Notes under the pieces: generated by a model
What the model was told of the DNA's origin: nothing
The model's input: only the letters and a program-made list of their open reading frames with translations
Database searches by the model: none
Origin: Sneathiella limimaris
GTDB taxonomy: Bacteria > Pseudomonadota > Alphaproteobacteria > Sneathiellales > Sneathiellaceae
DNA: 64,000 bases
Assembly: GCF_012932565.1 (NCBI RefSeq)
Contig: NZ_JABBYJ010000001.1
Coordinates: forward strand, 2,604,001 to 2,668,000
Reading direction: 5' to 3'
Translations under genes and position numbers: made by a program
Shown here: piece after piece, positions 1-64,000 of the stretch
Numbering within the stretch: the stretch's first letter is position 1
Layout of the letters: every line of letters begins with the position of its first letter

Positions 1-1547
1 TTTGCTTCAATAAGTTGCTCTTCAAGTTGTTTACGTTCCGTGATGTCAGAATAAGTCGTGACAAAACCACCGCCCTGCATAGGCCTGCCAACGATCTGAA
101 TGGTTTTCCCATCGTTAAGTGTGCGATCGAAACTGTGCGGAACAGGATTTTGCGCAAGAAGAACGCGCTCTTGGACTAATGCCTCGATATCACCGGGGCC
201 ATATTCACCACGCTTTGCATTATATCGAATGATATCTTCATAACGAGTTCCCACCTGATTTAAATGTTCGGGAAGATCGAGGATCTCACCGAAGTGTTTA
301 TTGGTGACAATAAGTACCAAGTCCTTGTTAAAAACCGAGAGGCCCTGGCTCATCGTTTCAGTGGTAGTCGCCAACAGTTGCCGCTCTGTTTGTAATTCAA
401 CAGAAGCCTGCTTTTGATCAGTGATGTCTGTGCGAATAGTCACAAGCTGTATCGGGCGGCCTTCCTCATCCACGATAGGGACAATGGTCGCCATCGACCA
501 ATAGGGCTCACCTGTTTTACGAAGTGTCTGGATTTCACCTTTCCAGATCTTACCTGCCCGCAAATTCTCCCAAATCTTATCATATTCGTCATCACTCATG
601 TCTGGGGATCGCAAGACACGCTGATTTTGCCCAATAAGATCTCTTTCGCTATAGCCACTTACGTTAAGGAAATTCTGATTACAATATTCAATGGTTCCGT
701 CCATATCCGTAAAAATAACCATTGAATGCTCATCCAGTGCCCGGCGTTGGTTTTGCAATCTAGAAATCATTCTACGATCTTCACCGAATTTCTTGTAAAC
801 GGTCAGCAGAACACCGATTAACACAAACAAATAGGCAAATAGTTTGAGTAAATAGGCCTCTGGCAACACCGCCAATAGAAATTTCTTTTCCATGACAAAA
901 CTGGCAACACTCGGCACAGAAAGAGCTGACAGTGCATAATAAAGAAACCAATCAAGTCGGGATTTTTTTCTGGAAGTTGTCAGGAATAAAGCGATGGCGG
1001 CCCCAAACATCCCAACAATTAATACATTTAGGATACTGACCTTGGGAATTATGTGATCAGCAAATGATGGAAGTGGTGCAACCAATATAAACACAAGAAC
1101 AGAAAGGGCTATCACAGCCGATACCACAATTGACCTTAAAGCTTTACGGCCAATAACCCTTTCATCTTCATAAGGTGTCAGAAAGAGAAATAATATGGCA
1201 AGAAAAGCGTTTGTGGTTGCCCAAATCCAGTGTGAGGTGGTCGCGAGGTCACCGGATGGTTCAACCACCGCCATAAGAGAAAAGTATGAAAGGCTCCCCT
1301 CTAGCAGGCCTATATAACTGAAACCAAGGCCTATCAGTAAAAATTTTACCGATTTTCCATAGTTAAAAATGAGAAAGCAAATGACGGCAACTGTCAGGCA
1401 TATAACGAAATTCAGAGGCCCTAATAGGATTATAAACTCAAACGTGTTTACAAAATTGCTTAAGACCGAATAGAGATAAAAACTCAGCAACCCCAAAAAG
1501 AGGATTGGACCCAGAGTTAAAGGGCTAATCTTGTTTTTACCTACCAT
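1..1547 (-). CDS. Membrane PAS-domain sensor protein, C-terminus beyond window edge
   Basis: The reading frame is open from an ATG at 1547 to the left edge (about 515 residues). The first ~260 residues are strongly hydrophobic, with about seven predicted membrane segments, like a MASE-type integral membrane sensor. Two PAS domains follow. The first (about 265-385) has a PAC tail containing the ITDQKQ-type end, and the second is a PAS_7-like domain with the MSQGLSVF motif. The output domain (histidine kinase or GGDEF) lies outside the window, so the signalling type is unknown. The start is the first in-frame ATG before the hydrophobic stretch; no strong ribosome site is visible. Domain order is read from my own translation. 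Confidence 0.8.
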   Translation of the reverse strand, partial: MVGKNKISPLTLGPILFLGLLSFYLYSVLSNFVNTFEFIILLGPLNFVICLTVAVICFLIFNYGKSVKFLLIGLGFSYIGLLEGSLSYFSLMAVVEPSGDLATTSHWIWATTNAFLAILFLFLTPYEDERVIGRKALRSIVVSAVIALSVLVFILVAPLPSFADHIIPKVSILNVLIVGMFGAAIALFLTTSRKKSRLDWFLYYALSALSVPSVASFVMEKKFLLAVLPEAYLLKLFAYLFVLIGVLLTVYKKFGEDRRMISRLQNQRRALDEHSMVIFTDMDGTIEYCNQNFLNVSGYSERDLIGQNQRVLRSPDMSDDEYDKIWENLRAGKIWKGEIQTLRKTGEPYWSMATIVPIVDEEGRPIQLVTIRTDITDQKQASVELQTERQLLATTTETMSQGLSVFNKDLVLIVTNKHFGEILDLPEHLNQVGTRYEDIIRYNAKRGEYGPGDIEALVQERVLLAQNPVPHSFDRTLNDGKTIQIVGRPMQGGGFVTTYSDITERKQLEEQLIEA

Positions 1548-1654
1548 TCGAAATTGCACTTCATGCCTATTTGAATATAACAAGTTTCCAAAATCGAAGC
1601 TTAAGTCATTAAAGCTAAAGATTGCTTAAAGTGGTCGAGGGCAACAGATGACAT

Positions 1655-1685
1655 AAAAAAACCCGCTAAAAGCGGGTTTTTTAAA
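1655..1685. terminator. Bidirectional Rho-independent terminator
   Basis: The stem CCCGC-TAAAA-GCGGG (1662-1676) is flanked by an A run on the left and a T run on the right, so it can work on both strands. It lies just downstream of the minus-strand alcohol dehydrogenase gene. Confidence 0.75.
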
Positions 1686-1703
1686 ATAGAGGTGGAGGGA
1701 AAA

Positions 1704-2756
1704 TCAGCTGTTTTGCAGAACAACCCGCCCCATTACTCGGCCATTAGCTAAATCCTTCAAAGCAGCATCAGCTTCACTCATCGGCCGTTGATCCAGTTTC
1801 AAGCCTTGCAACTTACCCGCTTTTGCCAGATCAAGCAGTTCATTCATTTCTTGAAGTGAACCAACGAAGGATCCTTCAACCGCTATTGCTTTCATCGGGA
1901 ACAGTGGTACAGGCATCGAGAAACCACCTCCAAAGAGGCCAACGATCACTAGCTTGCCCCCTTTGGCCAAAATGCTGGTTCCAAATTTAGCGCTGCTTTC
2001 TGCCCCAACGAAATCTATGGCTGCATTCACCCCCCCATTTGTGAGCGCCATAAGTTCCTTAAACTGTGCTCTGTCTGAGGGGTCAAAAGCCTTTTCGGCA
2101 CCTGCAGCAAGACCCAATTGACGTTTTTCCGGATCAATATCTGCAACATAAATTTTCGCATTTGTGACGGATTTGACCATAGACATTGCGGCAAGACCTA
2201 CACCACCACAACCAATGATCATGAGGGTTCCGTTCTCAGCCCGCCGCTGAACCTTCTTCAAAGCGCCATAGGCCGTTAGACCGGAACAGGTATAGGTACA
2301 GGCCAGCTCAGTTGGCAAGTTCCCGTAATCCAATAGATATTTTTCATTCGGTACAAGCACATGGTCACTGTAGCCACCATCTACGTCAACACCCAGAGCC
2401 TGTGGGCGATTACACAGATGTCCATTGCCTGATTTACATATGGAACATTGTTCGCAACCTATCCATGGGTAAGCAACGCGGCGATCCCCAATCTTGCAAT
2501 CAGTCACATCATCCCCAATTGCGACGACCTCTCCGACGATTTCATGCCCAAGGGTAAATGGCAGTTTTCTGCCTCCTGTAATATCCAGCTTATTCCCGCC
2601 GCCCATATCAAAATAGCCTTCCCACAGATGAACGTCACTGTGACAAACACCGCAAGCCGATATTTTAAGTAGAACCTGTTTTCCGGAAACTTTGGGAGGC
2701 TCCATCTCATTACAAACAAGATCTGCCCCATATTCTTCAAATTGATAGCTTTTCAT
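1704..2756 (-). CDS. Zinc-dependent alcohol dehydrogenase
   Basis: This is a 350-residue medium-chain dehydrogenase/reductase that oxidises alcohols to aldehydes or ketones with NAD(P). The catalytic zinc ligands are seen in CGVCHSD (near 36) and GHEIVGE (near 70). A structural-zinc cluster CEQCSICKSGNGHLC lies near 100. The Rossmann motif GCGGVGLAA (about 183-191) is intact. Length and motif order are normal for the family. The gene is divergent from a LysR regulator at 3012 across a 255-bp intergenic region, which suggests but does not prove control by it. Substrate is unknown. It ends in a good terminator. Confidence 0.9.
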   Translation of the reverse strand: MKSYQFEEYGADLVCNEMEPPKVSGKQVLLKISACGVCHSDVHLWEGYFDMGGGNKLDITGGRKLPFTLGHEIVGEVVAIGDDVTDCKIGDRRVAYPWIGCEQCSICKSGNGHLCNRPQALGVDVDGGYSDHVLVPNEKYLLDYGNLPTELACTYTCSGLTAYGALKKVQRRAENGTLMIIGCGGVGLAAMSMVKSVTNAKIYVADIDPEKRQLGLAAGAEKAFDPSDRAQFKELMALTNGGVNAAIDFVGAESSAKFGTSILAKGGKLVIVGLFGGGFSMPVPLFPMKAIAVEGSFVGSLQEMNELLDLAKAGKLQGLKLDQRPMSEADAALKDLANGRVMGRVVLQNS

Positions 2757-3011
2757 TCTTATTCTTCCTTATTTTGCTCAATTCCAAGGCCAAGATCCCC
2801 GGAATCAGAGAAACTCCCCGTTTCTTTCCCAGCATAGCCAATCAGTTCCATAAAAAGAAGTCGCTGTCTGAGTTTTTTTGCACGCAGCTATATGAAAAAT
2901 AGAAGTATAAAATAGGATTAATAGCTCTCTTCACTTGCCACTTTGTCACCGCCTGAGAATAATAACCATTAAGTGTTATATAAAATATTTTTCTCAATAA
3001 GGTTGTAGGGC

Positions 3012-3902
3012 ATGACACAAAATTTAAGCATTAATCTGCTGCGCACCTTTCTTTGGGTTTCCACCTTAAGGAGTTTTCGGCAAACAGCAGATCGTATGAA
3101 CACCACTCAGCCCGCAATATCGGCCCGAATTGCAAAACTGGAAGCAACTTTGGGGGTGCGCCTGTTTGATCGATCAACAGGGCATATCAATTTAACTGAA
3201 GCAGGAGAAGCGTTAAAACCCCATGCGGAAAACATAGTCCGGATTTCGGATAATCTGATTGAATATGTAAAGGGGGATACTTCCCTAAATGGCGTCGTTC
3301 GTATTGGGGTTACTGAATTCGCCGTAGAAACTTGGCTTGAAAGCTTTCTCAGTAACATCAACAATATCTTTCCCGGTCTTAAAGTCACTTTATATGTAGA
3401 CACCAGCCCAAACCTGGAAAAGCTCCTTCTCTCAAAGGCGTTGGATCTTATCTTTGTCTTAGGGCCTGCCCATGACGAAAGAATTCAAAGCGTCAAGTTC
3501 GCAACCTACGAATATTGTTGGATAGCGCCCACAAATAGTCGCTTTTCCCCTCAAACCCTCTACTCCATCGAAGACTTAACCGCCAAAACAACGTTCATTA
3601 TCAATCAGGCAGGCTCAATAACGCATCGAGAGCTACTTTCTCATCTGAAGTCCAAATCAGCTCCCATACCCGATATCATTCATTGCGCAAGTTACCACTT
3701 GTCAGTGAAATTGCTGTGCCTCAAGGGAGGCGTTGCACTGATTCCAAGACGGTTATTTCCTGAGCGAGAAGCTGACGGACAGTTTTTCCAATTACTGACT
3801 GACTGGACGCCTGCACCGATGAATTTCTTGGGATGCTTCTTGAATACTCCAGATCGGAAGATTGCAGAACGCATCGTTCATTATGTGAAATCCTTGCTTT
3901 AA
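3012..3902 (+). CDS. LysR-family transcriptional regulator
   Basis: This 296-residue protein has an N-terminal winged helix-turn-helix (about 6-65, with the typical FRQTADRMNTTQPAISARI helix pair) and a C-terminal type-2 periplasmic-binding effector domain. It is divergent from the zinc alcohol dehydrogenase gene and converges with the glutathionyl-hydroquinone reductase gene, whose stop lies 3 bp beyond its own. The most likely target is the divergent dehydrogenase. Effector unknown. Confidence 0.88.
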   Translation: MTQNLSINLLRTFLWVSTLRSFRQTADRMNTTQPAISARIAKLEATLGVRLFDRSTGHINLTEAGEALKPHAENIVRISDNLIEYVKGDTSLNGVVRIGVTEFAVETWLESFLSNINNIFPGLKVTLYVDTSPNLEKLLLSKALDLIFVLGPAHDERIQSVKFATYEYCWIAPTNSRFSPQTLYSIEDLTAKTTFIINQAGSITHRELLSHLKSKSAPIPDIIHCASYHLSVKLLCLKGGVALIPRRLFPEREADGQFFQLLTDWTPAPMNFLGCFLNTPDRKIAERIVHYVKSLL

Positions 3903-3904
3903 CC

Positions 3905-4891
3905 TCAGGCTGCTTTTAATCGAGAACGATTATGTGGGGCTCCCAGATCAAGGTCTGGGCCCAACGGCACAATTCCAGTCGGGTTTATTTGGGCATGGCT
4001 ACCATAATAATGTGACTTGATATGTGACATATTGACTGTCTCTTGAACACCTGGGATCTGATAAAGCTCTTTCAGGTAGTTATAGAGATTTGGATAATCC
4101 ACGATCCGGCGCAGGTTACATTTAAAATGTCCATGATAGACAGGATCGAACCTGAGTAACGTAGTAAAAAGGCGCCAGTCAGCTTCAGTCAAACGATCGC
4201 CCAGCAAATACCGGCCAGCACTTAATTTGTCTTCCAGCCAATCAAGTGTTTCAAATAAAGAGGTCACAGCCTCTTCATAAGCACTTTGGCTTTGCGCAAA
4301 ACCTGACCGGTAAACTCCATTGTTTACACAATTATAGATCCGATCATTAACAGCATCAATTTCCTCTTTCAACACATCGGGATAGTAATCGCCGGGTTTG
4401 GCACCAATGTTATCAAATGCCGAATTCAGCATCCGAATAATTTCAGCGGATTCGTTACTAACGATCGTATTCTGATGCTTATCCCAGAGAATTGGAACTG
4501 TTGCTCGCCCCGTATAATCCGGATCAGCCAATTGATAGAGCTGATGCACGTATTTCACGTCATTCAGCGGATCCGGGATAACCCCCTCTCCTACCTCAAA
4601 GTTCCAGCCCATATCGCCCATATACCAATGAGTAGCAGAAAGGCTGATTAAGTCTTCAAGACCTTTCAGTTTGCGAAATATTGCGGTTCGATGAGCCCAA
4701 GGACAAGCATGGGATATATATAGGTGATAACGACCAGCCTCTGCCTTAAACCCTGCCTGACCTGTTGGCCCGGCAGAACCGTCCTGGGTAACCCAGTTTC
4801 TAAAACTGGATTCTTTTCGAACGAACTTCCCGTCTTCCGCTGTTCGAACAAGGTTTTCCTTGCTCCATTTACCATCAATCAATTGTCCCAT
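3905..4891 (-). CDS. Glutathionyl-hydroquinone reductase (YqjG/PcpF/Ecm4-type)
   Basis: This 328-residue GST-superfamily (Xi class) enzyme reductively removes glutathione from glutathionyl-hydroquinones. The catalytic-cysteine motif SHACPWAHR lies near residues 60-68. It is followed by the family's long insert and the all-alpha GST C-terminal domain (about 170-300, with NDRIYNCVNNGVYRSGFA and RLTEADWRLFTTLLRFD). The length is typical. The gene starts 10 bp after the pirin stop codon, so the two are probably one transcript. The pairing points to handling of quinones or phenolic xenobiotics in the cytoplasm. Confidence 0.9.
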   Translation of the reverse strand: MGQLIDGKWSKENLVRTAEDGKFVRKESSFRNWVTQDGSAGPTGQAGFKAEAGRYHLYISHACPWAHRTAIFRKLKGLEDLISLSATHWYMGDMGWNFEVGEGVIPDPLNDVKYVHQLYQLADPDYTGRATVPILWDKHQNTIVSNESAEIIRMLNSAFDNIGAKPGDYYPDVLKEEIDAVNDRIYNCVNNGVYRSGFAQSQSAYEEAVTSLFETLDWLEDKLSAGRYLLGDRLTEADWRLFTTLLRFDPVYHGHFKCNLRRIVDYPNLYNYLKELYQIPGVQETVNMSHIKSHYYGSHAQINPTGIVPLGPDLDLGAPHNRSRLKAA

Positions 4892-4901
4892 GACCTAAGC
4901 C

Positions 4902-5747
4902 TCAAAATTTCCCACTTTGATAATCGTGAAATGCCTGAATTACTTCCTCACGTGTATTCATGACAAAGGGGCCACCCCGGGCAACGGGTTCATTCAATGG
5001 TTTTCCTGTCACCAACAGGATTCTCACTGGCCCGTCTTGACTTTCTACTCGAACTTCATCTCCATCACCCAACACGGCCAGATCACCTTCCACGAACACA
5101 TGGTCTTCATCCGCAATTTTGGCTTGGCCTTCAGTGATATAAATAAAGGCGTTGTGGTCTGATGGTACGTCTTGGATAAATTTCTGACCGGCTGCCAGGC
5201 GAACATCCATATATATCGGGTCCGTGTAGGGGTTTTTCACAGGACCGGTTGTCCCTGCGTTTGTCGTTCCCGCCACAACGTTGATCGACCCGCCATCAGG
5301 TAACTCTTCTATCGGCATTTCTTCCGGAGGAAATTCCTGGTACCCGGGCTCCCCCATTTTCGCTTTAGCAGGCAAATTGATCCAAAGCTGAAACCCTTTC
5401 ATCAGGCCTTCTTCCTGCTCTGGCATTTCCGAATGAACTATTCCGCGCCCTGCAGACATCCATTGAACGCCCCCAGGCACAATCACACCTTCATGACCAG
5501 CATTGTCTTTGTGGCGCATTTGTCCCGCCAGCATGTAGGTGACGGTTTCAAAACCCCGATGCGGATGAGAAGGAAAGCCACCGATATAGTCCTGCGGCTC
5601 ATCTGTTCCGAAAACATCCAGCATCAAGAAAGGATCCAGGATATTAAGTTCTGGTGTTCCAACATATCGGCGCAATTTAACATCTGCACCATCTGACCCT
5701 TCCATTCCCTTGGTAAGGCCAAGGACCGGTCTTGCTTCTTTGCTCAT
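4902..5747 (-). CDS. Pirin-family bicupin protein
   Basis: The 281-residue bicupin has the pirin N-terminal signature with metal-ligand histidines in FPSHPHRGFETVTYM (about 58-72) and HSEMPEQ (about 106-112). Some bacterial pirins (YhhW) have quercetin 2,3-dioxygenase activity and others act as cofactors; the sequence does not decide between these. It precedes the glutathionyl-hydroquinone reductase gene by 10 bp in the same direction and is divergent from a LysR regulator. The three look like a quinone or electrophile response unit. Length is normal for the family. Confidence 0.9.
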   Translation of the reverse strand: MSKEARPVLGLTKGMEGSDGADVKLRRYVGTPELNILDPFLMLDVFGTDEPQDYIGGFPSHPHRGFETVTYMLAGQMRHKDNAGHEGVIVPGGVQWMSAGRGIVHSEMPEQEEGLMKGFQLWINLPAKAKMGEPGYQEFPPEEMPIEELPDGGSINVVAGTTNAGTTGPVKNPYTDPIYMDVRLAAGQKFIQDVPSDHNAFIYITEGQAKIADEDHVFVEGDLAVLGDGDEVRVESQDGPVRILLVTGKPLNEPVARGGPFVMNTREEVIQAFHDYQSGKF

Positions 5748-5843
5748 AGGTATGACCTCTTCAGATATCAGAAACCTGCGTATTTCTATCCTTAGAATGT
5801 ATATTTTCTGAATTGCGAATAAAGATCCAATATTGAAAAAAAC

Positions 5844-5862
5844 TGTTCGATATTTTAGAACA
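5844..5862. promoter_or_regulatory. Candidate LysR operator (TGTTC-N9-GAACA)
   Basis: A perfect inverted repeat TGTTC-N9-GAACA sits 5 bp before the LysR gene start, in the 120-bp divergent region shared with pirin. It has T-N11-A geometry, so autoregulation and control of the pirin operon are likely. Binding is inferred. Confidence 0.5.
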
Positions 5863-5867
5863 ATTAA

Positions 5868-6779
5868 ATGGGACAGCTGGAAGACATGGCTCTATTTGCC
5901 AAAATTGTTGAAAGCGGCAGTATCACAGGAGCCGCCGACCATCTTGGACTTGCAAAATCCGCGGTCAGCAAACGCCTATCGGATCTTGAAGAATCCTTAG
6001 GTGTCCAGCTTCTAAACCGAACGACCCGCAAATCGAGCCTCACAGAAGCAGGACAACGCTTCTATACACAATCTCAAAAAATCCTGGCGGATACGGATGA
6101 GATGCTAAACGAAATCGGGCAAGAGGGTACATCTCTTACCGGTAATTTGCGAATTGCGGCTCCCCTGTCCTTTGGGATTAAGCACCTTTCCCCTGTTGTA
6201 AGCCGATTTGCCGCTAATCATCCGGGCCTAACTGTTGACCTTGATTTTGCAGACAGACAAGTCAACTTGGTAGAAGAAGGATTTGACGTCGCTATTCGGA
6301 TAGCTGAGTTAGAAAGCTCCAGCTTGATTGCAAAACGGTTCACAACTATTCGCCATATACTATGCGCCAGTCCAACATATCTGGAGAAGCATCCAGCCCC
6401 CAAACACCCAAAAGATTTAGATCAGCATCGGATCCTTAGATACAAAAGTCCTTCAGGCCTTGCCCATCAATTAAAAGATGCGAATGGACAGTCATTTGAC
6501 CTAACCGGAAAGACGGCTTTGATTTCCAATAATGGCGATTTTCTCCGCCAGGCCGCAAAGGATGGACTTGGCATATATTTCTGCCCCAGCTTCATCTGCT
6601 ACGAAGAGTTAAAATCCGGTCAGTTGATGCGGCTACTTCCAGAATTCAGCGCGACAGAACTTGGCGCCTATATTCTCTACCCCCGAACACGCTACCTATC
6701 ATCGCGTGTTCGGACATTTATTGATCATGTTACCAACAGTTTCTCGCAGCATCCTTACTGGGATGAGGGACTGTTTTAA
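5868..6779 (+). CDS. LysR-family transcriptional regulator
   Basis: This 303-residue regulator has a standard N-terminal HTH (about 3-62, SGSITGAADHLGLAKSAVSKR) and an effector-binding domain of the CrgA/DsdC-like type with the FDVAIRIAELESSSLIAKR motif. The family often responds to quinones or phenolics. It is divergent from the pirin/glutathionyl-hydroquinone reductase operon with a 120-bp spacer carrying a palindrome next to its own start. That operon is its probable target. Confidence 0.88.
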   Translation: MGQLEDMALFAKIVESGSITGAADHLGLAKSAVSKRLSDLEESLGVQLLNRTTRKSSLTEAGQRFYTQSQKILADTDEMLNEIGQEGTSLTGNLRIAAPLSFGIKHLSPVVSRFAANHPGLTVDLDFADRQVNLVEEGFDVAIRIAELESSSLIAKRFTTIRHILCASPTYLEKHPAPKHPKDLDQHRILRYKSPSGLAHQLKDANGQSFDLTGKTALISNNGDFLRQAAKDGLGIYFCPSFICYEELKSGQLMRLLPEFSATELGAYILYPRTRYLSSRVRTFIDHVTNSFSQHPYWDEGLF

Positions 6780-6791
6780 GGCCTGTTCTGG

Positions 6792-7757
6792 CTAGTAACT
6801 CGCGCCGCCATCAGGCGCGCTGTAGGTTTCGGTAATTACCTTCTTCCAATCCATATCAGTCACAAAATCACCCGGGGTCATATGCGCAATCCCCCGACGT
6901 TTTAAGTCCGCTGAAAAAATGTTGGCGACTAACTCCGGGGTCAAATCATGGCTATGATCATCATAGGAAGCAGCTTCCCGTTCATTTTTAAAACAATAGC
7001 CCTTCCAAAGAACAGATATCCGAACATCGCCATAGGCGAAGTCAGCTGTGACTTTTTCATCTTCGACAACATTCCACCGGTTTTCATCTGTTAAAACCAA
7101 GGTGGCATCGTAACCGATATTCTCATAGGTTTTTTGCTGATCTTCTGGGCCGATACCGCCTACGCGGTGATACATATATTCATTGTCAGCCAGAACGCAC
7201 ATGTTGGAATATGGTGGACTTTCTGTGCGGGAAGGTGCGTTTAAACCTTCTGGCCAATATTCAAACTCACCGCCAACCCCGTCATAAAACCAGGTAATTG
7301 CAGATGCCACCGGAATCGCCCATTCATGAAAAAGTCCTGAATATCCCATGGGTGCCAACATCCAGCTAGGCACCTCTCTGTTCTGTGCTCCCCGAAAAAA
7401 GGGTAAATCCAGGTGAAAAGGTGCCCCAGGTGCCGGAAGGTTCAGATTGGTCATCATGGCCACTGGACGAATGATTTCTGCCTGAAAAGAGTATTTGGCG
7501 GCGTCTATAAAGCGTTGATTATAGAAGAAAGGTTCAGCCCCTTCAAAAACGACTTTTTCACCTAATGCCCAAAAATTACGAAACCAGCCGCCACTGGTCT
7601 CCCCCTTGTTTCGATGCACGGCAGCCAATGTTTTGTAAGGGCTCCCCTTAGCAATAAGTTTCAAGATCCCATCTGGATCATCAAAGGCCTTTTCCAATTT
7701 GACGGGCGGGGCCAGCAGTGATTTTGAACGCACCAACCGTTCTGTTAGAGCCGTCAT
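6792..7757 (-). CDS. Uncharacterised protein, possible Fe(II)/2-oxoglutarate-type oxygenase
   Basis: I do not recognise this 321-residue protein with certainty. It has no signal peptide or membrane segment. Visible elements fit a double-stranded beta-helix iron oxygenase: an HxD pair in APFHLDLPFF (about 113-122), a distal histidine in YMYHRVGG (about 195-202) and an R-x-S in DVRISVLWK (about 244-252) that could hold 2-oxoglutarate. The protein is rich in Trp, Tyr and Phe. It converges with the LysR gene at 5868 and stands alone. The fold assignment is inference and could be wrong. Confidence 0.6.
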   Translation of the reverse strand: MTALTERLVRSKSLLAPPVKLEKAFDDPDGILKLIAKGSPYKTLAAVHRNKGETSGGWFRNFWALGEKVVFEGAEPFFYNQRFIDAAKYSFQAEIIRPVAMMTNLNLPAPGAPFHLDLPFFRGAQNREVPSWMLAPMGYSGLFHEWAIPVASAITWFYDGVGGEFEYWPEGLNAPSRTESPPYSNMCVLADNEYMYHRVGGIGPEDQQKTYENIGYDATLVLTDENRWNVVEDEKVTADFAYGDVRISVLWKGYCFKNEREAASYDDHSHDLTPELVANIFSADLKRRGIAHMTPGDFVTDMDWKKVITETYSAPDGGASY

Positions 7758-7904
7758 TATTCATTTTCCTTTATTTGTGACAGTTACTCCCTGCATAAAG
7801 ATTAGAGGAAACTGATAAGAGGTGCAAGCTTGCCAAAAGGGATAGGACTTCCCTTCTCTTTTGTTATGATTAGTAAATCTGCTCAGAAACGGTCCTGATA
7901 CAAC

Positions 7905-8399
7905 ATGTTGAAATCTGTAAATAACTCTCTGAAAATATTATTGTTTTCCATCTTTTGCCTAGGAGCACAAACAGACCAACCATTTGCAAAAGAAACCTAC
8001 TCAGGGCCTTACATCGCGGAAGTTTATTACATCACCGACGGTGATACCTTCTTTGCAAGGGTCCATTTATGGCCTGGTTTACATACAGACGTCAGCATTA
8101 GGATCAAAGGGATCGATACTCCGGAAAGTTGGCGACCTAAATGCGACAAAGAGGAAACTGCAGGAAAGGCTGCTACAGAATTTTTGATGGATCTGTTTGA
8201 TAGCCCCTATAGAGGTGCAGTCCTCGGAAAGCCTATGGCACGCGTGACCCTTAAAAATGTGAACCTTGGGAAATTTGCGGGCAGAGTCCTCGCTGATGTT
8301 TATCATAATGACAAGGATGTCGCGCTAACCATTCTTGAAGCCGGACATGCCCGACCCTACACCGGTGGCAAACGAAAAGGCTGGTGTGATATTGAATAA
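7905..8399 (+). CDS. Secreted thermonuclease-like (SNase-fold) protein
   Basis: This 164-residue protein has an N-terminal signal peptide (about 1-28) followed by a staphylococcal-nuclease fold. Recognisable are the calcium/catalytic segment ITDGDTFFARV, the IRIKGIDTPES strand with the catalytic Arg, and GRVLADVY plus the C-terminal LEAGHARPY. These are family hallmarks of a Ca2+-dependent nuclease acting outside the cytoplasm. It is monocistronic and ends in a hairpin terminator shared with the convergent tRNA-Arg gene. Confidence 0.85.
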   Translation: MLKSVNNSLKILLFSIFCLGAQTDQPFAKETYSGPYIAEVYYITDGDTFFARVHLWPGLHTDVSIRIKGIDTPESWRPKCDKEETAGKAATEFLMDLFDSPYRGAVLGKPMARVTLKNVNLGKFAGRVLADVYHNDKDVALTILEAGHARPYTGGKRKGWCDIE

Positions 8400-8418
8400 G
8401 TGGCTGGGAACGAAAAAA

Positions 8419-8445
8419 GGCAGCAAGATTTTAAATCTCGCTGCC
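8419..8445. terminator. Bidirectional Rho-independent terminator
   Basis: A long hairpin pairs GGCAGC (8419-8424) with GCTGCC (8440-8445), with an inner AGATTT/AAATCT stem. It has an A run before and a T run after. It lies between the plus-strand nuclease gene and the 3' end of the minus-strand tRNA-Arg. Confidence 0.8.
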
Positions 8446-8457
8446 TTTTCTTAAATC

Positions 8458-8534
8458 TGGCGACCCCTGCACGATTCGAACGTGCGACCTACAGATTAGA
8501 AGTCTGTTGCTCTATCCAGCTGAGCTAAGGGGCC
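8458..8534 (-). tRNA. tRNA-Arg (anticodon TCT)
   Basis: The minus strand folds into a 77-nt cloverleaf. The acceptor arms GGCCCCT/AGGGGTC pair (one G-U), the anticodon loop is CTTCTAA (anticodon TCT), the T arm carries GTTCGAATC, and the CCA end is encoded. It reads AGA arginine codons. Confidence 0.96.
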
Positions 8535-8558
8535 GTAACCGGCTCTTGGACCGGTTGA

Positions 8559-8867
8559 TTAGCCTATGACGCGGTTGGACGCAAAATTGTCCGCATAGGC
8601 TTTAATATTCAGTTTCCGCTCTTTTGGTTCAATAACCTGGAATTCGATCCCTTTTGCCTCACAAAAGGCAATGGCGCTTTCCTTATCATCAAACTTCAGC
8701 GTAACCTGAGAGTTCATGTCAGAAGAGCCGGTCCATCCCATCAAAGGGTCCGCAAAACGGGCCGCTGATGGTGAATACTCCAACACCCATTTTTTCAACT
8801 TACCCCGTCCTGATTGCATCGCATTCTTGGCGGGTCGGTAAATTCTGGCAATTTCACTCATGCTCAT
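8559..8867 (-). CDS. ETC complex I subunit, NDUFS4-like
   Basis: The 102-residue protein matches the NDUFS4/ETC_C1 family, an accessory subunit of respiratory complex I found in alphaproteobacteria and mitochondria. The conserved core is the W-x-LE strand (KKWVLEY) followed by DPLMGWTGSSD and the VTLKFDDKESAIAFCEAKG helix. It acts on the cytoplasmic side near the NADH module. Its start overlaps the stop of the PA14-domain gene as ATGA, so the two are translationally coupled, which is an unexpected partner. The tRNA-Arg gene lies just downstream. Confidence 0.92.
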   Translation of the reverse strand: MSMSEIARIYRPAKNAMQSGRGKLKKWVLEYSPSAARFADPLMGWTGSSDMNSQVTLKFDDKESAIAFCEAKGIEFQVIEPKERKLNIKAYADNFASNRVIG

Positions 8868-9487
8868 TCATTCCCGGTATGTGCAAATGCCGTAGCCGGC
8901 ACATAATCGATTTCCTCAGGCCCTGGAGGATCCCAATAGAGCTCCAAAGTCGCTGTGTTTTTCTTTTCGAAGTAAAGAATATGGACCGGATACCAGCCCG
9001 GCTCGGAAATCTCAAGCTTTATTTCATCGGAAAACCGATCTGCGTGAACATCAGGATCCTCATGAATCATGACACCACCAATAGTGACCCTAACGCCATC
9101 ATTGGAATGCACCATAAAGGTATAAGTACCGGTTTTCTCAAAGTGCAGAAGCCCTTTGATATCCGCCCCAACAAGATCTGTTGCAGAGTGCGTGAGCACC
9201 GCTCCTTGTCCAACTTGATAATTCAGCATCGGAATGGGCTCACCAGGTTTGCCCTTCTCATATTCCATCCACTCGATAAACTGCTGGATGCTGTTCAGCT
9301 TCACCCCATAATAGGTGACCGCAAGCCCAGGCTTCAAACTATCTGCTGCGGGTTGTGGCGATAATGGTTTCGCCCCGCCCATGGCATTTGCGGAACCAAT
9401 ACCAACTGTAATAAAAAACCCAATTGCTGCACAAACAGGCTTCAGGTCCCCAAACCTGATCCTGCTGCAAATTACTCCCAATTTCAT
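8864..9487 (-). CDS. Secreted PA14-domain protein
   Basis: I place the start at 9487, where GGAGG stands 10 bases before the ATG and a signal peptide follows (cleavage near residue 35, after ANA). The mature 170-residue protein has a PA14-like beta-barrel: GLAVTYYG, GLLHFEKTGTYTFMVHSNDGVRVTIGG and WYPVHILYFEK...ELYWDPPG. PA14 domains usually bind carbohydrates at the cell surface or in the periplasm. The frame stays open upstream, but that part runs through the tRNA-Pro gene and is not coding. The stop overlaps the NDUFS4-like gene. Confidence 0.82.
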   Translation of the reverse strand: MKLGVICSRIRFGDLKPVCAAIGFFITVGIGSANAMGGAKPLSPQPAADSLKPGLAVTYYGVKLNSIQQFIEWMEYEKGKPGEPIPMLNYQVGQGAVLTHSATDLVGADIKGLLHFEKTGTYTFMVHSNDGVRVTIGGVMIHEDPDVHADRFSDEIKLEISEPGWYPVHILYFEKKNTATLELYWDPPGPEEIDYVPATAFAHTGNE

Positions 9488-9601
9488 ACCGTCTTCACCT
9501 CCCAAAAAGTGAGGTGGGTATTTTACGATTTGAAACAATGAAAAGGAAGACTTTCGAGGGCTTTTGCTAAACTTTTCACATAATTGTAAAGGCGAGATAG
9601 C

Positions 9602-9634
9602 AAAAAAGCCTCTCAAGCGGTTCACTTGAAAGGC
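9602..9634 (-). terminator. Rho-independent terminator of tRNA-Pro
   Basis: On the minus strand GCCTTTCAAG pairs with CTTGAGAGGC (one mismatch) around a short loop, followed by a T run (A run at 9602-9607 on plus). It starts 8 bp after the tRNA 3' end. Confidence 0.75.
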
Positions 9635-9641
9635 TTTTTGA

Positions 9642-9718
9642 TGGTCGGGGCAGCAAGATTCGAACTTGCGACCTCTCGCTCCCAAAGCGAGCGCACTACC
9701 AGGCTGTGCTATGCCCCG
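9642..9718 (-). tRNA. tRNA-Pro (anticodon TGG)
   Basis: The minus strand forms a 77-nt cloverleaf with acceptor CGGGGCA/TGCCCCG, anticodon loop TTTGGGA (anticodon TGG), T loop GTTCGAATC and an encoded CCA end. It reads CCN proline codons by wobble. Confidence 0.96.
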
Positions 9719-9798
9719 ATCGGGTGTGGGCGATGAATTACACTTTTGATCGCAACCCTGCAAGCGATTTATTGCATTTTTTTTGAAAAATTGAAAAT

Positions 9799-10257
9799 TC
9801 AGGAATTCTCTTTGTTCTTTTCTGCGATTTTTTCCACTCTGACATACTGAAAAATAGCATCGGTTTTAAAGACGACATGCTGGCCAACCTTTAAAACCCC
9901 CCTCACAAAGGCGAGGCTCCGGGTATCACGTGTCACTTCACAATGAGCTTCAACAAAATCACCTTTTTTGACGGGTCGCAGAAATTCTGAGTTCATTTTA
10001 AGGGTCACGCCCCGCTTTCCAGTCGCATGATTCATTGCTCTTGCTAAGGAACTGTCGGCAAAGGTCATCAACATGCCGCCATGAACAAACTGTAATCCGT
10101 TCAAATGGCGCTGGTCAGCAACAAACGCCCTGATCAAGATTCGATCGTCGACAATTTTTTCAAAGTAAGGACCGTTACGGGTCGCAAAAGCCGCATGACC
10201 GTGAACTTCTTCAAACCCTTCAGGGATTTTAAATTCTTTTTCTTTTGATTGAGACAT
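9799..10257 (-). CDS. PaaI-family hotdog thioesterase
   Basis: This 152-residue single-hotdog protein carries the PaaI/4HBT signature FVHGGMLMTFADSSLARAM (about 58-76) followed by the beta strands TLKMNSEFLRPVKKGD. Such enzymes hydrolyse acyl-CoA thioesters, often of aromatic or medium-chain acids, as cytoplasmic tetramers. It lies 33 bp before a tandem DUF192 gene on the same strand; no functional link is evident. Substrate cannot be read from sequence. A second member of the family is at 55030. Confidence 0.88.
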   Translation of the reverse strand: MSQSKEKEFKIPEGFEEVHGHAAFATRNGPYFEKIVDDRILIRAFVADQRHLNGLQFVHGGMLMTFADSSLARAMNHATGKRGVTLKMNSEFLRPVKKGDFVEAHCEVTRDTRSLAFVRGVLKVGQHVVFKTDAIFQYVRVEKIAEKNKENS

Positions 10258-10290
10258 ATTTAGTGGCGCGCTGTGGTTTATAATTTTTGC

Positions 10291-10743
10291 TCATTGTGGC
10301 GGAAAAATCAGTCGATCACCAGTCCGAACTTGATTGCGCTTCACATATCCTGCGTTGAGCTCCAGAACCCATCGAACCGGTTCGTCCGGCATGATTGTTG
10401 TTAAATCTCCCGGATTTGCATTTTCCTTGATAAAAATAATCGTACCATCTTCTTTGGCGAACAGCATATCAAGGCCAATCAGAGTGTTTTTCATCCACAT
10501 GGCAACCCGTTTTTCCAATTTGAAATCAAACAGCATTCCCGCATCAGCATCCATTTCGGTGCGATGCATCAATCCACGGGTTCTTTTTTCAGGTGTATCA
10601 GCGAGTTCTATTTGCACGACGTGGCGATCAATTGAAGTTTTGAGAATTAGTTCATCTGAAAAAGCCATTTGCACGGGCAATAAAACCCATAACAGCAGAA
10701 GCATTTTTAAGCTTTTTCTCAAAACGTCTTTTCGCTTTCCCAT
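10291..10743 (-). CDS. DUF192 secreted protein
   Basis: The DUF192 family has unknown function and a small beta-barrel. Seen here are the conserved RTRGLMHRTEMDADAGMLFDF and MWMKNTLIGLDMLFA blocks and the C-terminal WVLELNAGYVKRN. With the ATG at 10743 it is 150 residues with a clear signal peptide (about 1-28). A GTG start at 10773 in the same frame is also possible but would overlap the start of the divergent TPP riboswitch transcript. I prefer 10743, which has an AGGA about 12 bp upstream. It runs in the same direction as the thioesterase gene. Confidence 0.85.
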   Translation of the reverse strand: MGKRKDVLRKSLKMLLLLWVLLPVQMAFSDELILKTSIDRHVVQIELADTPEKRTRGLMHRTEMDADAGMLFDFKLEKRVAMWMKNTLIGLDMLFAKEDGTIIFIKENANPGDLTTIMPDEPVRWVLELNAGYVKRNQVRTGDRLIFPPQ

Positions 10744-10758
10744 GAACAAATTATTTCC

Positions 10759-10764
10759 TATAGT
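10759..10764 (+). promoter_or_regulatory. Candidate -10 element of the thiamine-precursor transporter operon
   Basis: TATAGT stands about 7 bp before the expected first nucleotides of the TPP riboswitch. A -35 match is weak. It lies in the 5' end of the divergent DUF192 reading frame if the GTG start is used. Confidence 0.4.
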
Positions 10765-10773
10765 GCCCTTCAC

Positions 10774-10858
10774 TCGGGGGGAGCCTAGCTGCTGAGAGGT
10801 TCTGTTTCGGAACGACCCCTGGACCTGATCAGGTTAAAACCTGCGTAGGAACGAGGAA
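10774..10858 (+). promoter_or_regulatory. TPP riboswitch (THI element)
   Basis: The conserved THI-box strings are present in order: GGGGGAGCC, GCTGAGA, GACCCCTGGACCTGATC, GGTTAAAACC and GCGTAGGAA. The element ends at the ribosome-binding GAGGAA just before the ATG at 10861. No strong terminator is seen between aptamer and start codon, so it probably blocks translation initiation when thiamine diphosphate is bound. It controls the downstream ABC transporter genes. Confidence 0.95.
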
Positions 10859-10860
10859 TT

Positions 10861-11661
10861 ATGGTCGTAGACGATACAACATTAGCCAACCTGGCTGCAA
10901 TGAAGGATACGGAAACCTCAGCTGATGAGGCACCTTCCATCTTTCTTAGTTTTCCCAAATTGAGATATGGGAACTCCGTTATATTGACAGATTTCAGCCT
11001 GAAACTTGAAGCCGGAAAAACGACCTGCTTATTGGGTCCAAGCGGAGTTGGGAAAACCACAATTCTCAAATCTATAGCAGGCCTGCTGCCTTTGGATGAA
11101 GGGGCTTTCGTAACTGCAGACGATGAAAAACCTTTAAAAGGGCGCATCTCTTACATGCCCCAAAATGACCTGCTCCTTCCATGGGCAACCGCTTTGGAAA
11201 ACATGAGTGTCTCTAGCCAGCTAAAAGGTAGCGTTTTTCCCAAAAGTGAAGCTCTGAACCTACTTAATCAGGTTGGGCTTAAAGACAAAGTATATGAAAA
11301 ACCGGGCAAGCTTTCCGGTGGTATGCGGCAGCGCCTTTCTCTTGCCCGAACCCTATTAGAGGAAGCGCCGGTCCTTTTGGCAGATGAACCTTTTTCAGCG
11401 TTGGACGCTATCACCCGGCACCGTCTTCAGTCTTTGTTTAGTGAATTAACGCGGAACAAAACGGTTTTAATGGTTACACATGATCCGATGGAAGCTTCAC
11501 GCCTTGGGGATTATGTTTATGTCTTGGGCGGTGAGCCAGTAGAATTGTCCCAAATTGAAAGCTTGCCTGGGTACCCACCTCGCAACATCAACGATCCAGA
11601 GCTACTGACCCCGCAATCAAAAATTCTAAGCCTTCTGGGCATGACCGAGGAACAGGCCTGA
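10861..11661 (+). CDS. thiZ: ABC transporter ATPase for thiamine pyrimidine precursor
   Basis: This 266-residue cytoplasmic ATPase has Walker A GPSGVGKTT (about 60-68), a Q-loop MPQNDLLLPW, the ABC signature LSGGMRQRLSLAR and Walker B VLLADEPFSALD. It powers import by the ThiX/ThiY system. The start is set by GAGGAATT directly before the ATG at the 3' edge of the TPP riboswitch. The stop overlaps the permease start (TGATG). The riboswitch is the main reason to call it thiZ instead of a nitrate/taurine-type ATPase. Confidence 0.9.
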   Translation: MVVDDTTLANLAAMKDTETSADEAPSIFLSFPKLRYGNSVILTDFSLKLEAGKTTCLLGPSGVGKTTILKSIAGLLPLDEGAFVTADDEKPLKGRISYMPQNDLLLPWATALENMSVSSQLKGSVFPKSEALNLLNQVGLKDKVYEKPGKLSGGMRQRLSLARTLLEEAPVLLADEPFSALDAITRHRLQSLFSELTRNKTVLMVTHDPMEASRLGDYVYVLGGEPVELSQIESLPGYPPRNINDPELLTPQSKILSLLGMTEEQA

Positions 11662-12419
11662 TGCGTTCCCTTTTTCAAACCGCGGTCACGCTGTTTGGCC
11701 TGTTAGCTATTTGGCTATTCATTGTCTGGGTTACGGATGTCCCCAAGTTCATCCTTCCCAATCCAGCCGAAGTGCTTCTGCAATTTAAGGAAAAATACTC
11801 AACGCTGTCTTATCATGCGTCCATCACCACACTGGAAATTATTTTGGGTCTGTTGATCGGAACAATTTTAGGGCTTGTTACAGGTCTTACTGTTTCCCTT
11901 CATGCATCTGTGCGACGTTGGGTCTTGCCTGTTTTGATTGCAAGTCAGGCAATCCCCGTTTTTGCCATTGCGCCTCTCTTAGTCCTTTGGTTTGACTATG
12001 GCATCACCTCCAAAGTTGTTATGGCAACCTTAATCATTTATTTCCCGGTCACTGTTGCCTTTGTTGATGGCCTAAACCGAACACCACACGACTGGCTGGA
12101 TTTGGCGAAGCTTCAACAAGAAACCAGCTCCAGCGGTCGGTTTCTGCAAACTATTCGTCTCTACCGAACTTTGAAAATCCCGTTTGCGCTCCCCTCTCTG
12201 GCTTCAGGGATACGGGTTGCAGCTGCTGTCGCCCCTATTGGAGCTGTTGTTGGCGAATGGGTTGGTTCTTCAGCTGGTCTTGGATATCTCATGCTTCATG
12301 CCAATGGGCGGATGCAAACGGACCTTATGTTTGCCAGCCTCTTTACGTTAGCGTTGATCGCTATCTCTTTGTATTACCTCGTGGATTATCTGCTAAGACG
12401 TGCGATTTCCTGGATCTGA
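11661..12419 (+). CDS. thiX: ABC transporter permease for thiamine pyrimidine precursor
   Basis: The 252-residue inner-membrane permease has about six membrane helices and the BPD-transport EAA-like loop (around 176-200, IPFALPSLASGIRVAAAVAPIG). It resembles SsuC/ThiX-type permeases. It overlaps thiZ by one base and is followed at 38 bp by the binding-protein gene. It should form the membrane channel of a riboswitch-controlled importer. Confidence 0.88.
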   Translation: MRSLFQTAVTLFGLLAIWLFIVWVTDVPKFILPNPAEVLLQFKEKYSTLSYHASITTLEIILGLLIGTILGLVTGLTVSLHASVRRWVLPVLIASQAIPVFAIAPLLVLWFDYGITSKVVMATLIIYFPVTVAFVDGLNRTPHDWLDLAKLQQETSSSGRFLQTIRLYRTLKIPFALPSLASGIRVAAAVAPIGAVVGEWVGSSAGLGYLMLHANGRMQTDLMFASLFTLALIAISLYYLVDYLLRRAISWI

Positions 12420-12456
12420 ATTTAAAACAAACACTTGACTTGAACGGAGTGTGTTA

Positions 12457-13401
12457 ATGATCAAAAACTTTACGACGGTTCTAATTTCCGCTCTTCTATT
12501 TGCCGGAGCCCCGTCACTGGCCCAGGCGGAAAAATTAACTGTCCTATTGGATTGGTTCGTCAATCCTGACCATGCAACTTTGGTCATTGCCAAAGAAAAA
12601 GGTTTCTTTCAAAAACATGGTCTGGAAGTTGACCTGAAGGCACCAGCCGACCCGAATGATCCTCCAAAACTCGTCGCAGCTGGAAAAGCAGAGATCGCTG
12701 TTTCCTATCAACCGCAGCTACATGTCCAGGTCGGAGAAGGCCTACCCTTAAAACGGATCGGAACTTTGGTTGCAACACCACTGAACAGCCTTGTTGTTCT
12801 GGAGAATGGACCCATAAAAACTGTTAAAGATCTAAAAGGAAAAAAGGTCGGTTACTCTGTTGGCGGGTTCGAAGACGCCCTGCTTCAAGCTATGCTTCAA
12901 AAACATGGCCTGACCCTGGCTGATATTGAACTTATCAACGTGAACTTTAGCCTGTCCCCGTCCATCCTTGCAGGTAAGGTAGATGCTGTCATTGGCGCAT
13001 TTCGAAATTTTGAACTAAATCAGATGGATATTGAGGGAAATCCAGGCCGTGCCTTTTATCCTGAAGAAGAAGGCGTTCCTGCCTATGACGAGCTCATCCT
13101 TGTTGCCAATACGAACACTCTGGATGATCCCCGCTTCCAACCTTTCTTAAGTGCATTGGAGGAAGCCGTTCAGTACCTGGTAAATCATCCTGAAGAAGCT
13201 TATCAGCTTTTCCTCAAGGCCTATCCGGATCTAGATGATGAGCTAAACAAAAGGGCATGGGCTGATACCCTTCCCCGATTTGCTCTCCGTCCTGCTGCCT
13301 TGGATACAAATCGCTATGTCCGATTTGCAGAGTTCTTAAAAAAGTCAGGCTTGATCAAAAATGTGAAACCAGTTTCAGACTACGCTATCGAGATCAAGTA
13401 A
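12457..13401 (+). CDS. thiY: Periplasmic thiamine-pyrimidine-precursor binding protein
   Basis: This NMT1/THI5-like type-2 periplasmic binding protein has 314 residues with a signal peptide (cleaved near residue 24, AQA). The mature start KLTVLLDWFVNPDHATLVIAKEKGFF is typical of ThiY, which binds N-formyl-4-amino-5-aminomethyl-2-methylpyrimidine or a similar HMP compound. The eukaryotic THI5 catalytic cysteine motif is absent, so it is a transporter component and not an HMP synthase. The ATG at 12457 with GGAG 7 bp upstream is preferred over GTG at 12451. Confidence 0.9.
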   Translation: MIKNFTTVLISALLFAGAPSLAQAEKLTVLLDWFVNPDHATLVIAKEKGFFQKHGLEVDLKAPADPNDPPKLVAAGKAEIAVSYQPQLHVQVGEGLPLKRIGTLVATPLNSLVVLENGPIKTVKDLKGKKVGYSVGGFEDALLQAMLQKHGLTLADIELINVNFSLSPSILAGKVDAVIGAFRNFELNQMDIEGNPGRAFYPEEEGVPAYDELILVANTNTLDDPRFQPFLSALEEAVQYLVNHPEEAYQLFLKAYPDLDDELNKRAWADTLPRFALRPAALDTNRYVRFAEFLKKSGLIKNVKPVSDYAIEIK

Positions 13402-13426
13402 AGCCTCTATTTCTAATCCCAAAAAG

Positions 13427-13455
13427 AAAGGAGGGTCCCTGAACCCTCCTTTTTA
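13427..13455 (+). terminator. Rho-independent terminator of the thiZXY operon
   Basis: AAAGGAGGGT (13427-13436) pairs perfectly with ACCCTCCTTT (13443-13452) and is followed by a T run. Confidence 0.88.
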
Positions 13456-13490
13456 TTGATCCCATCTCCCCATTCAACTGAGGCAGAAAT

Positions 13491-13513
13491 AAAAAGACAG
13501 GCTAAAGAGCCTG
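13491..13513 (-). terminator. Rho-independent terminator of the cold-shock gene
   Basis: On the minus strand CAGGCT-CTTT-AGCCTG is followed by TCTTTTT. It lies 28 bp past the stop of the double cold-shock-domain gene and converges with the thiY terminator. Confidence 0.8.
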
Positions 13514-13541
13514 CCTCGAATTTTGAAGGATCAATCTCGTT

Positions 13542-14105
13542 TTATTTTTCGATTTCGGCGACTTGCGGACCTTTATCACTATCCCCAACGCGTACCCGAA
13601 GCGTTTGACCCGCCTGAATTGGCATCACACCTTCACTTCGGATTGTCTCCATATGAATAAAGATATCCTGTGTCCCTTCACCTCTTGTCAGAAAACCATA
13701 GCCCTTCACAGGATCAAACCATTTAACAACGGTATCAACAAAATCACCCTCGGCTTTTAAGGACGGATGGCGTTCGACATTGGAAGCTTTCACTGGGCTT
13801 GGCTGAAAAGGAACAGCAGTGGACGTATCGATATCAAGGATCTTGATTGCTTGAAGTCCTTTACCGCGCCGCGCAACTTGGCAACTGATGGTCACACCTT
13901 CAGCAACATATTCATGTCCGCTTTCCCTCAAACAGGAGAGATGCAGAAAAATATCTCCCTGATCGTCCTCAGGGACAAGAAACCCAAAACCCTTCACCGT
14001 GTTAAACCATTTAACCCGGCCTTTCTTCTCAAAGGTTTCTTCTTCGCTATTAAACTGTGTACCCACTTCAGCACTCTTATGCAACTGCTCAACCTTGCCT
14101 GACAT
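13542..14105 (-). CDS. Double cold-shock-domain protein
   Basis: The 187-residue protein has two CspA-type domains separated by a ~40-residue linker. The first (about 28-95) contains GRVKWFNTVKGFGFLVPEDDQGDIFLH, the second (about 122-185) TVVKWFDPVKGYGFLTRGEGTQDIFIH. Both keep the RNP1 (KGFGF/KGYGF) and RNP2 (DIFLH/DIFIH) aromatic patches for single-stranded RNA or DNA binding. Two-domain cold-shock proteins are common in alphaproteobacteria. It has a terminator of its own and a long AT-rich upstream region, consistent with a structured 5' leader. Confidence 0.92.
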   Translation of the reverse strand: MSGKVEQLHKSAEVGTQFNSEEETFEKKGRVKWFNTVKGFGFLVPEDDQGDIFLHLSCLRESGHEYVAEGVTISCQVARRGKGLQAIKILDIDTSTAVPFQPSPVKASNVERHPSLKAEGDFVDTVVKWFDPVKGYGFLTRGEGTQDIFIHMETIRSEGVMPIQAGQTLRVRVGDSDKGPQVAEIEK

Positions 14106-14403
14106 CGGGTTACTCCCACTAAATGGTGAACAACTACCCCCCGACTACGAACCTACCCTCAAGTTAATCCTATATCAATATTAGATTAACCTTAATTTTA
14201 TGTAAGTCTCCCAGTATAAGCCATTTCTTGAGAATAAAAACGAAAATTATCACTAAATGAATTAAAAAATTGAATAAAATCCCATTTAATTTCTTCTGAT
14301 TGGTCAGAATCTTAAGAATCGCCCCTTTTTAACTTGAGATTCTAATTTTGAGTTCCTATGTACCCTCAAAATCAGTGATGCGTCTTGCAGGTCCCGCCTG
14401 CAC
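14106..14403. other. Intergenic region between the cold-shock gene and the antiporter operon
   Basis: This AT-rich divergent region holds no convincing gene. It contains an inverted repeat GTTAATC/GATTAAC (14163-14190), a perfect inverted repeat ATTTTGAG-N12-CTCAAAAT (14345-14372) about 30 bp before the antiporter operon, and a small GCAGG/CCTGC hairpin (14387-14401). The second repeat is the best candidate for regulation of the antiporter genes. No confident -35/-10 pair was found. Confidence 0.45.
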
Positions 14404-14934
14404 GTGGCATACACTTACAAAAATTTTGGGATCGTATGTCGCAATTTAAGGGGTAAGAGCTTGAGAACTGTCAGCTTGATATTGGTTCTTATGGCCGTAT
14501 GGCTGTTATTGTCTGGTATTTATACCCCGTTGATCATTGGATTTGGTATTGGCTCCTGCATATTGGTGGCGCTGATAGCTCGACGTATGGATGTCATTGA
14601 CCACGAAGGCCTTCCAGTACAACTCGGATATCAAATCGTTTTGTACTGGGTTTGGTTAATCGTTGAGATCGTGAAAGCAAACATCGATGTTGCCAAATGC
14701 GTTCTGTTCCCCAAAAAACATCTGAGACCCAGCCTATTTGTTTCCCGAATTTCCCAGAAAAGTGACCTTGGTAAAGTGATTTATGCAAATTCTGTCACCC
14801 TGACCCCCGGCACAGTGACTGTTGACCTATATGAAGATAATATTTTGGTTCACGCACTGACCGAAGCATCAGCTGAAGGTGTCAAAAGTGGCGATATGGA
14901 TCAACGTGTGACTCGTGTAATGGGTGAAGCATGA
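14404..14934 (+). CDS. mrpE: Mrp-type Na+/H+ antiporter subunit E
   Basis: This 176-residue membrane protein has the MrpE/MnhE fold: a hydrophobic N-terminus containing WLLLSG, then IVEIVKANIDVAKCVLFP and a cytoplasmic C-terminal domain with ANSVTLTPGTVTVDL. It is the first gene of a nine-gene operon and overlaps mrpF by 4 bp. The start is uncertain: GTG at 14404 opens the frame, but TTG at 14461 has a better AAGGGG upstream and would give a protein of usual length (157 residues). Confidence 0.88.
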   Translation: MAYTYKNFGIVCRNLRGKSLRTVSLILVLMAVWLLLSGIYTPLIIGFGIGSCILVALIARRMDVIDHEGLPVQLGYQIVLYWVWLIVEIVKANIDVAKCVLFPKKHLRPSLFVSRISQKSDLGKVIYANSVTLTPGTVTVDLYEDNILVHALTEASAEGVKSGDMDQRVTRVMGEA

Positions 14935-15224
14935 GTGTCTTTACAGTTTCCGCAATCGCAATCCTGGTAAGCGTTGCCATGGCTCTTGGTCGAGCTTTGC
15001 TTGGCCCAACAGCCTATGATCGAATTCTGGCAGTCAACGCGATTGGCACAAAGACGGTGCTATTAATTGCAGTTGTCGGCTTCATGAACGGCCGACCTGA
15101 TTTTCTGGATCTTGCAATCGTATACGCCTTGATGAACTTCATTGGCACTTTGGCTGTATTGAAATACTTCAAGTTTGGCACCCTCCGCCGGGGCTTCTCT
15201 CGCGCTAAGGGAGGAGACGACTAA
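14931..15224 (+). CDS. mrpF: Mrp-type Na+/H+ antiporter subunit F
   Basis: The 97-residue protein has three membrane helices and the MrpF core GPTAYDRILAVNAIGTK followed by DLAIVYALMNFIGTLAVLKY. It is a small structural subunit of the antiporter membrane arm. The ATG overlaps the mrpE stop (ATGA) and the stop overlaps the mrpG start. Confidence 0.92.
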   Translation: MSVFTVSAIAILVSVAMALGRALLGPTAYDRILAVNAIGTKTVLLIAVVGFMNGRPDFLDLAIVYALMNFIGTLAVLKYFKFGTLRRGFSRAKGGDD

Positions 15225-15607
15225 TGGAGCTATTTCTTGATATCAGCACCTGGATTTTAATGATGCTGGGCTGTTTCTTCGTATTGATTACCGGCTATGG
15301 CCTCTTAAAGCTTCCTGACCTCTATACCCGAATTCATGCAGGCGGGATGGCCGATACCTTGGCTTCTTTCTTAATCTGTGGTGGCCTTGCTTTGCAAAGT
15401 GGGTTTTCTCTGGTGACCGTAAAGCTGCTCTTCATAGTGGCATTTCTTTTTATCACCAGCCCAACCTCAACATATGCATTGGCGCAAGCGACATTTGTTG
15501 CAGGGCTCAAGCCCAAAACAACTGGCTTTGGCGACGATGATGATCATGAAGACAAGGATGGCAAAGAAAGCGATCAAGACGCCCAAGCAGAGGGAGCCAA
15601 ACAATGA
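15224..15607 (+). CDS. mrpG: Mrp-type Na+/H+ antiporter subunit G
   Basis: This 127-residue MrpG/PhaG protein has three helices with the conserved GYGLLKLPDLYTRIHAGGMADTLAS and ITSPTSTYALAQA. The last ~25 residues are highly charged (many Asp, Glu and Lys), an extension that probably lies in the cytoplasm. It overlaps both neighbours, as expected for a tightly coupled operon. Confidence 0.92.
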   Translation: MELFLDISTWILMMLGCFFVLITGYGLLKLPDLYTRIHAGGMADTLASFLICGGLALQSGFSLVTVKLLFIVAFLFITSPTSTYALAQATFVAGLKPKTTGFGDDDDHEDKDGKESDQDAQAEGAKQ

Positions 15608-16647
15608 TGGAAGAATTTACGAATGTCTTTCTCATGATCCTGCTCGTTGCCGGGGCACTGGGCGTCCTTTACGTTCGAAACCTCTTTGTTGCAACAATGC
15701 TTCTTGCAGCAGTCAGTTTCCTGATGGCGTTAATTTTTGTCATTCTCGATGCCGTTGACGTCGCCTTTACCGAGGCTGCGGTTGGTGCCGGGATCAGTAC
15801 GGTGTTGTTTTTGGGAACACTATCGCTGGTTGGAGCAGAAGAAAAAGAAAGCAAGAAGAAAACAGTTCTTCCATTGTTGGTGTCTTTAATCGTTGGCGGT
15901 GCCCTCTTTTATGCAACATTTGATATGCCCAAAGTTGGTCATCCAGACACACCGGTTCAAAGTAGTCGCTTGACCGAGCGGTTTTTACAGCAAAGCCCTA
16001 ACGAGATAGATGTCCCGAATGTGGTAACTGCTGTTTTGGCCAGCTACAGGGGATATGATACTTTTGGTGAGGTGACAGTTATCTTTACTGCCGGAATTGC
16101 GGTACTGCTAATCCTGCGTCAGTTGCGTCGCCGCCCTGAGACTGAACCACTAGAAGATGCTCAACCTGAACTCCCAGAAACGGCGAGTGATCAGCGAGTA
16201 ACGCCCAATATCCATGATCTAGTCCCACATGTGGTCGCCAAGCTTTTAATTCCATTTATCCTGCTTTTTGGACTTTATGTGCAGTTCCATGGTGACTTCG
16301 GCCCCGGCGGCGGCTTCCAGGCAGGCGTCATTTTCGCTGCGGGCATTATTCTCTATTCCCTTGTTTTCGGCATGGAATATACACAAAAACTTCTTCCTCT
16401 ATGGGTCGTTCAGTTACTGCTCGCTTTGGGCGTTCTTCTTTACGGAGGCGTTGGCGTTGTCAGCATGCTACTTGGAGCGAATTTCCTTGATTATAATGTC
16501 TTGGCCAGCAACCCAATCGCCGGCCAGCATCTTGGGATTTTGTTGGTTGAGTTAGGTGTTGGGATCACAGTGACCGCCGCTATGCTTTCCATTTTTTACG
16601 GTTTTGCCAACCGGTCCGAATTTAACAAGCAGACCGGAGAAAACTAA
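15604..16647 (+). CDS. Fused MrpA C-terminal (DUF4040/MbhD-E) and MrpB subunit
   Basis: The 347-residue protein joins two antiporter parts. Residues about 1-85 form a DUF4040/MbhD-like unit (FTEAAVGAGISTVLFLGTLSLV). Residues about 85-175 look like the MbhE-type tail of MrpA. After a charged linker, residues about 200-340 form the MrpB/MnhB domain (HGDFGPGGGFQAGVIFAAGIILY). No NuoL-like MrpA body is present. This matches the gene order of membrane-bound hydrogenase antiporter modules (MbhD, E, F) more than a canonical seven-gene Mrp operon. Overlaps mrpG by 4 bp. Confidence 0.85.
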   Translation: MMEEFTNVFLMILLVAGALGVLYVRNLFVATMLLAAVSFLMALIFVILDAVDVAFTEAAVGAGISTVLFLGTLSLVGAEEKESKKKTVLPLLVSLIVGGALFYATFDMPKVGHPDTPVQSSRLTERFLQQSPNEIDVPNVVTAVLASYRGYDTFGEVTVIFTAGIAVLLILRQLRRRPETEPLEDAQPELPETASDQRVTPNIHDLVPHVVAKLLIPFILLFGLYVQFHGDFGPGGGFQAGVIFAAGIILYSLVFGMEYTQKLLPLWVVQLLLALGVLLYGGVGVVSMLLGANFLDYNVLASNPIAGQHLGILLVELGVGITVTAAMLSIFYGFANRSEFNKQTGEN

Positions 16648-16650
16648 ATC

Positions 16651-17010
16651 ATGTCATTCTTCGATCACTATAATTACTGGATCTTTGTCATCTTGTTTGT
16701 CATCGGTCTTTACACAATTATGAGCCGGACAAACCTGATCAAGAAAATGATCGGCCTCAGCTTGTTCCAGATTGCCGTATTTCTGTTTTACATCACTATG
16801 GGTAAAATCGAAGGAGGTACTGCTCCGATTTTTGTGGATGATCCCAATGCGGTTTATTCCAACCCACTGCCTCACGTCTTGATCCTCACCGCTATTGTTG
16901 TGGGCGTTGCCACAACAGCACTGGGCCTTTCACTGGTTGTTCGGATCAAAGAATCTTTTGGCACTATTGATGAAGAAGAGATTCTCCGCCAGGAGGAAGA
17001 CAGTAAATGA
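16651..17010 (+). CDS. mrpC: Mrp-type Na+/H+ antiporter subunit C (NuoK-like)
   Basis: This 119-residue, three-helix NuoK/MnhC-like protein has the typical core MIGLSLFQIAVFLFYITMG and NPLPHVLILTAIVVGVATTALGL. In complex I relatives, NuoK carries membrane glutamates that link ion channels. It follows the A-B fusion after 3 bp and overlaps the first D subunit by 4 bp. Confidence 0.93.
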   Translation: MSFFDHYNYWIFVILFVIGLYTIMSRTNLIKKMIGLSLFQIAVFLFYITMGKIEGGTAPIFVDDPNAVYSNPLPHVLILTAIVVGVATTALGLSLVVRIKESFGTIDEEEILRQEEDSK

Positions 17011-18506
17011 GTTCCATTATCTCTCAGGCCCCAATTCTTGCCATTATACTGCCGCTCCTGGGGTCTCCCCTTTGTGCGTTATTACGTGGCGGTGTCGTTC
17101 CTTGGGCGTTTACAACTATCTTAAGCGCACTGTCTTTTTGGATCAGCATCGATCTTCTTTTTCTGGTCAATCAATCCGGACCGATTTCATATGAGCTCGG
17201 CGGATGGGCGGCACCTTGGGGTATTGAATATGTCATTGACCCATTGAGTGCTTTTGTCCTGCTCATCATCAGTGGAATTAGCACAGGCGTGCTCATTTAT
17301 GCCCGGGAAAGCATTTGCAAAGAAGTTGCACCAAGCCGACATGGTCTGTTTTTCTCAGCATATCTTTTGTCGTTAGCGGGAATGATGGGCATCACCGCAA
17401 CAGGCGATGCATTTAATATTTTCGTTTTCCTCGAGATCACTTCCCTTTCCTCCTACGTGCTTATTTCCATGGGAGAAAAGAACGATAAACGTGCCCTTAC
17501 CGCGGCATTTCAATACCTGATCTTGGGAACAATTGGTGCGACCTTTATCCTGATCGGTGTTGGTCTGCTGTATCTGATGACGGGAACGCTAAATATCGCG
17601 GATATTGCGAGCCAGTTCGATAGCATTGAAGACACCCGTCCCATTAGGGCTGCTGTTGGCTTCCTGGTCGTCGGAATTGCCATTAAGCTAGCCATGTTTC
17701 CATTCCATAGTTGGCTTCCGAACGCATACTCTTATGCGCCGACGATCATTACTGCATTCTTTGCTGGAACAGCCACCAAAGTTTCTGTCTATCTGCTGAT
17801 CCGGTTTATCTTCACCATGTTCGGTTGGGACTTTGCATTTGGTGACCTGCCCCTGACACAGCTCCTAATTCCGTTTGCTGTTTTGGCGTACCTCAGCATG
17901 TCAGTCGTCGCCATTTTCCAGGATAACCTCAAGCGGCTTCTCGCATTTTCAAGTGTGGCTCAGCTCGGATACATGACGTTAGGCATTGCACTGGCTTCAG
18001 AAACGGGCCTGACCGCTGGTATTCTGCACATCTTCAACCACGCGATTGTCAAGACAGGTCTATTCCTCTCCGTCGGCGCCATGTTCTTTGTTACCGGCAG
18101 TACTTATCTGAAGGATCTTGCCGGCATCGGACAACGAATGCCGTTGACCACCTTTGGATTTGTCCTTGGGGGACTTGCTCTGATCGGCGTACCTTTAACA
18201 CCAGGATTTATAAGCAAATGGTATCTGGTTCAGGCTGTTCTGGAACGAGGCGATATGCTGGGTTATGGCCTTGCTATCACGATGCTCATCTCCTCTTTGT
18301 TTGCCGTGATTTATGTATGGCGCGTTGTGGAGGTAGCTTACTTTAAACCATCCCCTGATAATGCGCCAAAAGGCGAAGCCCCTATGAGCCTGCTAATCCC
18401 CAGCTGGCTCTTTATCGCCGCCATGTTCTATTTTGGTATTGAAACTTCCATGAATGTTGGATTTGCCGAGGCAGCAGCTGCCTTCCTTATGGGAGGAGCG
18501 AACTAA
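17007..18506 (+). CDS. mrpD: Mrp-type antiporter subunit D, first ND5/NuoM-like copy
   Basis: The 499-residue subunit has about 14 membrane helices and belongs to the NuoLMN/MrpD family of proton or sodium channels. Key ion-path residues are visible: Glu143 in FVFLEITSLSSY, Lys227 in AIKLAMFPFHSWLPNAY, Lys258 in TATKVSVY, and His345/Lys349 in IFNHAIVKTGLF. All are intact, so it looks like an active transporting subunit. It is the first of three such genes in the operon. Confidence 0.93.
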   Translation: MSSIISQAPILAIILPLLGSPLCALLRGGVVPWAFTTILSALSFWISIDLLFLVNQSGPISYELGGWAAPWGIEYVIDPLSAFVLLIISGISTGVLIYARESICKEVAPSRHGLFFSAYLLSLAGMMGITATGDAFNIFVFLEITSLSSYVLISMGEKNDKRALTAAFQYLILGTIGATFILIGVGLLYLMTGTLNIADIASQFDSIEDTRPIRAAVGFLVVGIAIKLAMFPFHSWLPNAYSYAPTIITAFFAGTATKVSVYLLIRFIFTMFGWDFAFGDLPLTQLLIPFAVLAYLSMSVVAIFQDNLKRLLAFSSVAQLGYMTLGIALASETGLTAGILHIFNHAIVKTGLFLSVGAMFFVTGSTYLKDLAGIGQRMPLTTFGFVLGGLALIGVPLTPGFISKWYLVQAVLERGDMLGYGLAITMLISSLFAVIYVWRVVEVAYFKPSPDNAPKGEAPMSLLIPSWLFIAAMFYFGIETSMNVGFAEAAAAFLMGGAN

Positions 18507-20011
18507 TGTTTACCCTTGAAACACACCTGATCCTGTCTCTATTCATCCCGTTGATCGGCGGTGTCTTTGTCGCGGCCCTTGGCAGTATGCCAAACTTGCG
18601 TGAGACAGCAACCCTGACAACCGCAGGACTTTTATTCCTGAATGTCATGGTCATTTTGCAGGCTGCACTTGGTGGCATCTATCCAGAAGCTTCATTGATT
18701 TCAACACTTCCGGGTCTGGATATTGCTCTGAAAGTTGAACCTCTTGGGATGATTTTTGCCTGTGTGGCCTCATCCCTGTGGATAATCAATTCCCTTTATT
18801 CCATTGGCTATATGCGTGGGAATAAGGAAAATAAACAAACCCGTTTCTACATTTGCTTCACCATTGCCATTTCCGCCGCTATGGGTATTGCATTTGCGGA
18901 AAATCTGCTGACCCTCTTTATCTTTTATGAGGTACTCAGCTTATCCACTTATCCATTGGTGACCCACAAAGGAAATGATGCTGCCCTTAAAGGGGGCCGG
19001 ATTTATCTCGGTATCCTGCTGGGAACTTCAATCGGGCTTTTCTTGCCAGCCATTATTTGGGTGTGGACAATAACAGGCACCACTTCATTTACTGAAGGCG
19101 GTATTTTGGCCGGAAGTGTCAGTGCCACGGTGACCGGTATTATGCTGTTCCTGTTCATGTATGGTATTGGTAAAGCTGCCTTGATGCCAATCCATCGCTG
19201 GTTACCGTCTGCCATGGTTGCCCCCACACCAGTTAGTGCCCTTTTGCACGCGGTTGCTGTTGTGAAAGCAGGCGTCTTTTCAGTTCTCAAAGTCGTTGTC
19301 TATATTTTCGGAATTGATTTTCTCGCACAAACCGGTGCTTCTGAATGGCTGACATGGGTGGCTTCCTTCACACTGATAGCTGCCTCAGTCGTAGCAATGA
19401 CCAAAGACAACCTGAAAGCCCGACTTGCCTATTCCACGATTAGTCAGTTGGCTTATATCGTTCTTGCCGCTTCACTTGTAACGCCACTAGCGATCGCTGG
19501 CGGCGCGCTTCAAATCGTGATGCATGCCTTTGGTAAGATCACCCTCTTCTTCTGTGCAGGTGCGATTTACACTGCGACGAAGAAAACTGAAATTTCAGAT
19601 ATGCGGGGTTTGGGCCGGCTAATGCCATTTACATTTGGCGCGTTTCTGATCGGCGCTCTCAGCATCATCGGGATTCCTCCGCTTGGTGGAAGCTGGGCAA
19701 AATTTTACATTATGTTTGGTGCCGTAGAGGCAGATCAGCTCTTTGTGCTGATTGTTCTTCTAGTCAGTTCACTTCTAAATATTGGCTATCTGATGCCGAT
19801 TGTTATTAGAGGCTTCTTCTTTGCCCCGCTCGGTAAGTCGGATGAAGTAAAACCTGTCGGGTCTGAAAAGAGCTTCATTGACTGGAGCGCACTAAAAGAA
19901 GCTCCTGTGCTTTGTGTATTGCCACCTGTCCTGACGGCAATCGGCTGTATTATTCTTTTCTTCGCAGTTGATCCCATTTACCAGCTGTTGCTTCCAGCAA
20001 TCGGGAATTAG
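18506..20011 (+). CDS. Mrp-type antiporter subunit D, second ND5/NuoM-like copy
   Basis: This 501-residue homologue of the previous subunit keeps Glu142 (FYEVLSLSTYP), the Lys of GIGKAALMPIHRWLPSA, the Lys of HAVAVVKAGVF and the Lys of MHAFGKITLFF. It overlaps the previous gene by one base. Sequence divergence from the first copy is large, so it is an old paralogue and not a recent tandem duplication. Either it replaces the missing NuoL-like half of MrpA or it gives an additional ion channel. Confidence 0.92.
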   Translation: MFTLETHLILSLFIPLIGGVFVAALGSMPNLRETATLTTAGLLFLNVMVILQAALGGIYPEASLISTLPGLDIALKVEPLGMIFACVASSLWIINSLYSIGYMRGNKENKQTRFYICFTIAISAAMGIAFAENLLTLFIFYEVLSLSTYPLVTHKGNDAALKGGRIYLGILLGTSIGLFLPAIIWVWTITGTTSFTEGGILAGSVSATVTGIMLFLFMYGIGKAALMPIHRWLPSAMVAPTPVSALLHAVAVVKAGVFSVLKVVVYIFGIDFLAQTGASEWLTWVASFTLIAASVVAMTKDNLKARLAYSTISQLAYIVLAASLVTPLAIAGGALQIVMHAFGKITLFFCAGAIYTATKKTEISDMRGLGRLMPFTFGAFLIGALSIIGIPPLGGSWAKFYIMFGAVEADQLFVLIVLLVSSLLNIGYLMPIVIRGFFFAPLGKSDEVKPVGSEKSFIDWSALKEAPVLCVLPPVLTAIGCIILFFAVDPIYQLLLPAIGN

Positions 20012-20021
20012 AGGGTTCGGT

Positions 20022-20291
20022 ATGTCATCAGAAAATTCAAACCAAAGCTGGCTCGAAAAACCAAACATGAAAAATCGCCTTTATTGGGGACTGGTCGTCG
20101 TTGCAATTCTGGTTGCCCTTCCTGATCTCTTATCGCTTTTTCATATCGTCTATGAAATGCACCCCTACACGGAGATCGAAAAGATTCCTGCTTTTTATGG
20201 TCTTTATGGCCTGATTGCATTTTTGACCCTGATTGCAGTTGCGAAAGCTGTTCAGAAATTGGTCGCTGCCAAGGAGGACTATTATGATTGA
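20022..20291 (+). CDS. Small two-helix membrane protein of the antiporter operon
   Basis: I do not recognise this 89-residue protein. It has two hydrophobic segments (about 20-38 and 52-70), a polar N-terminus and a charged C-terminus. The ATG at 20022 lies 10 bp past the stop of the second D gene. Its end overlaps the third D gene by 8 bp, and the GGAGG for that gene lies inside it. Its position between two ND5-like genes argues for a role in assembly or packing of the third subunit. That is inference from context. Confidence 0.75.
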   Translation: MSSENSNQSWLEKPNMKNRLYWGLVVVAILVALPDLLSLFHIVYEMHPYTEIEKIPAFYGLYGLIAFLTLIAVAKAVQKLVAAKEDYYD

Positions 20292-21975
20292 TGGCTTGAA
20301 CCCTGGCCTGATCCTGATCCTTGGTGCCCTGATCGTTCCTTTTACCAGCAGCTTTATTCGAAGTGGCTTGCTATTGGGATTACCTATTCTTGCCTTTGCC
20401 CAACTGATGTCTCTGGGACTTGGAAGCTGGGGCGAGGTTGAGATGATGGGCATGACGCTCACATTAACTAAAATCGATGCTTTTTCGCGGGTGTTTGGGC
20501 TGATCTTTCTACTAGCAGCATTCGCAGGTCTTCTTTATGCACTGCATGTCAGAGATACAATTCAACAGGTTGCTACCCTCATCTATGCGGGTGCCTCAAT
20601 TGCCGCAGTTTTCTCAGGTGATTTAATTAGCCTGTTTTCCTATTGGGAATTGACTGCCATTTCGTCTGTCTTCCTGATTTTCGCAAGCAGAACAGAACGC
20701 TCTTATCGCGCCGGTATCCGCTACCTAATCATTCAAGTGACCAGCGGTGTAATTCTGTTGGGCGGGATCATCCTCTATGTAAATCAGTCAGGTTCAGTTG
20801 CCTTTACTGCCATGCAGTTGGACAATTTAGCTGCCTGGTTGTTCCTGATCGCATTCGGGATTAAGGCTGCCTTCCCGCTTCTGCATAACTGGGTGCAGGA
20901 CGCCTATCCGGAAGCAACGGTTAGCGGAACTGTTATCCTTTCTGCCTTCACAACTAAACTGGCAATATATGCTCTGGCCCGTGCCTTTGCAGGAGAAGAC
21001 CTTCTTCTCTGGATCGGGGCAATCATGGTGATTTTCCCAATCATCCACGCCACGCTTGAAAATGATCTTCGCCGGACCATGGCCTATTCACTAAACAGTC
21101 AACAGGGCTTTATGGTTATCGCCATTGGGATTGGCAGTGAGTTGGCACTTAATGGCGTTGCTGCCCACGCGGTGATCAGTATCCTCTATACCTGCCTGAT
21201 CTTCATGGCGACAGGTGCCGTTCTCTATCGCGCTGGTACTGCAAAAATAACAGAACTCGGTGCTGTATATAAATCCATGCCGGTGACCACATTTTTTGTC
21301 ATTATTGGATCACTCACCATCATTGCTTTTCCACTCACAGGGGCCTTCGCAACTAAAAGCCTGATCCTTTCCGCTGCGCTGGATGAAAAAATGGTAATCC
21401 TGTGGCTGGTGATGTTATTCGGTGCTGTAGCTGTGATCGACAATGTGGGCCTAAAAATTCCAGCACTCGGTTTCTTTGGCAAAGATAATGGAACAGAACT
21501 CAAAGAAGCGCCCAAGCATATGCTGATTGCGATGGCGATCCTCGCGGCCTCAGCAATCGCTATTGGGATTGCGCCGTCCAGCTTCTTTTCGCTTCTGCCG
21601 TATGAAATGGATTATCACGTTTATACGGCCAGCCATGTTGTTACCCAGCTGCAACTCATTGCCTTTACGGCTCTTGGCTTTGCAGCGGCTATCCGCTTTG
21701 GTGTTTATCCAAAGGTAACAGAGGGGATCAATCTGGATTTCGACTGGGTCTATCGCAGATTACTCAAACGTATTTGTCTTGCGGTTGGAAGTTGGATTGG
21801 CCAGGTTTGGTCTGGATTACTTTCCTGGCTGCAATCCGTTATTCGATACATTATTGAAAGAGCGACACAAACACATGGGCTTGGCGGTGCCATGTCACGG
21901 ACAATGGCATCCAGCACTGCTGTCTTTTTAATTCTGTTGATCCTCAGTGTTTTCACAATTGTTTTCTATAACTGA
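20284..21975 (+). CDS. Third ND5/NuoL-like antiporter subunit, divergent
   Basis: The ATG at 20284, 6 bp after AAGGAGG, gives 563 residues with about 14-16 helices. Glu122 (SYWELTAISS), Lys194 (FGIKAAFPLLHNW) and Lys225 (TTKLAIYA) of the ion path are present. The helix that carries the NHA-x-x-K motif in the first two copies reads SILYTCLIFMATGAVL here, without His or Lys. A ~60-residue amphipathic segment (about 480-545) and a last helix extend the C-terminus, like the lateral helix of NuoL/MrpA. It may be a modified pump or a structural subunit. Confidence 0.88.
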   Translation: MIDGLNPGLILILGALIVPFTSSFIRSGLLLGLPILAFAQLMSLGLGSWGEVEMMGMTLTLTKIDAFSRVFGLIFLLAAFAGLLYALHVRDTIQQVATLIYAGASIAAVFSGDLISLFSYWELTAISSVFLIFASRTERSYRAGIRYLIIQVTSGVILLGGIILYVNQSGSVAFTAMQLDNLAAWLFLIAFGIKAAFPLLHNWVQDAYPEATVSGTVILSAFTTKLAIYALARAFAGEDLLLWIGAIMVIFPIIHATLENDLRRTMAYSLNSQQGFMVIAIGIGSELALNGVAAHAVISILYTCLIFMATGAVLYRAGTAKITELGAVYKSMPVTTFFVIIGSLTIIAFPLTGAFATKSLILSAALDEKMVILWLVMLFGAVAVIDNVGLKIPALGFFGKDNGTELKEAPKHMLIAMAILAASAIAIGIAPSSFFSLLPYEMDYHVYTASHVVTQLQLIAFTALGFAAAIRFGVYPKVTEGINLDFDWVYRRLLKRICLAVGSWIGQVWSGLLSWLQSVIRYIIERATQTHGLGGAMSRTMASSTAVFLILLILSVFTIVFYN

Positions 21976-21979
21976 GACT

Positions 21980-22849
21980 ATGACCAAAATAGCGCTCTCT
22001 TTAATCGTACTGATGGGATCTCTTCTAGTCGGGTGCACGGCACCTGATCCTTATCCGAGTGCAAGTGTGTTTGATACTGTCAACAGTACTCAGTTGGCAA
22101 AAAATATCAGCTCGGCTGAGTATGTCATGATTGGTGAAAAGCACGATAATCCTGCACATCATAAAATCCAGGCTGAACTTCTACAAACATTTCTGAAGCC
22201 AGGAGATCTGGTCGTTTTTGAAATGATCAACGAACTCCAGCAGCCAGTGATTGATCAATTTTTGGCAAACAAAATTGCGTATGAAGATCTAGCCACTGAA
22301 TTAAACTGGAGCGAAGGCGGCTGGCCAGGTTGGGAATATTATGGCCCCCTTTTTAAAGTCAGCAAGGACGCCGGTGCACAAATCCTATATGGAAGTTTCC
22401 CCCGCCAAAAGCTGATGAAACAAGGCATGCTGAAAATCGCGCGCCCTAAGGTTCTCAGCGATGAACAAATGGCGGAACTGGATCAGGAAATCAGGTATTC
22501 CCATTGCAAAATGCTACCAGAGAATATGGTCCGCCCCATGAGTAATCTACAAGTCATCAAAGATGATCTGATGGCCACACAACTCCGCCAGAAAAAAGAT
22601 GGCGCTCAGGCTTTTCTAATCGCAGGAAATGGTCATACTCGGATGGACCGGGGCGTTCCTCTGCATCTCCAGAAAAAAGGAGAAGACAACATCTTTGTGC
22701 TTGGCCTTATTGAAGAAGAAGCTGAGCCTGCTGAATGGGAGCTGTTTACAACATACAATGCTATCTGGATTACAGAGGGCATTGGAAAAACCCATGAAGA
22801 CTACTGTAAAGGGTTGAAGAAGCGGTTCTCTTCACACAAGAAAAACTGA
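21980..22849 (+). CDS. ChaN-family heme/iron-associated lipoprotein
   Basis: The 289-residue protein starts with a lipoprotein signal peptide ending in LLVGC (Cys near 17). The ChaN core follows: YVMIGEKHDNPAHH near the N-terminus, VVFEMI, and AFLIAGNGHTRMDRGVP near the C-terminus. ChaN-like lipoproteins bind heme and are linked to iron regulation. The start is only 4 bp past the last antiporter gene, so it could be read through from that operon. I place the ATG at 21980 because the lipobox then sits at normal distance. Confidence 0.85.
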   Translation: MTKIALSLIVLMGSLLVGCTAPDPYPSASVFDTVNSTQLAKNISSAEYVMIGEKHDNPAHHKIQAELLQTFLKPGDLVVFEMINELQQPVIDQFLANKIAYEDLATELNWSEGGWPGWEYYGPLFKVSKDAGAQILYGSFPRQKLMKQGMLKIARPKVLSDEQMAELDQEIRYSHCKMLPENMVRPMSNLQVIKDDLMATQLRQKKDGAQAFLIAGNGHTRMDRGVPLHLQKKGEDNIFVLGLIEEEAEPAEWELFTTYNAIWITEGIGKTHEDYCKGLKKRFSSHKKN

Positions 22850-22857
22850 ACTTTCTC

Positions 22858-23466
22858 TTATTTCTTGAGATCTTTAGACCGCATCCGCTTCTTTGGAACC
22901 CAACGCGTTACTGAACGACCATCTGCGGTGAAGCGAACTTCCTGAGAGGCAGGCGGCGCTGCTTCCAGATTTGAATGATCCACATTGTAAGGCGATCCAT
23001 CCGGAAATGTACTCACCTGAGACATCCCTAGAAGTGCTTTCAACCCTCCAGGATAGGCAGAGACCATATCCTCAATCAGAATTTCTGAATTCCGGCCTTT
23101 CTGGCGGGCGGTCTTAATAGCCACATCATTGTTCAGAATATCACTGAGCATTTCATCGGTCATTCCGGAATAGCTTTCCCATACTCCACCGAGGACTTCC
23201 TCAACAGCGGGTGACGGATCAACCGCACCATCAACAGCTATACCTTGTTCAAGGGCAATAAAAAGATCAGGTTCAATAGGCCCTACGTCAGTCGCAAGAA
23301 ATGTCGCAGGTATCAACTTGGCCTTTTTATTTTCAGCCGCAAAGACAGCCTGGGACAGGTAAAGGAGCTTCATCAACACAGACGGTGAAAGGTCTATCTC
23401 TGTCTGCTCCGCCTGGCTCTGTAGCCAGGAAACCACGTCAAAAGTTGATCGAATTGCCGGACGCAT
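22858..23466 (-). CDS. Panacea/SocA-like (DUF4065-related) domain protein
   Basis: The first ~75 residues match the Panacea antitoxin/SocA fold: a helix with VVSWLQSQ, SPSVLMKLLYLSQAVFAAE, then ATDVGPIEPDLFIALEQG. SocA is a proteolytic adaptor in Caulobacter, and Panacea domains neutralise many unrelated toxins. Residues about 80-150 are helical, and the C-terminal ~55 residues are basic and probably extended (ending SVTRWVPKKRMRSKDLKK). No toxin gene is adjacent on either side, so this may be a housekeeping version of the domain. It converges with the ChaN-like gene. Confidence 0.6.
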   Translation of the reverse strand: MRPAIRSTFDVVSWLQSQAEQTEIDLSPSVLMKLLYLSQAVFAAENKKAKLIPATFLATDVGPIEPDLFIALEQGIAVDGAVDPSPAVEEVLGGVWESYSGMTDEMLSDILNNDVAIKTARQKGRNSEILIEDMVSAYPGGLKALLGMSQVSTFPDGSPYNVDHSNLEAAPPASQEVRFTADGRSVTRWVPKKRMRSKDLKK

Positions 23467-23852
23467 ACTGTCCCCCTAATCAAATAGATACAGCTTAAAA
23501 TAAACAGTAATGGTTAATCAGGCATTAACCAACCCTCTTCCCAGTTTGCATCCAGATATTGCAATTTTTGAACCTACGGTTTTTGGGTTTCATGTTGTCC
23601 AATTCAGTCACTTCCAAATTCAATATCTATAACGCTTGCAGCGATGACGTATCTTCCGCTAGATTTAGGTTAATAAAGAACACAAATGATTGAGGTATCC
23701 AGAGCCTTAAAATTCATATTTCTTTGACTTGACCAGATGGTCAAACAAGTCAAAACTGTAAATAACGAAATTCGCATTTTCGATATCGTTGAGAGTATGC
23801 GTAATAAATCCAGTCAACCAAGACTGGTATGTCTGACTAGGGAGGATAATCA
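23467..23852. other. Intergenic region upstream of the coxS remnant
   Basis: This 386-bp AT-rich region separates two divergent genes and holds no supported gene. The outstanding element is the nested palindrome at 23723-23754, listed separately. The rest shows no other strong repeat or RNA fold that I can see. Confidence 0.5.
23723..23754. promoter_or_regulatory. Nested palindromic operator upstream of coxS
   Basis: An inner palindrome TTGACCA-GA-TGGTCAA (23729-23744) is nested in an outer perfect repeat TTTGACTTG/CAAGTCAAA (23723-23731 and 23746-23754). It lies about 100 bp before coxS. Shape and spacing fit a TetR- or GntR-type regulator site, but no such regulator gene is next to it. Confidence 0.5.
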
Positions 23853-24236
23853 ATGACATCCGTTTCAATGACGGTTAACGGGAATAAAGTGACAGCAGAT
23901 GTTGAACCAAACACGCTGCTTGTTCAGTTTCTCCGTGAACACTTACGACTAACAGGTACTCATGTTGGCTGTGATACAAGCCAATGCGGCGCCTGCACCA
24001 TTCATGTGAATGGCGACAGTGTAAAATCCTGCACCATGCTGGCCGTTCAGGCAGATGGCGCGGATGTTACGACAATTGAAGGACTTGCAAATGGCGATGA
24101 TCTTCATCCCATGCAAACAGCCTTTAAAGAAAATCATGGTCTACAGTGCGGTTTTTGTACACCTGGCATGATAATGAGTGGGCCACACCCTGCTATGGAA
24201 GGGGAAGTCAAATATCTTCCCCTTCCTTTTTTATGA
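23853..24236 (+). pseudogene. Truncated molybdenum hydroxylase [2Fe-2S] small subunit (CoxS-like)
   Basis: The first ~109 residues are a normal CoxS/xanthine-dehydrogenase-type iron-sulfur subunit: Cys40, Cys45, Cys48 and Cys60 form the plant-ferredoxin-like cluster. The second cluster begins at [12 protein letters not shown] (Cys99, Cys102). The family then continues for about 40-50 residues with a CRC motif, which is absent here. The frame switches to unrelated residues and ends after 127 residues inside a terminator hairpin. No large or medium subunit gene follows. A strong GGGAGGA site shows it may still be translated. I read it as a deletion remnant. Confidence 0.75.
24197..24232 (+). 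terminator. Strong Rho-independent terminator overlapping the coxS end
   Basis: GGAAGGGGAAG (24197-24207) pairs perfectly with CTTCCCCTTCC (24216-24226) and is followed by six T. It overlaps the last codons of the truncated coxS frame, so it probably ended the original operon. Confidence 0.92.
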
Positions 24237-24264
24237 ATTCCTGTACAAGTGAACAGTACCCTTA

Positions 24265-24293
24265 TTGTGGTCGAAATAACGATCTTGTATGCT
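24265..24293 (+). promoter_or_regulatory. Sigma70-type promoter of xdhC
   Basis: TTGTGG (24265-24270) and TATGCT (24288-24293) are separated by 17 bp and stand about 19 bp before the xdhC ATG. They lie after the coxS terminator, so xdhC is transcribed independently of it. Very short leader expected. Confidence 0.6.
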
Positions 24294-24311
24294 CGGCTCT
24301 AGTTTTGCCGC

Positions 24312-24650
24312 ATGACAACAGACCTTGATATTGCAGCTAAAGATGACGTCATTGCGCACGCTCTGGAGTGGCAGAACAGTGGCCGAAAAGTAGCCCTCGC
24401 AACTGTTATCCAAACATGGGGCTCTGCCCCTCGCCCCATGGGAAGCCAACTTGCTATTGATGAAAAAGGTAACATGGTAGGCTCCGTCAGTGGGGGCTGT
24501 GTTGAGGGCGCTGTGGTGCAAGAAGCGATTGAGTTGATGCAATCCGGTGGATTTAAAACGCTTGAGTTTGGGGTAACCGATGATGAAGCCTGGGAGGTTG
24601 GCCTTGCCTGCGGCGGGCGGATCCGGATTTTCGTGGAAAGCATGACCTGA
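24312..24650 (+). CDS. XdhC/CoxI-family molybdenum-cofactor insertion protein (short form)
   Basis: The 112-residue protein is the N-terminal XdhC_CoxI domain: VIQTWGSAPRPMGSQLAID, then GSVSGGCVEGAVV (about 54-66), then GLACGGRIRIFVE. XdhC-type proteins bind sulfurated Moco and deliver it to molybdenum hydroxylases. Short single-domain forms of this size occur in alphaproteobacterial cox loci, normally followed by a second, longer XdhC gene. That second gene is absent here. It has its own promoter and a weak ribosome site. Confidence 0.85.
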   Translation: MTTDLDIAAKDDVIAHALEWQNSGRKVALATVIQTWGSAPRPMGSQLAIDEKGNMVGSVSGGCVEGAVVQEAIELMQSGGFKTLEFGVTDDEAWEVGLACGGRIRIFVESMT

Positions 24651-24735
24651 GGCGGAACATGGAGCCATTCTCGCCCATGCCGTTGATGCTGGCCCTCTTG
24701 GCCTGATCAAAAAAGGTACTTTTCTGACCAGCGAC

Positions 24736-26256
24736 ATGCTTTCCGCACTGAAAGACCAAAATGTCACTGAAATCTTGGCAGCCCGGTTGGAAAAAACAGA
24801 CATCCCAGAAGATGAAGCCGCCGATACGTTGGCTCGATCCTTTAAAGGGCCATATGTAAATGCTGAAGCGCCTTTCACAGGCAGGTCCAACTTAATCGCA
24901 GATAGTGACGGTGTTGTTTGCCTCAACAGGTCCCTTTTGAAGGAAATCAATCGAATTGATCCGTCTATTACACTGGCAACCCTCAAAAATTTTGAGAAGG
25001 TTACCAAAGGTCAAATGGTTGGAACGGTCAAAATTATTCCTTTTTCCACTTCGGCCGATTTTATAGAGCAGGCCCTCCTAAAAACAGGGAAAGCTGACCA
25101 ACATTTAATTTCGATCGTGCCATTTCAGCAGAAAAAAATCGCTGTTATCTCAACACGCCTGCCGCAAACCAGTGATAAACTCATTCAAAAATCAGAGCAG
25201 GTCCTGGAAGATCGCCTGAAAGCCTGTCAGAACCAGATCCTAAGCCGACACGAGGTGGAGCATCATGAAGCCAAGCTTGCTCCGCTTATCCGTTCGGTTG
25301 CCGAAGGCGGTGCAGATCTGATTTTGATTTTTGGGGCGTCTGCCATTACGGACATTCGCGATGTCGTCCCGGCTGCCGTGAAAGAGGCAGGGGGCCAAAT
25401 TGATCACTTTGGCATGCCGGTTGACCCTGGCAATCTACTTCTCCTTGGAAAGCTGGGTTCCAGTATTGTGATAGGCCTGCCAGGCTGCACTCGGTCCCCT
25501 AAATTTAACGGCTTTGACTGGGTGTTGGAAAGAATATTGGCAGATATACCTGTGACCGCTGACGATATCACCGAACTTGGCGAAGGCGGCTTACTCAAAG
25601 AAATTGCAAGTAGGCCCCAACCGCGTTCCCGTAAACCCAGAGCGGAGAAGCAAAAATCCTACAAAATTGGTGCTCTTCTTCTGGCGGCAGGTCAATCACG
25701 ACGGATGGGCAAAGACAATAAACTGTTGGCCGTAATTGATGGCAAACCAATGGTTCGCCATGTGGCGGAAACTCTGAAAGTTTCCGGATTATCCCCAATC
25801 CTGATGGTAACCGGGCATGAAGCTGACGAAGTTATAAAAACAGTCTGGGACCTTGGAATCAATACTTGTCATAACCCCAACTATTCCAATGGGTTATCAA
25901 CAACTTTAAAAGTAGGCTTTGAGACCTTATCACCAAAGGTGGATGGCATTATTGTCTGTCTCGGGGATATGCCCTTTGTGACGCCTGAAATCCTCAATAA
26001 ACTGATTGCCGCCTTTGATCCAGACAAGGGTAAATCGATTGTCATCCCAACTTTCAACGGAAAAAGGGGAAACCCAGTACTTCTCTCCAGTCAGTATTGG
26101 GATGAAATACAGTCGATCACGGGTGACTTAGGTGCAAAGGCTATTATTTCTGCCCATGAACATTCAGTGGAGCAAGTGGAAATTGACACGCAAACCATCT
26201 TCACGGATATAGATACCCCCGAAACTCTGGCGACTTACACCGATCAGATAAACTAA
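24736..26256 (+). CDS. Molybdopterin-binding/MocA-type cytidylyltransferase fusion, 5' end disrupted
   Basis: The protein joins a MoeA/MogA-like molybdopterin-binding region (about 140-275, with LILIFGASAITDIRDVVPAA) to a MobA/MocA nucleotidyltransferase domain (about 310-500, with LLLAAGQSRRMGKDNKLLA and CLGDMPFVTPE). MocA makes molybdopterin cytosine dinucleotide for xanthine-oxidase-type enzymes. Family-like sequence continues upstream of the first ATG at 24736, back to 24646 (EAEHGAILAHAVDAG), directly after an in-frame TGA and without any usual start codon. The true N-terminus is therefore missing, or initiation is internal. A deletion next to xdhC would explain this. Confidence 0.8.
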   Translation: MLSALKDQNVTEILAARLEKTDIPEDEAADTLARSFKGPYVNAEAPFTGRSNLIADSDGVVCLNRSLLKEINRIDPSITLATLKNFEKVTKGQMVGTVKIIPFSTSADFIEQALLKTGKADQHLISIVPFQQKKIAVISTRLPQTSDKLIQKSEQVLEDRLKACQNQILSRHEVEHHEAKLAPLIRSVAEGGADLILIFGASAITDIRDVVPAAVKEAGGQIDHFGMPVDPGNLLLLGKLGSSIVIGLPGCTRSPKFNGFDWVLERILADIPVTADDITELGEGGLLKEIASRPQPRSRKPRAEKQKSYKIGALLLAAGQSRRMGKDNKLLAVIDGKPMVRHVAETLKVSGLSPILMVTGHEADEVIKTVWDLGINTCHNPNYSNGLSTTLKVGFETLSPKVDGIIVCLGDMPFVTPEILNKLIAAFDPDKGKSIVIPTFNGKRGNPVLLSSQYWDEIQSITGDLGAKAIISAHEHSVEQVEIDTQTIFTDIDTPETLATYTDQIN

Positions 26257-26272
26257 GTTAGGTAATGTTGTT

Positions 26273-26698
26273 GTGATTGAAGAATTGTACCAGAAAAACC
26301 TGATGCGTCTTGCTGCCAATGCCACAGGATCAGGAAAGCTGGATCACCCTGATCGGGAAGAAACCCTGGATAATCCAACTTGTGGTGACAGGATTACCAT
26401 TCAGGTCCGTCTCGAAAATGGTAAAATTGTTGAGTTCGCACAAGAAAACAGAGCTTGTCTTTTATGTCAGGCATCTGCCTCATTACTCGCAGAACAGGCC
26501 ATTGGCATGGATGCGGAAAGTCTTGATCAAGCCATAGAGAAGGTTCAGCATATTCTCAATGGTACTACAGAGACTGAAAATCCGCCTTGGGAAAAACTTG
26601 AATTTTTCACGCCCGTAAAGGATCATAAAAGTCGTCATATTTGTGTTCTATTGCCATTCAGAGCTTTGAAGAAATTATTATCGGACAAGGACAACTAA
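26273..26698 (+). CDS. NifU/SufU-like iron-sulfur scaffold protein
   Basis: This 141-residue protein has the IscU/SufU scaffold layout, with candidate cluster-binding Cys in NPTCGDRITIQV (Cys37) and a CLLCQASASLL segment (about 61-71). Scaffold proteins build Fe-S clusters in the cytoplasm. It starts with GTG 16 bp after the MocA gene and is followed at 5 bp by a DUF1289 gene, so the three are probably one transcript. A role in maturing the vanished molybdenum iron-sulfur enzyme or general Fe-S supply are both possible. Confidence 0.82.
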   Translation: MIEELYQKNLMRLAANATGSGKLDHPDREETLDNPTCGDRITIQVRLENGKIVEFAQENRACLLCQASASLLAEQAIGMDAESLDQAIEKVQHILNGTTETENPPWEKLEFFTPVKDHKSRHICVLLPFRALKKLLSDKDN

Positions 26699-26703
26699 AA
26701 AGA

Positions 26704-26916
26704 ATGCACCGAAAAGTGATAAAAGCTGCGCCCAAGAACCTGACCATCCCCTCTCCATGTACTGGGGTGTGTACCATGGATCTTAAAAATGAATATTGCA
26801 TCGGGTGCTTTCGGACCCGTTTAGAAATCGGGGGATGGATCCATCTGGACAATGATGAAAAACTCCGGGTCATCAAGGAATTAAGAACACGTCGCAGGGA
26901 AGCAACCGGCAAATAA
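26704..26916 (+). CDS. DUF1289 small cysteine-rich protein
   Basis: The 70-residue protein has the DUF1289 motif PSPCTGVCTMDLKNEYCIGCFRT, four cysteines likely binding a metal or Fe-S cluster, followed by a basic tail (RTRRREATGK). Function of the family is unknown. The ATG at 26704 is chosen because the motif then sits near the N-terminus as in the family. It is the last gene of the mocA-NifU-like unit. Confidence 0.85.
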   Translation: MHRKVIKAAPKNLTIPSPCTGVCTMDLKNEYCIGCFRTRLEIGGWIHLDNDEKLRVIKELRTRRREATGK

Positions 26917-27004
26917 GATGCCTTAAACATGCCCCAATTCTGCCATTAAAGTTGCCAAGTTCGTTGTAAAGCTGCAATTATCCGTTCTATTGGGGAGATA
27001 GATC

Positions 27005-27184
27005 ATGTACCTCAAGCTTTTGGCAGCACTCACCTTCTCATTTCTTAGTCTGACCTATCTGGTCATGGCAAATACCGTTCCGCAGACCATTGCCTGGGAA
27101 CAGAAGTCAATAGAGCCGATTCTAATGCATGCTGAATGTCCAAGCGTGGATTTGACCGCTTTTAGCCATAAACGGCATATCTAA
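27005..27184 (+). CDS. Small secreted protein, unknown
   Basis: An ATG preceded by GGGGAGA encodes 59 residues starting with MYLKLLAALTFSFLSLTYL, a clear signal peptide ending near VMA. The mature part is about 37 residues with a single Cys (ECPSVD) and several His. No family is recognised. It lies alone between a DUF1289 gene and the PadR regulator, with nothing antisense. Signal peptide, ribosome site and separate location support a real gene. Confidence 0.5.
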   Translation: MYLKLLAALTFSFLSLTYLVMANTVPQTIAWEQKSIEPILMHAECPSVDLTAFSHKRHI

Positions 27185-27305
27185 GGCGGTAACAGCTACA
27201 ATTTTTCGTTGTTTTTGTGCGCTGCACCACATTTTGCGGCTGATCTCTCCTATTGCGTGATTTTAATCACATACTTTTCGTATTCCATCCCTATTATGCC
27301 AGCCT

Positions 27306-27330
27306 GATATATATCGAAGCAATATATGTC
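27306..27330. promoter_or_regulatory. PadR-type operator (GATATATAT-N7-ATATATGTC)
   Basis: The inverted repeat has 9-bp arms with one mismatch and a 7-bp spacer, 45 bp before the PadR gene. AT-rich ATAT-type repeats are typical PadR sites, so the regulator likely represses itself and the efflux genes. Confidence 0.6.
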
Positions 27331-27374
27331 TTGATGTTGGGCGCATTTTTCCAACGGCATAATGGTAATTGACT

Positions 27375-27911
27375 ATGGATGTACGAAACCTCTGTCTTGG
27401 CATTCTCACACTGGGGGATGCGACAGGATATGAAATCAAGAAGGCCTTTCAGGATCGCCTGAACCTTCTATATGACGCCAGTTTCGGGTCCATTTACCCT
27501 GCTCTAAACAAGCTGACCGAAGAAAAACTGGTCTCTTGCCGTGCGGAAACACAAACCAAACGTCCAGATAAAAAAGTTTATTCAATCACTGAAGCCGGCA
27601 AAGCAGCGTTTATCAAGGAACTGCAAAAGGATCCGTTACCAGACAAGTTCCGGTCCGACACACTGGCAACAATGATATTCACGCATTTTCTATCGCGGGA
27701 TCAGATCACCCGCATGCTGGATGAGTATATTCAGTATTACGAAGAAAATATAAATGCACTTTCAACTGGGTGCGATCTCAAGGGATCGCCAGCGGAACAG
27801 TTCTTATGTGGGTTTGGCGTTGCTGTTCGCTCCGCCGCCATAAACTACTTGAAAGAAAACAGGCATCTTATTGAAGCTGAAGCTCAGCAAGTTGACACAG
27901 CAGCGGAATAG
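27375..27911 (+). CDS. PadR-family transcriptional regulator
   Basis: The 178-residue protein has a PadR winged helix (about 5-75: LGILTLGDATGYEIKKAF, then GSIYPALNKLTEEKLV and KVYSITEAGKAAF) and a C-terminal helical dimerisation domain. PadR proteins usually sense small aromatic or toxic molecules and repress detoxification genes. It is followed after 35 bp by the RND adaptor gene. I use the ATG at 27375, not the upstream TTG at 27369. Confidence 0.9.
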   Translation: MDVRNLCLGILTLGDATGYEIKKAFQDRLNLLYDASFGSIYPALNKLTEEKLVSCRAETQTKRPDKKVYSITEAGKAAFIKELQKDPLPDKFRSDTLATMIFTHFLSRDQITRMLDEYIQYYEENINALSTGCDLKGSPAEQFLCGFGVAVRSAAINYLKENRHLIEAEAQQVDTAAE

Positions 27912-27946
27912 GATGAGGGGATTATTTAGGGAAGAGGTACATTAAG

Positions 27947-29065
27947 GTGAACCGTTCAGTCATTATTGCAATCGTCATTGCCATCGCGGCAGTTGGCTGG
28001 ATTCTGTCAGGTCAATTTGAGGAACCTAAGACAGAAGCCTCTGAACCCATGGTGGAAGCAACAGCTTCCGATCAGCAGGACATTGCCAAAGCACTGCAGA
28101 GCAAGAAACACGATCCAATCCAGGTTGAGGTCCAGATGTCTTCAGCCCAATCTCGTTCCGAGCCGGTTGTTGTTCGCGGCGTCACTGAAGCCATTCGGAT
28201 TGTTGAGCTGAAAGCTGAGACCCCAGGACGGGTTACCGAAATTATGGTGGAACGCGGTCAGCGAGTTAAAGAAGGTGATTTGCTTGTCAAATTTGCCTTA
28301 AAAGATCGGATGGCTCAGCTTGCAGAAGCAGAGGCCCTCGTCCGTCAACGGCAGATCGAATATGATGCAGCCAAGTCCCTGAATAAAAAGGGGTTTAGCG
28401 CGAAAACAACTCTCGCTGGAACCAAAGCACTGCTGGATAGCGCGCTTGCCCAGGCAGAAAGCGTCCGCATTTCATTGGAAGATTTGAAAATCCGGGCTCC
28501 GTTCGACGGGATCATCGAAGAACGCCACGCAGAAATTGGCGATTATATTAAAGATGGCAATTTGGTTGCGACCATCGTTGACGAAAACCCTGTTCTGATT
28601 GTCGGTCAGGTATCTGAGCTTGATGTCAACAAAATCCATGTGGGTGACAACGGTACTGCCAAACTGATTACTGGTGAAATCGTTAATGGACAAGTGCGCT
28701 TCATTGGTAAGACTGCTGACGCAGCAACTCGTACCTTTCGGGTTGAACTGCTTGTAGACAATCCAAATCTTAGCATTCGTTCCGGTGTCACGGCAGAAAC
28801 TGTCTTTGAGACTGATAAAGTCATGGCCCACTTTATCACCCCAGCTATCCTAACTTTGAATGACGAAGGTGTGCTTGGTGTCCGTTCCGTAGATGATCAG
28901 GACATTGTTCATTTCCATCCTGTGAATGTACTTGCGGATACAGCTAGCGGTGCATGGGTAACAGGGCTTCCTGATCAGTTGAGACTGATTAAGGTGGGTC
29001 AGGAATTCGTGAAGGATGGGGAAAAAGTGATCCCACAGACATCCACTGCTGGAGTTGAGAAATGA
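27947..29065 (+). CDS. RND efflux periplasmic adaptor (membrane fusion protein)
   Basis: This 372-residue HlyD/AcrA-like adaptor has one N-terminal membrane segment (about 4-20), a biotinyl-lipoyl-like hairpin flanking a coiled coil (about 85-165, KAETPGRVTEIMVERGQRVKEGDLLVKF ... IRAPFDGIIEE) and beta-barrel domains. It bridges the inner-membrane pump and an outer-membrane channel. The GTG start is set by translation frame and position. It overlaps the pump gene by 4 bp. No TolC-like gene is in the window. Confidence 0.92.
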   Translation: MNRSVIIAIVIAIAAVGWILSGQFEEPKTEASEPMVEATASDQQDIAKALQSKKHDPIQVEVQMSSAQSRSEPVVVRGVTEAIRIVELKAETPGRVTEIMVERGQRVKEGDLLVKFALKDRMAQLAEAEALVRQRQIEYDAAKSLNKKGFSAKTTLAGTKALLDSALAQAESVRISLEDLKIRAPFDGIIEERHAEIGDYIKDGNLVATIVDENPVLIVGQVSELDVNKIHVGDNGTAKLITGEIVNGQVRFIGKTADAATRTFRVELLVDNPNLSIRSGVTAETVFETDKVMAHFITPAILTLNDEGVLGVRSVDDQDIVHFHPVNVLADTASGAWVTGLPDQLRLIKVGQEFVKDGEKVIPQTSTAGVEK

Positions 29066-32000
29066 ATGCGATCATTGATGCCGCTATTCACCGCTCCAGA
29101 ACAGTCATCAGTGCATTAGTTCTGATCCTGGTCGCGGGTTTCACGGCGTATGTGGATATTGCTAAAGAGGCTGATCCCGACGTCAATATTCCGATCATCT
29201 ATGTCTCCATGACCCATGAAGGTATTTCGCCTGAGGACGCTGAGCGTCTATTGGTCCGCCCTATGGAAATTGAACTTAGGGGAATTGAAGGCATCAAGGA
29301 GATGCGTTCCACGGCGGGCGAAGGGCATGCCTCTGTCCTTATGGAGTTTGAAGCAGGTTTTGACTCCGATAGTGCCTTGGATGATGTTCGGGAAAAAGTT
29401 GATATTGCCAAACTGGAACTTCCGGACGAAACAGACGATCCTAGCGTTCACGAGGTCAATGTTGGCCTGTTCCCGGTCCTTGTTGTCACCCTATCCGGTG
29501 ATATTCCCATGCGGTCCCTCATCCGAATTGCCAAAGATCTCCAGGATGATCTGGAAGGATTACCTGGTGTTCTCTCAGCAGATATCGGCGGCGACCGGGA
29601 AGAAGTTCTGGAGGTTATTATCGATCCAGTGAAACTGGAAAGCTATCGGATCTCCAACACAGAACTTATCAACGCGGTCCAGTTGAATAACAAACTGGTG
29701 GCTGCCGGTTCCATGGATACAGGCAAAGGCCGTTTCTCCATCAAGGTTCCGGGTCTTTTTGAGACTGCAAAAGATGTCTTTTCCATTCCCCTAAAAGTCA
29801 ATGGCGATGCTGTTGTCACATTGGGTGATGTAACCGATATTCGCCGGACATTTAAGGATGCGGAGAGTTATGCGCGCTTGAACGGTAAGCCCGCAGTTGT
29901 CCTGGAAATCAAAAAGCGGCTTGGCGAAAACATCATCGATACCATCGAGGATGTTAAATCCATGGTCGCTGAGGAACAGCAGGTCTGGCCCGAAGGACTT
30001 GAAGTGACCTTCAGTCAGGACAAATCCAAAGACATTCGGATTATGCTCAATGATCTGCAGAATAATATCATCAGTGCGATTATTCTGGTGATGATTGTTG
30101 TCATTAGCGCGCTTGGAATGCGAACCGCTGGTCTTGTAGGTCTGTCTATCCCAGGCTCTTTTCTGATCGGGATTTTGTACCTGTACCTCTTTGGCTTCAC
30201 CATTAATATTGTTGTTCTCTTTGGCTTGATCCTTGCGGTTGGTATGCTTGTGGATGGCGCGATCGTGGTTACCGAATTTGCTGACCGGAAAATGGCAGAA
30301 GGCTACGACAAAGTGGAAGCCTATAGCCTGGCCGCCAAACGTATGGCTTGGCCGATTATCGCGTCAACTGCAACAACATTGGCTGTGTTTATGCCGCTTC
30401 TGTTCTGGCCAGGCGTTGTGGGCGAATTTATGAAGTTCCTCCCCATCACGCTGATCACGACTTTGACCGGATCACTTCTGATGGCTCTGATCTTTGTGCC
30501 AACCCTCGGCTCTGTTTTTGGAAAAGCAGGGAGTGTTAACTCCAAAACACTGGGCGCATTGGCCGCAGCTGAATCAGGTGACATCCGGACGATTGGCGGC
30601 GGAACCGGTTTATATGTCCGCTCCCTCGCCTTTTGCCTACGTCATCCGTTTAAGATTGTCATGGTCGCCGTAGCTGCCCTGGTTGGTGTGCAAATGTATT
30701 ACGCGACCCATGGTAATGGCGTGGAGTTCTTCCCGGATGTAGAGCCGGAAATGGCGCTCGTCTATGTGCATGCCCGAGGAAATATGTCCACGTTGGAAAA
30801 AGACCAGCTTGTGCGCTCTGTTGAGAGAGAAGTTCTAAAGCTGGATGATTTCTCGTCTGTCTACGCCAAAACCGGTGGCGGCAGTGATGGACAGGATATC
30901 TCTGAAGATGTCATCGGCGTGATCCAAACCGAGTTTAAGGACTGGTTTGAGAGACGGCCGGCTGATGTTGTGTTTGATGATATCCGTGCCCGCACAAAAC
31001 ATATCGCCGGTATTTCCGTCGAAACGCGGGAGCCCGATACAGGTCCGCCAACTGGCAAGGACATTCAAATTGAACTGTCATCGCGTTTTCCTGAAAAGCT
31101 AACGCCGGAAGTAGCCAAAATCCGTAAATATCTTGAAGATAACGTGGACGACCTCATCGATCTTGAGGATAGCCGACCAATACCGGGTATTGATTGGGAA
31201 GTGGAAGTTGACCGAACTCAGGCCGGTAAATACGGCGCTGATGTAACCACGGTCGGTAAAACCATTCAGCTGGTGACCAACGGCATCAAAGCTCACGAAT
31301 ATCGTCCATCCGAAGTGGACGATGAGGTGGAAATTCGCGTTCGCTATCCGGAAAGCTATCGGAGCCTGGACCAGATCGACAACCTTCGGGTCAGCACGGA
31401 AATGGGAATGGTGCCCCTATCTAACTTCGCTACCCGAACACCACAGCAGAAAGTGGGCACCATCAAGCGGGTTGATAGCCGCCGGGTCCTGACAATCAAA
31501 GCGAATGTGAAACCGGGCATCCTGGTGGATAGCAAGGTGAAGGAGATTGAAAGCTGGCTTGTGAATGAAGCCGGAATTGATCCTGCGGTCAACTTCCGCT
31601 TTAAGGGTGAGGACGAAGAACAGAAGAAAGCTCAGGCGTTCCTTGGCAAAGCTTTTGGTGTCGCCCTGTTCATGATGGCCATTATTCTGGTAACCCAGTT
31701 CAATAGTTTCTATCACGCCTTCCTGATCCTGACGGCCGTTATCATGTCCACAATCGGGGTTTTTGTTGGCTTGATCGTCACGGGCCAACCCTTTGGTATT
31801 GTCATGACCGGGGTTGGGGTTATCTCCCTTGCCGGTATTGTGGTGAATAATAATATCGTCTTGATTGATACCTTTGCCCATCTTCGAAAACAGGGCATGG
31901 ATGCACTAGAAGCCATTCTGAGAACTGGCGCTCAAAGGCTTCGCCCTGTAATGCTGACAACCGTCACAACCATCTTTGGTTTGCTACCAATGGCCATGCA

Positions 32001-32244
32001 GGTGAATATCGATTTCATCACCCGCGAAATCCAGACAGGTGCCCCCTCCTCTCAATGGTGGGTGCAGCTATCAACCGCGGTTGCCTTTGGTCTGACTTTC
32101 GCAACGGCACTGACACTGATTGTAACACCCTGCCTGTTGATGGTTGGGGCCAATGTTACAGCCTTCCGTGACCGAAGACGCGAACGGAGAAAGCAGAAGA
32201 AAGCAAAAATTACAGTGAAAGGGTCTGTGGCACCCGCAGAATAA
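29062..32244 (+). CDS. RND-family efflux pump permease
   Basis: The 1060-residue inner-membrane protein has the AcrB/HAE1-like layout: one N-terminal helix, a large periplasmic loop, a helix bundle (about 335-480), a second large loop and a second bundle (about 860-1040). The family motif GLILAVGMLVDGAIVVTEF carries an Asp in the proton-relay helix. Together with the adaptor it should export small toxic molecules by proton exchange. It is controlled with the PadR gene and ends in a terminator. Confidence 0.93.
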   Translation: MNAIIDAAIHRSRTVISALVLILVAGFTAYVDIAKEADPDVNIPIIYVSMTHEGISPEDAERLLVRPMEIELRGIEGIKEMRSTAGEGHASVLMEFEAGFDSDSALDDVREKVDIAKLELPDETDDPSVHEVNVGLFPVLVVTLSGDIPMRSLIRIAKDLQDDLEGLPGVLSADIGGDREEVLEVIIDPVKLESYRISNTELINAVQLNNKLVAAGSMDTGKGRFSIKVPGLFETAKDVFSIPLKVNGDAVVTLGDVTDIRRTFKDAESYARLNGKPAVVLEIKKRLGENIIDTIEDVKSMVAEEQQVWPEGLEVTFSQDKSKDIRIMLNDLQNNIISAIILVMIVVISALGMRTAGLVGLSIPGSFLIGILYLYLFGFTINIVVLFGLILAVGMLVDGAIVVTEFADRKMAEGYDKVEAYSLAAKRMAWPIIASTATTLAVFMPLLFWPGVVGEFMKFLPITLITTLTGSLLMALIFVPTLGSVFGKAGSVNSKTLGALAAAESGDIRTIGGGTGLYVRSLAFCLRHPFKIVMVAVAALVGVQMYYATHGNGVEFFPDVEPEMALVYVHARGNMSTLEKDQLVRSVEREVLKLDDFSSVYAKTGGGSDGQDISEDVIGVIQTEFKDWFERRPADVVFDDIRARTKHIAGISVETREPDTGPPTGKDIQIELSSRFPEKLTPEVAKIRKYLEDNVDDLIDLEDSRPIPGIDWEVEVDRTQAGKYGADVTTVGKTIQLVTNGIKAHEYRPSEVDDEVEIRVRYPESYRSLDQIDNLRVSTEMGMVPLSNFATRTPQQKVGTIKRVDSRRVLTIKANVKPGILVDSKVKEIESWLVNEAGIDPAVNFRFKGEDEEQKKAQAFLGKAFGVALFMMAIILVTQFNSFYHAFLILTAVIMSTIGVFVGLIVTGQPFGIVMTGVGVISLAGIVVNNNIVLIDTFAHLRKQGMDALEAILRTGAQRLRPVMLTTVTTIFGLLPMAMQVNIDFITREIQTGAPSSQWWVQLSTAVAFGLTFATALTLIVTPCLLMVGANVTAFRDRRRERRKQKKAKITVKGSVAPAE

Positions 32245-32250
32245 ACTCTT

Positions 32251-32281
32251 AAAAAAAGGCGGCCTTTTGGTCGCCTTTTTT
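32251..32281 (+). terminator. Rho-independent terminator of the RND operon
   Basis: AAGGCGGCC-TTTT-GGTCGCCTT is flanked by A and T runs, so it can act in both directions. It overlaps the stop codon of the minus-strand gene at 32280. Confidence 0.85.
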
Positions 32282-32984
32282 AAGGCTTTGCCGGACGTCT
32301 CCAGACAGTAAGCGGTCCAAGGGTCTTGAACCCTAAGGAAATAAGTTCCTTGGCCTGATCGCTGTCTTCATAACCAAACAGGCGCTGATTGCCATACTGA
32401 CTTGAAACAAGATCCGCGTAGACTTGGATTTCCTCTCCAAAACAGTTTGAAACACCAAATCCAAGACCCTTTTGATAGTTCACTAGACAGCCTCTATTCC
32501 CGTTGTCGATAAGGGAAATCTCGGAATGATCCAATAACGCTTGCGGAAATAAGTTAGCATCAGTTTCCTGCAATTCCCGTCCAAGAAATTTTACTGTCCA
32601 TTCATTTAGTTGAAAGGGATCTTGAACCAAGGGAAGCCAGTATTCTGATTTTTCTGGATTAGCCTCTCGTCCAATCCAGAAAGCCTCAAACAGGATTTCA
32701 AAACCGTATGATCTGAAATCCAGGCAAGCAAAACTGTCTTTTACAAAATAATCTCGTGATGGAACTTGGTCAGCTAATCGCCCAATTTCCTCTTCCAGAT
32801 TTGCCTGACTGCAAGTGATGGTTTGAAGGTCCGGGTAATAAAGGGGTGCGCCCCCTTCACAGTGGATAAAATTGGGCTCGGAAAATACGGATGTCCCGGC
32901 CAATTCCCACATCAACTTGCACCAATTAAGATTCAGCTGAACTGCAGATTGCAGTAAAGAGCAGGAAGTTTTTCCCTCAATCAC
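32280..32984 (-). CDS. Uncharacterised protein coupled to pssA
   Basis: I do not recognise this 234-residue soluble protein. It has several Cys and Trp and no signal peptide. The C-terminal part (about 160-232) with GCLVNYQKGLGFGVSN, then FGYEDSDQAKELISLGFKTLGPLTVW, is weakly reminiscent of a GNAT acetyltransferase, but no clear acetyl-CoA loop is visible. Its ATG overlaps the pssA stop codon, so it is the third gene of the psd-pssA operon. That position hints at membrane-lipid biology, but nothing in the sequence confirms it. Confidence 0.6.
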   Translation of the reverse strand: MIEGKTSCSLLQSAVQLNLNWCKLMWELAGTSVFSEPNFIHCEGGAPLYYPDLQTITCSQANLEEEIGRLADQVPSRDYFVKDSFACLDFRSYGFEILFEAFWIGREANPEKSEYWLPLVQDPFQLNEWTVKFLGRELQETDANLFPQALLDHSEISLIDNGNRGCLVNYQKGLGFGVSNCFGEEIQVYADLVSSQYGNQRLFGYEDSDQAKELISLGFKTLGPLTVWRRPAKP

Positions 32985-33793
32985 TTCTTGGCGTCACTAC
33001 TCTCAAGATCAGTGACGTTTTCACTCTTTCTGGCTTCCTTCGTTGCTTCTTCTTTTGCAAGCCTTTTATGGGTCGCAATGGCAAAAGGAATAGTCCCCAA
33101 ATAGACGAGCGCAATCACGGTTAGAAGTTCCCAGGGGTAACTGGCCATCACCGCCGCAAGTCCACCCACAACCATAAGCATGGCGATAATATATTTTCGA
33201 GGAATACGGACCCGTTTAATTGAGAATGTCGGGATGCGACTTGCCATCAGGAAAGCCATAAAAAGCAGCCAGCCTGCATTTAGAATGTCAGAGCGGAAGA
33301 AATCAGTATCTGCATAAAAACTGATTACCATGAACAGCAAGGAAATAGATGCTCCTGCAGGTGCTGCTATGCCTGTAAAATACCGGCCTTCCCATTCGGG
33401 AACGTCGTCATCCATCATTGCATTAAACCGGGCCAAGCGAAGGCCGCATGAGACTGTGAAAATCAAGGCAATAATCCAGCCCAAACCGCCAAGCCCCGTA
33501 TTCAATGTCCAAAGATAAAGAACGAGTGCTGGCGCCACTCCAAAGCTGACAAAATCCGATAAGCTATCAAGCTCTGCGCCAAACTTGGAACTCCCTTTTA
33601 ATAACCTTGCCATCCGACCATCAAGTCCGTCCAAAACACCCGCAGCCAAAATAGCAGCTACCGACATTTCCCAACGACCTTCCAGTGCAAAGCGAACGGA
33701 CGTTAAACCGGCACAAAGAGCCAGTGTTGTCAGCATATTCGGTATCAGGGAATTGATTGGAAGTTCCCGAAAGTTGCGACGCCCCATAGGCAT
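32981..33793 (-). CDS. pssA: CDP-diacylglycerol-serine O-phosphatidyltransferase
   Basis: This 270-residue integral membrane enzyme makes phosphatidylserine from CDP-diacylglycerol and serine. The CDP-alcohol phosphotransferase motif is present near residues 55-80 (DGLDGRMAR-x8-GAELDSLSD), followed by about six further helices. The C-terminal ~30 residues are charged. Its start overlaps the psd stop by one base, giving the usual psd-pssA operon for phosphatidylethanolamine synthesis. Confidence 0.95.
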   Translation of the reverse strand: MPMGRRNFRELPINSLIPNMLTTLALCAGLTSVRFALEGRWEMSVAAILAAGVLDGLDGRMARLLKGSSKFGAELDSLSDFVSFGVAPALVLYLWTLNTGLGGLGWIIALIFTVSCGLRLARFNAMMDDDVPEWEGRYFTGIAAPAGASISLLFMVISFYADTDFFRSDILNAGWLLFMAFLMASRIPTFSIKRVRIPRKYIIAMLMVVGGLAAVMASYPWELLTVIALVYLGTIPFAIATHKRLAKEEATKEARKSENVTDLESSDAKK

Positions 33794-34491
33794 TAGCGAA
33801 CCTCCACGGCAATGCCAAGTTTGTTTTCACCCTTTAAATCCGCAATCACGGTTTCACCGCCGACCATTGTCTGTCCAACACCGATTAACGGCTCAACTCC
33901 ATCTGGCAAATAAATGTCAGTCCGGCTCCCAAACCGGATCAGGCCAAAGCGCTCACCTGTGCGAACTTCTTGACCATCTACGAGATCGCAAATGATACGT
34001 CGTGCTACCAAGCCTGCAATCTGTACGAAAACGATATCTTTTCCGTCTTCAGTCTGCAGATGTACAGCGTGACGTTCATTTTCTTCGGACGCTTTATCAA
34101 GCGCAGCATTCAAGAATTTTCCAGGCCGATATACCTGTTTGATGACCTTACCGCCCAAGGGTACCCGGTTCACGTGAACATTAAACACGTTCAGGAACAC
34201 ACTGATACGAAGCATTGGATCATTGCCAAGGCCTAGCTCTTCTGGCGGGACAGCGCGTTCAATCATTTGAACAACACCATCTGCCGGGCTGACCATCAGC
34301 CCTTCACGAGTTGGTACATGACGGTCTGGATCGCGAAAGAAATAGACACACCAAAGGGTCAGAACCACACCAATCCAGCCAAGAAAGGCACCCGTAAACA
34401 AAAACAGCAGGAGGGTAATTACGGCAAAGATCGCAATGAAGCGATAGCCTTCCTTGTTAATGGGAACCAGCACTGATTTCAATGTATCCAT
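33793..34491 (-). CDS. psd: Phosphatidylserine decarboxylase proenzyme
   Basis: The 232-residue short-type Psd converts phosphatidylserine to phosphatidylethanolamine. It starts with two membrane segments (about 18-50). The self-cleavage site is the Gly-Ser of [13 protein letters not shown] (about 183-195), where the pyruvoyl group forms at the Ser. HVNRVPLGG and SPADGVVQ are also typical. It precedes pssA with a one-base overlap and is the first gene of the operon. Confidence 0.95.
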
Positions 34492-34597
34492 GTTTTAGTC
34501 TCTCAATCGCTTTTCTGAGCAAGTGGCTTTGAACTAGCCCTATACCCGATTGCTTCAACAAAAAGAACCGTAAAGAATAAATAAGATGGAATCTACC

Positions 34598-36454
34598 CTA
34601 CTCGCGCGCTTGCAGCAATTTCTCTTCATAGTCCTGAACTTCCTGCTGCCGCTGCCACATTTCTGCATACTGCCCTTGATGCTCGAGCAGGGATTGGTGT
34701 GTCCCCCGCTCCACAATGCGTCCGTTATCCAGAACCAGGATTTCATCAGCATCAATCACAGTGGACAAGCGATGCGCAATAACCAAAGTTGTTCGATCCT
34801 TTGACACTTCCCGCAAACTCGCCTGAATATCTCGTTCAGTACGTGTATCAAGCGCAGATGTTGCTTCATCAAATAACAATATTCTGGGACCTTTCAAGAT
34901 GGTACGGGCAATAGCAACCCTTTGCTTCTCACCACCTGAAAGTTTAAGGCCCCTCTCCCCGACAATTGTATCATATCCTTCCGGAAGCTTTTCGATAAAA
35001 CTGTCAATACTGGCAAGTTTCGCCGCCTCTTCAATTTCATCCCGGTTCGCTGAAGGTCTACCATAGCCAATATTGTAAAGGATCGTATCGTTAAAGAGGA
35101 CAGTGTCCTGAGGCACGATACCGATAGCGCCTCTCAGGGAGGATTGAGTTACATCCCGTATATCCACGCCATCGATGGTGACCGATCCGGAATTCACGTC
35201 ATAAAAACGGAACAGAATACGGGAAATTGTCGATTTACCCGCTCCTGACGGACCGACAATGGCTACTTTTTGACCTGCCTTGACCCGAAAACTAACGTCA
35301 TGGAGGATCTGCCGATTACTTTCATAACCAAAATCAACATTGGAAAAGACAATTTCCCCCTGACCTTTTGGCAGCTCCGTCGCATTTGCCTTGTCATCTA
35401 TTTCCCGGTTGACGTTCAAAAGCTCGAACATCTTTTCCATGTCCACCAAGCTTTGTTTGATCTCCCGATAGACAAAACCCAGGAAGTTCAACGGTTGGAC
35501 CAACAGCATCAGAAACGCATGGGCAGCGACAAAATCGCCTACGGTCATCGCCCCGGAAGCAACTCCGTTGATAGAGAGGATCATGATCAACACCAGACCG
35601 ATTGCGACGATCAATCCTTGCCCGATATTTAGATAAGCTAAGGTTGTCTGGCTTTTGATGGCCGCTTTTTCATATCCAGCGATGGCTTTATCGAACCGCT
35701 TGCTTTCATGCTCTTCATTCACAAAATATTTGACTGTTTCGAAATTCAACAGACTGTCGATGGCCTTGGTATTAGCTTCGCTGTCCTTCTCGTTCATCCG
35801 CCGGCGATATTTCAACCGCCATTCAGTCACAATAAGGGTAAATGCGACATATCCAAATAGAGTGACCATGGTTATGACTGACATCAGCACACCATACTCA
35901 ACCCACATGATGGCAGAAATAATGGTGATCTTCAGCAAGGTTGGGATGATGTTGAACAGCATAAATCGGAGCAGGAAATCAATCCCTTTGGTGCCCCGCT
36001 CTATGACCCGGCTAAGACCGCCTGTCTGGCGATCCAGATGGAAGCGCAGAGACAAACGATGCAGGTGGCGAAAGGTGGAAAGGGCAACCTGCCGTATTGC
36101 ATTTTGCCCCACCTTGGCAAAGATAGCGTCTCGGATCTCGCCAAAAACCTGCTGCATCAATCTAGCCAAACCATAGGCAACGGCTAATCCCACTGGCACA
36201 TAGGCCCAGGTCTGAAGATTACCTTCACGAGTAGTCAGATCATCGACCAGAAATTTGAGAATATATGGCGAGTAAATGAGGGAAACTTCTGCAGCGATTA
36301 GACAGGCTACGGCAAGGATAATTCTGACTTTCAGGTCTTGCCTGCCATCAGCCCATAGATATTTCCCAAGAGTTAGTATGGTCGACAGATGGTTGCTTGT
36401 TTTCGCCGTTTCATGACTGTTAAAATCTGTCGAGCTCATCGGGGACCTAGCCAA
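34598..36454 (-). CDS. Atm1/HMT1-family ABC exporter (fused permease-ATPase)
   Basis: The 618-residue half-transporter has six membrane helices (about 40-335) and an ATPase domain (about 370-605) with Walker A GPSGAGKST, the signature LSGGEKQRVAIAR, and Walker B ILLFDEATSALD. The segment NFETVKYFVNEEHESKRFDKAI is characteristic of ABCB7/Atm1-type exporters, whose bacterial members move glutathione- or metal-thiol conjugates. It probably works as a homodimer in the inner membrane. Monocistronic and divergent from the gene at 36559. Confidence 0.92.
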   Translation of the reverse strand: MARSPMSSTDFNSHETAKTSNHLSTILTLGKYLWADGRQDLKVRIILAVACLIAAEVSLIYSPYILKFLVDDLTTREGNLQTWAYVPVGLAVAYGLARLMQQVFGEIRDAIFAKVGQNAIRQVALSTFRHLHRLSLRFHLDRQTGGLSRVIERGTKGIDFLLRFMLFNIIPTLLKITIISAIMWVEYGVLMSVITMVTLFGYVAFTLIVTEWRLKYRRRMNEKDSEANTKAIDSLLNFETVKYFVNEEHESKRFDKAIAGYEKAAIKSQTTLAYLNIGQGLIVAIGLVLIMILSINGVASGAMTVGDFVAAHAFLMLLVQPLNFLGFVYREIKQSLVDMEKMFELLNVNREIDDKANATELPKGQGEIVFSNVDFGYESNRQILHDVSFRVKAGQKVAIVGPSGAGKSTISRILFRFYDVNSGSVTIDGVDIRDVTQSSLRGAIGIVPQDTVLFNDTILYNIGYGRPSANRDEIEEAAKLASIDSFIEKLPEGYDTIVGERGLKLSGGEKQRVAIARTILKGPRILLFDEATSALDTRTERDIQASLREVSKDRTTLVIAHRLSTVIDADEILVLDNGRIVERGTHQSLLEHQGQYAEMWQRQQEVQDYEEKLLQARE

Positions 36455-36558
36455 AAAATATTTTCAAAGGATCAAGTTGGGTTACCAATTTCTTAACCAC
36501 TGCACACCATACTGATCTCCTGGTTGGGACAACAATAGTTTTTGTCACATTGAGTGCA

Positions 36559-37050
36559 ATGTCTGCTGAAAATAACATGGAAAACGCTGATACGTTTCAG
36601 GAACTTCTCAACGAAGGCACAGAAAAGCTGGTTTGGATTACGCCCAAAGCTCCCCTTGCCTTCCAATTCACCTGGGAGAAAGTGCAGTTTACGGCAAAAC
36701 TCAGTGGATCAGGTGATCAGCACCGGTTTTTGCTTCTCGGCGATATGGGACCCTTGCCTTTCTCAGCCGAAGATCCGGGTTTTAGAGAACGATTGCTAAA
36801 ACTGGTTTCATGGAAACCCGAAGAGCGGATCCATTTTGTTTTAGAGCCTCAGCGTCAACGAATCTACATCATGATTGACGATATCCTGAACGGTGAATTG
36901 ACAGGTACCGGGCTTATCGCATCTGCTGTAGCTTCCCTGTTCCATGCAAGACCATTTATTGAATTGGCTAAGGAAGTCGGGTGGCGCCACCCTTCAGAAA
37001 TTCCTGCACCCAAGCCCAATGTGATTCATAAAAAAGTCATTGAAAACTAA
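36559..37050 (+). CDS. Conserved hypothetical protein
   Basis: This 163-residue soluble protein has no domain I recognise. It is mixed alpha/beta with strands such as LAFQFTWEKVQFTAKLSGSG and HRFLLLGDMGPLPFS and ends in a basic tail. It starts 104 bp from the divergent Atm1-type exporter and converges with the LysM gene. The ATG at 36559 is chosen; a TTG at 36550 is in frame. Function unknown. Confidence 0.65.
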   Translation: MSAENNMENADTFQELLNEGTEKLVWITPKAPLAFQFTWEKVQFTAKLSGSGDQHRFLLLGDMGPLPFSAEDPGFRERLLKLVSWKPEERIHFVLEPQRQRIYIMIDDILNGELTGTGLIASAVASLFHARPFIELAKEVGWRHPSEIPAPKPNVIHKKVIEN

Positions 37051-37064
37051 AGCTCTATCAGCCT

Positions 37065-38255
37065 TCAGCCATTGTCTTCTTCGGAAGGCAGAGTAAAAAT
37101 CTGCCCGGGATAAATCAGGTCAGGATCTTTGATCTGGGTTTCATTAGCCTGATAGATCAACGTATATTTTAAGCCTTCCCCATAAATTCTTCGGGCAATT
37201 CGCCAAAGGCTATTTCCGGGTTGGACCACGGCTCTAATCTCTAATCCACCTTTAGCCAGAATAACATCTTCGGCCGCTTCACGCTTAAACGGGATCTCAA
37301 CTCTTGAAATTACGTTGCCGTCGGCATCCAGTTGATCAACGCGCAAGTCATAAGTGCCTGGCACAATCTCCATCTCGGGAGCCAGCCTCCAATTGCCATC
37401 TTCATCAATTTTGGCTGTACCGATATGCTTGTTTTTCAAATAAACGCGGACTTGTCCTCCACGCTTACCTTTGCCAGCAAGCGCAACATTGCCCTGATCA
37501 TCATAGTCGATACTTGCAACGTTCAACTCTTCGGCCGCCTCAAGGTTTCCTTCTGGCTCCGGACTTTGAAGAAGTTTACTAACCCTTTGTTCCACCTCAG
37601 TTTTTGCAGCGCCTTCTTTAGGTGTCAAGACTGCAATAGCCGGTTCACGTTCCTCTGTTGCCTTGGAACAGTCAGGAACATTCATCACCACCATACGCGG
37701 TGTTTCCATCACATTTTTATCTGGATTCAACGCCTTCGCATTGATCTTCTGGGCTCCTGCAGGAAGCGGATCAGTCCCAACGAAAACCCATTCCCCACGG
37801 CGTGATGAAAGCGCGGAACCAAGTTCTTTTTCATTGGCATAGATTGTCACAACAGAGGTCGGCTCTGCCCTTCCCGCAACTAGAATTCCACAATTCTGAT
37901 CCACCCGTACCACATCGAAACGAGGGGGCAGCATTGGCAGAATCCCTGACTGTTTGATTTGTTCATTGGGATTATCTTTTTCCAGAATTACAGGCTTATC
38001 TGTATCCGTTAGCTTTGCAGTCTCTTCAGAGACCGCTTTAGATGTCTCAGTATCAGTAGAAGAAGAATTTGCAGTCTGCGTTTGGTTATCTTTAGTCGCT
38101 GCCGCAGATGATTTATTTTCTGTTGTCGGAACAGACTGATTAGCTACCTGTTCCGGTTGCTGATCCGTCCAGAAGAAGAACATCAGACCAGCAGCAGCAA
38201 GTATCAAAACCACCAAGATCAACAGAACGCGCACGACTATACTCCCCTTGCCCAT
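37065..38255 (-). CDS. LysM-domain membrane-anchored protein
   Basis: The 396-residue protein has one N-terminal membrane helix (about 8-28), a long Thr/Ser/Lys-rich linker, two Ig-like beta domains (about 125-200 and 260-335, with TVYANEKELGS and VRVYLKNKHIGT repeats), and a C-terminal LysM domain (about 343-390, GNSLWRIARRIYG ... IYPGQIFTLP). LysM binds peptidoglycan, so this is a periplasmic wall-associated protein. The layout is common in alphaproteobacteria. The two Ig-like units look like divergent duplicates. Confidence 0.88.
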   Translation of the reverse strand: MGKGSIVVRVLLILVVLILAAAGLMFFFWTDQQPEQVANQSVPTTENKSSAAATKDNQTQTANSSSTDTETSKAVSEETAKLTDTDKPVILEKDNPNEQIKQSGILPMLPPRFDVVRVDQNCGILVAGRAEPTSVVTIYANEKELGSALSSRRGEWVFVGTDPLPAGAQKINAKALNPDKNVMETPRMVVMNVPDCSKATEEREPAIAVLTPKEGAAKTEVEQRVSKLLQSPEPEGNLEAAEELNVASIDYDDQGNVALAGKGKRGGQVRVYLKNKHIGTAKIDEDGNWRLAPEMEIVPGTYDLRVDQLDADGNVISRVEIPFKREAAEDVILAKGGLEIRAVVQPGNSLWRIARRIYGEGLKYTLIYQANETQIKDPDLIYPGQIFTLPSEEDNG

Positions 38256-38324
38256 TTTCAGCAGTATGAACCCTTGCGTGATTTAGCGCAACAAATCCCG
38301 AAAATTTGGCGAAGCATGTGAAGA

Positions 38325-39224
38325 TTATCGAAGGTTCACATTGTTTGAAACGGCTTTCAGGTTCTTCAGATAAGAAATCATCGCAGATAAATCCTCATCC
38401 GTCATTTTTGATGTCCCATGAGAAATGACATCAGCCATTGCACCCTGAACGTCATCGAAGTTTGGTTTCATCCCGGACTGGAAAAAACTCTCAAGATCAC
38501 TCTCACTCCAGTCTCCAAGGCCTGTTTCGACATCCGGGGTCAGGTTAGGTACCCGGCCAACGGCGCTATCTTTGGGATTTCCTGCCATCGGACGCTCCAT
38601 ATCCAAACCGCCTATTTCATTTCGCGGCGTGTGACATTCCCCGCAGTGCCCAAGGGCGTTTACAAGATAGTCACCCCTTTGAACCTGCTCATTATCCATT
38701 GGGTATGTCCGTGTACCCTGGCCTTCATTAAAATATAACAGCCTCCACCCAATTTGCAGCCATCGCCAGGAAAAAGGAGCAGACAAGTCATGCATTGGCA
38801 CAACACTTCGAACTGGCTTTAACGATTTCAGATAGCCAAAAATAAGGGCGGCATCTTCATCTGTCATGGCTGTATAGCTTGTATAGGGAAAGGCAGGAAA
38901 ATAATACTTTCCATCTGGCCGCACCCCATGCTTTACAGCCTTAATAAACTGATGCTCTGTCCAGGCTCCAATGCCGGTGATCGTGTCCGGTGTAATGTTA
39001 GGGGTATAGAAAGTCCCAAAAGGAGTCGCCAGTTCATGTCCACCAGCAAAAGGCACTGCATCGGAACCCAAAGCAGTATGACAACTTTCGCAACCAGCAA
39101 GCCCGGTTAGATACCTGCCCCGCTCAAGATCACTTGCTGAACCGTAAGCAGACAAAAAAACTGAATTGGCAATTGCCAATGCAACCGCCAATCCAAGGGT
39201 CTTTATTCGTTTTTTATTATTCAC
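38325..39224 (-). CDS. Periplasmic diheme cytochrome c
   Basis: The 299-residue protein has a signal peptide (about 1-29) and two CxxCH heme sites: CESCH (near 45) and CGECH (near 193). Each sits in a cytochrome c fold of about 120-140 residues. It resembles the diheme electron-transfer subunits of alcohol or aldehyde dehydrogenases, but no such catalytic subunit is adjacent. It follows the cytochrome c' gene by 11 bp, so the two are co-transcribed. Confidence 0.9.
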   Translation of the reverse strand: MNNKKRIKTLGLAVALAIANSVFLSAYGSASDLERGRYLTGLAGCESCHTALGSDAVPFAGGHELATPFGTFYTPNITPDTITGIGAWTEHQFIKAVKHGVRPDGKYYFPAFPYTSYTAMTDEDAALIFGYLKSLKPVRSVVPMHDLSAPFSWRWLQIGWRLLYFNEGQGTRTYPMDNEQVQRGDYLVNALGHCGECHTPRNEIGGLDMERPMAGNPKDSAVGRVPNLTPDVETGLGDWSESDLESFFQSGMKPNFDDVQGAMADVISHGTSKMTDEDLSAMISYLKNLKAVSNNVNLR

Positions 39225-39235
39225 TATTTACCTGA

Positions 39236-39703
39236 TTAATGCTCTGGTTTTCGGTAAGGTTTATGGCATCCACCACATGTTTTCCCTGTGGCACCCAGGG
39301 CAGCACCAATTTGTCCCTGATCCCCACTCTCTACGGCAGCGACCAGACCAGCAGCTGCCATTTGAAAATCTTTCACAGCTTTATCAAAACCGGCTGCATC
39401 ACTCCAGATTTCAGGCTTTGATCGAGTTTTCTCCCCACCTGATCCCTCAGGAAACAAATCAGGCATTGCTGCAGAAATTTCTGAAATCCCAGCTGCATCC
39501 TTTTTAAGAGCCGCAGAGTATTTTGCTTCTCCCTTAGCAACAGCTGCGATCTTCTTCATGTGCATTCCAAGTTCTTTCATCATTGTAATGCGCTTATCAG
39601 CGTCCGCATTGCCTGTGCTCATGGAATGGGCACTTACAGCAGTAACACCAATAGTACCCAGCACCATCACCGCAGCCGCATATTTTAATGTCTTGATTTT
39701 CAT
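39236..39703 (-). CDS. Cytochrome c'
   Basis: The 155-residue periplasmic protein has a signal peptide (about 1-25) and a four-helix bundle ending in CGGCHKPYRKPEH, the single C-terminal heme site typical of cytochrome c'. The N-terminal RITMMKELGMHMKKI helix is also typical. Cytochromes c' bind NO and can protect against nitrosative stress. It is followed after 11 bp by the diheme cytochrome and preceded by an unknown periplasmic protein. Confidence 0.92.
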   Translation of the reverse strand: MKIKTLKYAAAVMVLGTIGVTAVSAHSMSTGNADADKRITMMKELGMHMKKIAAVAKGEAKYSAALKKDAAGISEISAAMPDLFPEGSGGEKTRSKPEIWSDAAGFDKAVKDFQMAAAGLVAAVESGDQGQIGAALGATGKTCGGCHKPYRKPEH

Positions 39704-39766
39704 ATAGCTCTCCTTGCTCAGACTAACCCTGTAACTCTTTTAATTCGTGTTTAACGTTATACTCTT

Positions 39767-40168
39767 TTATGAATTAGGTAATTTTAAGACAATTTCAGCC
39801 CCCCCATAACCATGAACCTTATCATGAGCCCGAACAGTCACCTTCTTTACGTGCATGGGAATGGAGATTTTCATCGATCTAGTAAACGGTTGCTCATTGT
39901 CGTGAGGATGCATCAAGACGCGTGTACCAAGAACATTTCCATCCATGTCCAACACGTCCCATTTATCTGCATAATGATCCCAGCCTTGATCTTCATGGCG
40001 CACGGTTACTGAAAACCGAAACATGTCTGCATCTGTTTTTGCAATCTTGACATCCAGTACATCGGCCTCCCCTGCCCAGACAGGACTTGACGTTAGCACA
40101 AAGGTCCCGCAAATAAGCAGATAGATAAAAATTCCAAAAAGATTTTTCAGATCGGTAAACATTTTCAT
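39767..40168 (-). CDS. Periplasmic protein of unknown function upstream of cytochrome c'
   Basis: This 133-residue protein has a signal peptide (about 1-32, cleavage after VWA). The mature part is beta-rich with many His and Asp (RHEDQGWDHYADKWDVLD, LMHPHDNEQPF, HDKVHGYGG), which could bind metal. I do not assign a family. It leads a probable three-gene operon with cytochrome c' and the diheme cytochrome. Its ATG at 40168 shares the CATG palindrome with the divergent LOG gene; a second ATG at 40162 is also possible. Confidence 0.75.
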   Translation of the reverse strand: MKMFTDLKNLFGIFIYLLICGTFVLTSSPVWAGEADVLDVKIAKTDADMFRFSVTVRHEDQGWDHYADKWDVLDMDGNVLGTRVLMHPHDNEQPFTRSMKISIPMHVKKVTVRAHDKVHGYGGAEIVLKLPNS

Positions 40169-40751
40169 GGCGACTATATCTTCTCTTTGCGTCTATTGCG
40201 GCTCCAGAATGCCGGCAGATGAAGACTTTAAAAAAGCAGCCCACAACCTGGGGCTTGAACTTGGTCAAAAAGACATTCAGCTCGTTTATGGCGGCGGGCA
40301 TGTAGGTCTTATGGGGATTACAGCAGATGCCACCTTGCAAGCTGGTGGACAGGTTATCGGGATTATTCCCGGCCATCTACATGATATTGAAGTCAGTCAC
40401 GAGGATTTGACTGAATTGCATGTGGTTGACAGCATGCATACTCGAAAAATGATGATGTTTGACCGCGCTGACGCCTTTGTTGTTTTGCCTGGCGGCCTGG
40501 GCACGTTGGATGAAACCTTCGAAATGATCACCTGGCGACAGCTGAAGCTGCATGACAAACCGATTGTTTTGGTAAACTATAAAAACTACTGGCAACCCTT
40601 CTTGGATATGATCGATCACCTAATTTCAGCAGGCTTTGCTGAAAGTTCTGCGAAGGAACTTTTTACAGTTGTTGAGCGCATGGAGGACGTCCTACCCACC
40701 ATTGAACAGGCCAAATCTGCCGAAATACAGCCTGATCTGAGTAAAATGTAG
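40167..40751 (+). CDS. LOG-family nucleotide hydrolase
   Basis: The 194-residue protein has the LOG (lonely guy)/lysine-decarboxylase-like signature: VYCGSRM near the N-terminus, VYGGGHVGLMG (about 33-43), HTRKMMMFDRADAFVVLPGGLGTLDETFE (about 91-119). Such enzymes release free cytokinin-type bases or hydrolyse nucleoside monophosphates. The start cannot be later because ISSLCVYCGS is the conserved N-terminus. Its ATG overlaps the divergent ATG at 40168, so promoters must lie inside the opposing genes. Confidence 0.9.
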   Translation: MATISSLCVYCGSRMPADEDFKKAAHNLGLELGQKDIQLVYGGGHVGLMGITADATLQAGGQVIGIIPGHLHDIEVSHEDLTELHVVDSMHTRKMMMFDRADAFVVLPGGLGTLDETFEMITWRQLKLHDKPIVLVNYKNYWQPFLDMIDHLISAGFAESSAKELFTVVERMEDVLPTIEQAKSAEIQPDLSKM

Positions 40752-40857
40752 GAAATTCCACATTTTTATTCAGGAGAAACTTGCACCAATCGCAAGCGGT
40801 GGTACATTGCGCCCACTAGTTTTACCGATACACATCTAGGCTAAGAAGGATCTAAGA

Positions 40858-42072
40858 ATGCCAAAGATACAAGTCGCTAATCCAGTTGTTGAACTGGACG
40901 GGGATGAAATGACCCGGATCATCTGGGATTTCATCAAACAGAAACTCATCCTTCCATATTTGGACATTGATCTTAAATACTATGACCTTGGCATGGAATC
41001 CCGGGATGCCACCAACGACCAGATCACTGTTGACGCAGCAAATGCCATCAAGAAATACGGCGTCGGCGTAAAATGTGCGACCATTACGCCTGATGAGCAA
41101 CGGGTTGAAGAGTTCAATCTGAAAGAAATGTATCGCTCTCCCAACGGAACAATCCGGAACATCCTGGGCGGAACCGTATTCCGCGAACCCATTATCTGTG
41201 AGAATGTTCCGCGCCTTGTTCCTGGCTGGACTGACCCAATCGTCATTGGCCGTCATGCTTTTGGCGACCAATATCGGGCAACAGATCTGCTGATCCCTGG
41301 TCCTGGTAAGCTGACTATGAAATACACACCTGCAGATGGTGGTGAAGAGCAAGAATTTGAAATTTTTGATTTCCCAAGCTCTGGTGTTGCCATGGGCATG
41401 TACAATCTGGACGAGTCTATCCGGGGTTTTGCACGCGCTTGTATGAATTATGGACTTGCTCGTGGATGGCCTGTTTACCTCTCCACGAAAAACACCATCA
41501 TGAAAAAATATGATGGCCGCTTTAAAGACCTCTTTGAAGAAGTTTATCAGAACGAGTTTAAAGCTGAATTTGATAAAGCCGGTATTACATACGAGCATCG
41601 CCTGATCGACGATATGGTTGCTTGCGCAATTAAATGGTCTGGTAAATTCGTTTGGGCTTGTAAAAACTACGATGGCGACGTTCAGTCTGACACAGTGGCA
41701 CAAGGCTTTGGTTCATTGGGTCTGATGACTTCTGTTTTGATGACACCAGATGGACAAACAGTGGAAGCCGAAGCAGCTCATGGCACTGTGACCCGTCACT
41801 ATCGGGAGCATCAGAAAGGCAATGAAACATCCACAAACCCAATCGCATCCATTTTCGCATGGACACGGGGCCTGCTGCATCGGGCCAAGCTCGATAACAA
41901 TGCGGAGCTTAAAAACTTTGCGGAAACATTGGAAAAAGTCTGTGTTGCAACCGTTGAAGGCGGTCAAATGACCAAAGACCTGGCGTTGCTGGTTGGACCA
42001 GATCAGTCCTGGCTGACAACAAACCAGTTCCTGGAAGCTATCGACGCAAACCTTCAAAAAGCGCTTGGCTGA
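40858..42072 (+). CDS. icd: NADP-dependent isocitrate dehydrogenase
   Basis: The 404-residue enzyme belongs to the eukaryotic-like type II family, oxidising isocitrate to 2-oxoglutarate in the TCA cycle. Seen are [17 protein letters not shown] at the start, the substrate-binding [19 protein letters not shown], and [28 protein letters not shown] with the metal-binding Asp residues. Length is standard. An AAGGA site precedes the ATG. It is monocistronic with a strong terminator. Confidence 0.97.
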
Positions 42073-42091
42073 ATAGTCGGTTACTCTAAAG

Positions 42092-42123
42092 AAAAGCCGG
42101 TCCTCTTTGGGCCGGCTTTTTTG
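42092..42123 (+). terminator. Rho-independent terminator of icd
   Basis: AGCCGGTCC-TCTTT-GGGCCGGCT (one G-U) is followed by a run of six T. Confidence 0.92.
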
Positions 42124-42257
42124 TTTGCAGAATTGTCACGAAACACACCCAAATTAAGTTATTTCAGAAATTAACGTTTTTTTAACCTTCTCATAAACCG
42201 TAAATCGCTATATTATCAAATCAATTACAAAGCGAAGTAGCTTTGGGGGGTGTTTAA

Positions 42258-42875
42258 ATGATTTTGTTCAAAAAGGCTTTATTGGGCCTCACATTATTAG
42301 TTTCATTTACCAGTCTTGCGTCTGCTGCAACTCTGGATTTTAACGAAGTTGCTGGCTATCCTTCAAATGCCTCTGTTATAAATCTATCTAACGCAAATAT
42401 TACACACAATACTCCATTTGGTGGTTTCCTGGTTACTCAGGATTTTCCTGGCTTTGAATTCAATAGCCTCAATGACAAGGGCTCGATTTGCGCGTTGGTT
42501 GGACCACAATGCTTAGGAAGTATGGGTATCTCATTTGGAGGCGCGATTGAAAACCTGTATATTGGATTTGCTGGAGATGACCTTGAAGAGGATGAAGAGG
42601 TAATCGTATCTGGCTGGCTTAACAATTCAAAAAAAGCTACTGAAATCACTATAAGAAATGGTGGGATTTATAATTTTGCATCTTTAGGAATTGTGGATTT
42701 TATCTTCCTGCAAAACAATAGTACAAAGGATAGTGGCGGTTTTCTATATCAAGATTTCTCCTTTGACTACGCAGAATCAAATGTTGTTGCGACGCCTCTT
42801 CCCGCTGCACTTCCGATGTTTGGGGCGGCGCTGGCGTTGCTGGGCTATAAGGGTTGGAGACGCCGTAAAAGTTAG
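42258..42875 (+). CDS. VPLPA-CTERM sorted exported protein
   Basis: The 205-residue protein has a signal peptide (about 1-23, ASA cleavage) and a C-terminal sorting tag: ATPLPAALPMFGAALALLGY followed by the basic KGWRRRKS. That is the VPLPA-CTERM pattern read by exosortase-type systems. The middle (about 24-175) is beta-rich, acidic (DDLEEDEEV) and poor in Lys, consistent with a secreted adhesion or matrix protein. No exosortase or biofilm gene is in the window. Start with GGGGGG-rich upstream region at 42246-42250. Confidence 0.85.
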   Translation: MILFKKALLGLTLLVSFTSLASAATLDFNEVAGYPSNASVINLSNANITHNTPFGGFLVTQDFPGFEFNSLNDKGSICALVGPQCLGSMGISFGGAIENLYIGFAGDDLEEDEEVIVSGWLNNSKKATEITIRNGGIYNFASLGIVDFIFLQNNSTKDSGGFLYQDFSFDYAESNVVATPLPAALPMFGAALALLGYKGWRRRKS

Positions 42876-42890
42876 CTCCCTAACTACTAT

Positions 42891-43271
42891 CTAATTTAAG
42901 GATGGAAATGAGACGGCTTCAATTTTGTTGCCGTCTTTGTCTTTTATAAAGGCCCCGAAATAGGTGGTCATGGCAGCTTGCCGAGGTCCAGGGGCACCCT
43001 CATCCGTGCCGCCATTCTGAAGTGCGATACGATGAAATTCCGTAACTGCTTCGGCATTCTTTGCTCTTAGGCAAATATGAACACCAGTGTCACTTGCCAC
43101 CCCATTCATATCTGGGCGAGAATTGAGCCAAAATTCTGGGTATTTCTTGCCAAATCCAACCATGGATTGTCGGTCGACTATTTTTTTATATCCGATAGCT
43201 CCCAAAACGGCTTCATAGAATTTTGTGGCTAAGATTAGATCTTTAACTGCAATAGACACATGATCAATCAT
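42891..43271 (-). CDS. VOC-family (glyoxalase-like) protein
   Basis: The 126-residue protein has the vicinal-oxygen-chelate start MIDHVSIAVKDL with the first metal-ligand His, GVHICLRAKN for the middle strand and a last strand YFGAFIKDKDGNKIEAVSF with the Glu ligand. Such proteins are metal-dependent lyases, dioxygenases or resistance proteins. It follows the lipocalin-like gene by 12 bp with a GAGGAG site, so it is its operon partner. Substrate unknown. Confidence 0.88.
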   Translation of the reverse strand: MIDHVSIAVKDLILATKFYEAVLGAIGYKKIVDRQSMVGFGKKYPEFWLNSRPDMNGVASDTGVHICLRAKNAEAVTEFHRIALQNGGTDEGAPGPRQAAMTTYFGAFIKDKDGNKIEAVSFPSLN

Positions 43272-43283
43272 TCTATTCTCCTC

Positions 43284-43700
43284 TTACAGAATTTCCTCTC
43301 TTCGCTGCCAGAGGAGTTCATTGGAATAAGCATTACCATCTTTGCCAACTTCAGGAGACGTTTTGAGTAGCAAATCTTCACCCCGCCATTCAATTGTCCG
43401 AATAAGCGGGCCCCCAATCCATTCCGGTATGGTGGACAAGAACACATCATGATGCACATCCTCCCCTTTAATATGGAATGTCCCGGCATAAGACAGGCAT
43501 TTGGAGGCTTGAGTGTCTGACCGGGCTGGCTCAGACTGAAAATCTGCCCGCATTAAAAAACCAGACATGACCCCGGCCGCAGTATAAATCAACTGTCCTT
43601 TAGCATCCTCTCCCATGGGGAATTTATAAAATTCGCCATTTCGGTAGACGCGCCAATCCTTTAACTCCCAGGTTCCCAATAAGTCACGTTCTGTAGTCAT
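43284..43700 (-). CDS. Lipocalin-like domain protein
   Basis: The 138-residue protein belongs to the lipocalin-like (Lipocalin_5-type) family: LLGTWELKDWRVYRNGE at the start, GQLIYTAAGVMSGFLMRADFQ, and SYAGTFHIKGEDVHHDVFLSTIPEW. These small barrels probably bind hydrophobic ligands in the cytoplasm. The ATG at 43700 with GGAGA 9 bp upstream is the start; the longer open frame reaching into recA is not coding. It leads a two-gene unit with the VOC gene. Confidence 0.85.
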   Translation of the reverse strand: MTTERDLLGTWELKDWRVYRNGEFYKFPMGEDAKGQLIYTAAGVMSGFLMRADFQSEPARSDTQASKCLSYAGTFHIKGEDVHHDVFLSTIPEWIGGPLIRTIEWRGEDLLLKTSPEVGKDGNAYSNELLWQRREEIL

Positions 43701-43763
43701 GTCAGTTCTCCTGCCCTTGTTTTTCATTTTCACTATGGTGCGGGAGGAATTGGATTTTCGCAA

Positions 43764-43797
43764 ATAAAAAAGCCGGCAGAAACAACCCCGCCGGCTT
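43764..43797 (-). terminator. Rho-independent terminator of recA
   Basis: On the minus strand AGCCGGC (43796-43790) pairs with GCCGGCT (43777-43771) and is followed by a run of six T (43765-43770 region). It lies 25 bp past the recA stop. Confidence 0.88.
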
Positions 43798-43821
43798 ATC
43801 TTTTCAAATTCACTTGTCTTA

Positions 43822-44901
43822 TTATGCGTCCTCTTCGACAACGCCATCCTGATCGCCCGGATTCCCTTGAAGCGCCTCTCCAAGAATACCCGCATTTTCA
43901 CGGATCTTATGTTCAATTTCTTTGGTAAGGTCAGGATTTTCCTTCAGGAACTGCTTCGCCTGCTCACGACCTTGTCCAATCCGTTGGCTATCATATGAAT
44001 ACCAGGAGCCGGATTTTTCAACGATATCCGCTTTGACGCCCAGATCCAGGATCTCACCCATTTTAGAAATCCCTTCCCCATACATGATGTCAAACTCAAC
44101 AACCTTGAATGGCGGGGCAACCTTGTTTTTCACCACCTTAACCCGGGTCTGGTTACCTACAATCTCATCCTTATTTTTGATCTGACCAATCCGGCGAATA
44201 TCCAAACGAACAGAAGCATAAAATTTCAGAGCGTTACCACCTGTTGTCGTTTCAGGGCTTCCAAACATCACCCCAATTTTCATGCGGATCTGGTTGATGA
44301 AAATGACCATACAGTTGGACCGAGAGATAGAGCCTGTTAGTTTCCGTAAGGCTTGGCTCATCAAGCGGGCTTGCAAACCCACGTGGGTATCGCCCATCTC
44401 GCCTTCCAACTCCGCTTGCGGGACAAGGGCAGCAACACTGTCAACGACCAAGACATCAACCGCACCAGAGCGCACCAGAGTATCGGCAATCTCAAGGGAC
44501 TGTTCACCTGTATCTGGCTGAGAAATCAACAACTCATCGATATCAACACCAAGCTTTCGGGCGTATACAGGATCCAGAGCATGTTCAGCATCCACAAAAG
44601 CGCATGTGCCGCCTGCTTTCTGGGCTTCTGCGACAACTTGCAGAGCCAATGTTGTCTTACCGGAACTTTCAGGTCCATAAACCTCAATAATACGGCCTTT
44701 TGGCAATCCACCGATGCCAAGGGCGATATCAAGTCCAAGAGACCCTGTGGAGATCGCTTCAATATCAAGGGCTTCCTGTTGCCCGAGCTTCATAACCGAG
44801 CCTTTGCCAAAAGCTCGTTCAATCTGGCCCATTGCCGCTTCTAGTGCTTTTTTCTTATCCATACCGCCTGCTTCAACAAGTTTAAATGCTGTTTGTCCCA
44901 T
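43822..44901 (-). CDS. recA: Recombinase RecA
   Basis: The 359-residue recombinase has Walker [10 protein letters not shown] (about 78-86), the catalytic Glu region [13 protein letters not shown], Walker [24 protein letters not shown], and loop L2 [21 protein letters not shown]. It binds single-stranded DNA, drives homologous pairing and stimulates LexA self-cleavage. The C-terminus is acidic (GVVEEDA) as usual. An AGGGGA site stands before the ATG, and two LexA-type boxes lie upstream. It is monocistronic. Confidence 0.98.
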
Positions 44902-44948
44902 AGTGATCCCCTGTTATTTCATAGGTCCGCGACAGATGCAATGACATT

Positions 44949-44976
44949 AATGTACATGCTTTGTTCTCATGCGCAA
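44949..44976 (-). promoter_or_regulatory. recA core promoter with overlapping LexA-like box
   Basis: On the minus strand TTGCGC (44976-44971) and TACATT (44954-44949) are spaced by 16 bp. Between them lies GAAC-N7-GTAC (44966-44952), one base off the alphaproteobacterial LexA box GAAC-N7-GAAC. This is the classic place for SOS repression. Confidence 0.6.
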
Positions 44977-45017
44977 GCGTTTTTTAACATACTGTTTAAA
45001 TTGTATTATTTTAACCT

Positions 45018-45032
45018 GTTCGATTTTTGTTC
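45018..45032 (-). promoter_or_regulatory. Perfect LexA (SOS) box upstream of recA
   Basis: GTTC-N7-GTTC on the plus strand (GAAC-N7-GAAC on the recA strand) is an exact match to the alphaproteobacterial LexA operator. It stands about 42 bp upstream of the -35 element, so with the promoter-embedded copy it forms a double site. The whole 332-bp gap (44902-45233) holds no gene beyond these elements and the divergent promoter of the next gene. Confidence 0.65.
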
Positions 45033-45233
45033 CCACATAGGACAGTGCTTAGTCAAATAGGTTGAAATAGTTAGCAAATTTTATTCGACGGTCGATCAGG
45101 CAAAAACTGGAGTTGGATCAGAGAATAATTGGAATTTTGGGTAAATTTCAGGAAAAACACATCAATAATTATTTCTATTCATATAATTTTACCCTAATAT
45201 CTATTGCTCTAATGTGGGTTCTTGGGGGAAAAG

Positions 45234-46757
45234 ATGGTCAATATATTTCATCGGTCGGCGGCGATTGCACTCCTCACTGTGCTTGTCGCAATGATTTTTC
45301 AACCGACTAACGCGACTGCAGTCAGCACGTATGAGCTTGAAAAAATCAATGCTGCACTCAACAGCGATAAGTTGAAGCTGGATGAAGACGTATTTGACGG
45401 CAATAATTTTGGACCAACCATTGATCAGTCAACAGCCCAGCGGCACGTGAATGATTATATCCGTGCGTTAAATTCCTCCATCTCCACATATAATGGCCTG
45501 AGTAATGACGCAAAGCTGTCAGATGAGGGAAAGAAGCTCTTAAAAATGCTGCAGGAAGGTCAGTTGACCTCCAAAAAAATGCGCTCGGCCCTCTCCCGCA
45601 CCCCAAAAGAAATTGCACCAACCGTAGCTGAAGAACAGAAACCAGCGAAGACCAGTCCCGAATCTTCTGAAACCAGTAACACAACTGAGGGAACAGCCGA
45701 AAAAACAACACCGGCAACTGAACAGACCTCTGGCATGTCAGCTTATGAGAAAGAACAACTGGAAAAGGCAGCAGCCAGCAAGGCAGCCAAGGAAAAAGCC
45801 CGGGCACAGTTTGAGGCCCAACGCGCTGCACAGGAAGCCAAAAAACAAAAACAGCGCGAAAAGAAAGAAGCCCAGAGAGAGCATGCCAAACTATGTAATC
45901 AGTTTAAGACGGCCGCCATGACGGCCAAAAATCGCAATCCTATGCTGAACCTGATGCTGCAAGTCGCCCAGGGTGACATTTCCCTTACCTCGGCAGAGCA
46001 GATCAGTGAAACGCGTAACGTTGCCGGTAAAGTGCAAGCCATCTGTGAAGCCACGGATATGCAAGCTCTAACAGCCCGGAAATGTTACTACACAACAACC
46101 ACTTTCGAATATGATCCGGCAAAATGGTGTGAAGCCGCGGCTCAAGGCGAACCTCTGGTAAAAGCAATGGCGCTTAACGGGGCGAAACGACTTGTAGGGT
46201 CACTCGGCTCGTCACTTATTCAGTCACCTGAAGAGTTTAAACAACGCAATGGGTTTCTAACTTTCGAAGGACCTGTCACCTATGAGAGCCGCCTTACCTT
46301 TTCACCGGAAAAACTGAGCAATCAAAGAGGCGCAGTTGAGAAACTCCTGGTAGCGTCAGGTGAAGAAAACACAGAAAAAGTGTGGGATGAACAAAAAGTC
46401 CGTCTGGAAACACTCCGAAAACTGGTAGATCAAACGGCTGGTGACTGGCAGTTACCATCCAACAAGGATAGTGATTACAGCGGGGATCTCGCAGCAAAGC
46501 AAATCAAAAGCTTTCATGAAGATGCAGAGATTGTGGACGCCTGGCTCAGTCGGGAAAGCTGGAAAATTCATCGAAATGCATTGGGCGTCATCCTCCGCCG
46601 AACCCGCCCCGGTTATATCCTCTTCAAGCTGGAGGAAGATCCGCATTGTCAATTGAAACGCTACACCCAGACCGAGCAATATGTTGGCGGCGGAAACTAC
46701 CAGAAAACGGATCAGGTCAGTTTTGGATATGTCCGGTTCCAAAGCTGTGACAACTAG
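45234..46757 (+). CDS. Secreted coiled-coil protein, unknown
   Basis: I do not recognise this 507-residue protein. The ATG at 45234 follows a GGGGG site and opens a signal peptide (about 1-29). Residues about 35-130 are helical. A Ser/Thr/Glu-rich linker (about 130-175) leads to a strong Ala/Lys/Glu coiled coil (about 175-225). The C-terminal ~280 residues form a mixed domain with about ten Cys and aromatic motifs (YYTTTTFEYDPAKWC, RPGYILFKL, CQLKRYTQTEQY). Paired Cys suggest disulfides in the periplasm. Function unknown. Confidence 0.7.
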   Translation: MVNIFHRSAAIALLTVLVAMIFQPTNATAVSTYELEKINAALNSDKLKLDEDVFDGNNFGPTIDQSTAQRHVNDYIRALNSSISTYNGLSNDAKLSDEGKKLLKMLQEGQLTSKKMRSALSRTPKEIAPTVAEEQKPAKTSPESSETSNTTEGTAEKTTPATEQTSGMSAYEKEQLEKAAASKAAKEKARAQFEAQRAAQEAKKQKQREKKEAQREHAKLCNQFKTAAMTAKNRNPMLNLMLQVAQGDISLTSAEQISETRNVAGKVQAICEATDMQALTARKCYYTTTTFEYDPAKWCEAAAQGEPLVKAMALNGAKRLVGSLGSSLIQSPEEFKQRNGFLTFEGPVTYESRLTFSPEKLSNQRGAVEKLLVASGEENTEKVWDEQKVRLETLRKLVDQTAGDWQLPSNKDSDYSGDLAAKQIKSFHEDAEIVDAWLSRESWKIHRNALGVILRRTRPGYILFKLEEDPHCQLKRYTQTEQYVGGGNYQKTDQVSFGYVRFQSCDN

Positions 46758-46936
46758 CTCCTCGGAAAATTCTGTATTTCGGTCCGGCAAAACCTGCCTA
46801 AGGGAAAAACATGTTCTAACAACGGATCCCAAATACGGCAGCTAAATCAGAACTTTAGCAACTCATAATACTTGGTCCGGTTTTTGCTTAACTATATTTG
46901 TTAAACATAAACACCAGCTATGAGGAGAAACCGCAT

Positions 46937-47500
46937 ATGGTAAATTCTGTTCACGGGAACGGACATGGCCATGCCGCTAGATTTGTATCCCCCACCCCAC
47001 AAGTCACAAATTCAGAAGAAACGGCCGAAGCCACGCCGACCCATCCGGGTAAAGGCAAGGCGGGCGCCCCCGGCCAATTGGCTAAAGAAATGCTGGGTGG
47101 TACACGACCACCTGGGTTCGCACTCGGCAATTTAGTTTCCTTAATTGCACATGGGGACCTGGAAGGCGCCCAGTCTTTGGCTGCCAGCGTGACCGCTCCC
47201 CCTCCATCTGAGGATCCTGCTCCGTCACCGGATGGCGTTGATGAGAGTGTTATTGGAGATATTGCCAGTCCTGATGAGACTACTGAAGAAACAAGTGACG
47301 CCGCACCTTTGGAAACTGCTGCAACGACGGAGGAAACTCCCTCTGAGGAGGAAGCCGGTGAAGCACTCGCAGCACCAACCACCGAAAATGATCCAGTAAA
47401 CTCAGATGCAGAGATCGCCCTTGCAGGTCTTCAGGAAACGAGTGAGGACAGCTTGGTGGATTTATTCAGTTCTTCTGAGGAAGACACAAATCCAGTTTGA
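46937..47500 (+). CDS. Acidic low-complexity protein, unknown
   Basis: This 187-residue protein starts at an ATG after a GGAGAAA site. Residues 1-80 are His/Gly/Pro-rich and neutral (HGNGHGHAARF, GKGKAGAPGQLAKEMLGG), with a short predicted helix LGNLVSLIAHGDLEGAQSLAA. The rest is Glu/Asp/Ser/Thr-rich and probably disordered (TEETPSEEEAGEAL). There is no signal peptide or known domain. It follows the secreted coiled-coil gene by 179 bp in the same direction, but a shared transcript is not certain. Function unknown. Confidence 0.65.
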   Translation: MVNSVHGNGHGHAARFVSPTPQVTNSEETAEATPTHPGKGKAGAPGQLAKEMLGGTRPPGFALGNLVSLIAHGDLEGAQSLAASVTAPPPSEDPAPSPDGVDESVIGDIASPDETTEETSDAAPLETAATTEETPSEEEAGEALAAPTTENDPVNSDAEIALAGLQETSEDSLVDLFSSSEEDTNPV

Positions 47501-47552
47501 TTTCGACCGGCGCGGTAGCAAACTTACCGCGCCGTCCTTCGCCAATCTGCGA

Positions 47553-48752
47553 TCAGCTGGCCAATGCCCTATAAACCCGCCGTTTCAAATCCAAAGCAAA
47601 TGGATGCGTGAACGCCATGACCCGCTGGGTCATCAACAACCCAGCTGAATTTGTTTCAGGTGATATCCACCATTGGGTACCCGCAACACCGCCCCACCAA
47701 ATTTCACCGGCAACACCTTCTGGATCTTTCGCTGTTGGCTCGACCACCACAGAACCGACAAGACCGTATCCGCGTCCGGGAATGGCGCCCATACCTGCGA
47801 ACTGAATGTTTTTACCTGCTGGCAACTGGTTTTGTCCAAGCAATGCACGGGTTTCCGGCTGCAACAGATCCATACCACCCGGGACCAGGCTCCGGATCAG
47901 GGCAATCATATCTTCCAACGTTGAAACCAGGCCACCACCGCCAGAGAGGCGCGCGCTAGGTTCTATGTATGCACCCCGATAAGGTAACTCATCAACGCGG
48001 GTAAGACCCGGTTTTGCCGGACGCATGATATCAGCTCCCTGATAATAGGCCGTCAAACGATCCAACTTGTCCTCTGGACAAATAAAGCCTGTGTCGTTCA
48101 TGTCCAAAGGGTCGAAAATGCGCGTTTTGAAGAACAGATCCAAGCGCTGTCCGCTGATAACTTCGATCAAGCGACCCAAGACATCTGTTGCGATGGAATA
48201 TTCCCATGATGTTCCAGGGTGATATGTGAGGGGGATTTCAGATAAAGCCGTGATCATCTCGGCCAGCGTTGTCCGAGAACTCATGACTTTTTTCTCAACG
48301 TATAGCCGGTTAATCAGGGTACCTGGATCAAACAGTCCATAGCTTAAACCTGCTGTATGAGACATCAGATTTCGAATAGTGATCGAACTTTTTGTGGGCT
48401 CCGTGTCTTTTTCAGATTTTGCATCTGCCAGAAGAACGCGGCGATTTCCGAGCTCAGGAATAAATTTTTCAATCGGATCGTCAAGCGCCAGCAGCCCCTC
48501 TTCCATGAGGAGCAGAACAGACAATGACGTGATCAGTTTCGTATTTGAAAAGATCCGGAAGATATGATCAGTCCGAAGCGGTATCTCCGCTTCCCGATCG
48601 CTCATCCCAGCCAAATGCACATCAACCAGATCCTGCCCCACCAATACAGCGGAGGAGATCCCCGCAAAAAGGTCCTGATCCACATAGTGTTGCATCCCCT
48701 GATGCAAGTCGGTGAAATCATACTGGCTTTCAATGATGGACATGTCTGTCAT
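47553..48752 (-). CDS. Serine beta-lactamase-fold hydrolase (class C/EstB-like)
   Basis: The 399-residue protein has a penicillin-binding-protein-like fold with the catalytic Ser-x-x-Lys in FSNTKLITS (about 75-83). The Tyr of the second motif is in WEYSIATDVLG. Many such proteins are esterases or peptidases, not true beta-lactamases; the sequence does not tell which. The ATG at 48752 with GGGAG 6-7 bp upstream is preferred over an upstream in-frame start at 48785. There is no signal peptide, so it is probably cytoplasmic. Confidence 0.88.
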   Translation of the reverse strand: MTDMSIIESQYDFTDLHQGMQHYVDQDLFAGISSAVLVGQDLVDVHLAGMSDREAEIPLRTDHIFRIFSNTKLITSLSVLLLMEEGLLALDDPIEKFIPELGNRRVLLADAKSEKDTEPTKSSITIRNLMSHTAGLSYGLFDPGTLINRLYVEKKVMSSRTTLAEMITALSEIPLTYHPGTSWEYSIATDVLGRLIEVISGQRLDLFFKTRIFDPLDMNDTGFICPEDKLDRLTAYYQGADIMRPAKPGLTRVDELPYRGAYIEPSARLSGGGGLVSTLEDMIALIRSLVPGGMDLLQPETRALLGQNQLPAGKNIQFAGMGAIPGRGYGLVGSVVVEPTAKDPEGVAGEIWWGGVAGTQWWISPETNSAGLLMTQRVMAFTHPFALDLKRRVYRALAS

Positions 48753-48844
48753 GAAAAACTCCCTCACTCGCGTTCTTATGCGCATTTGTTTCAGGATTTA
48801 TCCCTAGCGCACTTTTCCGCCACTGTCATGAGGGAGTTTTGAAA

Positions 48845-49036
48845 TCAGCGACCAACTGACAGCATGGTTTTGCGGCCCGTAGCCATTGGAATACTGTTCA
48901 ACAGCCGGGCGATTGCACTTTTGGCAAGGGAACCAGTTTGCCTAAAGGCCTGTGAACGCAAGACATGAGCCTGCAATTCAACATCTTTTTGGATCTGATG
49001 ACGATAGGTCTGGCCATTTAATGTCTGCATTTTCAT
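48845..49036 (-). CDS. Small basic protein, unknown
   Basis: This 63-residue protein has a GAGGAG ribosome site 8 bp before the ATG. It is basic and helical (VELQAHVLRSQAFRQTGSLAKSAIARLL). It resembles in size and style the small alphaproteobacterial proteins with a HxLRSQAF-type motif, but I cannot assign a family with confidence. It is divergent from the LysR regulator at 49152, sharing a 115-bp promoter region with a strong palindrome, so it may be a target of that regulator. Confidence 0.6.
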   Translation of the reverse strand: MKMQTLNGQTYRHQIQKDVELQAHVLRSQAFRQTGSLAKSAIARLLNSIPMATGRKTMLSVGR

Positions 49037-49130
49037 AACTCGATCTCCTCTTTACAGGGAGTGTTCCCTGTTTCTGATGATCGGTTATAAAAGTTTTCTC
49101 AGCATAAATAATCAGGCTTGATTAGGTAAT

Positions 49131-49153
49131 ATTATTTGGTAAAATCAAATAAT
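49131..49153. promoter_or_regulatory. Palindromic operator overlapping the LysR start codon
   Basis: A perfect inverted repeat ATTATTTG-N7-CAAATAAT ends inside the LysR gene ATG (49152-49154). Binding here would block translation initiation region transcription, so strong autorepression is likely. Confidence 0.5.
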
Positions 49154-50072
49154 GTCATTTGATCCGACCAGTCTCGACCTCTTTATACGCATTGCATCTC
49201 TTGGTGCTATTGGTAAGGCCGGACGTGAATTTGGACTGTCTCCCACCGCGACTACCCAACGAATTCAAGGGCTTGAAGATGAACTCGGCGTGAAGCTCTT
49301 TAACCGGACCACGCGAAAAGTCGCCCTCACCTCTGACGGTGAGGTGTTTCTCAATCATGCCAGAAAGATCATTACGGCAATTGAGGATGCTCGCTCTGAC
49401 CTCTCAACGACAGCAAAGAATATCAAGGGCGAACTTCGCGTAGCGGCGCCAGCCTCCTTCGGACGGCGGCATATCGCGCCCTATGTCACAGAGTTTTTGA
49501 AAGAATATCCCGACGTTCGTGTACGCCTTGATTTCAGTGATGGTCTTGTCGATATCGTGGATCAAGGATTTGATCTGGCACTCAGGATCGGTCAGTTGGC
49601 ATCATCCACTCTTGTCGCAAGGAAGCTGGCTGAAATTCCACGCTTATTGACGGCCTCACCCGGCTATCTGAAAACTGCTGGCCCTATTGAAAAGCCGGAG
49701 GATTTATCCGCACATAACTGCATTATCCTTGGGAATAATCGAAACTGGAAACTGCGGGACCCGGAAGGAATTGAACATGAGGTTCGGGTCAATGGCAATC
49801 TCACCACCAACTATAGCGATGTGGTCACAGAAGTTGCCATTGCAGGCGGAGGCATTGCCTTGAGATCCCAGTGGGATATTCATCAACTCGTTACTGATGG
49901 CAAGCTTGTCCCGCTTCTGGACGACCACACAATAGTCCCGGAATGGAGCCTCTGGGCCGTCCGGCCTCCGGGCCAAATGGTCCCGGCCCGTGTTCGTGCC
50001 TTTATTGATTTCATAGCTGATAAATTCAAAGAATTGGACGCTTATCCGCTTTCAAATCCACATAGAAAGTAA
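49152..50072 (+). CDS. LysR-family transcriptional regulator
   Basis: The 306-residue protein has an N-terminal HTH (about 4-62: LGAIGKAGREFGLSPTATTQRIQGLE) and a CrgA-like effector domain (FDLALRIGQLASSTLVARK). It is the third LysR regulator in the window and the second of the CrgA-type. It is divergent from the small basic protein gene. No ribosome site is seen before the ATG, which lies inside a palindrome; the transcript may be nearly leaderless. Confidence 0.88.
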   Translation: MSFDPTSLDLFIRIASLGAIGKAGREFGLSPTATTQRIQGLEDELGVKLFNRTTRKVALTSDGEVFLNHARKIITAIEDARSDLSTTAKNIKGELRVAAPASFGRRHIAPYVTEFLKEYPDVRVRLDFSDGLVDIVDQGFDLALRIGQLASSTLVARKLAEIPRLLTASPGYLKTAGPIEKPEDLSAHNCIILGNNRNWKLRDPEGIEHEVRVNGNLTTNYSDVVTEVAIAGGGIALRSQWDIHQLVTDGKLVPLLDDHTIVPEWSLWAVRPPGQMVPARVRAFIDFIADKFKELDAYPLSNPHRK

Positions 50073-50129
50073 CCAGCGACTGTCTCATAACTTCCCATCT
50101 AAAAGTTTTCCTTGTCATCCCGTTTCGCT

Positions 50130-50304
50130 CATGCCCTTATGCTCGGGTCGAGTGCCTGCTAAGCAGGATAATCGGGAATCCGGTGTCATTCCGGAACGTG
50201 CCCAACGCTGTGATGGTGATGGTCAGGGTATTTACGTCACTGGTGTAAACCGGGAAGGCGCTCTGATCAAATGATCCTCAGTCAGAAGACCGGCTGGACA
50301 AAAT
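50130..50304 (+). promoter_or_regulatory. Cobalamin riboswitch
   Basis: Conserved strings of the cobalamin aptamer occur in order: AGTGCC, TAATCGGGAATCCGGTG, TTCCGGAAC, TGCCC, AACCGGGAAGGCG and the B12 box AGTCAGAAGACCGGC. It is followed by a hairpin AAAATA-GCCC ... GGGC-GTATTTT (about 50300-50341), which could be the expression platform, and then bluB at 50362. High cobalamin should lower bluB expression. Confidence 0.93.
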
Positions 50305-50343
50305 AGCCCTACCCGCGTGGACGGCAGGATGGGCGTATTTTGA

Positions 50344-52898
<2,555 letters not shown>

Positions 52899-53186
52899 AT
52901 TCCATATATTCTAATATAATTAACGAATGGTAAGAGTTTAGATTCAATTTTATTCAACTATCGACCTAAACTGTTATTTTTTAATAACTTAGATACATTA
53001 GCCGAGGACGTGATCACCTCGAATTTACTGATAGTCGAACTCTGTAAACTGCTGAATCTAATCGATTTTAGAATTACTTATCGAGGGGAGACCCTGATCT
53101 GCGCTGGTCATTTGACTGGCGTCTTAAATCAGAATTCAACCAACTTCATCAAGATCTGAAGTTTTTCAGAAGAAAAATTACGATAT

Positions 53187-54833
53187 TTATTCAGCCGCGA
53201 TTGCCTTGCTCCGGCAATAGCAAGACGCATGTATTGGCACCGTGGCACGGGCGATGGCTTGATCAAGCATGAGACGGATGTGTCTGGCCTCTACCCGCTC
53301 CCCTCTTTTGACAAGGCATTCATGCAAGCCATGAAGGCTCCAAACGTTTCTCGGATGCTGGCACGGGCGCGGCAAGACATTCTCTAAACCGAGATCCGCC
53401 CGGTATATGGCTTCAGCTTCCTCATACTGATCCGCTTCCATCAACAGGGCCCCTAGCGCGTGACGGGTTGGCTGCATCCATCCCCAGGGTTCGTCATAAA
53501 GAAGGTTATCATCAAGAGTTACTGATCGGCGCAAATGATCCAACCCGTCTTCAATCCGTCCCGATTTGAAGGCAATCTCGCCATCCATCATGGCCTCCCC
53601 AACAGCGAGCACATCCTGGGCCGTATTGTTAAAAACCATACGTCCTTCCTGCACTGCATTTTGCGCGGCGATTGCCAGTCCCCGCTCGGCGACAGCTTCA
53701 TCGGCCCGACCAAGATTGGCAAGAGCGATTGCGCGCGCCTGATACATGGCTGCCGTTGTATAACTGTAAAGTTCCTGATCTTCCGGGAAAGGCTCATCCA
53801 GTATCTCCTGCCACTGGCCAAAGCGGACCATCACGTGAATTTTCTTGCCATAAAAGGATTCAAAAAGTTCCGGCATAAACCGGACAACCGGCTCTGGCAG
53901 CATGCGCATCAGCTCTTCTGAAGCGGCAAGGGCTTTTTCTGGCTGTCCCAGGAACATGGCGCCATATGCCTCGAAATGCACATTGTGGATCCGATAAAGG
54001 GTATAGAAATTCTCTCCGCCGGCAATCGCTTCATATTTCTTGTCGATTTGGGCAGCCCGGTGGTTTCGCCAGACCACGTTTTGATACTCACCGCAAAGCA
54101 CATCAATATGGGTTGCCATATGCACCAGATGTCCGCTGTCTGGCACCAGATCCACAAGTCGATCCCCATGTTTAAGAGCTTTTTCAGGGGTTGGAGACAT
54201 CTCCATCAAATGAATATAAAGATGTAATAGACCCGGATGATCCCAGGCACCTGGTAAGTTCTCGAACGCCGCTTCCAGTACTCTTTGTGCTTCCGCGGTC
54301 GAGGCCCCCTCTTTTGGTTGCCCAAGGTTAAGATCCCATAGCTGCCACGGGGTCCGGTTCATCAATGCCTCAACAAAAATAGAGGTCACATCCAGATCAT
54401 CTGGGTGGGCTGCATGGACTTTACGCATGGCATCTGAAAAGGCGTCGTTCCAGGGGCCATAATCCTCGATCTCTGGATCATCAGGGAAGCGATCTGCCAA
54501 AGCCTCGATCATCATGGCTTCCAGCGGTTTTAGCGAAGAACTGATCGACTTCGCCGTTTCAAGGGCTTTTCGTGCTTTATCAAGGGTCGCAACCCGTTCC
54601 GCTGCGTCGAAAAACTCCCATGGTTTATTGTAGTTGGGTCCAATTGCATATGTGATCCCCCAATAGGCGAAACCGCATTTGGGATCCAGTTCAACGGCCT
54701 TTTCAAAACAGGCGGCAGCTGCTTCATGGTTATAGCCAAACAGCCAATTCAGTCCGCTATCAAATTCCGCCTTCGCTTCAGCAGAATGAACCGTGATATC
54801 CCGTGAATAAACGCCCAGATCAAAAGTCGCCAT
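53187..54833 (-). CDS. Tetratricopeptide-repeat protein
   Basis: The 548-residue protein is almost all helical with several TPR units: AEFDSGLNWLFGYNHEAAAACFEKAVELDPK near the N-terminus, and repeats around 360-420 and 470-510 (QYEEAEAIYRADL). The His-rich stretch VPDSGHLVHMATHIDVLCGEY (about 230-250) recurs in this family of large TPR proteins. No signal peptide is visible, so it is probably cytoplasmic. The role is unknown. It is monocistronic, and the 288-bp gap downstream holds nothing recognisable. Confidence 0.85.
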   Translation of the reverse strand: MATFDLGVYSRDITVHSAEAKAEFDSGLNWLFGYNHEAAAACFEKAVELDPKCGFAYWGITYAIGPNYNKPWEFFDAAERVATLDKARKALETAKSISSSLKPLEAMMIEALADRFPDDPEIEDYGPWNDAFSDAMRKVHAAHPDDLDVTSIFVEALMNRTPWQLWDLNLGQPKEGASTAEAQRVLEAAFENLPGAWDHPGLLHLYIHLMEMSPTPEKALKHGDRLVDLVPDSGHLVHMATHIDVLCGEYQNVVWRNHRAAQIDKKYEAIAGGENFYTLYRIHNVHFEAYGAMFLGQPEKALAASEELMRMLPEPVVRFMPELFESFYGKKIHVMVRFGQWQEILDEPFPEDQELYSYTTAAMYQARAIALANLGRADEAVAERGLAIAAQNAVQEGRMVFNNTAQDVLAVGEAMMDGEIAFKSGRIEDGLDHLRRSVTLDDNLLYDEPWGWMQPTRHALGALLMEADQYEEAEAIYRADLGLENVLPRPCQHPRNVWSLHGLHECLVKRGERVEARHIRLMLDQAIARATVPIHASCYCRSKAIAAE

Positions 54834-55029
54834 CGAACCCGCCTCATTTATTAGATTTTATTTATATTGTCACCTTAAACTCCAATAAACAAGCGTTCTT
54901 CAGTGACGATTATTAATCGCTCAGACAAAAGTTGAGCTCTTCGAAAACCAGAGCAACCACGGCTTGCATGCTCTTATTCCATTACATTACAATATTCTCG
55001 ATAAATAATAAGAATAAGGAAGACATCGA

Positions 55030-55452
55030 ATGACTATCCCCGATGGATTTTCGCCTCATTTTCGCAAAAGCCCACTGACGGACCCATGGGAGCCGCTTTA
55101 TTCCCGGGTGTTGGAGGATCGGGTGCAGATGGGACTGATGGCCAGTGAAGCCCATACCAACAGTCGGGGGTTTGTTCATGGGGGTCTGCTTGCAACGCTG
55201 GCTGATAACGTAATGGGATTGTCCTGCCATGTAGCCTTAAAAGATCAGTCGGGGCTCGTCACCGTCAACCTGACAACAGATTTTCTCTCCAGTGGTCGTA
55301 TTGGCCAATGGATTCTGTTTGACGCCCATGTTGCCAAAACCGGAAAAACCCTCTGCTTTGCAAATTGTGTAATTACTGCGGATGATCAAATTATCGCGCG
55401 CGCTCAAGGCATCTTTAGCAATGTGGGCAGCCGCGATACAAAAAGAGGCTAA
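55030..55452 (+). CDS. PaaI-family hotdog thioesterase
   Basis: The 140-residue protein has the PaaI/4HBT signature SRGFVHGGLLATLADNVMGLSC (about 45-66), in which the HGG loop precedes the catalytic Asp helix. It continues with VTVNLTTDFLSSGRIGQW. It would hydrolyse acyl-CoA thioesters in the cytoplasm. It stands alone, divergent from the TPR gene. It resembles the thioesterase at 9799 in fold but the sequences differ widely. Confidence 0.88.
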   Translation: MTIPDGFSPHFRKSPLTDPWEPLYSRVLEDRVQMGLMASEAHTNSRGFVHGGLLATLADNVMGLSCHVALKDQSGLVTVNLTTDFLSSGRIGQWILFDAHVAKTGKTLCFANCVITADDQIIARAQGIFSNVGSRDTKRG

Positions 55453-55642
55453 CGCATTACTAAGGACAACCCAATCTCACGTTCACTCTTTGTCCCAAAA
55501 ATATCATCGTGGTTAAGGAATATGATTAACGCAAATTTTATCCTAATTTTCGGCGATTTTTATGCTTAACAACATGAAAACAAAAGAGAAACTTACCTGC
55601 CGCTAATATATCTGGCGATCACATGGGTAAAAGGAACATGTT

Positions 55643-56188
55643 TTAAACATTCTTTTCCTCAGCTCCCATCAATTGTATCCCCTGTTTCTGAATACTAGCG
55701 ACGACTTGTCGGATCGCATCAATATCATCGGGCCGGTATCCAAGCTCAAACATCAGCTGGCTTAATGTCTCAAGCGCCAGATCCAACCGGCTGAGAAGTT
55801 CCGCCCTAACGCTGGCGGACAGGTTTTGAATGAGGGCATAATGTCCCAGACGATCCAAACGCGCATGCAGGACCGCTACCCCTTCCGCAAACTGTCCGGT
55901 TCGAAAACAGACTTCGCTGGAATTTTGATAGGATTGCTCGAGACAAATAATCGCCTGATCTGGGATCACGTCATATGTAAGGGCAAATGCCATCATCCCC
56001 TCAGCCAGATTTGCCGCTTGTTGAAACTTAAGACGGGCCAGTGGAATATCTGATGCCAAAAAGGCTTCATTACCGGCCTTCATGACAGCCATCCACTCCT
56101 CGGTTGTGGCTGGCTTCTTGATGGTCTGCTGATAGGCAGTGGCTTTTGTGAAATCAACGGTTGTGTCAATCTTTTCAGGCTGTTTCAT
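55643..56188 (-). CDS. Helical protein of unknown function
   Basis: I do not recognise this 181-residue protein. It is almost entirely helical, with segments that look TPR-like (EAFLASDIPLARLKFQQAANLAEGM, then EVCFRTGQFAEGVAVLHARLDRLGHY). It carries no signal peptide. The ATG at 56188 with AAGAG upstream is chosen over the upstream TTG at 56206. It is divergent from the ferredoxin-NADP reductase gene by 175 bp. Function unknown. Confidence 0.65.
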   Translation of the reverse strand: MKQPEKIDTTVDFTKATAYQQTIKKPATTEEWMAVMKAGNEAFLASDIPLARLKFQQAANLAEGMMAFALTYDVIPDQAIICLEQSYQNSSEVCFRTGQFAEGVAVLHARLDRLGHYALIQNLSASVRAELLSRLDLALETLSQLMFELGYRPDDIDAIRQVVASIQKQGIQLMGAEEKNV

Positions 56189-56363
56189 GAAATACTCTTT
56201 TACCAACGCAAATCCAAATGGAACGGATTTGGAGCATAAGAATAATCAAAACTTTTTGCAAATAATTATTAATTGCAATACTTGACGGATCAGGATATGA
56301 CCTCTTTCAAGGGTGAAAGGTCAGGCCGATCAATATCCAATTTCGGTCCGGCAGTTTTAAAAC

Positions 56364-57233
56364 ATGCGCGCAACTGGAAAGGCAAGCAGAGTGACTTACA
56401 ACGTATCTGAAACCGGGACAATCCTGGATCAGGAAAGTACCGAGACTGAGGGAGTAAAACTCCCCAAACCCGTTTCTGAGCAGACCGTCACCAACATTCA
56501 TCATTGGACGGACGAGCTTTTCTCCTTTCGCATCACCCGGCCACCTGAATTTCGCTTCCGCTCCGGTGAATTTGTGATGCTTGGCTTGATGGATGGTTCA
56601 AAGCCCCTGCTACGAGCTTACTCTATCGCCAGCCCTTCTTGGGATGAGGAACTGGATTTTTATTCCATCAAGGTCAAGGATGGCCCCCTCACCTCCCGCC
56701 TTCAGCATATTCAGAAGGGCGATAAGATCCTGCTGGGTCGCAAACCCACTGGCACTCTGGTTCTGGATGCCCTAATTCCTGGCAAACGGCTTTTTCTTTT
56801 CTCCACCGGCACCGGCATGGCGCCTTTTGCCAGTATCCTGAAAGAGCCTGAAACCTATGAAAAATTCGATGAAGTCATCGTCACTCATACCTGCCGTAAT
56901 GTTGCCGATCTGGATTACAGCCGCAGCGTCGTTGAGAACCTGAGCGAGGATCCACTGGTTGGGGATGTGGCTCCGGGGCGTGTGAAATATTATGCAACCA
57001 CAACACGCGAGGATTTCGCCTATAAGGGACGGATTACACATCTCATTGCGTCCGGTAAATTCTACGAGGATCTTGAAATACCTGCCCTTGACCCAAGAAC
57101 AGATCGGGCCATGATTTGCGGATCGACCCCTATGATTGCAGATACCAAAGATATTCTGGAAGCCGCCGGACTTTCCGAAGGATCCAATGCAAAACCTGCA
57201 GAATTTGTGGTGGAAAAAGCGTTTGTCGCTTAA
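56364..57233 (+). CDS. fpr: Ferredoxin-NADP reductase
   Basis: The 289-residue flavoprotein moves electrons between NADPH and ferredoxin or flavodoxin. Seen are the FAD motif RAYSIASP (about 80-87), the NADP-binding GTGMAPFASI (about 149-158), ATTTREDF and the C-terminal AMICGSTPMIADTKDIL with VEKAFVA as in bacterial FNRs. The N-terminal ~30 residues are extra and poorly conserved, so the real start may be later. It converges with the IclR regulator. A link to the Rieske cluster is possible but unproven. Confidence 0.9.
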   Translation: MRATGKASRVTYNVSETGTILDQESTETEGVKLPKPVSEQTVTNIHHWTDELFSFRITRPPEFRFRSGEFVMLGLMDGSKPLLRAYSIASPSWDEELDFYSIKVKDGPLTSRLQHIQKGDKILLGRKPTGTLVLDALIPGKRLFLFSTGTGMAPFASILKEPETYEKFDEVIVTHTCRNVADLDYSRSVVENLSEDPLVGDVAPGRVKYYATTTREDFAYKGRITHLIASGKFYEDLEIPALDPRTDRAMICGSTPMIADTKDILEAAGLSEGSNAKPAEFVVEKAFVA

Positions 57234-57286
57234 AGGCACTTTTGAGTTGGCGGCTTTATGATCAGACGGTCGCCAATGACACCCGT

Positions 57287-58054
57287 TTAAACAATCATGG
57301 CAATCGAACTGGCGCACTCACGCAGTAGCGCCAGTCTTTTCTTCTGCTGCTCCTCATCTGCAAACCGGGGGTTTGGCCCCACAATCCCAAGGGCACCAAC
57401 CAGTTCCCCATCATTTTGTAAAACCGGCACCGCAAGAGACGACACGCCTTGCTCAAACTCATCACTGACAAACGCAAATCCTTGAAAAGCAGTTGTCTGC
57501 AGATCCGCTCTTAAATCCTCAATTTCTGTTTTTGTCGCGTTTGTATGCGCTTCTCTTGGTGCATGCGTTAAAAGATACTCCCGCTTACCTGGCGCGGAAA
57601 AAGCTACCAGCGTCCGGCCAATTGCTGTTGCGTTCAGCGGAAGTCGCGATCCAACCGTAAAGCCGATCGTGATCATTGTCGGATCCCCCGGTGAATGGGC
57701 CACATAAACCGCTTCCAACCCATCAATCATGGCAAACGACACGCTTTCCTTTAAGGCTTCGGAACAGGTGGTCAGGATCGGGGTCACATGCTTGCCAATA
57801 TCCCTCCCTTGCAGGAAACCGCCCGCCAATCTCAAGATACGGGGGGTCAACCGATAGACCCGGTTCCGGCACTCCAGATAATTCAAATGCTCTAGCGTCA
57901 AAACAAGTCGGCGTGTGACTGTCCGGTTCAGATTCGTCTTTCGGGCAAGTGCGGGGATCGTCATTTCCCGATCAGTCGCATCAAAAGCCGCCAACACTTC
58001 AAGCCCCTTGGCAAATGTCAGCGATATATCCTTCGCATTTAAGTCTTCAGGCAT
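57287..58054 (-). CDS. IclR-family transcriptional regulator (PcaU/PcaR-like)
   Basis: The 255-residue regulator has an N-terminal winged helix (about 12-75: KGLEVLAAFDATDREMTIPALARKTNLNRTVTRRLVLTL) and an IclR effector domain (about 80-250, ATAIGRTLVAF and VPVLQNDGELVGALGI). IclR proteins of this type often control aromatic catabolism. It is divergent from the ferredoxin-Rieske operon across a region with several ATAATCGATC sites. I infer that it controls that operon and itself. Confidence 0.92.
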   Translation of the reverse strand: MPEDLNAKDISLTFAKGLEVLAAFDATDREMTIPALARKTNLNRTVTRRLVLTLEHLNYLECRNRVYRLTPRILRLAGGFLQGRDIGKHVTPILTTCSEALKESVSFAMIDGLEAVYVAHSPGDPTMITIGFTVGSRLPLNATAIGRTLVAFSAPGKREYLLTHAPREAHTNATKTEIEDLRADLQTTAFQGFAFVSDEFEQGVSSLAVPVLQNDGELVGALGIVGPNPRFADEEQQKKRLALLRECASSIAMIV

Positions 58055-58123
58055 GTCCTGCTATCCCTTGCCTTTCAGCTCTCAATCGAGGCGCACTCAC
58101 CTGTCTGAGGAGGACTGAATTTC

Positions 58124-58213
58124 ATAATCGATCCAACTCCACCCCTTGACTTTAGGTATCCGTCTCCCGTTAAATGGTGATCGATTATAAAACATATGAT
58201 CGATAATCGATCA
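58124..58213. promoter_or_regulatory. IclR operator array (ATAATCGATC repeats)
   Basis: Copies of ATAATCGATC occur at 58124-58133 (+), 58179-58188 (-) and in a perfect 17-bp palindrome TGATCGATAATCGATCA at 58197-58213, which holds one in each direction. The array fills the divergent region between the IclR gene and the ferredoxin gene, so it probably controls both. Confidence 0.65.
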
Positions 58214-58292
58214 ACTTAAAAATTGAGACCATCTTGAGCAGAGAGATAAAGGGCAGGACTTCAGGTTACCCCCTCCGCCCTTACTGAAGGAC

Positions 58293-58631
58293 ATGATGAG
58301 CAAAAGCACTGTAAAAATCGGCTTTCGTCAGCCGGATGGAGAGATCCAGGAAATCGACGCCCCAATCGGTCAATCCGTTATGCAGGCGGCTATCTTCAAT
58401 AACGTTGACGGGATTGAAGCAGAATGCGGCGGCAGCTGCATGTGCGCGACCTGTCACATCTACCTGAGTGATGATCTGCAAGCCATCGCCGGTGAGGCTA
58501 ACGAAGAAGAAAATGAAATGTTGGAGGAGACTGCAGCAGAACGCCGGCCCAGCAGCCGCCTCAGCTGCCAAATCACGGTTGTTGAGGATATGAACGGCAA
58601 GGTTTTTGACGTGCCAGACTGCCAATCATGA
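58293..58631 (+). CDS. Adrenodoxin-type [2Fe-2S] ferredoxin
   Basis: The 112-residue protein carries the plant/vertebrate-type cluster ligands Cys45, Cys51 and Cys54 (C-x5-C-x2-C in ECGGSCMCATC) and Cys92 (RLSCQ). It resembles ferredoxins that feed P450s or three-component Rieske oxygenases such as dicamba demethylase. It is the first gene of the operon and overlaps the reductase gene by 4 bp. ATG at 58293 and 58296 are both possible. Confidence 0.93.
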   Translation: MMSKSTVKIGFRQPDGEIQEIDAPIGQSVMQAAIFNNVDGIEAECGGSCMCATCHIYLSDDLQAIAGEANEEENEMLEETAAERRPSSRLSCQITVVEDMNGKVFDVPDCQS

Positions 58632-59875
58632 GCCGCGGGGTCGTCATCGTTGGGGCCTCTCACGCCGGGGTTCAGGTTGCCGCATCACTTAAAGATCTGG
58701 GATATGATCAGCCGATCACCTTGATCCACGGAGAATTGCCGACCCCCTATCAGCGCCCGCCCCTTTCCAAGGCCTTTCTGGCCGGGCAGACGGATGCAGA
58801 TGGGCTGGTTCTTCGAAGTCCTTCTTATTATGGGGACAAGGCGATCACCCTGCTCAGCGGGGTGCGCGTGACTGCCATCTCGCCAGAAGACAAAACCTTA
58901 TCCCTTGAAACTCTACCCGGTGCCCCTGCAGCGCAAAACGCGCCAACCACCCTTTCATACGATCACCTTGTGCTGGCAACAGGCGCAGATGCACGGACCT
59001 TACCTGTTCCGGGTGGTGATCTGCCTGGCGTTTTAAAACTGAGGGATATGGCGGAAGCAAACGCACTGAAGACAGCCTTGGCCGCCGCAGAAAGTCTTGC
59101 CATTGCGGGAGCCGGCTTCATTGGCCTTGAAGTGGCAGCGACGGCACGCAAACTGGGCAAAACCGTAACCGTTATCGAAGCCCAGGACCGCGTCCTTGCC
59201 CGTCTTTTCCCGCCGATCATGTCGGACTTCATAACCCGCCGCCATCAGGAGGCAGGAACCCGTTTCCGCTTTAACGCCACGATTGATCAGGTGATTGAAA
59301 TGGAAAATGGGGGAAAACAGATTTCCCTCTCTGGCGGGGATCAGATAACAGCTGATCTGGTTGTTGTCGGGATCGGGGCCGAGGTGAATGATACCCTCGG
59401 ACGGGCTGCTGGATTGAAATGCGGCAACGGTATCCTGGTAGATGAAACCTGCCTGACTTCAAATCCGGATATCTCTGCAGCCGGGGATTGCGCCGCCTGG
59501 AAGCTTTTGGGTTCCAGCCGCTATTCCCGCACCGAAAGTGTTCAAAACGCTGTTGATCAAGCCAAGATCATTGCAGCCCGCCTTACTGGCACTGAAATCC
59601 CGGTTCAGGTAGCGCCCTGGTTCTGGTCTGACCAGTTGGATATTAAGCTGCAAATGGTTGGTGATGCCCTGGAATTTGATGACATCGTCATTCGCGGCTC
59701 AATGGAAGAGGCCAAGTTCTCCCTCCTTTACTACCAGGGAGACGCATTAGTTCGGGTCGATAGTGTTAACCGGGCCATTGATCACATCGCAGCCCGCAAA
59801 CTGGTGACCAATCGAACATCGGTGCCAAAGGATGCCACCGCCGATATCGGCGTTAAACTGAAAAATTTTGTTTGA
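58628..59875 (+). CDS. FAD-dependent ferredoxin reductase
   Basis: This 415-residue flavoprotein has an N-terminal FAD Rossmann motif GVVIVGASHAGVQVAASL, a second dinucleotide motif LAIAGAGFIGLEVAATARKLG (about 156-175) for NAD(P)H and the FAD-binding TSNPDISAAGDCA (about 278-290). It belongs to the rubredoxin/putidaredoxin-reductase group that passes electrons from NAD(P)H to a [2Fe-2S] ferredoxin. Its overlap with the ferredoxin gene and proximity to the Rieske gene give it an obvious role. Confidence 0.93.
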   Translation: MSRGVVIVGASHAGVQVAASLKDLGYDQPITLIHGELPTPYQRPPLSKAFLAGQTDADGLVLRSPSYYGDKAITLLSGVRVTAISPEDKTLSLETLPGAPAAQNAPTTLSYDHLVLATGADARTLPVPGGDLPGVLKLRDMAEANALKTALAAAESLAIAGAGFIGLEVAATARKLGKTVTVIEAQDRVLARLFPPIMSDFITRRHQEAGTRFRFNATIDQVIEMENGGKQISLSGGDQITADLVVVGIGAEVNDTLGRAAGLKCGNGILVDETCLTSNPDISAAGDCAAWKLLGSSRYSRTESVQNAVDQAKIIAARLTGTEIPVQVAPWFWSDQLDIKLQMVGDALEFDDIVIRGSMEEAKFSLLYYQGDALVRVDSVNRAIDHIAARKLVTNRTSVPKDATADIGVKLKNFV

Positions 59876-59923
59876 ACTCAATTGAAAAAGTCTGAAGCAT
59901 AGAGTTTCTGGAGGAACAGAACC

Positions 59924-61252
59924 ATGATGAGCCAAGAGAAAAACGATGAACTCACCCGGGTTGGCAAAGGAACACCCGGTGGTGAGCTGCTTCGTCAATA
60001 CTGGATGCCAGCGGCTTTGAGCGAGGAGCTAAAGGGCGAACGTCCCGTTGTCCCGGTAAATCTGCTCGGTGAAAAACTGGCCCTTTATCGGAATGAAGAG
60101 GACAAGCTGGTTCTCATGGATCGTCACTGCCCGCACCGGGGCGCTGATTTGTGCTTTGGGCGCAAAGAAAATGGCGGCATTCGGTGCCCCTTTCATGGCT
60201 GGAAGTTCGATGAGACCGGTCAATGTGTGGAACAACCGGGCGAGCCTGAAGGCTCTCGCATGTTCGAGAAAATCAAGGTCAACTCCTATCCGGTAAAGGA
60301 AGTGAACGGGCTTATCTTTGCCTATTTGGGTTCCGGAGAGCCACCTGCCTTTCCAGATTTTGACTGCTTCCGCGCGCCGGCAACCCATGTTTTTGCCTTT
60401 AAGGGACTATGGGAATGTAACTGGCTGCAGGCATTGGAAGTTGGCATTGATCCGGCCCACGCATCCTTCCTTCATCGCTTTTTGCAAGATGAGGATCCAA
60501 AAGATAGCTACGGAAAACAATTTCGCGATACCGCTGCTGACACGGACATGCCCATGACCAAGGTCCTAAGGGAGTTTGATCAGCCAGAAATCATCGTCGA
60601 AGATACGGATTACGGGATGCGCCTGATTGCCCTTCGGGATTTGAAAAATGGCAGCAGCCATGTGCGCCTGACCAATCAGGTATTTCCCTGTGCCATTACC
60701 ATTCCGATGTCGAACGAAATGAACATCACCCAGTGGCATGTTCCCGTGGATGATGAAAATTGTTATTGGGTTTCCATGTTCACCTCCTACACTGACCCAG
60801 TGGACAAGGAAAAAATGCGGGAACAACGTCTGAAAGAGCATACCCTGCCCGACTACGCCCCCATTCGGAACAAGCGCAATAACTATGGCTATAACCGCGA
60901 AGAACAGGAAACAGTAACCTGGACTGGCATGGGCTTGGACATCAACGTCCATGACCAATGGGCGTGCGAGTCCATGGGGGCCATTCAGGACCGGACAAAT
61001 GAACATCTGGGCACCACCGACAAAGCGATCATGCAACACCGGCGGAAACTTCGCAAAGCCATGAAGGTTATTGCAGAGGGCGGAGATCGGAGCGAACTTC
61101 CGCTTCAGGTTTCGGATAATGAGGCAAAAACCATTCAAGGGCCCATTGCCGTAGATGCCATCGGTCCGACAGATGACTGGCAAAGCTGCTGGAAAGAGCG
61201 GGATGACGCTCGCCGCAAAGCTTGCAGCTGGGATGCTGAAATCAGTAACTAA
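59924..61252 (+). CDS. Rieske non-heme iron oxygenase, single-subunit type
   Basis: The 442-residue oxygenase has a Rieske cluster site Cys69-x-His71 and Cys88-x2-His91 (HCPHRG ... CPFHGW). The mononuclear iron site is in ALEVGIDPAHASFLH with His179 and His184, and bridging Asp176. It is of phthalate-dioxygenase/dicamba-demethylase type, without a beta subunit. It would add oxygen to, or demethylate, an aromatic or N-containing substrate with electrons from the ferredoxin. A GGAGGAA site precedes the ATG. Confidence 0.93.
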   Translation: MMSQEKNDELTRVGKGTPGGELLRQYWMPAALSEELKGERPVVPVNLLGEKLALYRNEEDKLVLMDRHCPHRGADLCFGRKENGGIRCPFHGWKFDETGQCVEQPGEPEGSRMFEKIKVNSYPVKEVNGLIFAYLGSGEPPAFPDFDCFRAPATHVFAFKGLWECNWLQALEVGIDPAHASFLHRFLQDEDPKDSYGKQFRDTAADTDMPMTKVLREFDQPEIIVEDTDYGMRLIALRDLKNGSSHVRLTNQVFPCAITIPMSNEMNITQWHVPVDDENCYWVSMFTSYTDPVDKEKMREQRLKEHTLPDYAPIRNKRNNYGYNREEQETVTWTGMGLDINVHDQWACESMGAIQDRTNEHLGTTDKAIMQHRRKLRKAMKVIAEGGDRSELPLQVSDNEAKTIQGPIAVDAIGPTDDWQSCWKERDDARRKACSWDAEISN

Positions 61253-61262
61253 AGCCCGGGAA

Positions 61263-61281
61263 TGGCAGGTATCGCCTGCCA
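61263..61281 (+). promoter_or_regulatory. Intercistronic stem-loop
   Basis: TGGCAGG-TATCG-CCTGCCA is a perfect 7-bp stem between the Rieske and ligase genes with no T run after it. It is more likely an mRNA processing or stability element than a terminator. Confidence 0.5.
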
Positions 61282-61306
61282 ACCCATCAACAGGGGGTTA
61301 TATAGA

Positions 61307-62770
61307 ATGACAAAATCTTCCGGGAATATCAGGACTGACGGGTTCGCTCATCAGCATGGCCTCTGGTCGGATGAGCAGTTTGCTGCCGCTGAGAAACTCC
61401 TCAAGTCAGCAAAAGACAACAATCTTGAAGTGATCCGCGTATCCTTTCCTGACCAGCATGGGATTTTGCGGGGAAAAACCATCGTCATCAGCGGGTTAGA
61501 GGCCGCCCTTAAAAACGGCGTCACGATGACCTCAACCATGCTCCTCAAAGATACATCTCATCGGACTGTATTTCCGGTCTGGACAGATGATGCAGGTTTT
61601 GGCGCAGGCCAATTGACCGGGGCCAGCGATGTCCTGATGCTGCCCGATCCGACAACCTTCCGGATTCTGCCCTGGTCACCTCATACCGGTTGGATCATGG
61701 CTGATCTTCATATGGCGGATGGTGAACCTGTTCGCCTCTCAACCCGCTCGATCCTGAAGAAGGCACAAGCGCGCCTCAATAGCATGGGATATGATTTCAT
61801 TGCCGGGCTGGAGGTTGAATTCCATGTCTTTAACATGGATGAAGTTCCCATGGATTTAAGCGACGCAGGACAACCTGGAACACCGCCTAAAACCAGCCTG
61901 ATTTCTCAAGGTTATCAGTATCTTACAGAAGATCGTTACGATCAGATGGAAGATATTTTTGATCTTGTGAGGCGCAATGCCGAAGGCCTTGGTCTGCCTG
62001 TGCGCTCCCTTGAAGTGGAATTCGGCCCGAGCCAGTGCGAAGTGACGTTTGATCCGGCCCCGGCCCTGCAACAGGCAGACAATATGGTCACTTTCCGATC
62101 CATGGTGAAGCAGGTCTGCCATCGCAACGGGCTTCATGCCACCTTCATGTGCCGTCCCCGCTTTGCAGATAGCATGGCCAGCGGCTGGCACCTGCATCAA
62201 TCGCTTGTCGATGTGAAAACCGGCGAGAATAAATTCATGCCCAACGAAGGCTCTGATATCTCCGAACTTGGGCTCAACTGGATTGCTGGCCTGCTTGCCC
62301 ATGCGCGTGAAAGCTGTCTTCTTTCGACCCCCACAATCAATGGATATAAACGCTACCGGCCTTTCACTCTTGCGCCAGACAGGATCCAGTGGGGTCGTGA
62401 CAATCGCGGGGCCATGATCCGCTGCCTTGCTCGGCCAGGTGATCAGGCAAGCCGAATTGAAAACCGAATTGGGGAGCCTGCTGCCAACCCTTATCTTTAT
62501 CTCGCCTCTCAAATTTTAAGCGGGATGGATGGGATTGAGCAAAACCTGCAAGCACCGGCGCCGGTTACCAACCCCTATTCATCTGATGCGGAAACCCTGC
62601 CTGCCAGTCTGATCGATGCGCTGAACGCGTTCCGGGATGGAAATTTTTATGCCAATCAGCTGGGAGCTGATTTTGTCAGTTACCTTTCCACCTTAAAACA
62701 GGCAGAATGGACCCGCTATCTCACAACCGTTTCCGAATGGGAGGAACGGGAATATTTTTCACTCTTCTAG
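61307..62770 (+). CDS. Glutamine-synthetase-like gamma-glutamyl ligase
   Basis: The 487-residue protein keeps the glutamine synthetase catalytic core: GLEVEFHVF, SLEVEFGPSQCEVTF, ATFMCRPRFADSMASGWHLHQSL and IENRIGEPAANPYLYLASQ, with the metal-binding Glu and the conserved His. It is the PuuA/GlnA-like type that joins glutamate to amines by ATP. In aniline degradation TdnQ plays this role next to a Rieske oxygenase. The ATG at 61307 with AGGGGG upstream is chosen, so the frame opens 15 codons before. Confidence 0.85.
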   Translation: MTKSSGNIRTDGFAHQHGLWSDEQFAAAEKLLKSAKDNNLEVIRVSFPDQHGILRGKTIVISGLEAALKNGVTMTSTMLLKDTSHRTVFPVWTDDAGFGAGQLTGASDVLMLPDPTTFRILPWSPHTGWIMADLHMADGEPVRLSTRSILKKAQARLNSMGYDFIAGLEVEFHVFNMDEVPMDLSDAGQPGTPPKTSLISQGYQYLTEDRYDQMEDIFDLVRRNAEGLGLPVRSLEVEFGPSQCEVTFDPAPALQQADNMVTFRSMVKQVCHRNGLHATFMCRPRFADSMASGWHLHQSLVDVKTGENKFMPNEGSDISELGLNWIAGLLAHARESCLLSTPTINGYKRYRPFTLAPDRIQWGRDNRGAMIRCLARPGDQASRIENRIGEPAANPYLYLASQILSGMDGIEQNLQAPAPVTNPYSSDAETLPASLIDALNAFRDGNFYANQLGADFVSYLSTLKQAEWTRYLTTVSEWEEREYFSLF

Positions 62771-62780
62771 GGAGACTTAA

Positions 62781-63128
62781 ATGCCCCATTTCGTAATCGA
62801 ATATTCGCGGGAAGTCGAAAATCAGGCCGACATGGTCGACATTATGGATGTCACCTTTCAGGCAGGCCTGGATAGCGGCATCATGAATGCCAAGGATATC
62901 AAGGTGCGCGCCCGCCCCTATGACTTTTTCAAACTGGTTGAGGATGGGCAGACATTCCTGCATGTCACCGTTTTTCTGCTGGATGGTCGAACGGATGAAG
63001 TGAAAGAAAATCTCGCCCTTTTGCTGAGGGAACGGCTGGCGGAGAAACTCCCTTCGGTCAGCAGCGTCAGCATTGATATCTGCGACATGAACCGGACAGC
63101 ATATAAAAAACGGGTCTTGGAGGGATAA
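62781..63128 (+). CDS. CHMI-type (HpaF-like) isomerase
   Basis: The 115-residue protein belongs to the 5-carboxymethyl-2-hydroxymuconate isomerase family, with the catalytic Pro right after Met (MPHFVIEYS) and family blocks VFLLDGRTDEVKENLALLL and ISIDICDM-like SIDICDMN. The known role is in homoprotocatechuate meta-cleavage, where the extradiol product is isomerised. It follows the ligase by 10 bp. Its presence hints that ring cleavage by the neighbouring LigB-type enzyme gives a hydroxymuconate-type product. Confidence 0.85.
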   Translation: MPHFVIEYSREVENQADMVDIMDVTFQAGLDSGIMNAKDIKVRARPYDFFKLVEDGQTFLHVTVFLLDGRTDEVKENLALLLRERLAEKLPSVSSVSIDICDMNRTAYKKRVLEG

Positions 63129-63137
63129 CGCCCTCTG

Positions 63138-63923
63138 TTACCACAGATACATGCTGGACTGGACCCCGAGTATGGAGAGGGAAATTGCCTCTGTCGCCGC
63201 CCGTCCCGCGGCGCCATAGCAAACCTGAAGTGGCAGCAGATGCTCTTCACGTGGATGGCAAAACCGGGCGTAGGGCGCTTCATCCCAATTGATCAGCCGA
63301 TCCCGCCGTTCTGCCTCGCTCAATTCAGGACTTGTACAGGTCTCTTTGAGCCAGGCTTCGAAAGTCTGGTTCATGGTGGCAACCTCGCTGGTAGCCCCTG
63401 CCCCAAAAGCCCTCATATTATGAAAGGAAAAGCCCGATCCGATCACCAGCAGCCCTTCGGTTTCCAAACGTGCGATTGCCTGTCCCAGCCGGATATGATC
63501 TTCGGGGTCTAGGCTGGACAATTGGGACAGTTGCAGTACAGGGATATCCGCATCCGGATACATGATTTTGAGCGGGATAAACATCCCATGATCAAAACCG
63601 CGTTCTCTATCCTCGCCTACCGTAAAGCCCTCCTCTTCCAGGGCAGTCTTGAGTTCAGCCGCAAGAGCCGGGTTGCCCGCTGCGGGATATGTCAGCCTGT
63701 AGCTCTCCTCTGGAAAGCCGTAATAGTCATAGAAAAGATCAGGGTGTGGCGCGCTTAACAGAGTTGGGTTTTCCTCTTCCCAATGGGCGCTGACCACAAG
63801 AATGGCTTTGGGCTTTTCAAGTTTTCCCGCTATCTCTTGCAAGCAGGCGACCATTTCCTGATGGGATGGCTCTCCTAATACTGGCAAGGGGCCACCCCCA
63901 TGCGAAAGATACAAAACCCTCAT
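63138..63923 (-). CDS. LigB/DODA-type extradiol dioxygenase
   Basis: The 261-residue protein has the class III extradiol signature: SHGGGPLPVLG at the N-terminus, VVSAHWEEENPT (about 43-54), GFDHGMFIPLKIMYPDADIPV (about 109-129), and HPREEHLLPLQVCYGA near the C-terminus, with iron ligands His and Glu. It resembles YgiD/DOPA 4,5-dioxygenase. The ATG at 63923 with GAGG 9 bp upstream is chosen. It converges with the isomerase gene (9 bp between stops), not in the same operon. Confidence 0.88.
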   Translation of the reverse strand: MRVLYLSHGGGPLPVLGEPSHQEMVACLQEIAGKLEKPKAILVVSAHWEEENPTLLSAPHPDLFYDYYGFPEESYRLTYPAAGNPALAAELKTALEEEGFTVGEDRERGFDHGMFIPLKIMYPDADIPVLQLSQLSSLDPEDHIRLGQAIARLETEGLLVIGSGFSFHNMRAFGAGATSEVATMNQTFEAWLKETCTSPELSEAERRDRLINWDEAPYARFCHPREEHLLPLQVCYGAAGRAATEAISLSILGVQSSMYLW

Positions 63924-63936
63924 ATCGCATTCCTCT

Positions 63937-64000
63937 TTACTGGCGCCCCATTTGCTCAACTTCAAACGGTACATGTTTTCGAAGGCCAGTTAAAGGGTCA
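63937..64000 (-). CDS. 3' end of an upstream gene, partial
   Basis: An open frame runs from the right edge to a TAA at 63937-63939, 13 bp before the extradiol dioxygenase start, giving a 20-residue tail (LRKHVPFEVEQMGRQ at the end). Close spacing fits an operon partner, but too little is visible to identify it. Confidence 0.35.
   Translation of the reverse strand, partial: DPLTGLRKHVPFEVEQMGRQ

Follow-up and report, generated by a model that had tools for sequence, protein, structure and literature searches.

A cluster of nine genes from the marine bacterium Sneathiella limimaris probably encodes a stand-alone Mrp-like (CPA3-type) secondary cation/proton antiporter, in which three antiporter-like subunits are set in a row. 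The cluster occupies positions 14404-21975 of the window, i.e., the whole stretch of 64,000 nucleotides analysed here, from contig NZ_JABBYJ010000001.1 (assembly GCF_012932565.1), and its genes, all read in the same direction on the forward strand, are arranged in the order E-F-G-(A-tail+B)-C-D1-D2-x-D3. This layout is an old and widespread variant of a known exchanger family, and apparently one uncharacterised so far: in the parts of the open-licence PMC literature consulted, no description of an Mrp operon with three ND5-like subunits was found for proteobacteria, nor any biochemical work on such a cluster, and Chadwick 2018, as cited in PMC9040806 and PMC7415380, may already mention relatives of Mrp operons.

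Gene content and conservation of the cluster

Homologues of Mrp B, C, D, E, F and G were all recovered with Pfam and NCBIfam models. The cluster opens with an MrpE-like gene (14404..14934; 176 aa, with a GTG start set mechanically; PF01899 MNHE, 2.5e-29), followed by an MrpF-like gene (14931..15224; 97 aa; PF04066 MrpF_PhaF, 8.9e-20) and an MrpG-like gene (15224..15607; 127 aa; PF03334 PhaG_MnhG, 2.3e-23). The fourth gene (15604..16647) encodes a protein of 347 aa in which a C-terminal tail of MrpA, similar to MbhD plus MbhE, is fused to MrpB; a fusion at this place had been proposed by the first-pass annotation, and Pfam indeed finds MbhD, MbhE and MnhB in this single protein (PF13244, PF20501, PF04039), which also passes the curated NCBIfam cut-off of NF009161 (390.4 bits; cut-off 272). 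An MrpC/NuoK-like gene comes next (16651..17010; 119 aa; PF00420 Oxidored_q2, 2.1e-24), and curated cut-offs are likewise passed by C (136.6 bits; 126) and G (71.2 bits; 63.1), with NF005621 and TIGR01300 among the models. The three ND5-like subunits counted in the first-pass annotation correspond to three Proton_antipo_M proteins in Pfam, with NCBIfam in agreement: D1 (17007..18506; 499 aa; PF00361, 2.4e-61), D2 (18506..20011; 501 aa; PF00361, 4.5e-54) and D3 (20284..21975; 563 aa). D3 passes the curated cut-off of NF009310 (594.8 bits; 564), and D1 and D2 reach none among the 25 best NCBIfam models listed. Between D2 and D3 lies x (20022..20291; 89 aa), which shows two membrane helices by eye and an EDYY motif at its C-terminus, and has no match to Pfam or NCBIfam models or to PDB chains; an open reading frame of at least 55 aa is found at this place in 113 of 123 D2-D3 pairs.

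That the layout is peculiar to this genome was not borne out. Loci were picked because they resembled D3, the A-tail+B fusion or D2, and their counts therefore describe conservation of order, not natural frequency. The complete co-directional order, with D1, D2 and D3 together, was present in 110 of the 130 loci gathered, namely 34/36 loci of the class, 10/14 other loci from the genome search and 66/80 named contigs. Among the 20 exceptions, 12 are ended by contig ends (L099, L114, L118, L130, L137, L144, L145, L148, L150, L163, L178, L180) and one by the edge of the retrieved stretch (L081), one is a complex I locus (L077), three are distant (L069, L107, L108), and three, each of about 21 kb, have one or more genes missing or not visible (L160, L170, L184). 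On plasmids of haloarchaea and Peptoclostridium the layout is present without x. The same order in three further Sneathiella genomes (L038-L040), added to its recurrence overall, rules out an accident of assembly or gene calling; L040 and L112, whose contigs have equal lengths (543,201), are probably one locus counted twice.

The first-pass annotation had likened the order to that of membrane-bound hydrogenases. The profile matches and the recurrence of the order bear out that E-F-G-A'-B-C-D follows the membrane part of mbhABCDEFGH, whose subunit equivalences to Mrp are given in PMC7419157. Detached A parts together with duplicated D genes are also described, in PMC5703873, for the cyanobacterial group 3 Mrp (mrpCD1D2EFGAB) and for Microbacterium TS-1 (mrpFGBCDDAE), group 3 being loosely defined there by irregular gene order. 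Those shared features and that loose definition would allow the present cluster to be an ordinary group 3 Mrp, equivalent to the cyanobacterial operon, a shown Na+/H+ antiporter. However, the cyanobacterial operon has two D genes against three here and its gene order differs, a distinction drawn from the described gene content and order, and we consider this identity quite improbable.

Assignment of D1 and D2

The best PDB chain for D1 is MbsH (237 bits), and together with the trees this assigns D1 to the NuoN/MbhH/MrpD kind. For D2 the best chains are NdhF and NuoL, and the helix-8 His of the NuoL/MrpA type is present in 131 of 132 D2 sequences. FastTree groups D2 with NuoL and MrpA (support 0.954), whereas an IQ-TREE analysis of 97 rows, with long-branch rows included, places it on the D1/MrpD side (84); after removal of 18 rows with long branches or odd composition or serving as secondary references (Hyf subunits, a DabB-like protein, Peptoclostridium and other distant rows), IQ-TREE joins D2 with NuoL and MrpA (94), with deep supports of 90-94, under the 95 mark. 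Since the two IQ-TREE analyses disagree, the placement of D2 varies with the choice of rows; an AU test did not reject D2 and MrpA as one clade (p 0.167). D2 therefore looks like a free-standing NuoL/MrpA-type subunit, a point that the trees alone do not settle. A D2 devoid of kinship to the MrpA body is rejected on the helix-8 His, on FastTree and on the IQ-TREE analysis without the 18 rows. The first-pass annotation had described the cluster as lacking an MrpA body: this stands insofar as a one-piece MrpA is absent, D2 and the tail (fused to B) being separate genes, but on these same three lines of evidence an equivalent of the body appears to be present as D2.

In FastTree and in both IQ-TREE trees, D1, D2 and D3 are each a clade apart from MrpA and MrpD, whose clades contain the subunits of the solved complexes; placement inside a well-described Mrp group, which the first-pass annotation had named as contrary to its reading, was thus not found. 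The helix-5 Glu and the Lys residues of helices 7, 11 and 12 are kept in every non-gapped sequence of D1 (n=122) and D2 (n=132).

D3 and its lateral helix

D3 adjoins MbsH' in FastTree (0.895), in the IQ-TREE analysis of 97 rows (94) and in that without the 18 rows (91), and is, as judged by these trees, a third type of ND5-like subunit with MbsH' as its closest relative; the Peptoclostridium D3 falls outside the D3 clade in the 97-row tree, a join flagged as long-branch. Yet with the AlphaFold2 model of D3 (pLDDT 89.5) the first five Foldseek chains were MrpA, NdhF and NuoL, and MbsH' ranked only 46th by fold. Of 118 D3 sequences, 117 have the helix-5 Glu and 113 the helix-12 Lys. D3 may nonetheless conduct poorly, because the helix-11 Lys and His are replaced by Thr and Ser in the window sequence and the helix-7 Lys is replaced by Asn in 32 of the 118.

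In the AlphaFold2 secondary structure, a lateral helix (HL, residues 487-531; 21742..21876) is followed by an anchor transmembrane helix (residues 543-562; 21910..21969). Its length was compared as the number of residues from the motif to the last membrane helix. This distance has a median of 56 (IQR 55-57, n=98) in D3 proteins of this layout and is 53 in the window, against 23-30 residues in MrpA of two-subunit complexes (n=5, with motifs picked by hand), 52-59 in NuoL (n=3) and 76-83 in the D3 of green complex I (n=8), which has four ND5-like subunits, the MrpA and NuoL reference sets being small; haloarchaeal and Peptoclostridium D3 proteins, with motifs picked by hand, lie above 56, at 71-85. 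The D3 helix is thus as long as that of NuoL, twice as long as that of MrpA and shorter than that of green complex I, which supports a single row D3-D2-D1. A number of ion paths different from that of known Mrp complexes, as surmised in the first-pass annotation, is backed by a helix length suited to a single row of three ND5-like subunits.

Mrp complexes of solved structure contain two antiporter-like subunits, and this, together with the loss of two helix-11 residues in the window D3, would agree with D2 and D3 being alternative or accessory subunits, so that one operon supplied two two-subunit complexes, D1+D2 and D1+D3. Against this stand the length of the D3 helix, equal to that of NuoL and double that of MrpA, the lack of a brace in a D1+D2 complex, given that D2, judged by its length, has no lateral helix, and the nearly fixed D1-D2-D3 order; we therefore regard this alternative as unlikely, and favour the three subunits in one row.

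Residues of the putative cation path

The position of MrpF Asp35 is held by Asn36 (codon 15036-15038) in the window protein, as aligned with PDB chains. Of 115 family loci, 114 have Asn at this position and one has Ser, while Asp is kept in 5/5 canonical loci aligned and in four PDB chains (6z16_F, 7qru_F, 6cfw_B, 6u8y_B). Asp35 has been called invariant in Mrp. In MrpC, the window protein has Gln40 and Phe44 at the Mrp Ser36 and His40 positions; across the family, Ser36 is replaced by Gln in 120/120, His37 mostly by Thr (70/120) and His40 mostly by Phe (99/120), with Asp at the Gln40 position in Peptoclostridium. The MrpC change is a weaker sign, because canonical alphaproteobacterial MrpC also lacks both His. 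Based on the MrpF and MrpC replacements, the cation may differ from Na+, as may even cation transport itself. Other candidate residues are retained: Glu57 (123/135), Asp152 (124/132) and Glu156 (128/131) of the A-tail are likely carboxylates of the cation path, on which Asp30 of F (116/118), His38 of G (120/123) and His150 of E (112/117) are also likely to lie.

Genome context and comparison with redox-driven complexes

No hydrogenase or reductase module was found in the operon or in the genome. Of PF00346 (NuoD-like) and PF00146 (NuoH-like) the genome has a single gene each, with no second gene of either kind; the two lie no more than about 12 kb from NuoL-M-N and about 50 kb from the cluster. 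An identity as MBH is consequently ruled out. The cluster shares with the membrane arms of MBH and MBS (6cfw, 6u8y) the gene order described above and the Glu of MBH/MBS type in the A-tail, but it has three antiporter-like subunits against one in MBH and two in MBS.

Homologues of D2-x-D3, in the same order, are present in rhizobial green complex I, there in place of NuoL, between NuoK and NuoM of the nuo operon, and here beside an Mrp cation module; in the window they follow the Mrp genes and the NuoL-M-N genes lie elsewhere, so NuoL has not been replaced in the nuo operon of this genome. The green complex I D3 has some 20-25 residues more in its lateral-helix part. Rhizobial D3 is nested within the D3 clade (FastTree and 97-row IQ-TREE), and since rhizobial D2 is outside the main D2 clade or unresolved, transfer could have gone either way.

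These relatives bear on whether the cluster could be a modular membrane arm served in trans by a redox partner (a hydrogenase, an aldehyde/CO dehydrogenase or a part of complex I), in the manner of MBH, MBS and green complex I. The gene order shared with the MBH membrane module and the occurrence of D2-x-D3 within rhizobial complex I operons are in keeping with this, as is a molybdenum-hydroxylase iron-sulfur gene near 17 of the 93 complete loci whose downstream sequence extends for 3.5 kb or more. Against it, the molybdenum-hydroxylase gene near the window cluster is cut short, no partner is fixed at the flanks (the commonest flanking family occurs in 8 of 49 loci), the sole PF00346 and PF00146 genes adjoin NuoL-M-N, and the cation-transport subunits E, F and G are retained. 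We judge a redox partner in trans to be distinctly unlikely, and a secondary antiporter remains the preferred reading.

Discussion

With Mrp of groups 1 and 2 (B. pseudofirmus, 7qru; A. flavithermus, 6z16; Dietzia, 7d3u) the cluster shares homologues of E, F, G, B, C, MrpD and the MrpA tail, as well as conserved proton-channel Glu/Lys residues and exit carboxylates, and it differs in the absence of a one-piece MrpA, in having three ND5-like subunits and not two, in carrying a lateral helix twice as long on D3, and in the Asn at MrpF Asp35. We infer that all three subunits belong to one complex. In it, C and the A-tail would connect the row D3-D2-D1 to the cation module, made up of B, E, F and G, with D2 taking the role of the MrpA body/NuoL and D1 that of MrpD. 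D3 would extend the row at its distal end and hold it together by its lateral helix, laid along D2 and D1, and x would probably sit at the D2/D3 junction. The membrane potential would drive protons in via the three subunits, with a monovalent cation being expelled by way of E, F, G, the A-tail, B and C; if each subunit carries one proton, as is reasoned for Mrp (2 H+ per Na+), the exchange could reach 3 H+ per cation.

Somewhat more doubtfully, these clusters could represent a distinct and ancient Mrp-like class of bacteria and haloarchaea, defined by the three-subunit row, a NuoL-length helix on the third subunit, and class-wide changes of MrpF Asp35 to Asn and to MrpC Gln40 (Asp in Peptoclostridium), exchanging about 3 H+ per cation, perhaps other than Na+, and whose D2-x-D3 segment was taken up by rhizobial green complex I, replacing NuoL, with the helix lengthened for a fourth subunit. 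A stand-alone exchanger with three such subunits, together with a lateral helix that grows by about 25 residues for each subunit added between two and four, would allow proton counts to be tested without a redox enzyme, and the class-wide replacement of Asp by Asn at MrpF Asp35 would put the proposed sodium path directly to the test. The layout could show how exchangers of this kind alter their proton-to-ion ratio.

Gene content and distribution of the cluster

The cluster comprises nine co-directional genes on the plus strand: E (14404-14934), F (14931-15224), G (15224-15607), a 347-aa fusion of an MrpA tail with MbhD- and MbhE-like parts (A-tail) to MrpB (15604-16647), C (16651-17010), the ND5-like D1 (17007-18506) and D2 (18506-20011), the 89-aa protein x (20022-20291), and the ND5-like D3 (20284-21975). 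Six of the eight junctions are overlaps of 1 to 8 bases, and a single strand is used throughout. By profile match, G, A-tail+B, C and D3 exceed curated NCBIfam cut-offs; the models bear no more specific name than (putative) monovalent cation/H+ antiporter subunit. The first-pass annotation had listed E, F, G, A-tail+B, C and three ND5-like genes at 14404-21975, which is borne out; its structural point, an MBH-like order lacking the MrpA body, was largely right, except that the role of the missing body is most likely filled by D2.

Rather than a curiosity, the cluster proved to be a conserved and widespread type. To read the gene order, the nine window proteins were compared by BLAST with the ORFs of each fetched locus. 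The full co-directional order E-F-G-A-tail/B-C-D1-D2-D3 was found in 34/36, 10/14 and 66/80 loci, in total 110/130, a count made without the plasmid loci, the six canonical Mrp loci and the two loci from the own genome. A-tail and B form one ORF in 31 and two ORFs in 79 of these 110 loci. Between D2 and D3, 113/123 pairs have an ORF of 55 aa or more, with an EDYY-like C-terminus in over half. D3 scores above the NF009310 cut-off in 63 of the 289 genomes of the class sample. The named loci are the top 80 among D2 relatives that number at least 585; the two nearest are from Sneathiella, and the others include Alpha-, Beta- and Gammaproteobacteria, the isolate Rhodopirellula solitaria (L142, Planctomycetota), and MAGs whose labels, which may be wrong, are Planctomycetota, Gemmatimonadota, Myxococcales, Vicinamibacteraceae and Desulfocapsaceae. 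No D3 is visible in the Vicinamibacteraceae-labelled locus (L184). As annotated, the order on plasmids of Halomontanus, Haloterrigena and Peptoclostridium is E-F-G-A'-B-C-D-D-D, and the last two D genes are directly adjacent.

Two other arrangements were also observed. In a gammaproteobacterial MAG (L170, 8104-13309), C-D1-D2-x-D3 stand together with none of E, F, G, A-tail and B adjoining, about 2.5 kb from the end of NuoN, the proton arm alone being a separate unit at this locus. In L107 and L108, from two genomes that belong to the phylum but not to the class, a related cluster combines E, G, A-tail/B, C, D1 and D2 with a last ND5-like protein that differs from D3.

Genome setting

The genome (3.66 Mb, three contigs, rated 100% complete) has a single NuoD-like match (PF00346, 2,564.7 kb) and a single NuoH-like match (PF00146, 2,559.8 kb), both within about 12 kb of NuoL-M-N (2,553-2,558 kb) and on the same strand; the antiporter cluster lies at 2,618-2,626 kb. 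As neither gene has a second copy, the cluster is not read as a membrane-bound hydrogenase. Of the seven PF00361 matches, six are NuoL, NuoM, NuoN, D1, D2 and D3, and the seventh is a NuoL-like gene at 54 kb. From this tally, and since the only A-tail+B match is that of the nine-gene cluster, the latter constitutes the only Mrp-like system of the genome. The lone NuoL-like gene (536 aa; contig C1, about 52.7-56.3 kb; 5639-7249 of fetched locus L079, also L006) scores 366 bits with NF006029, below the cut-off of 380, and stands apart from both NuoL-M-N and the cluster; it may encode the DabB-like component of a pump for inorganic carbon.

No fixed flanking gene was found beside the cluster across loci. 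A SocA-antitoxin-like ORF (22858-23466, minus strand) is a weak match, with 20.7 bits against a cut-off of 190; by eye, similar ORFs directly follow D3, in the opposite orientation, in 7/49 loci. The molybdenum-hydroxylase iron-sulfur small-subunit gene at 23853-24236, of CoxS/aldehyde-oxidoreductase type, is short (127 aa), its counterparts elsewhere in the genus being about 155 aa long. Among the 93 complete loci that extend 3.5 kb or more downstream, 17 have a homologue close to the antiporter.

Kinds of ND5-like subunits

In PDB sequence searches, D1 is closest to MbsH (237 bits), then to MbhH and MrpD; D2 to NdhF and NuoL; and D3 to MbsH', with only 96 bits. A FastTree phylogeny (136 rows) groups D2 with MrpA, NuoL/NdhF, DabB-like proteins and HyfD (0.954), resolves D3 as one clade (1.0) adjoining MbsH' (0.895), and places D1 with NuoN (0.956), MbhH/MbsH and MrpD being next with weak support (0.108, 0.726). 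IQ-TREE with 97 rows gave D2 no resolved place (84 towards the D1 side), long branches being flagged. With 18 removed (81 rows), clades D1 (94), D2 (100) and D3 (100) were recovered, together with D2+NuoL+MrpA (94), D3+MbsH' (91) and D1+NuoN+MbhH/MbsH (90), deep values below the tool's 95 star; D1 and MrpD were not sisters. The AU test did not reject the D2+MrpA grouping (p 0.167). According to PMC4938563, a helix-8 His is conserved in NuoL and MrpA but not in MrpD, NuoM and NuoN; in our alignments it occurs in 131/132 D2, 0/118 D3 and at most 2/122 D1. Regarding the other three positions named in that paper, the D2 alignment keeps, by eye, Val but not Thr or Met. On this evidence, D2 is best regarded as of the MrpA-body/NuoL kind, yet outside MrpA.

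Proton-channel and cation-path residues

One gap each aside, every D1 (n=122) and every D2 (n=132) has the helix-5 Glu and the helix-7, helix-11 and helix-12 Lys. Among 118 D3, the helix-5 Glu is kept in 117, the helix-11 Lys in 107 and the helix-12 Lys in 113, and the helix-7 position holds Lys (85), Asn (32) or Arg (1). These positions in D1-D3 are counted by E. coli NuoL numbers, of which E144, K229 and H254 also appear in PMC4938563. In the window D3, Ser 299 and Thr 303 replace the helix-11 His and Lys, as in L038 and L039; both residues are retained in the congeneric loci L040/L112 and L113. Judging from these substitutions, the third proton channel is possibly decaying in the lineage of the window, L038 and L039.

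Relative to the Mrp cation path proposed in PMC7419157 and PMC9568556, the residues conserved across loci are D30 of F (D29f), E57 of A-tail (aligned with the MBH-type Glu), D152 and E156 of A-tail (equated with D792a and E796a), and also H38 of G and H150 of E. For G, E and the A-tail exit, residues were assigned by motif and spacing alone. At the Asp35 position of F, Asn is found in 114/115 family loci and Ser in 1/115; both haloarchaea and Peptoclostridium have Asn, N, A, S and Q occur in four distant loci not counted among the 115, and five canonical loci and four aligned PDB chains have Asp. In C, Ser36c is Gln in 120/120 and His40c is Phe in 99/120, with Gln and Phe in haloarchaea, and Asp and Phe in Peptoclostridium. 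PMC7419157 calls D35f invariably conserved and reports that D35L inactivates A. flavithermus Mrp, D35 to E or N being less detrimental in B. subtilis itself.

Lateral helix of D3

The window D3, modelled with AlphaFold2 (48 rows; pLDDT 89.5, pTM 0.85), has a single helix at 487-531 and a last membrane helix at 543-562; in Foldseek, MrpA, NdhF and NuoL chains fill places 1-5, with MbsH' 46th. The lateral-helix part was measured from a motif of the Asp-Trp-x-Tyr-Arg type up to the final membrane helix, called by hydropathy. This length is 23, 25, 26, 27 and 30 in MrpA of two-subunit complexes (motif hand-picked), 52, 54 and 59 in NuoL, and 76-83 (n=8) in D3 of green complex I, the rhizobial complex with four ND5-like subunits. 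D3 of the nine-gene layout has a median of 56 (IQR 55-57, range 14-67; window D3, 53) among the 98 with motif and helix both callable, others being dropped. Tails from motif to protein end show the same gap, with a median of 80 (range 58-91, n=112) versus 105-106 (n=8) in green complex I. Haloarchaeal and Peptoclostridium D3 measure 71-85 (motif hand-picked), a less clean fit. The simplest reading is that D1, D2 and D3 stand in one complex as a row of three, D3-D2-D1.

Relation to known systems

On rhizobial plasmids, the green complex I genes run NuoJ-NuoK-D2-x-D3-NuoM-NuoN-A-B-C, NuoL being absent within the stretches read. D2-x-D3 is standard also in a widespread Mrp-like operon, where the lateral helix is one step shorter than in green complex I. 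In the trees, rhizobial D3 nests inside the D3 clade, whereas rhizobial D2 does not nest in the D2 clade. Mrp groups 1-3 are named here after PMC5703873, in which the layouts described that come nearest are cyanobacterial mrpCD1D2EFGAB and Microbacterium TS-1 mrpFGBCDDAE. The nine-gene cluster departs from the strict definition of group 1/2 Mrp, having no single MrpA and lacking Asp35; it is therefore said to work like an Mrp antiporter and is not placed in the characterised groups. We file it as a variant of Mrp-like exchangers, with substrate, direction and stoichiometry inferred.
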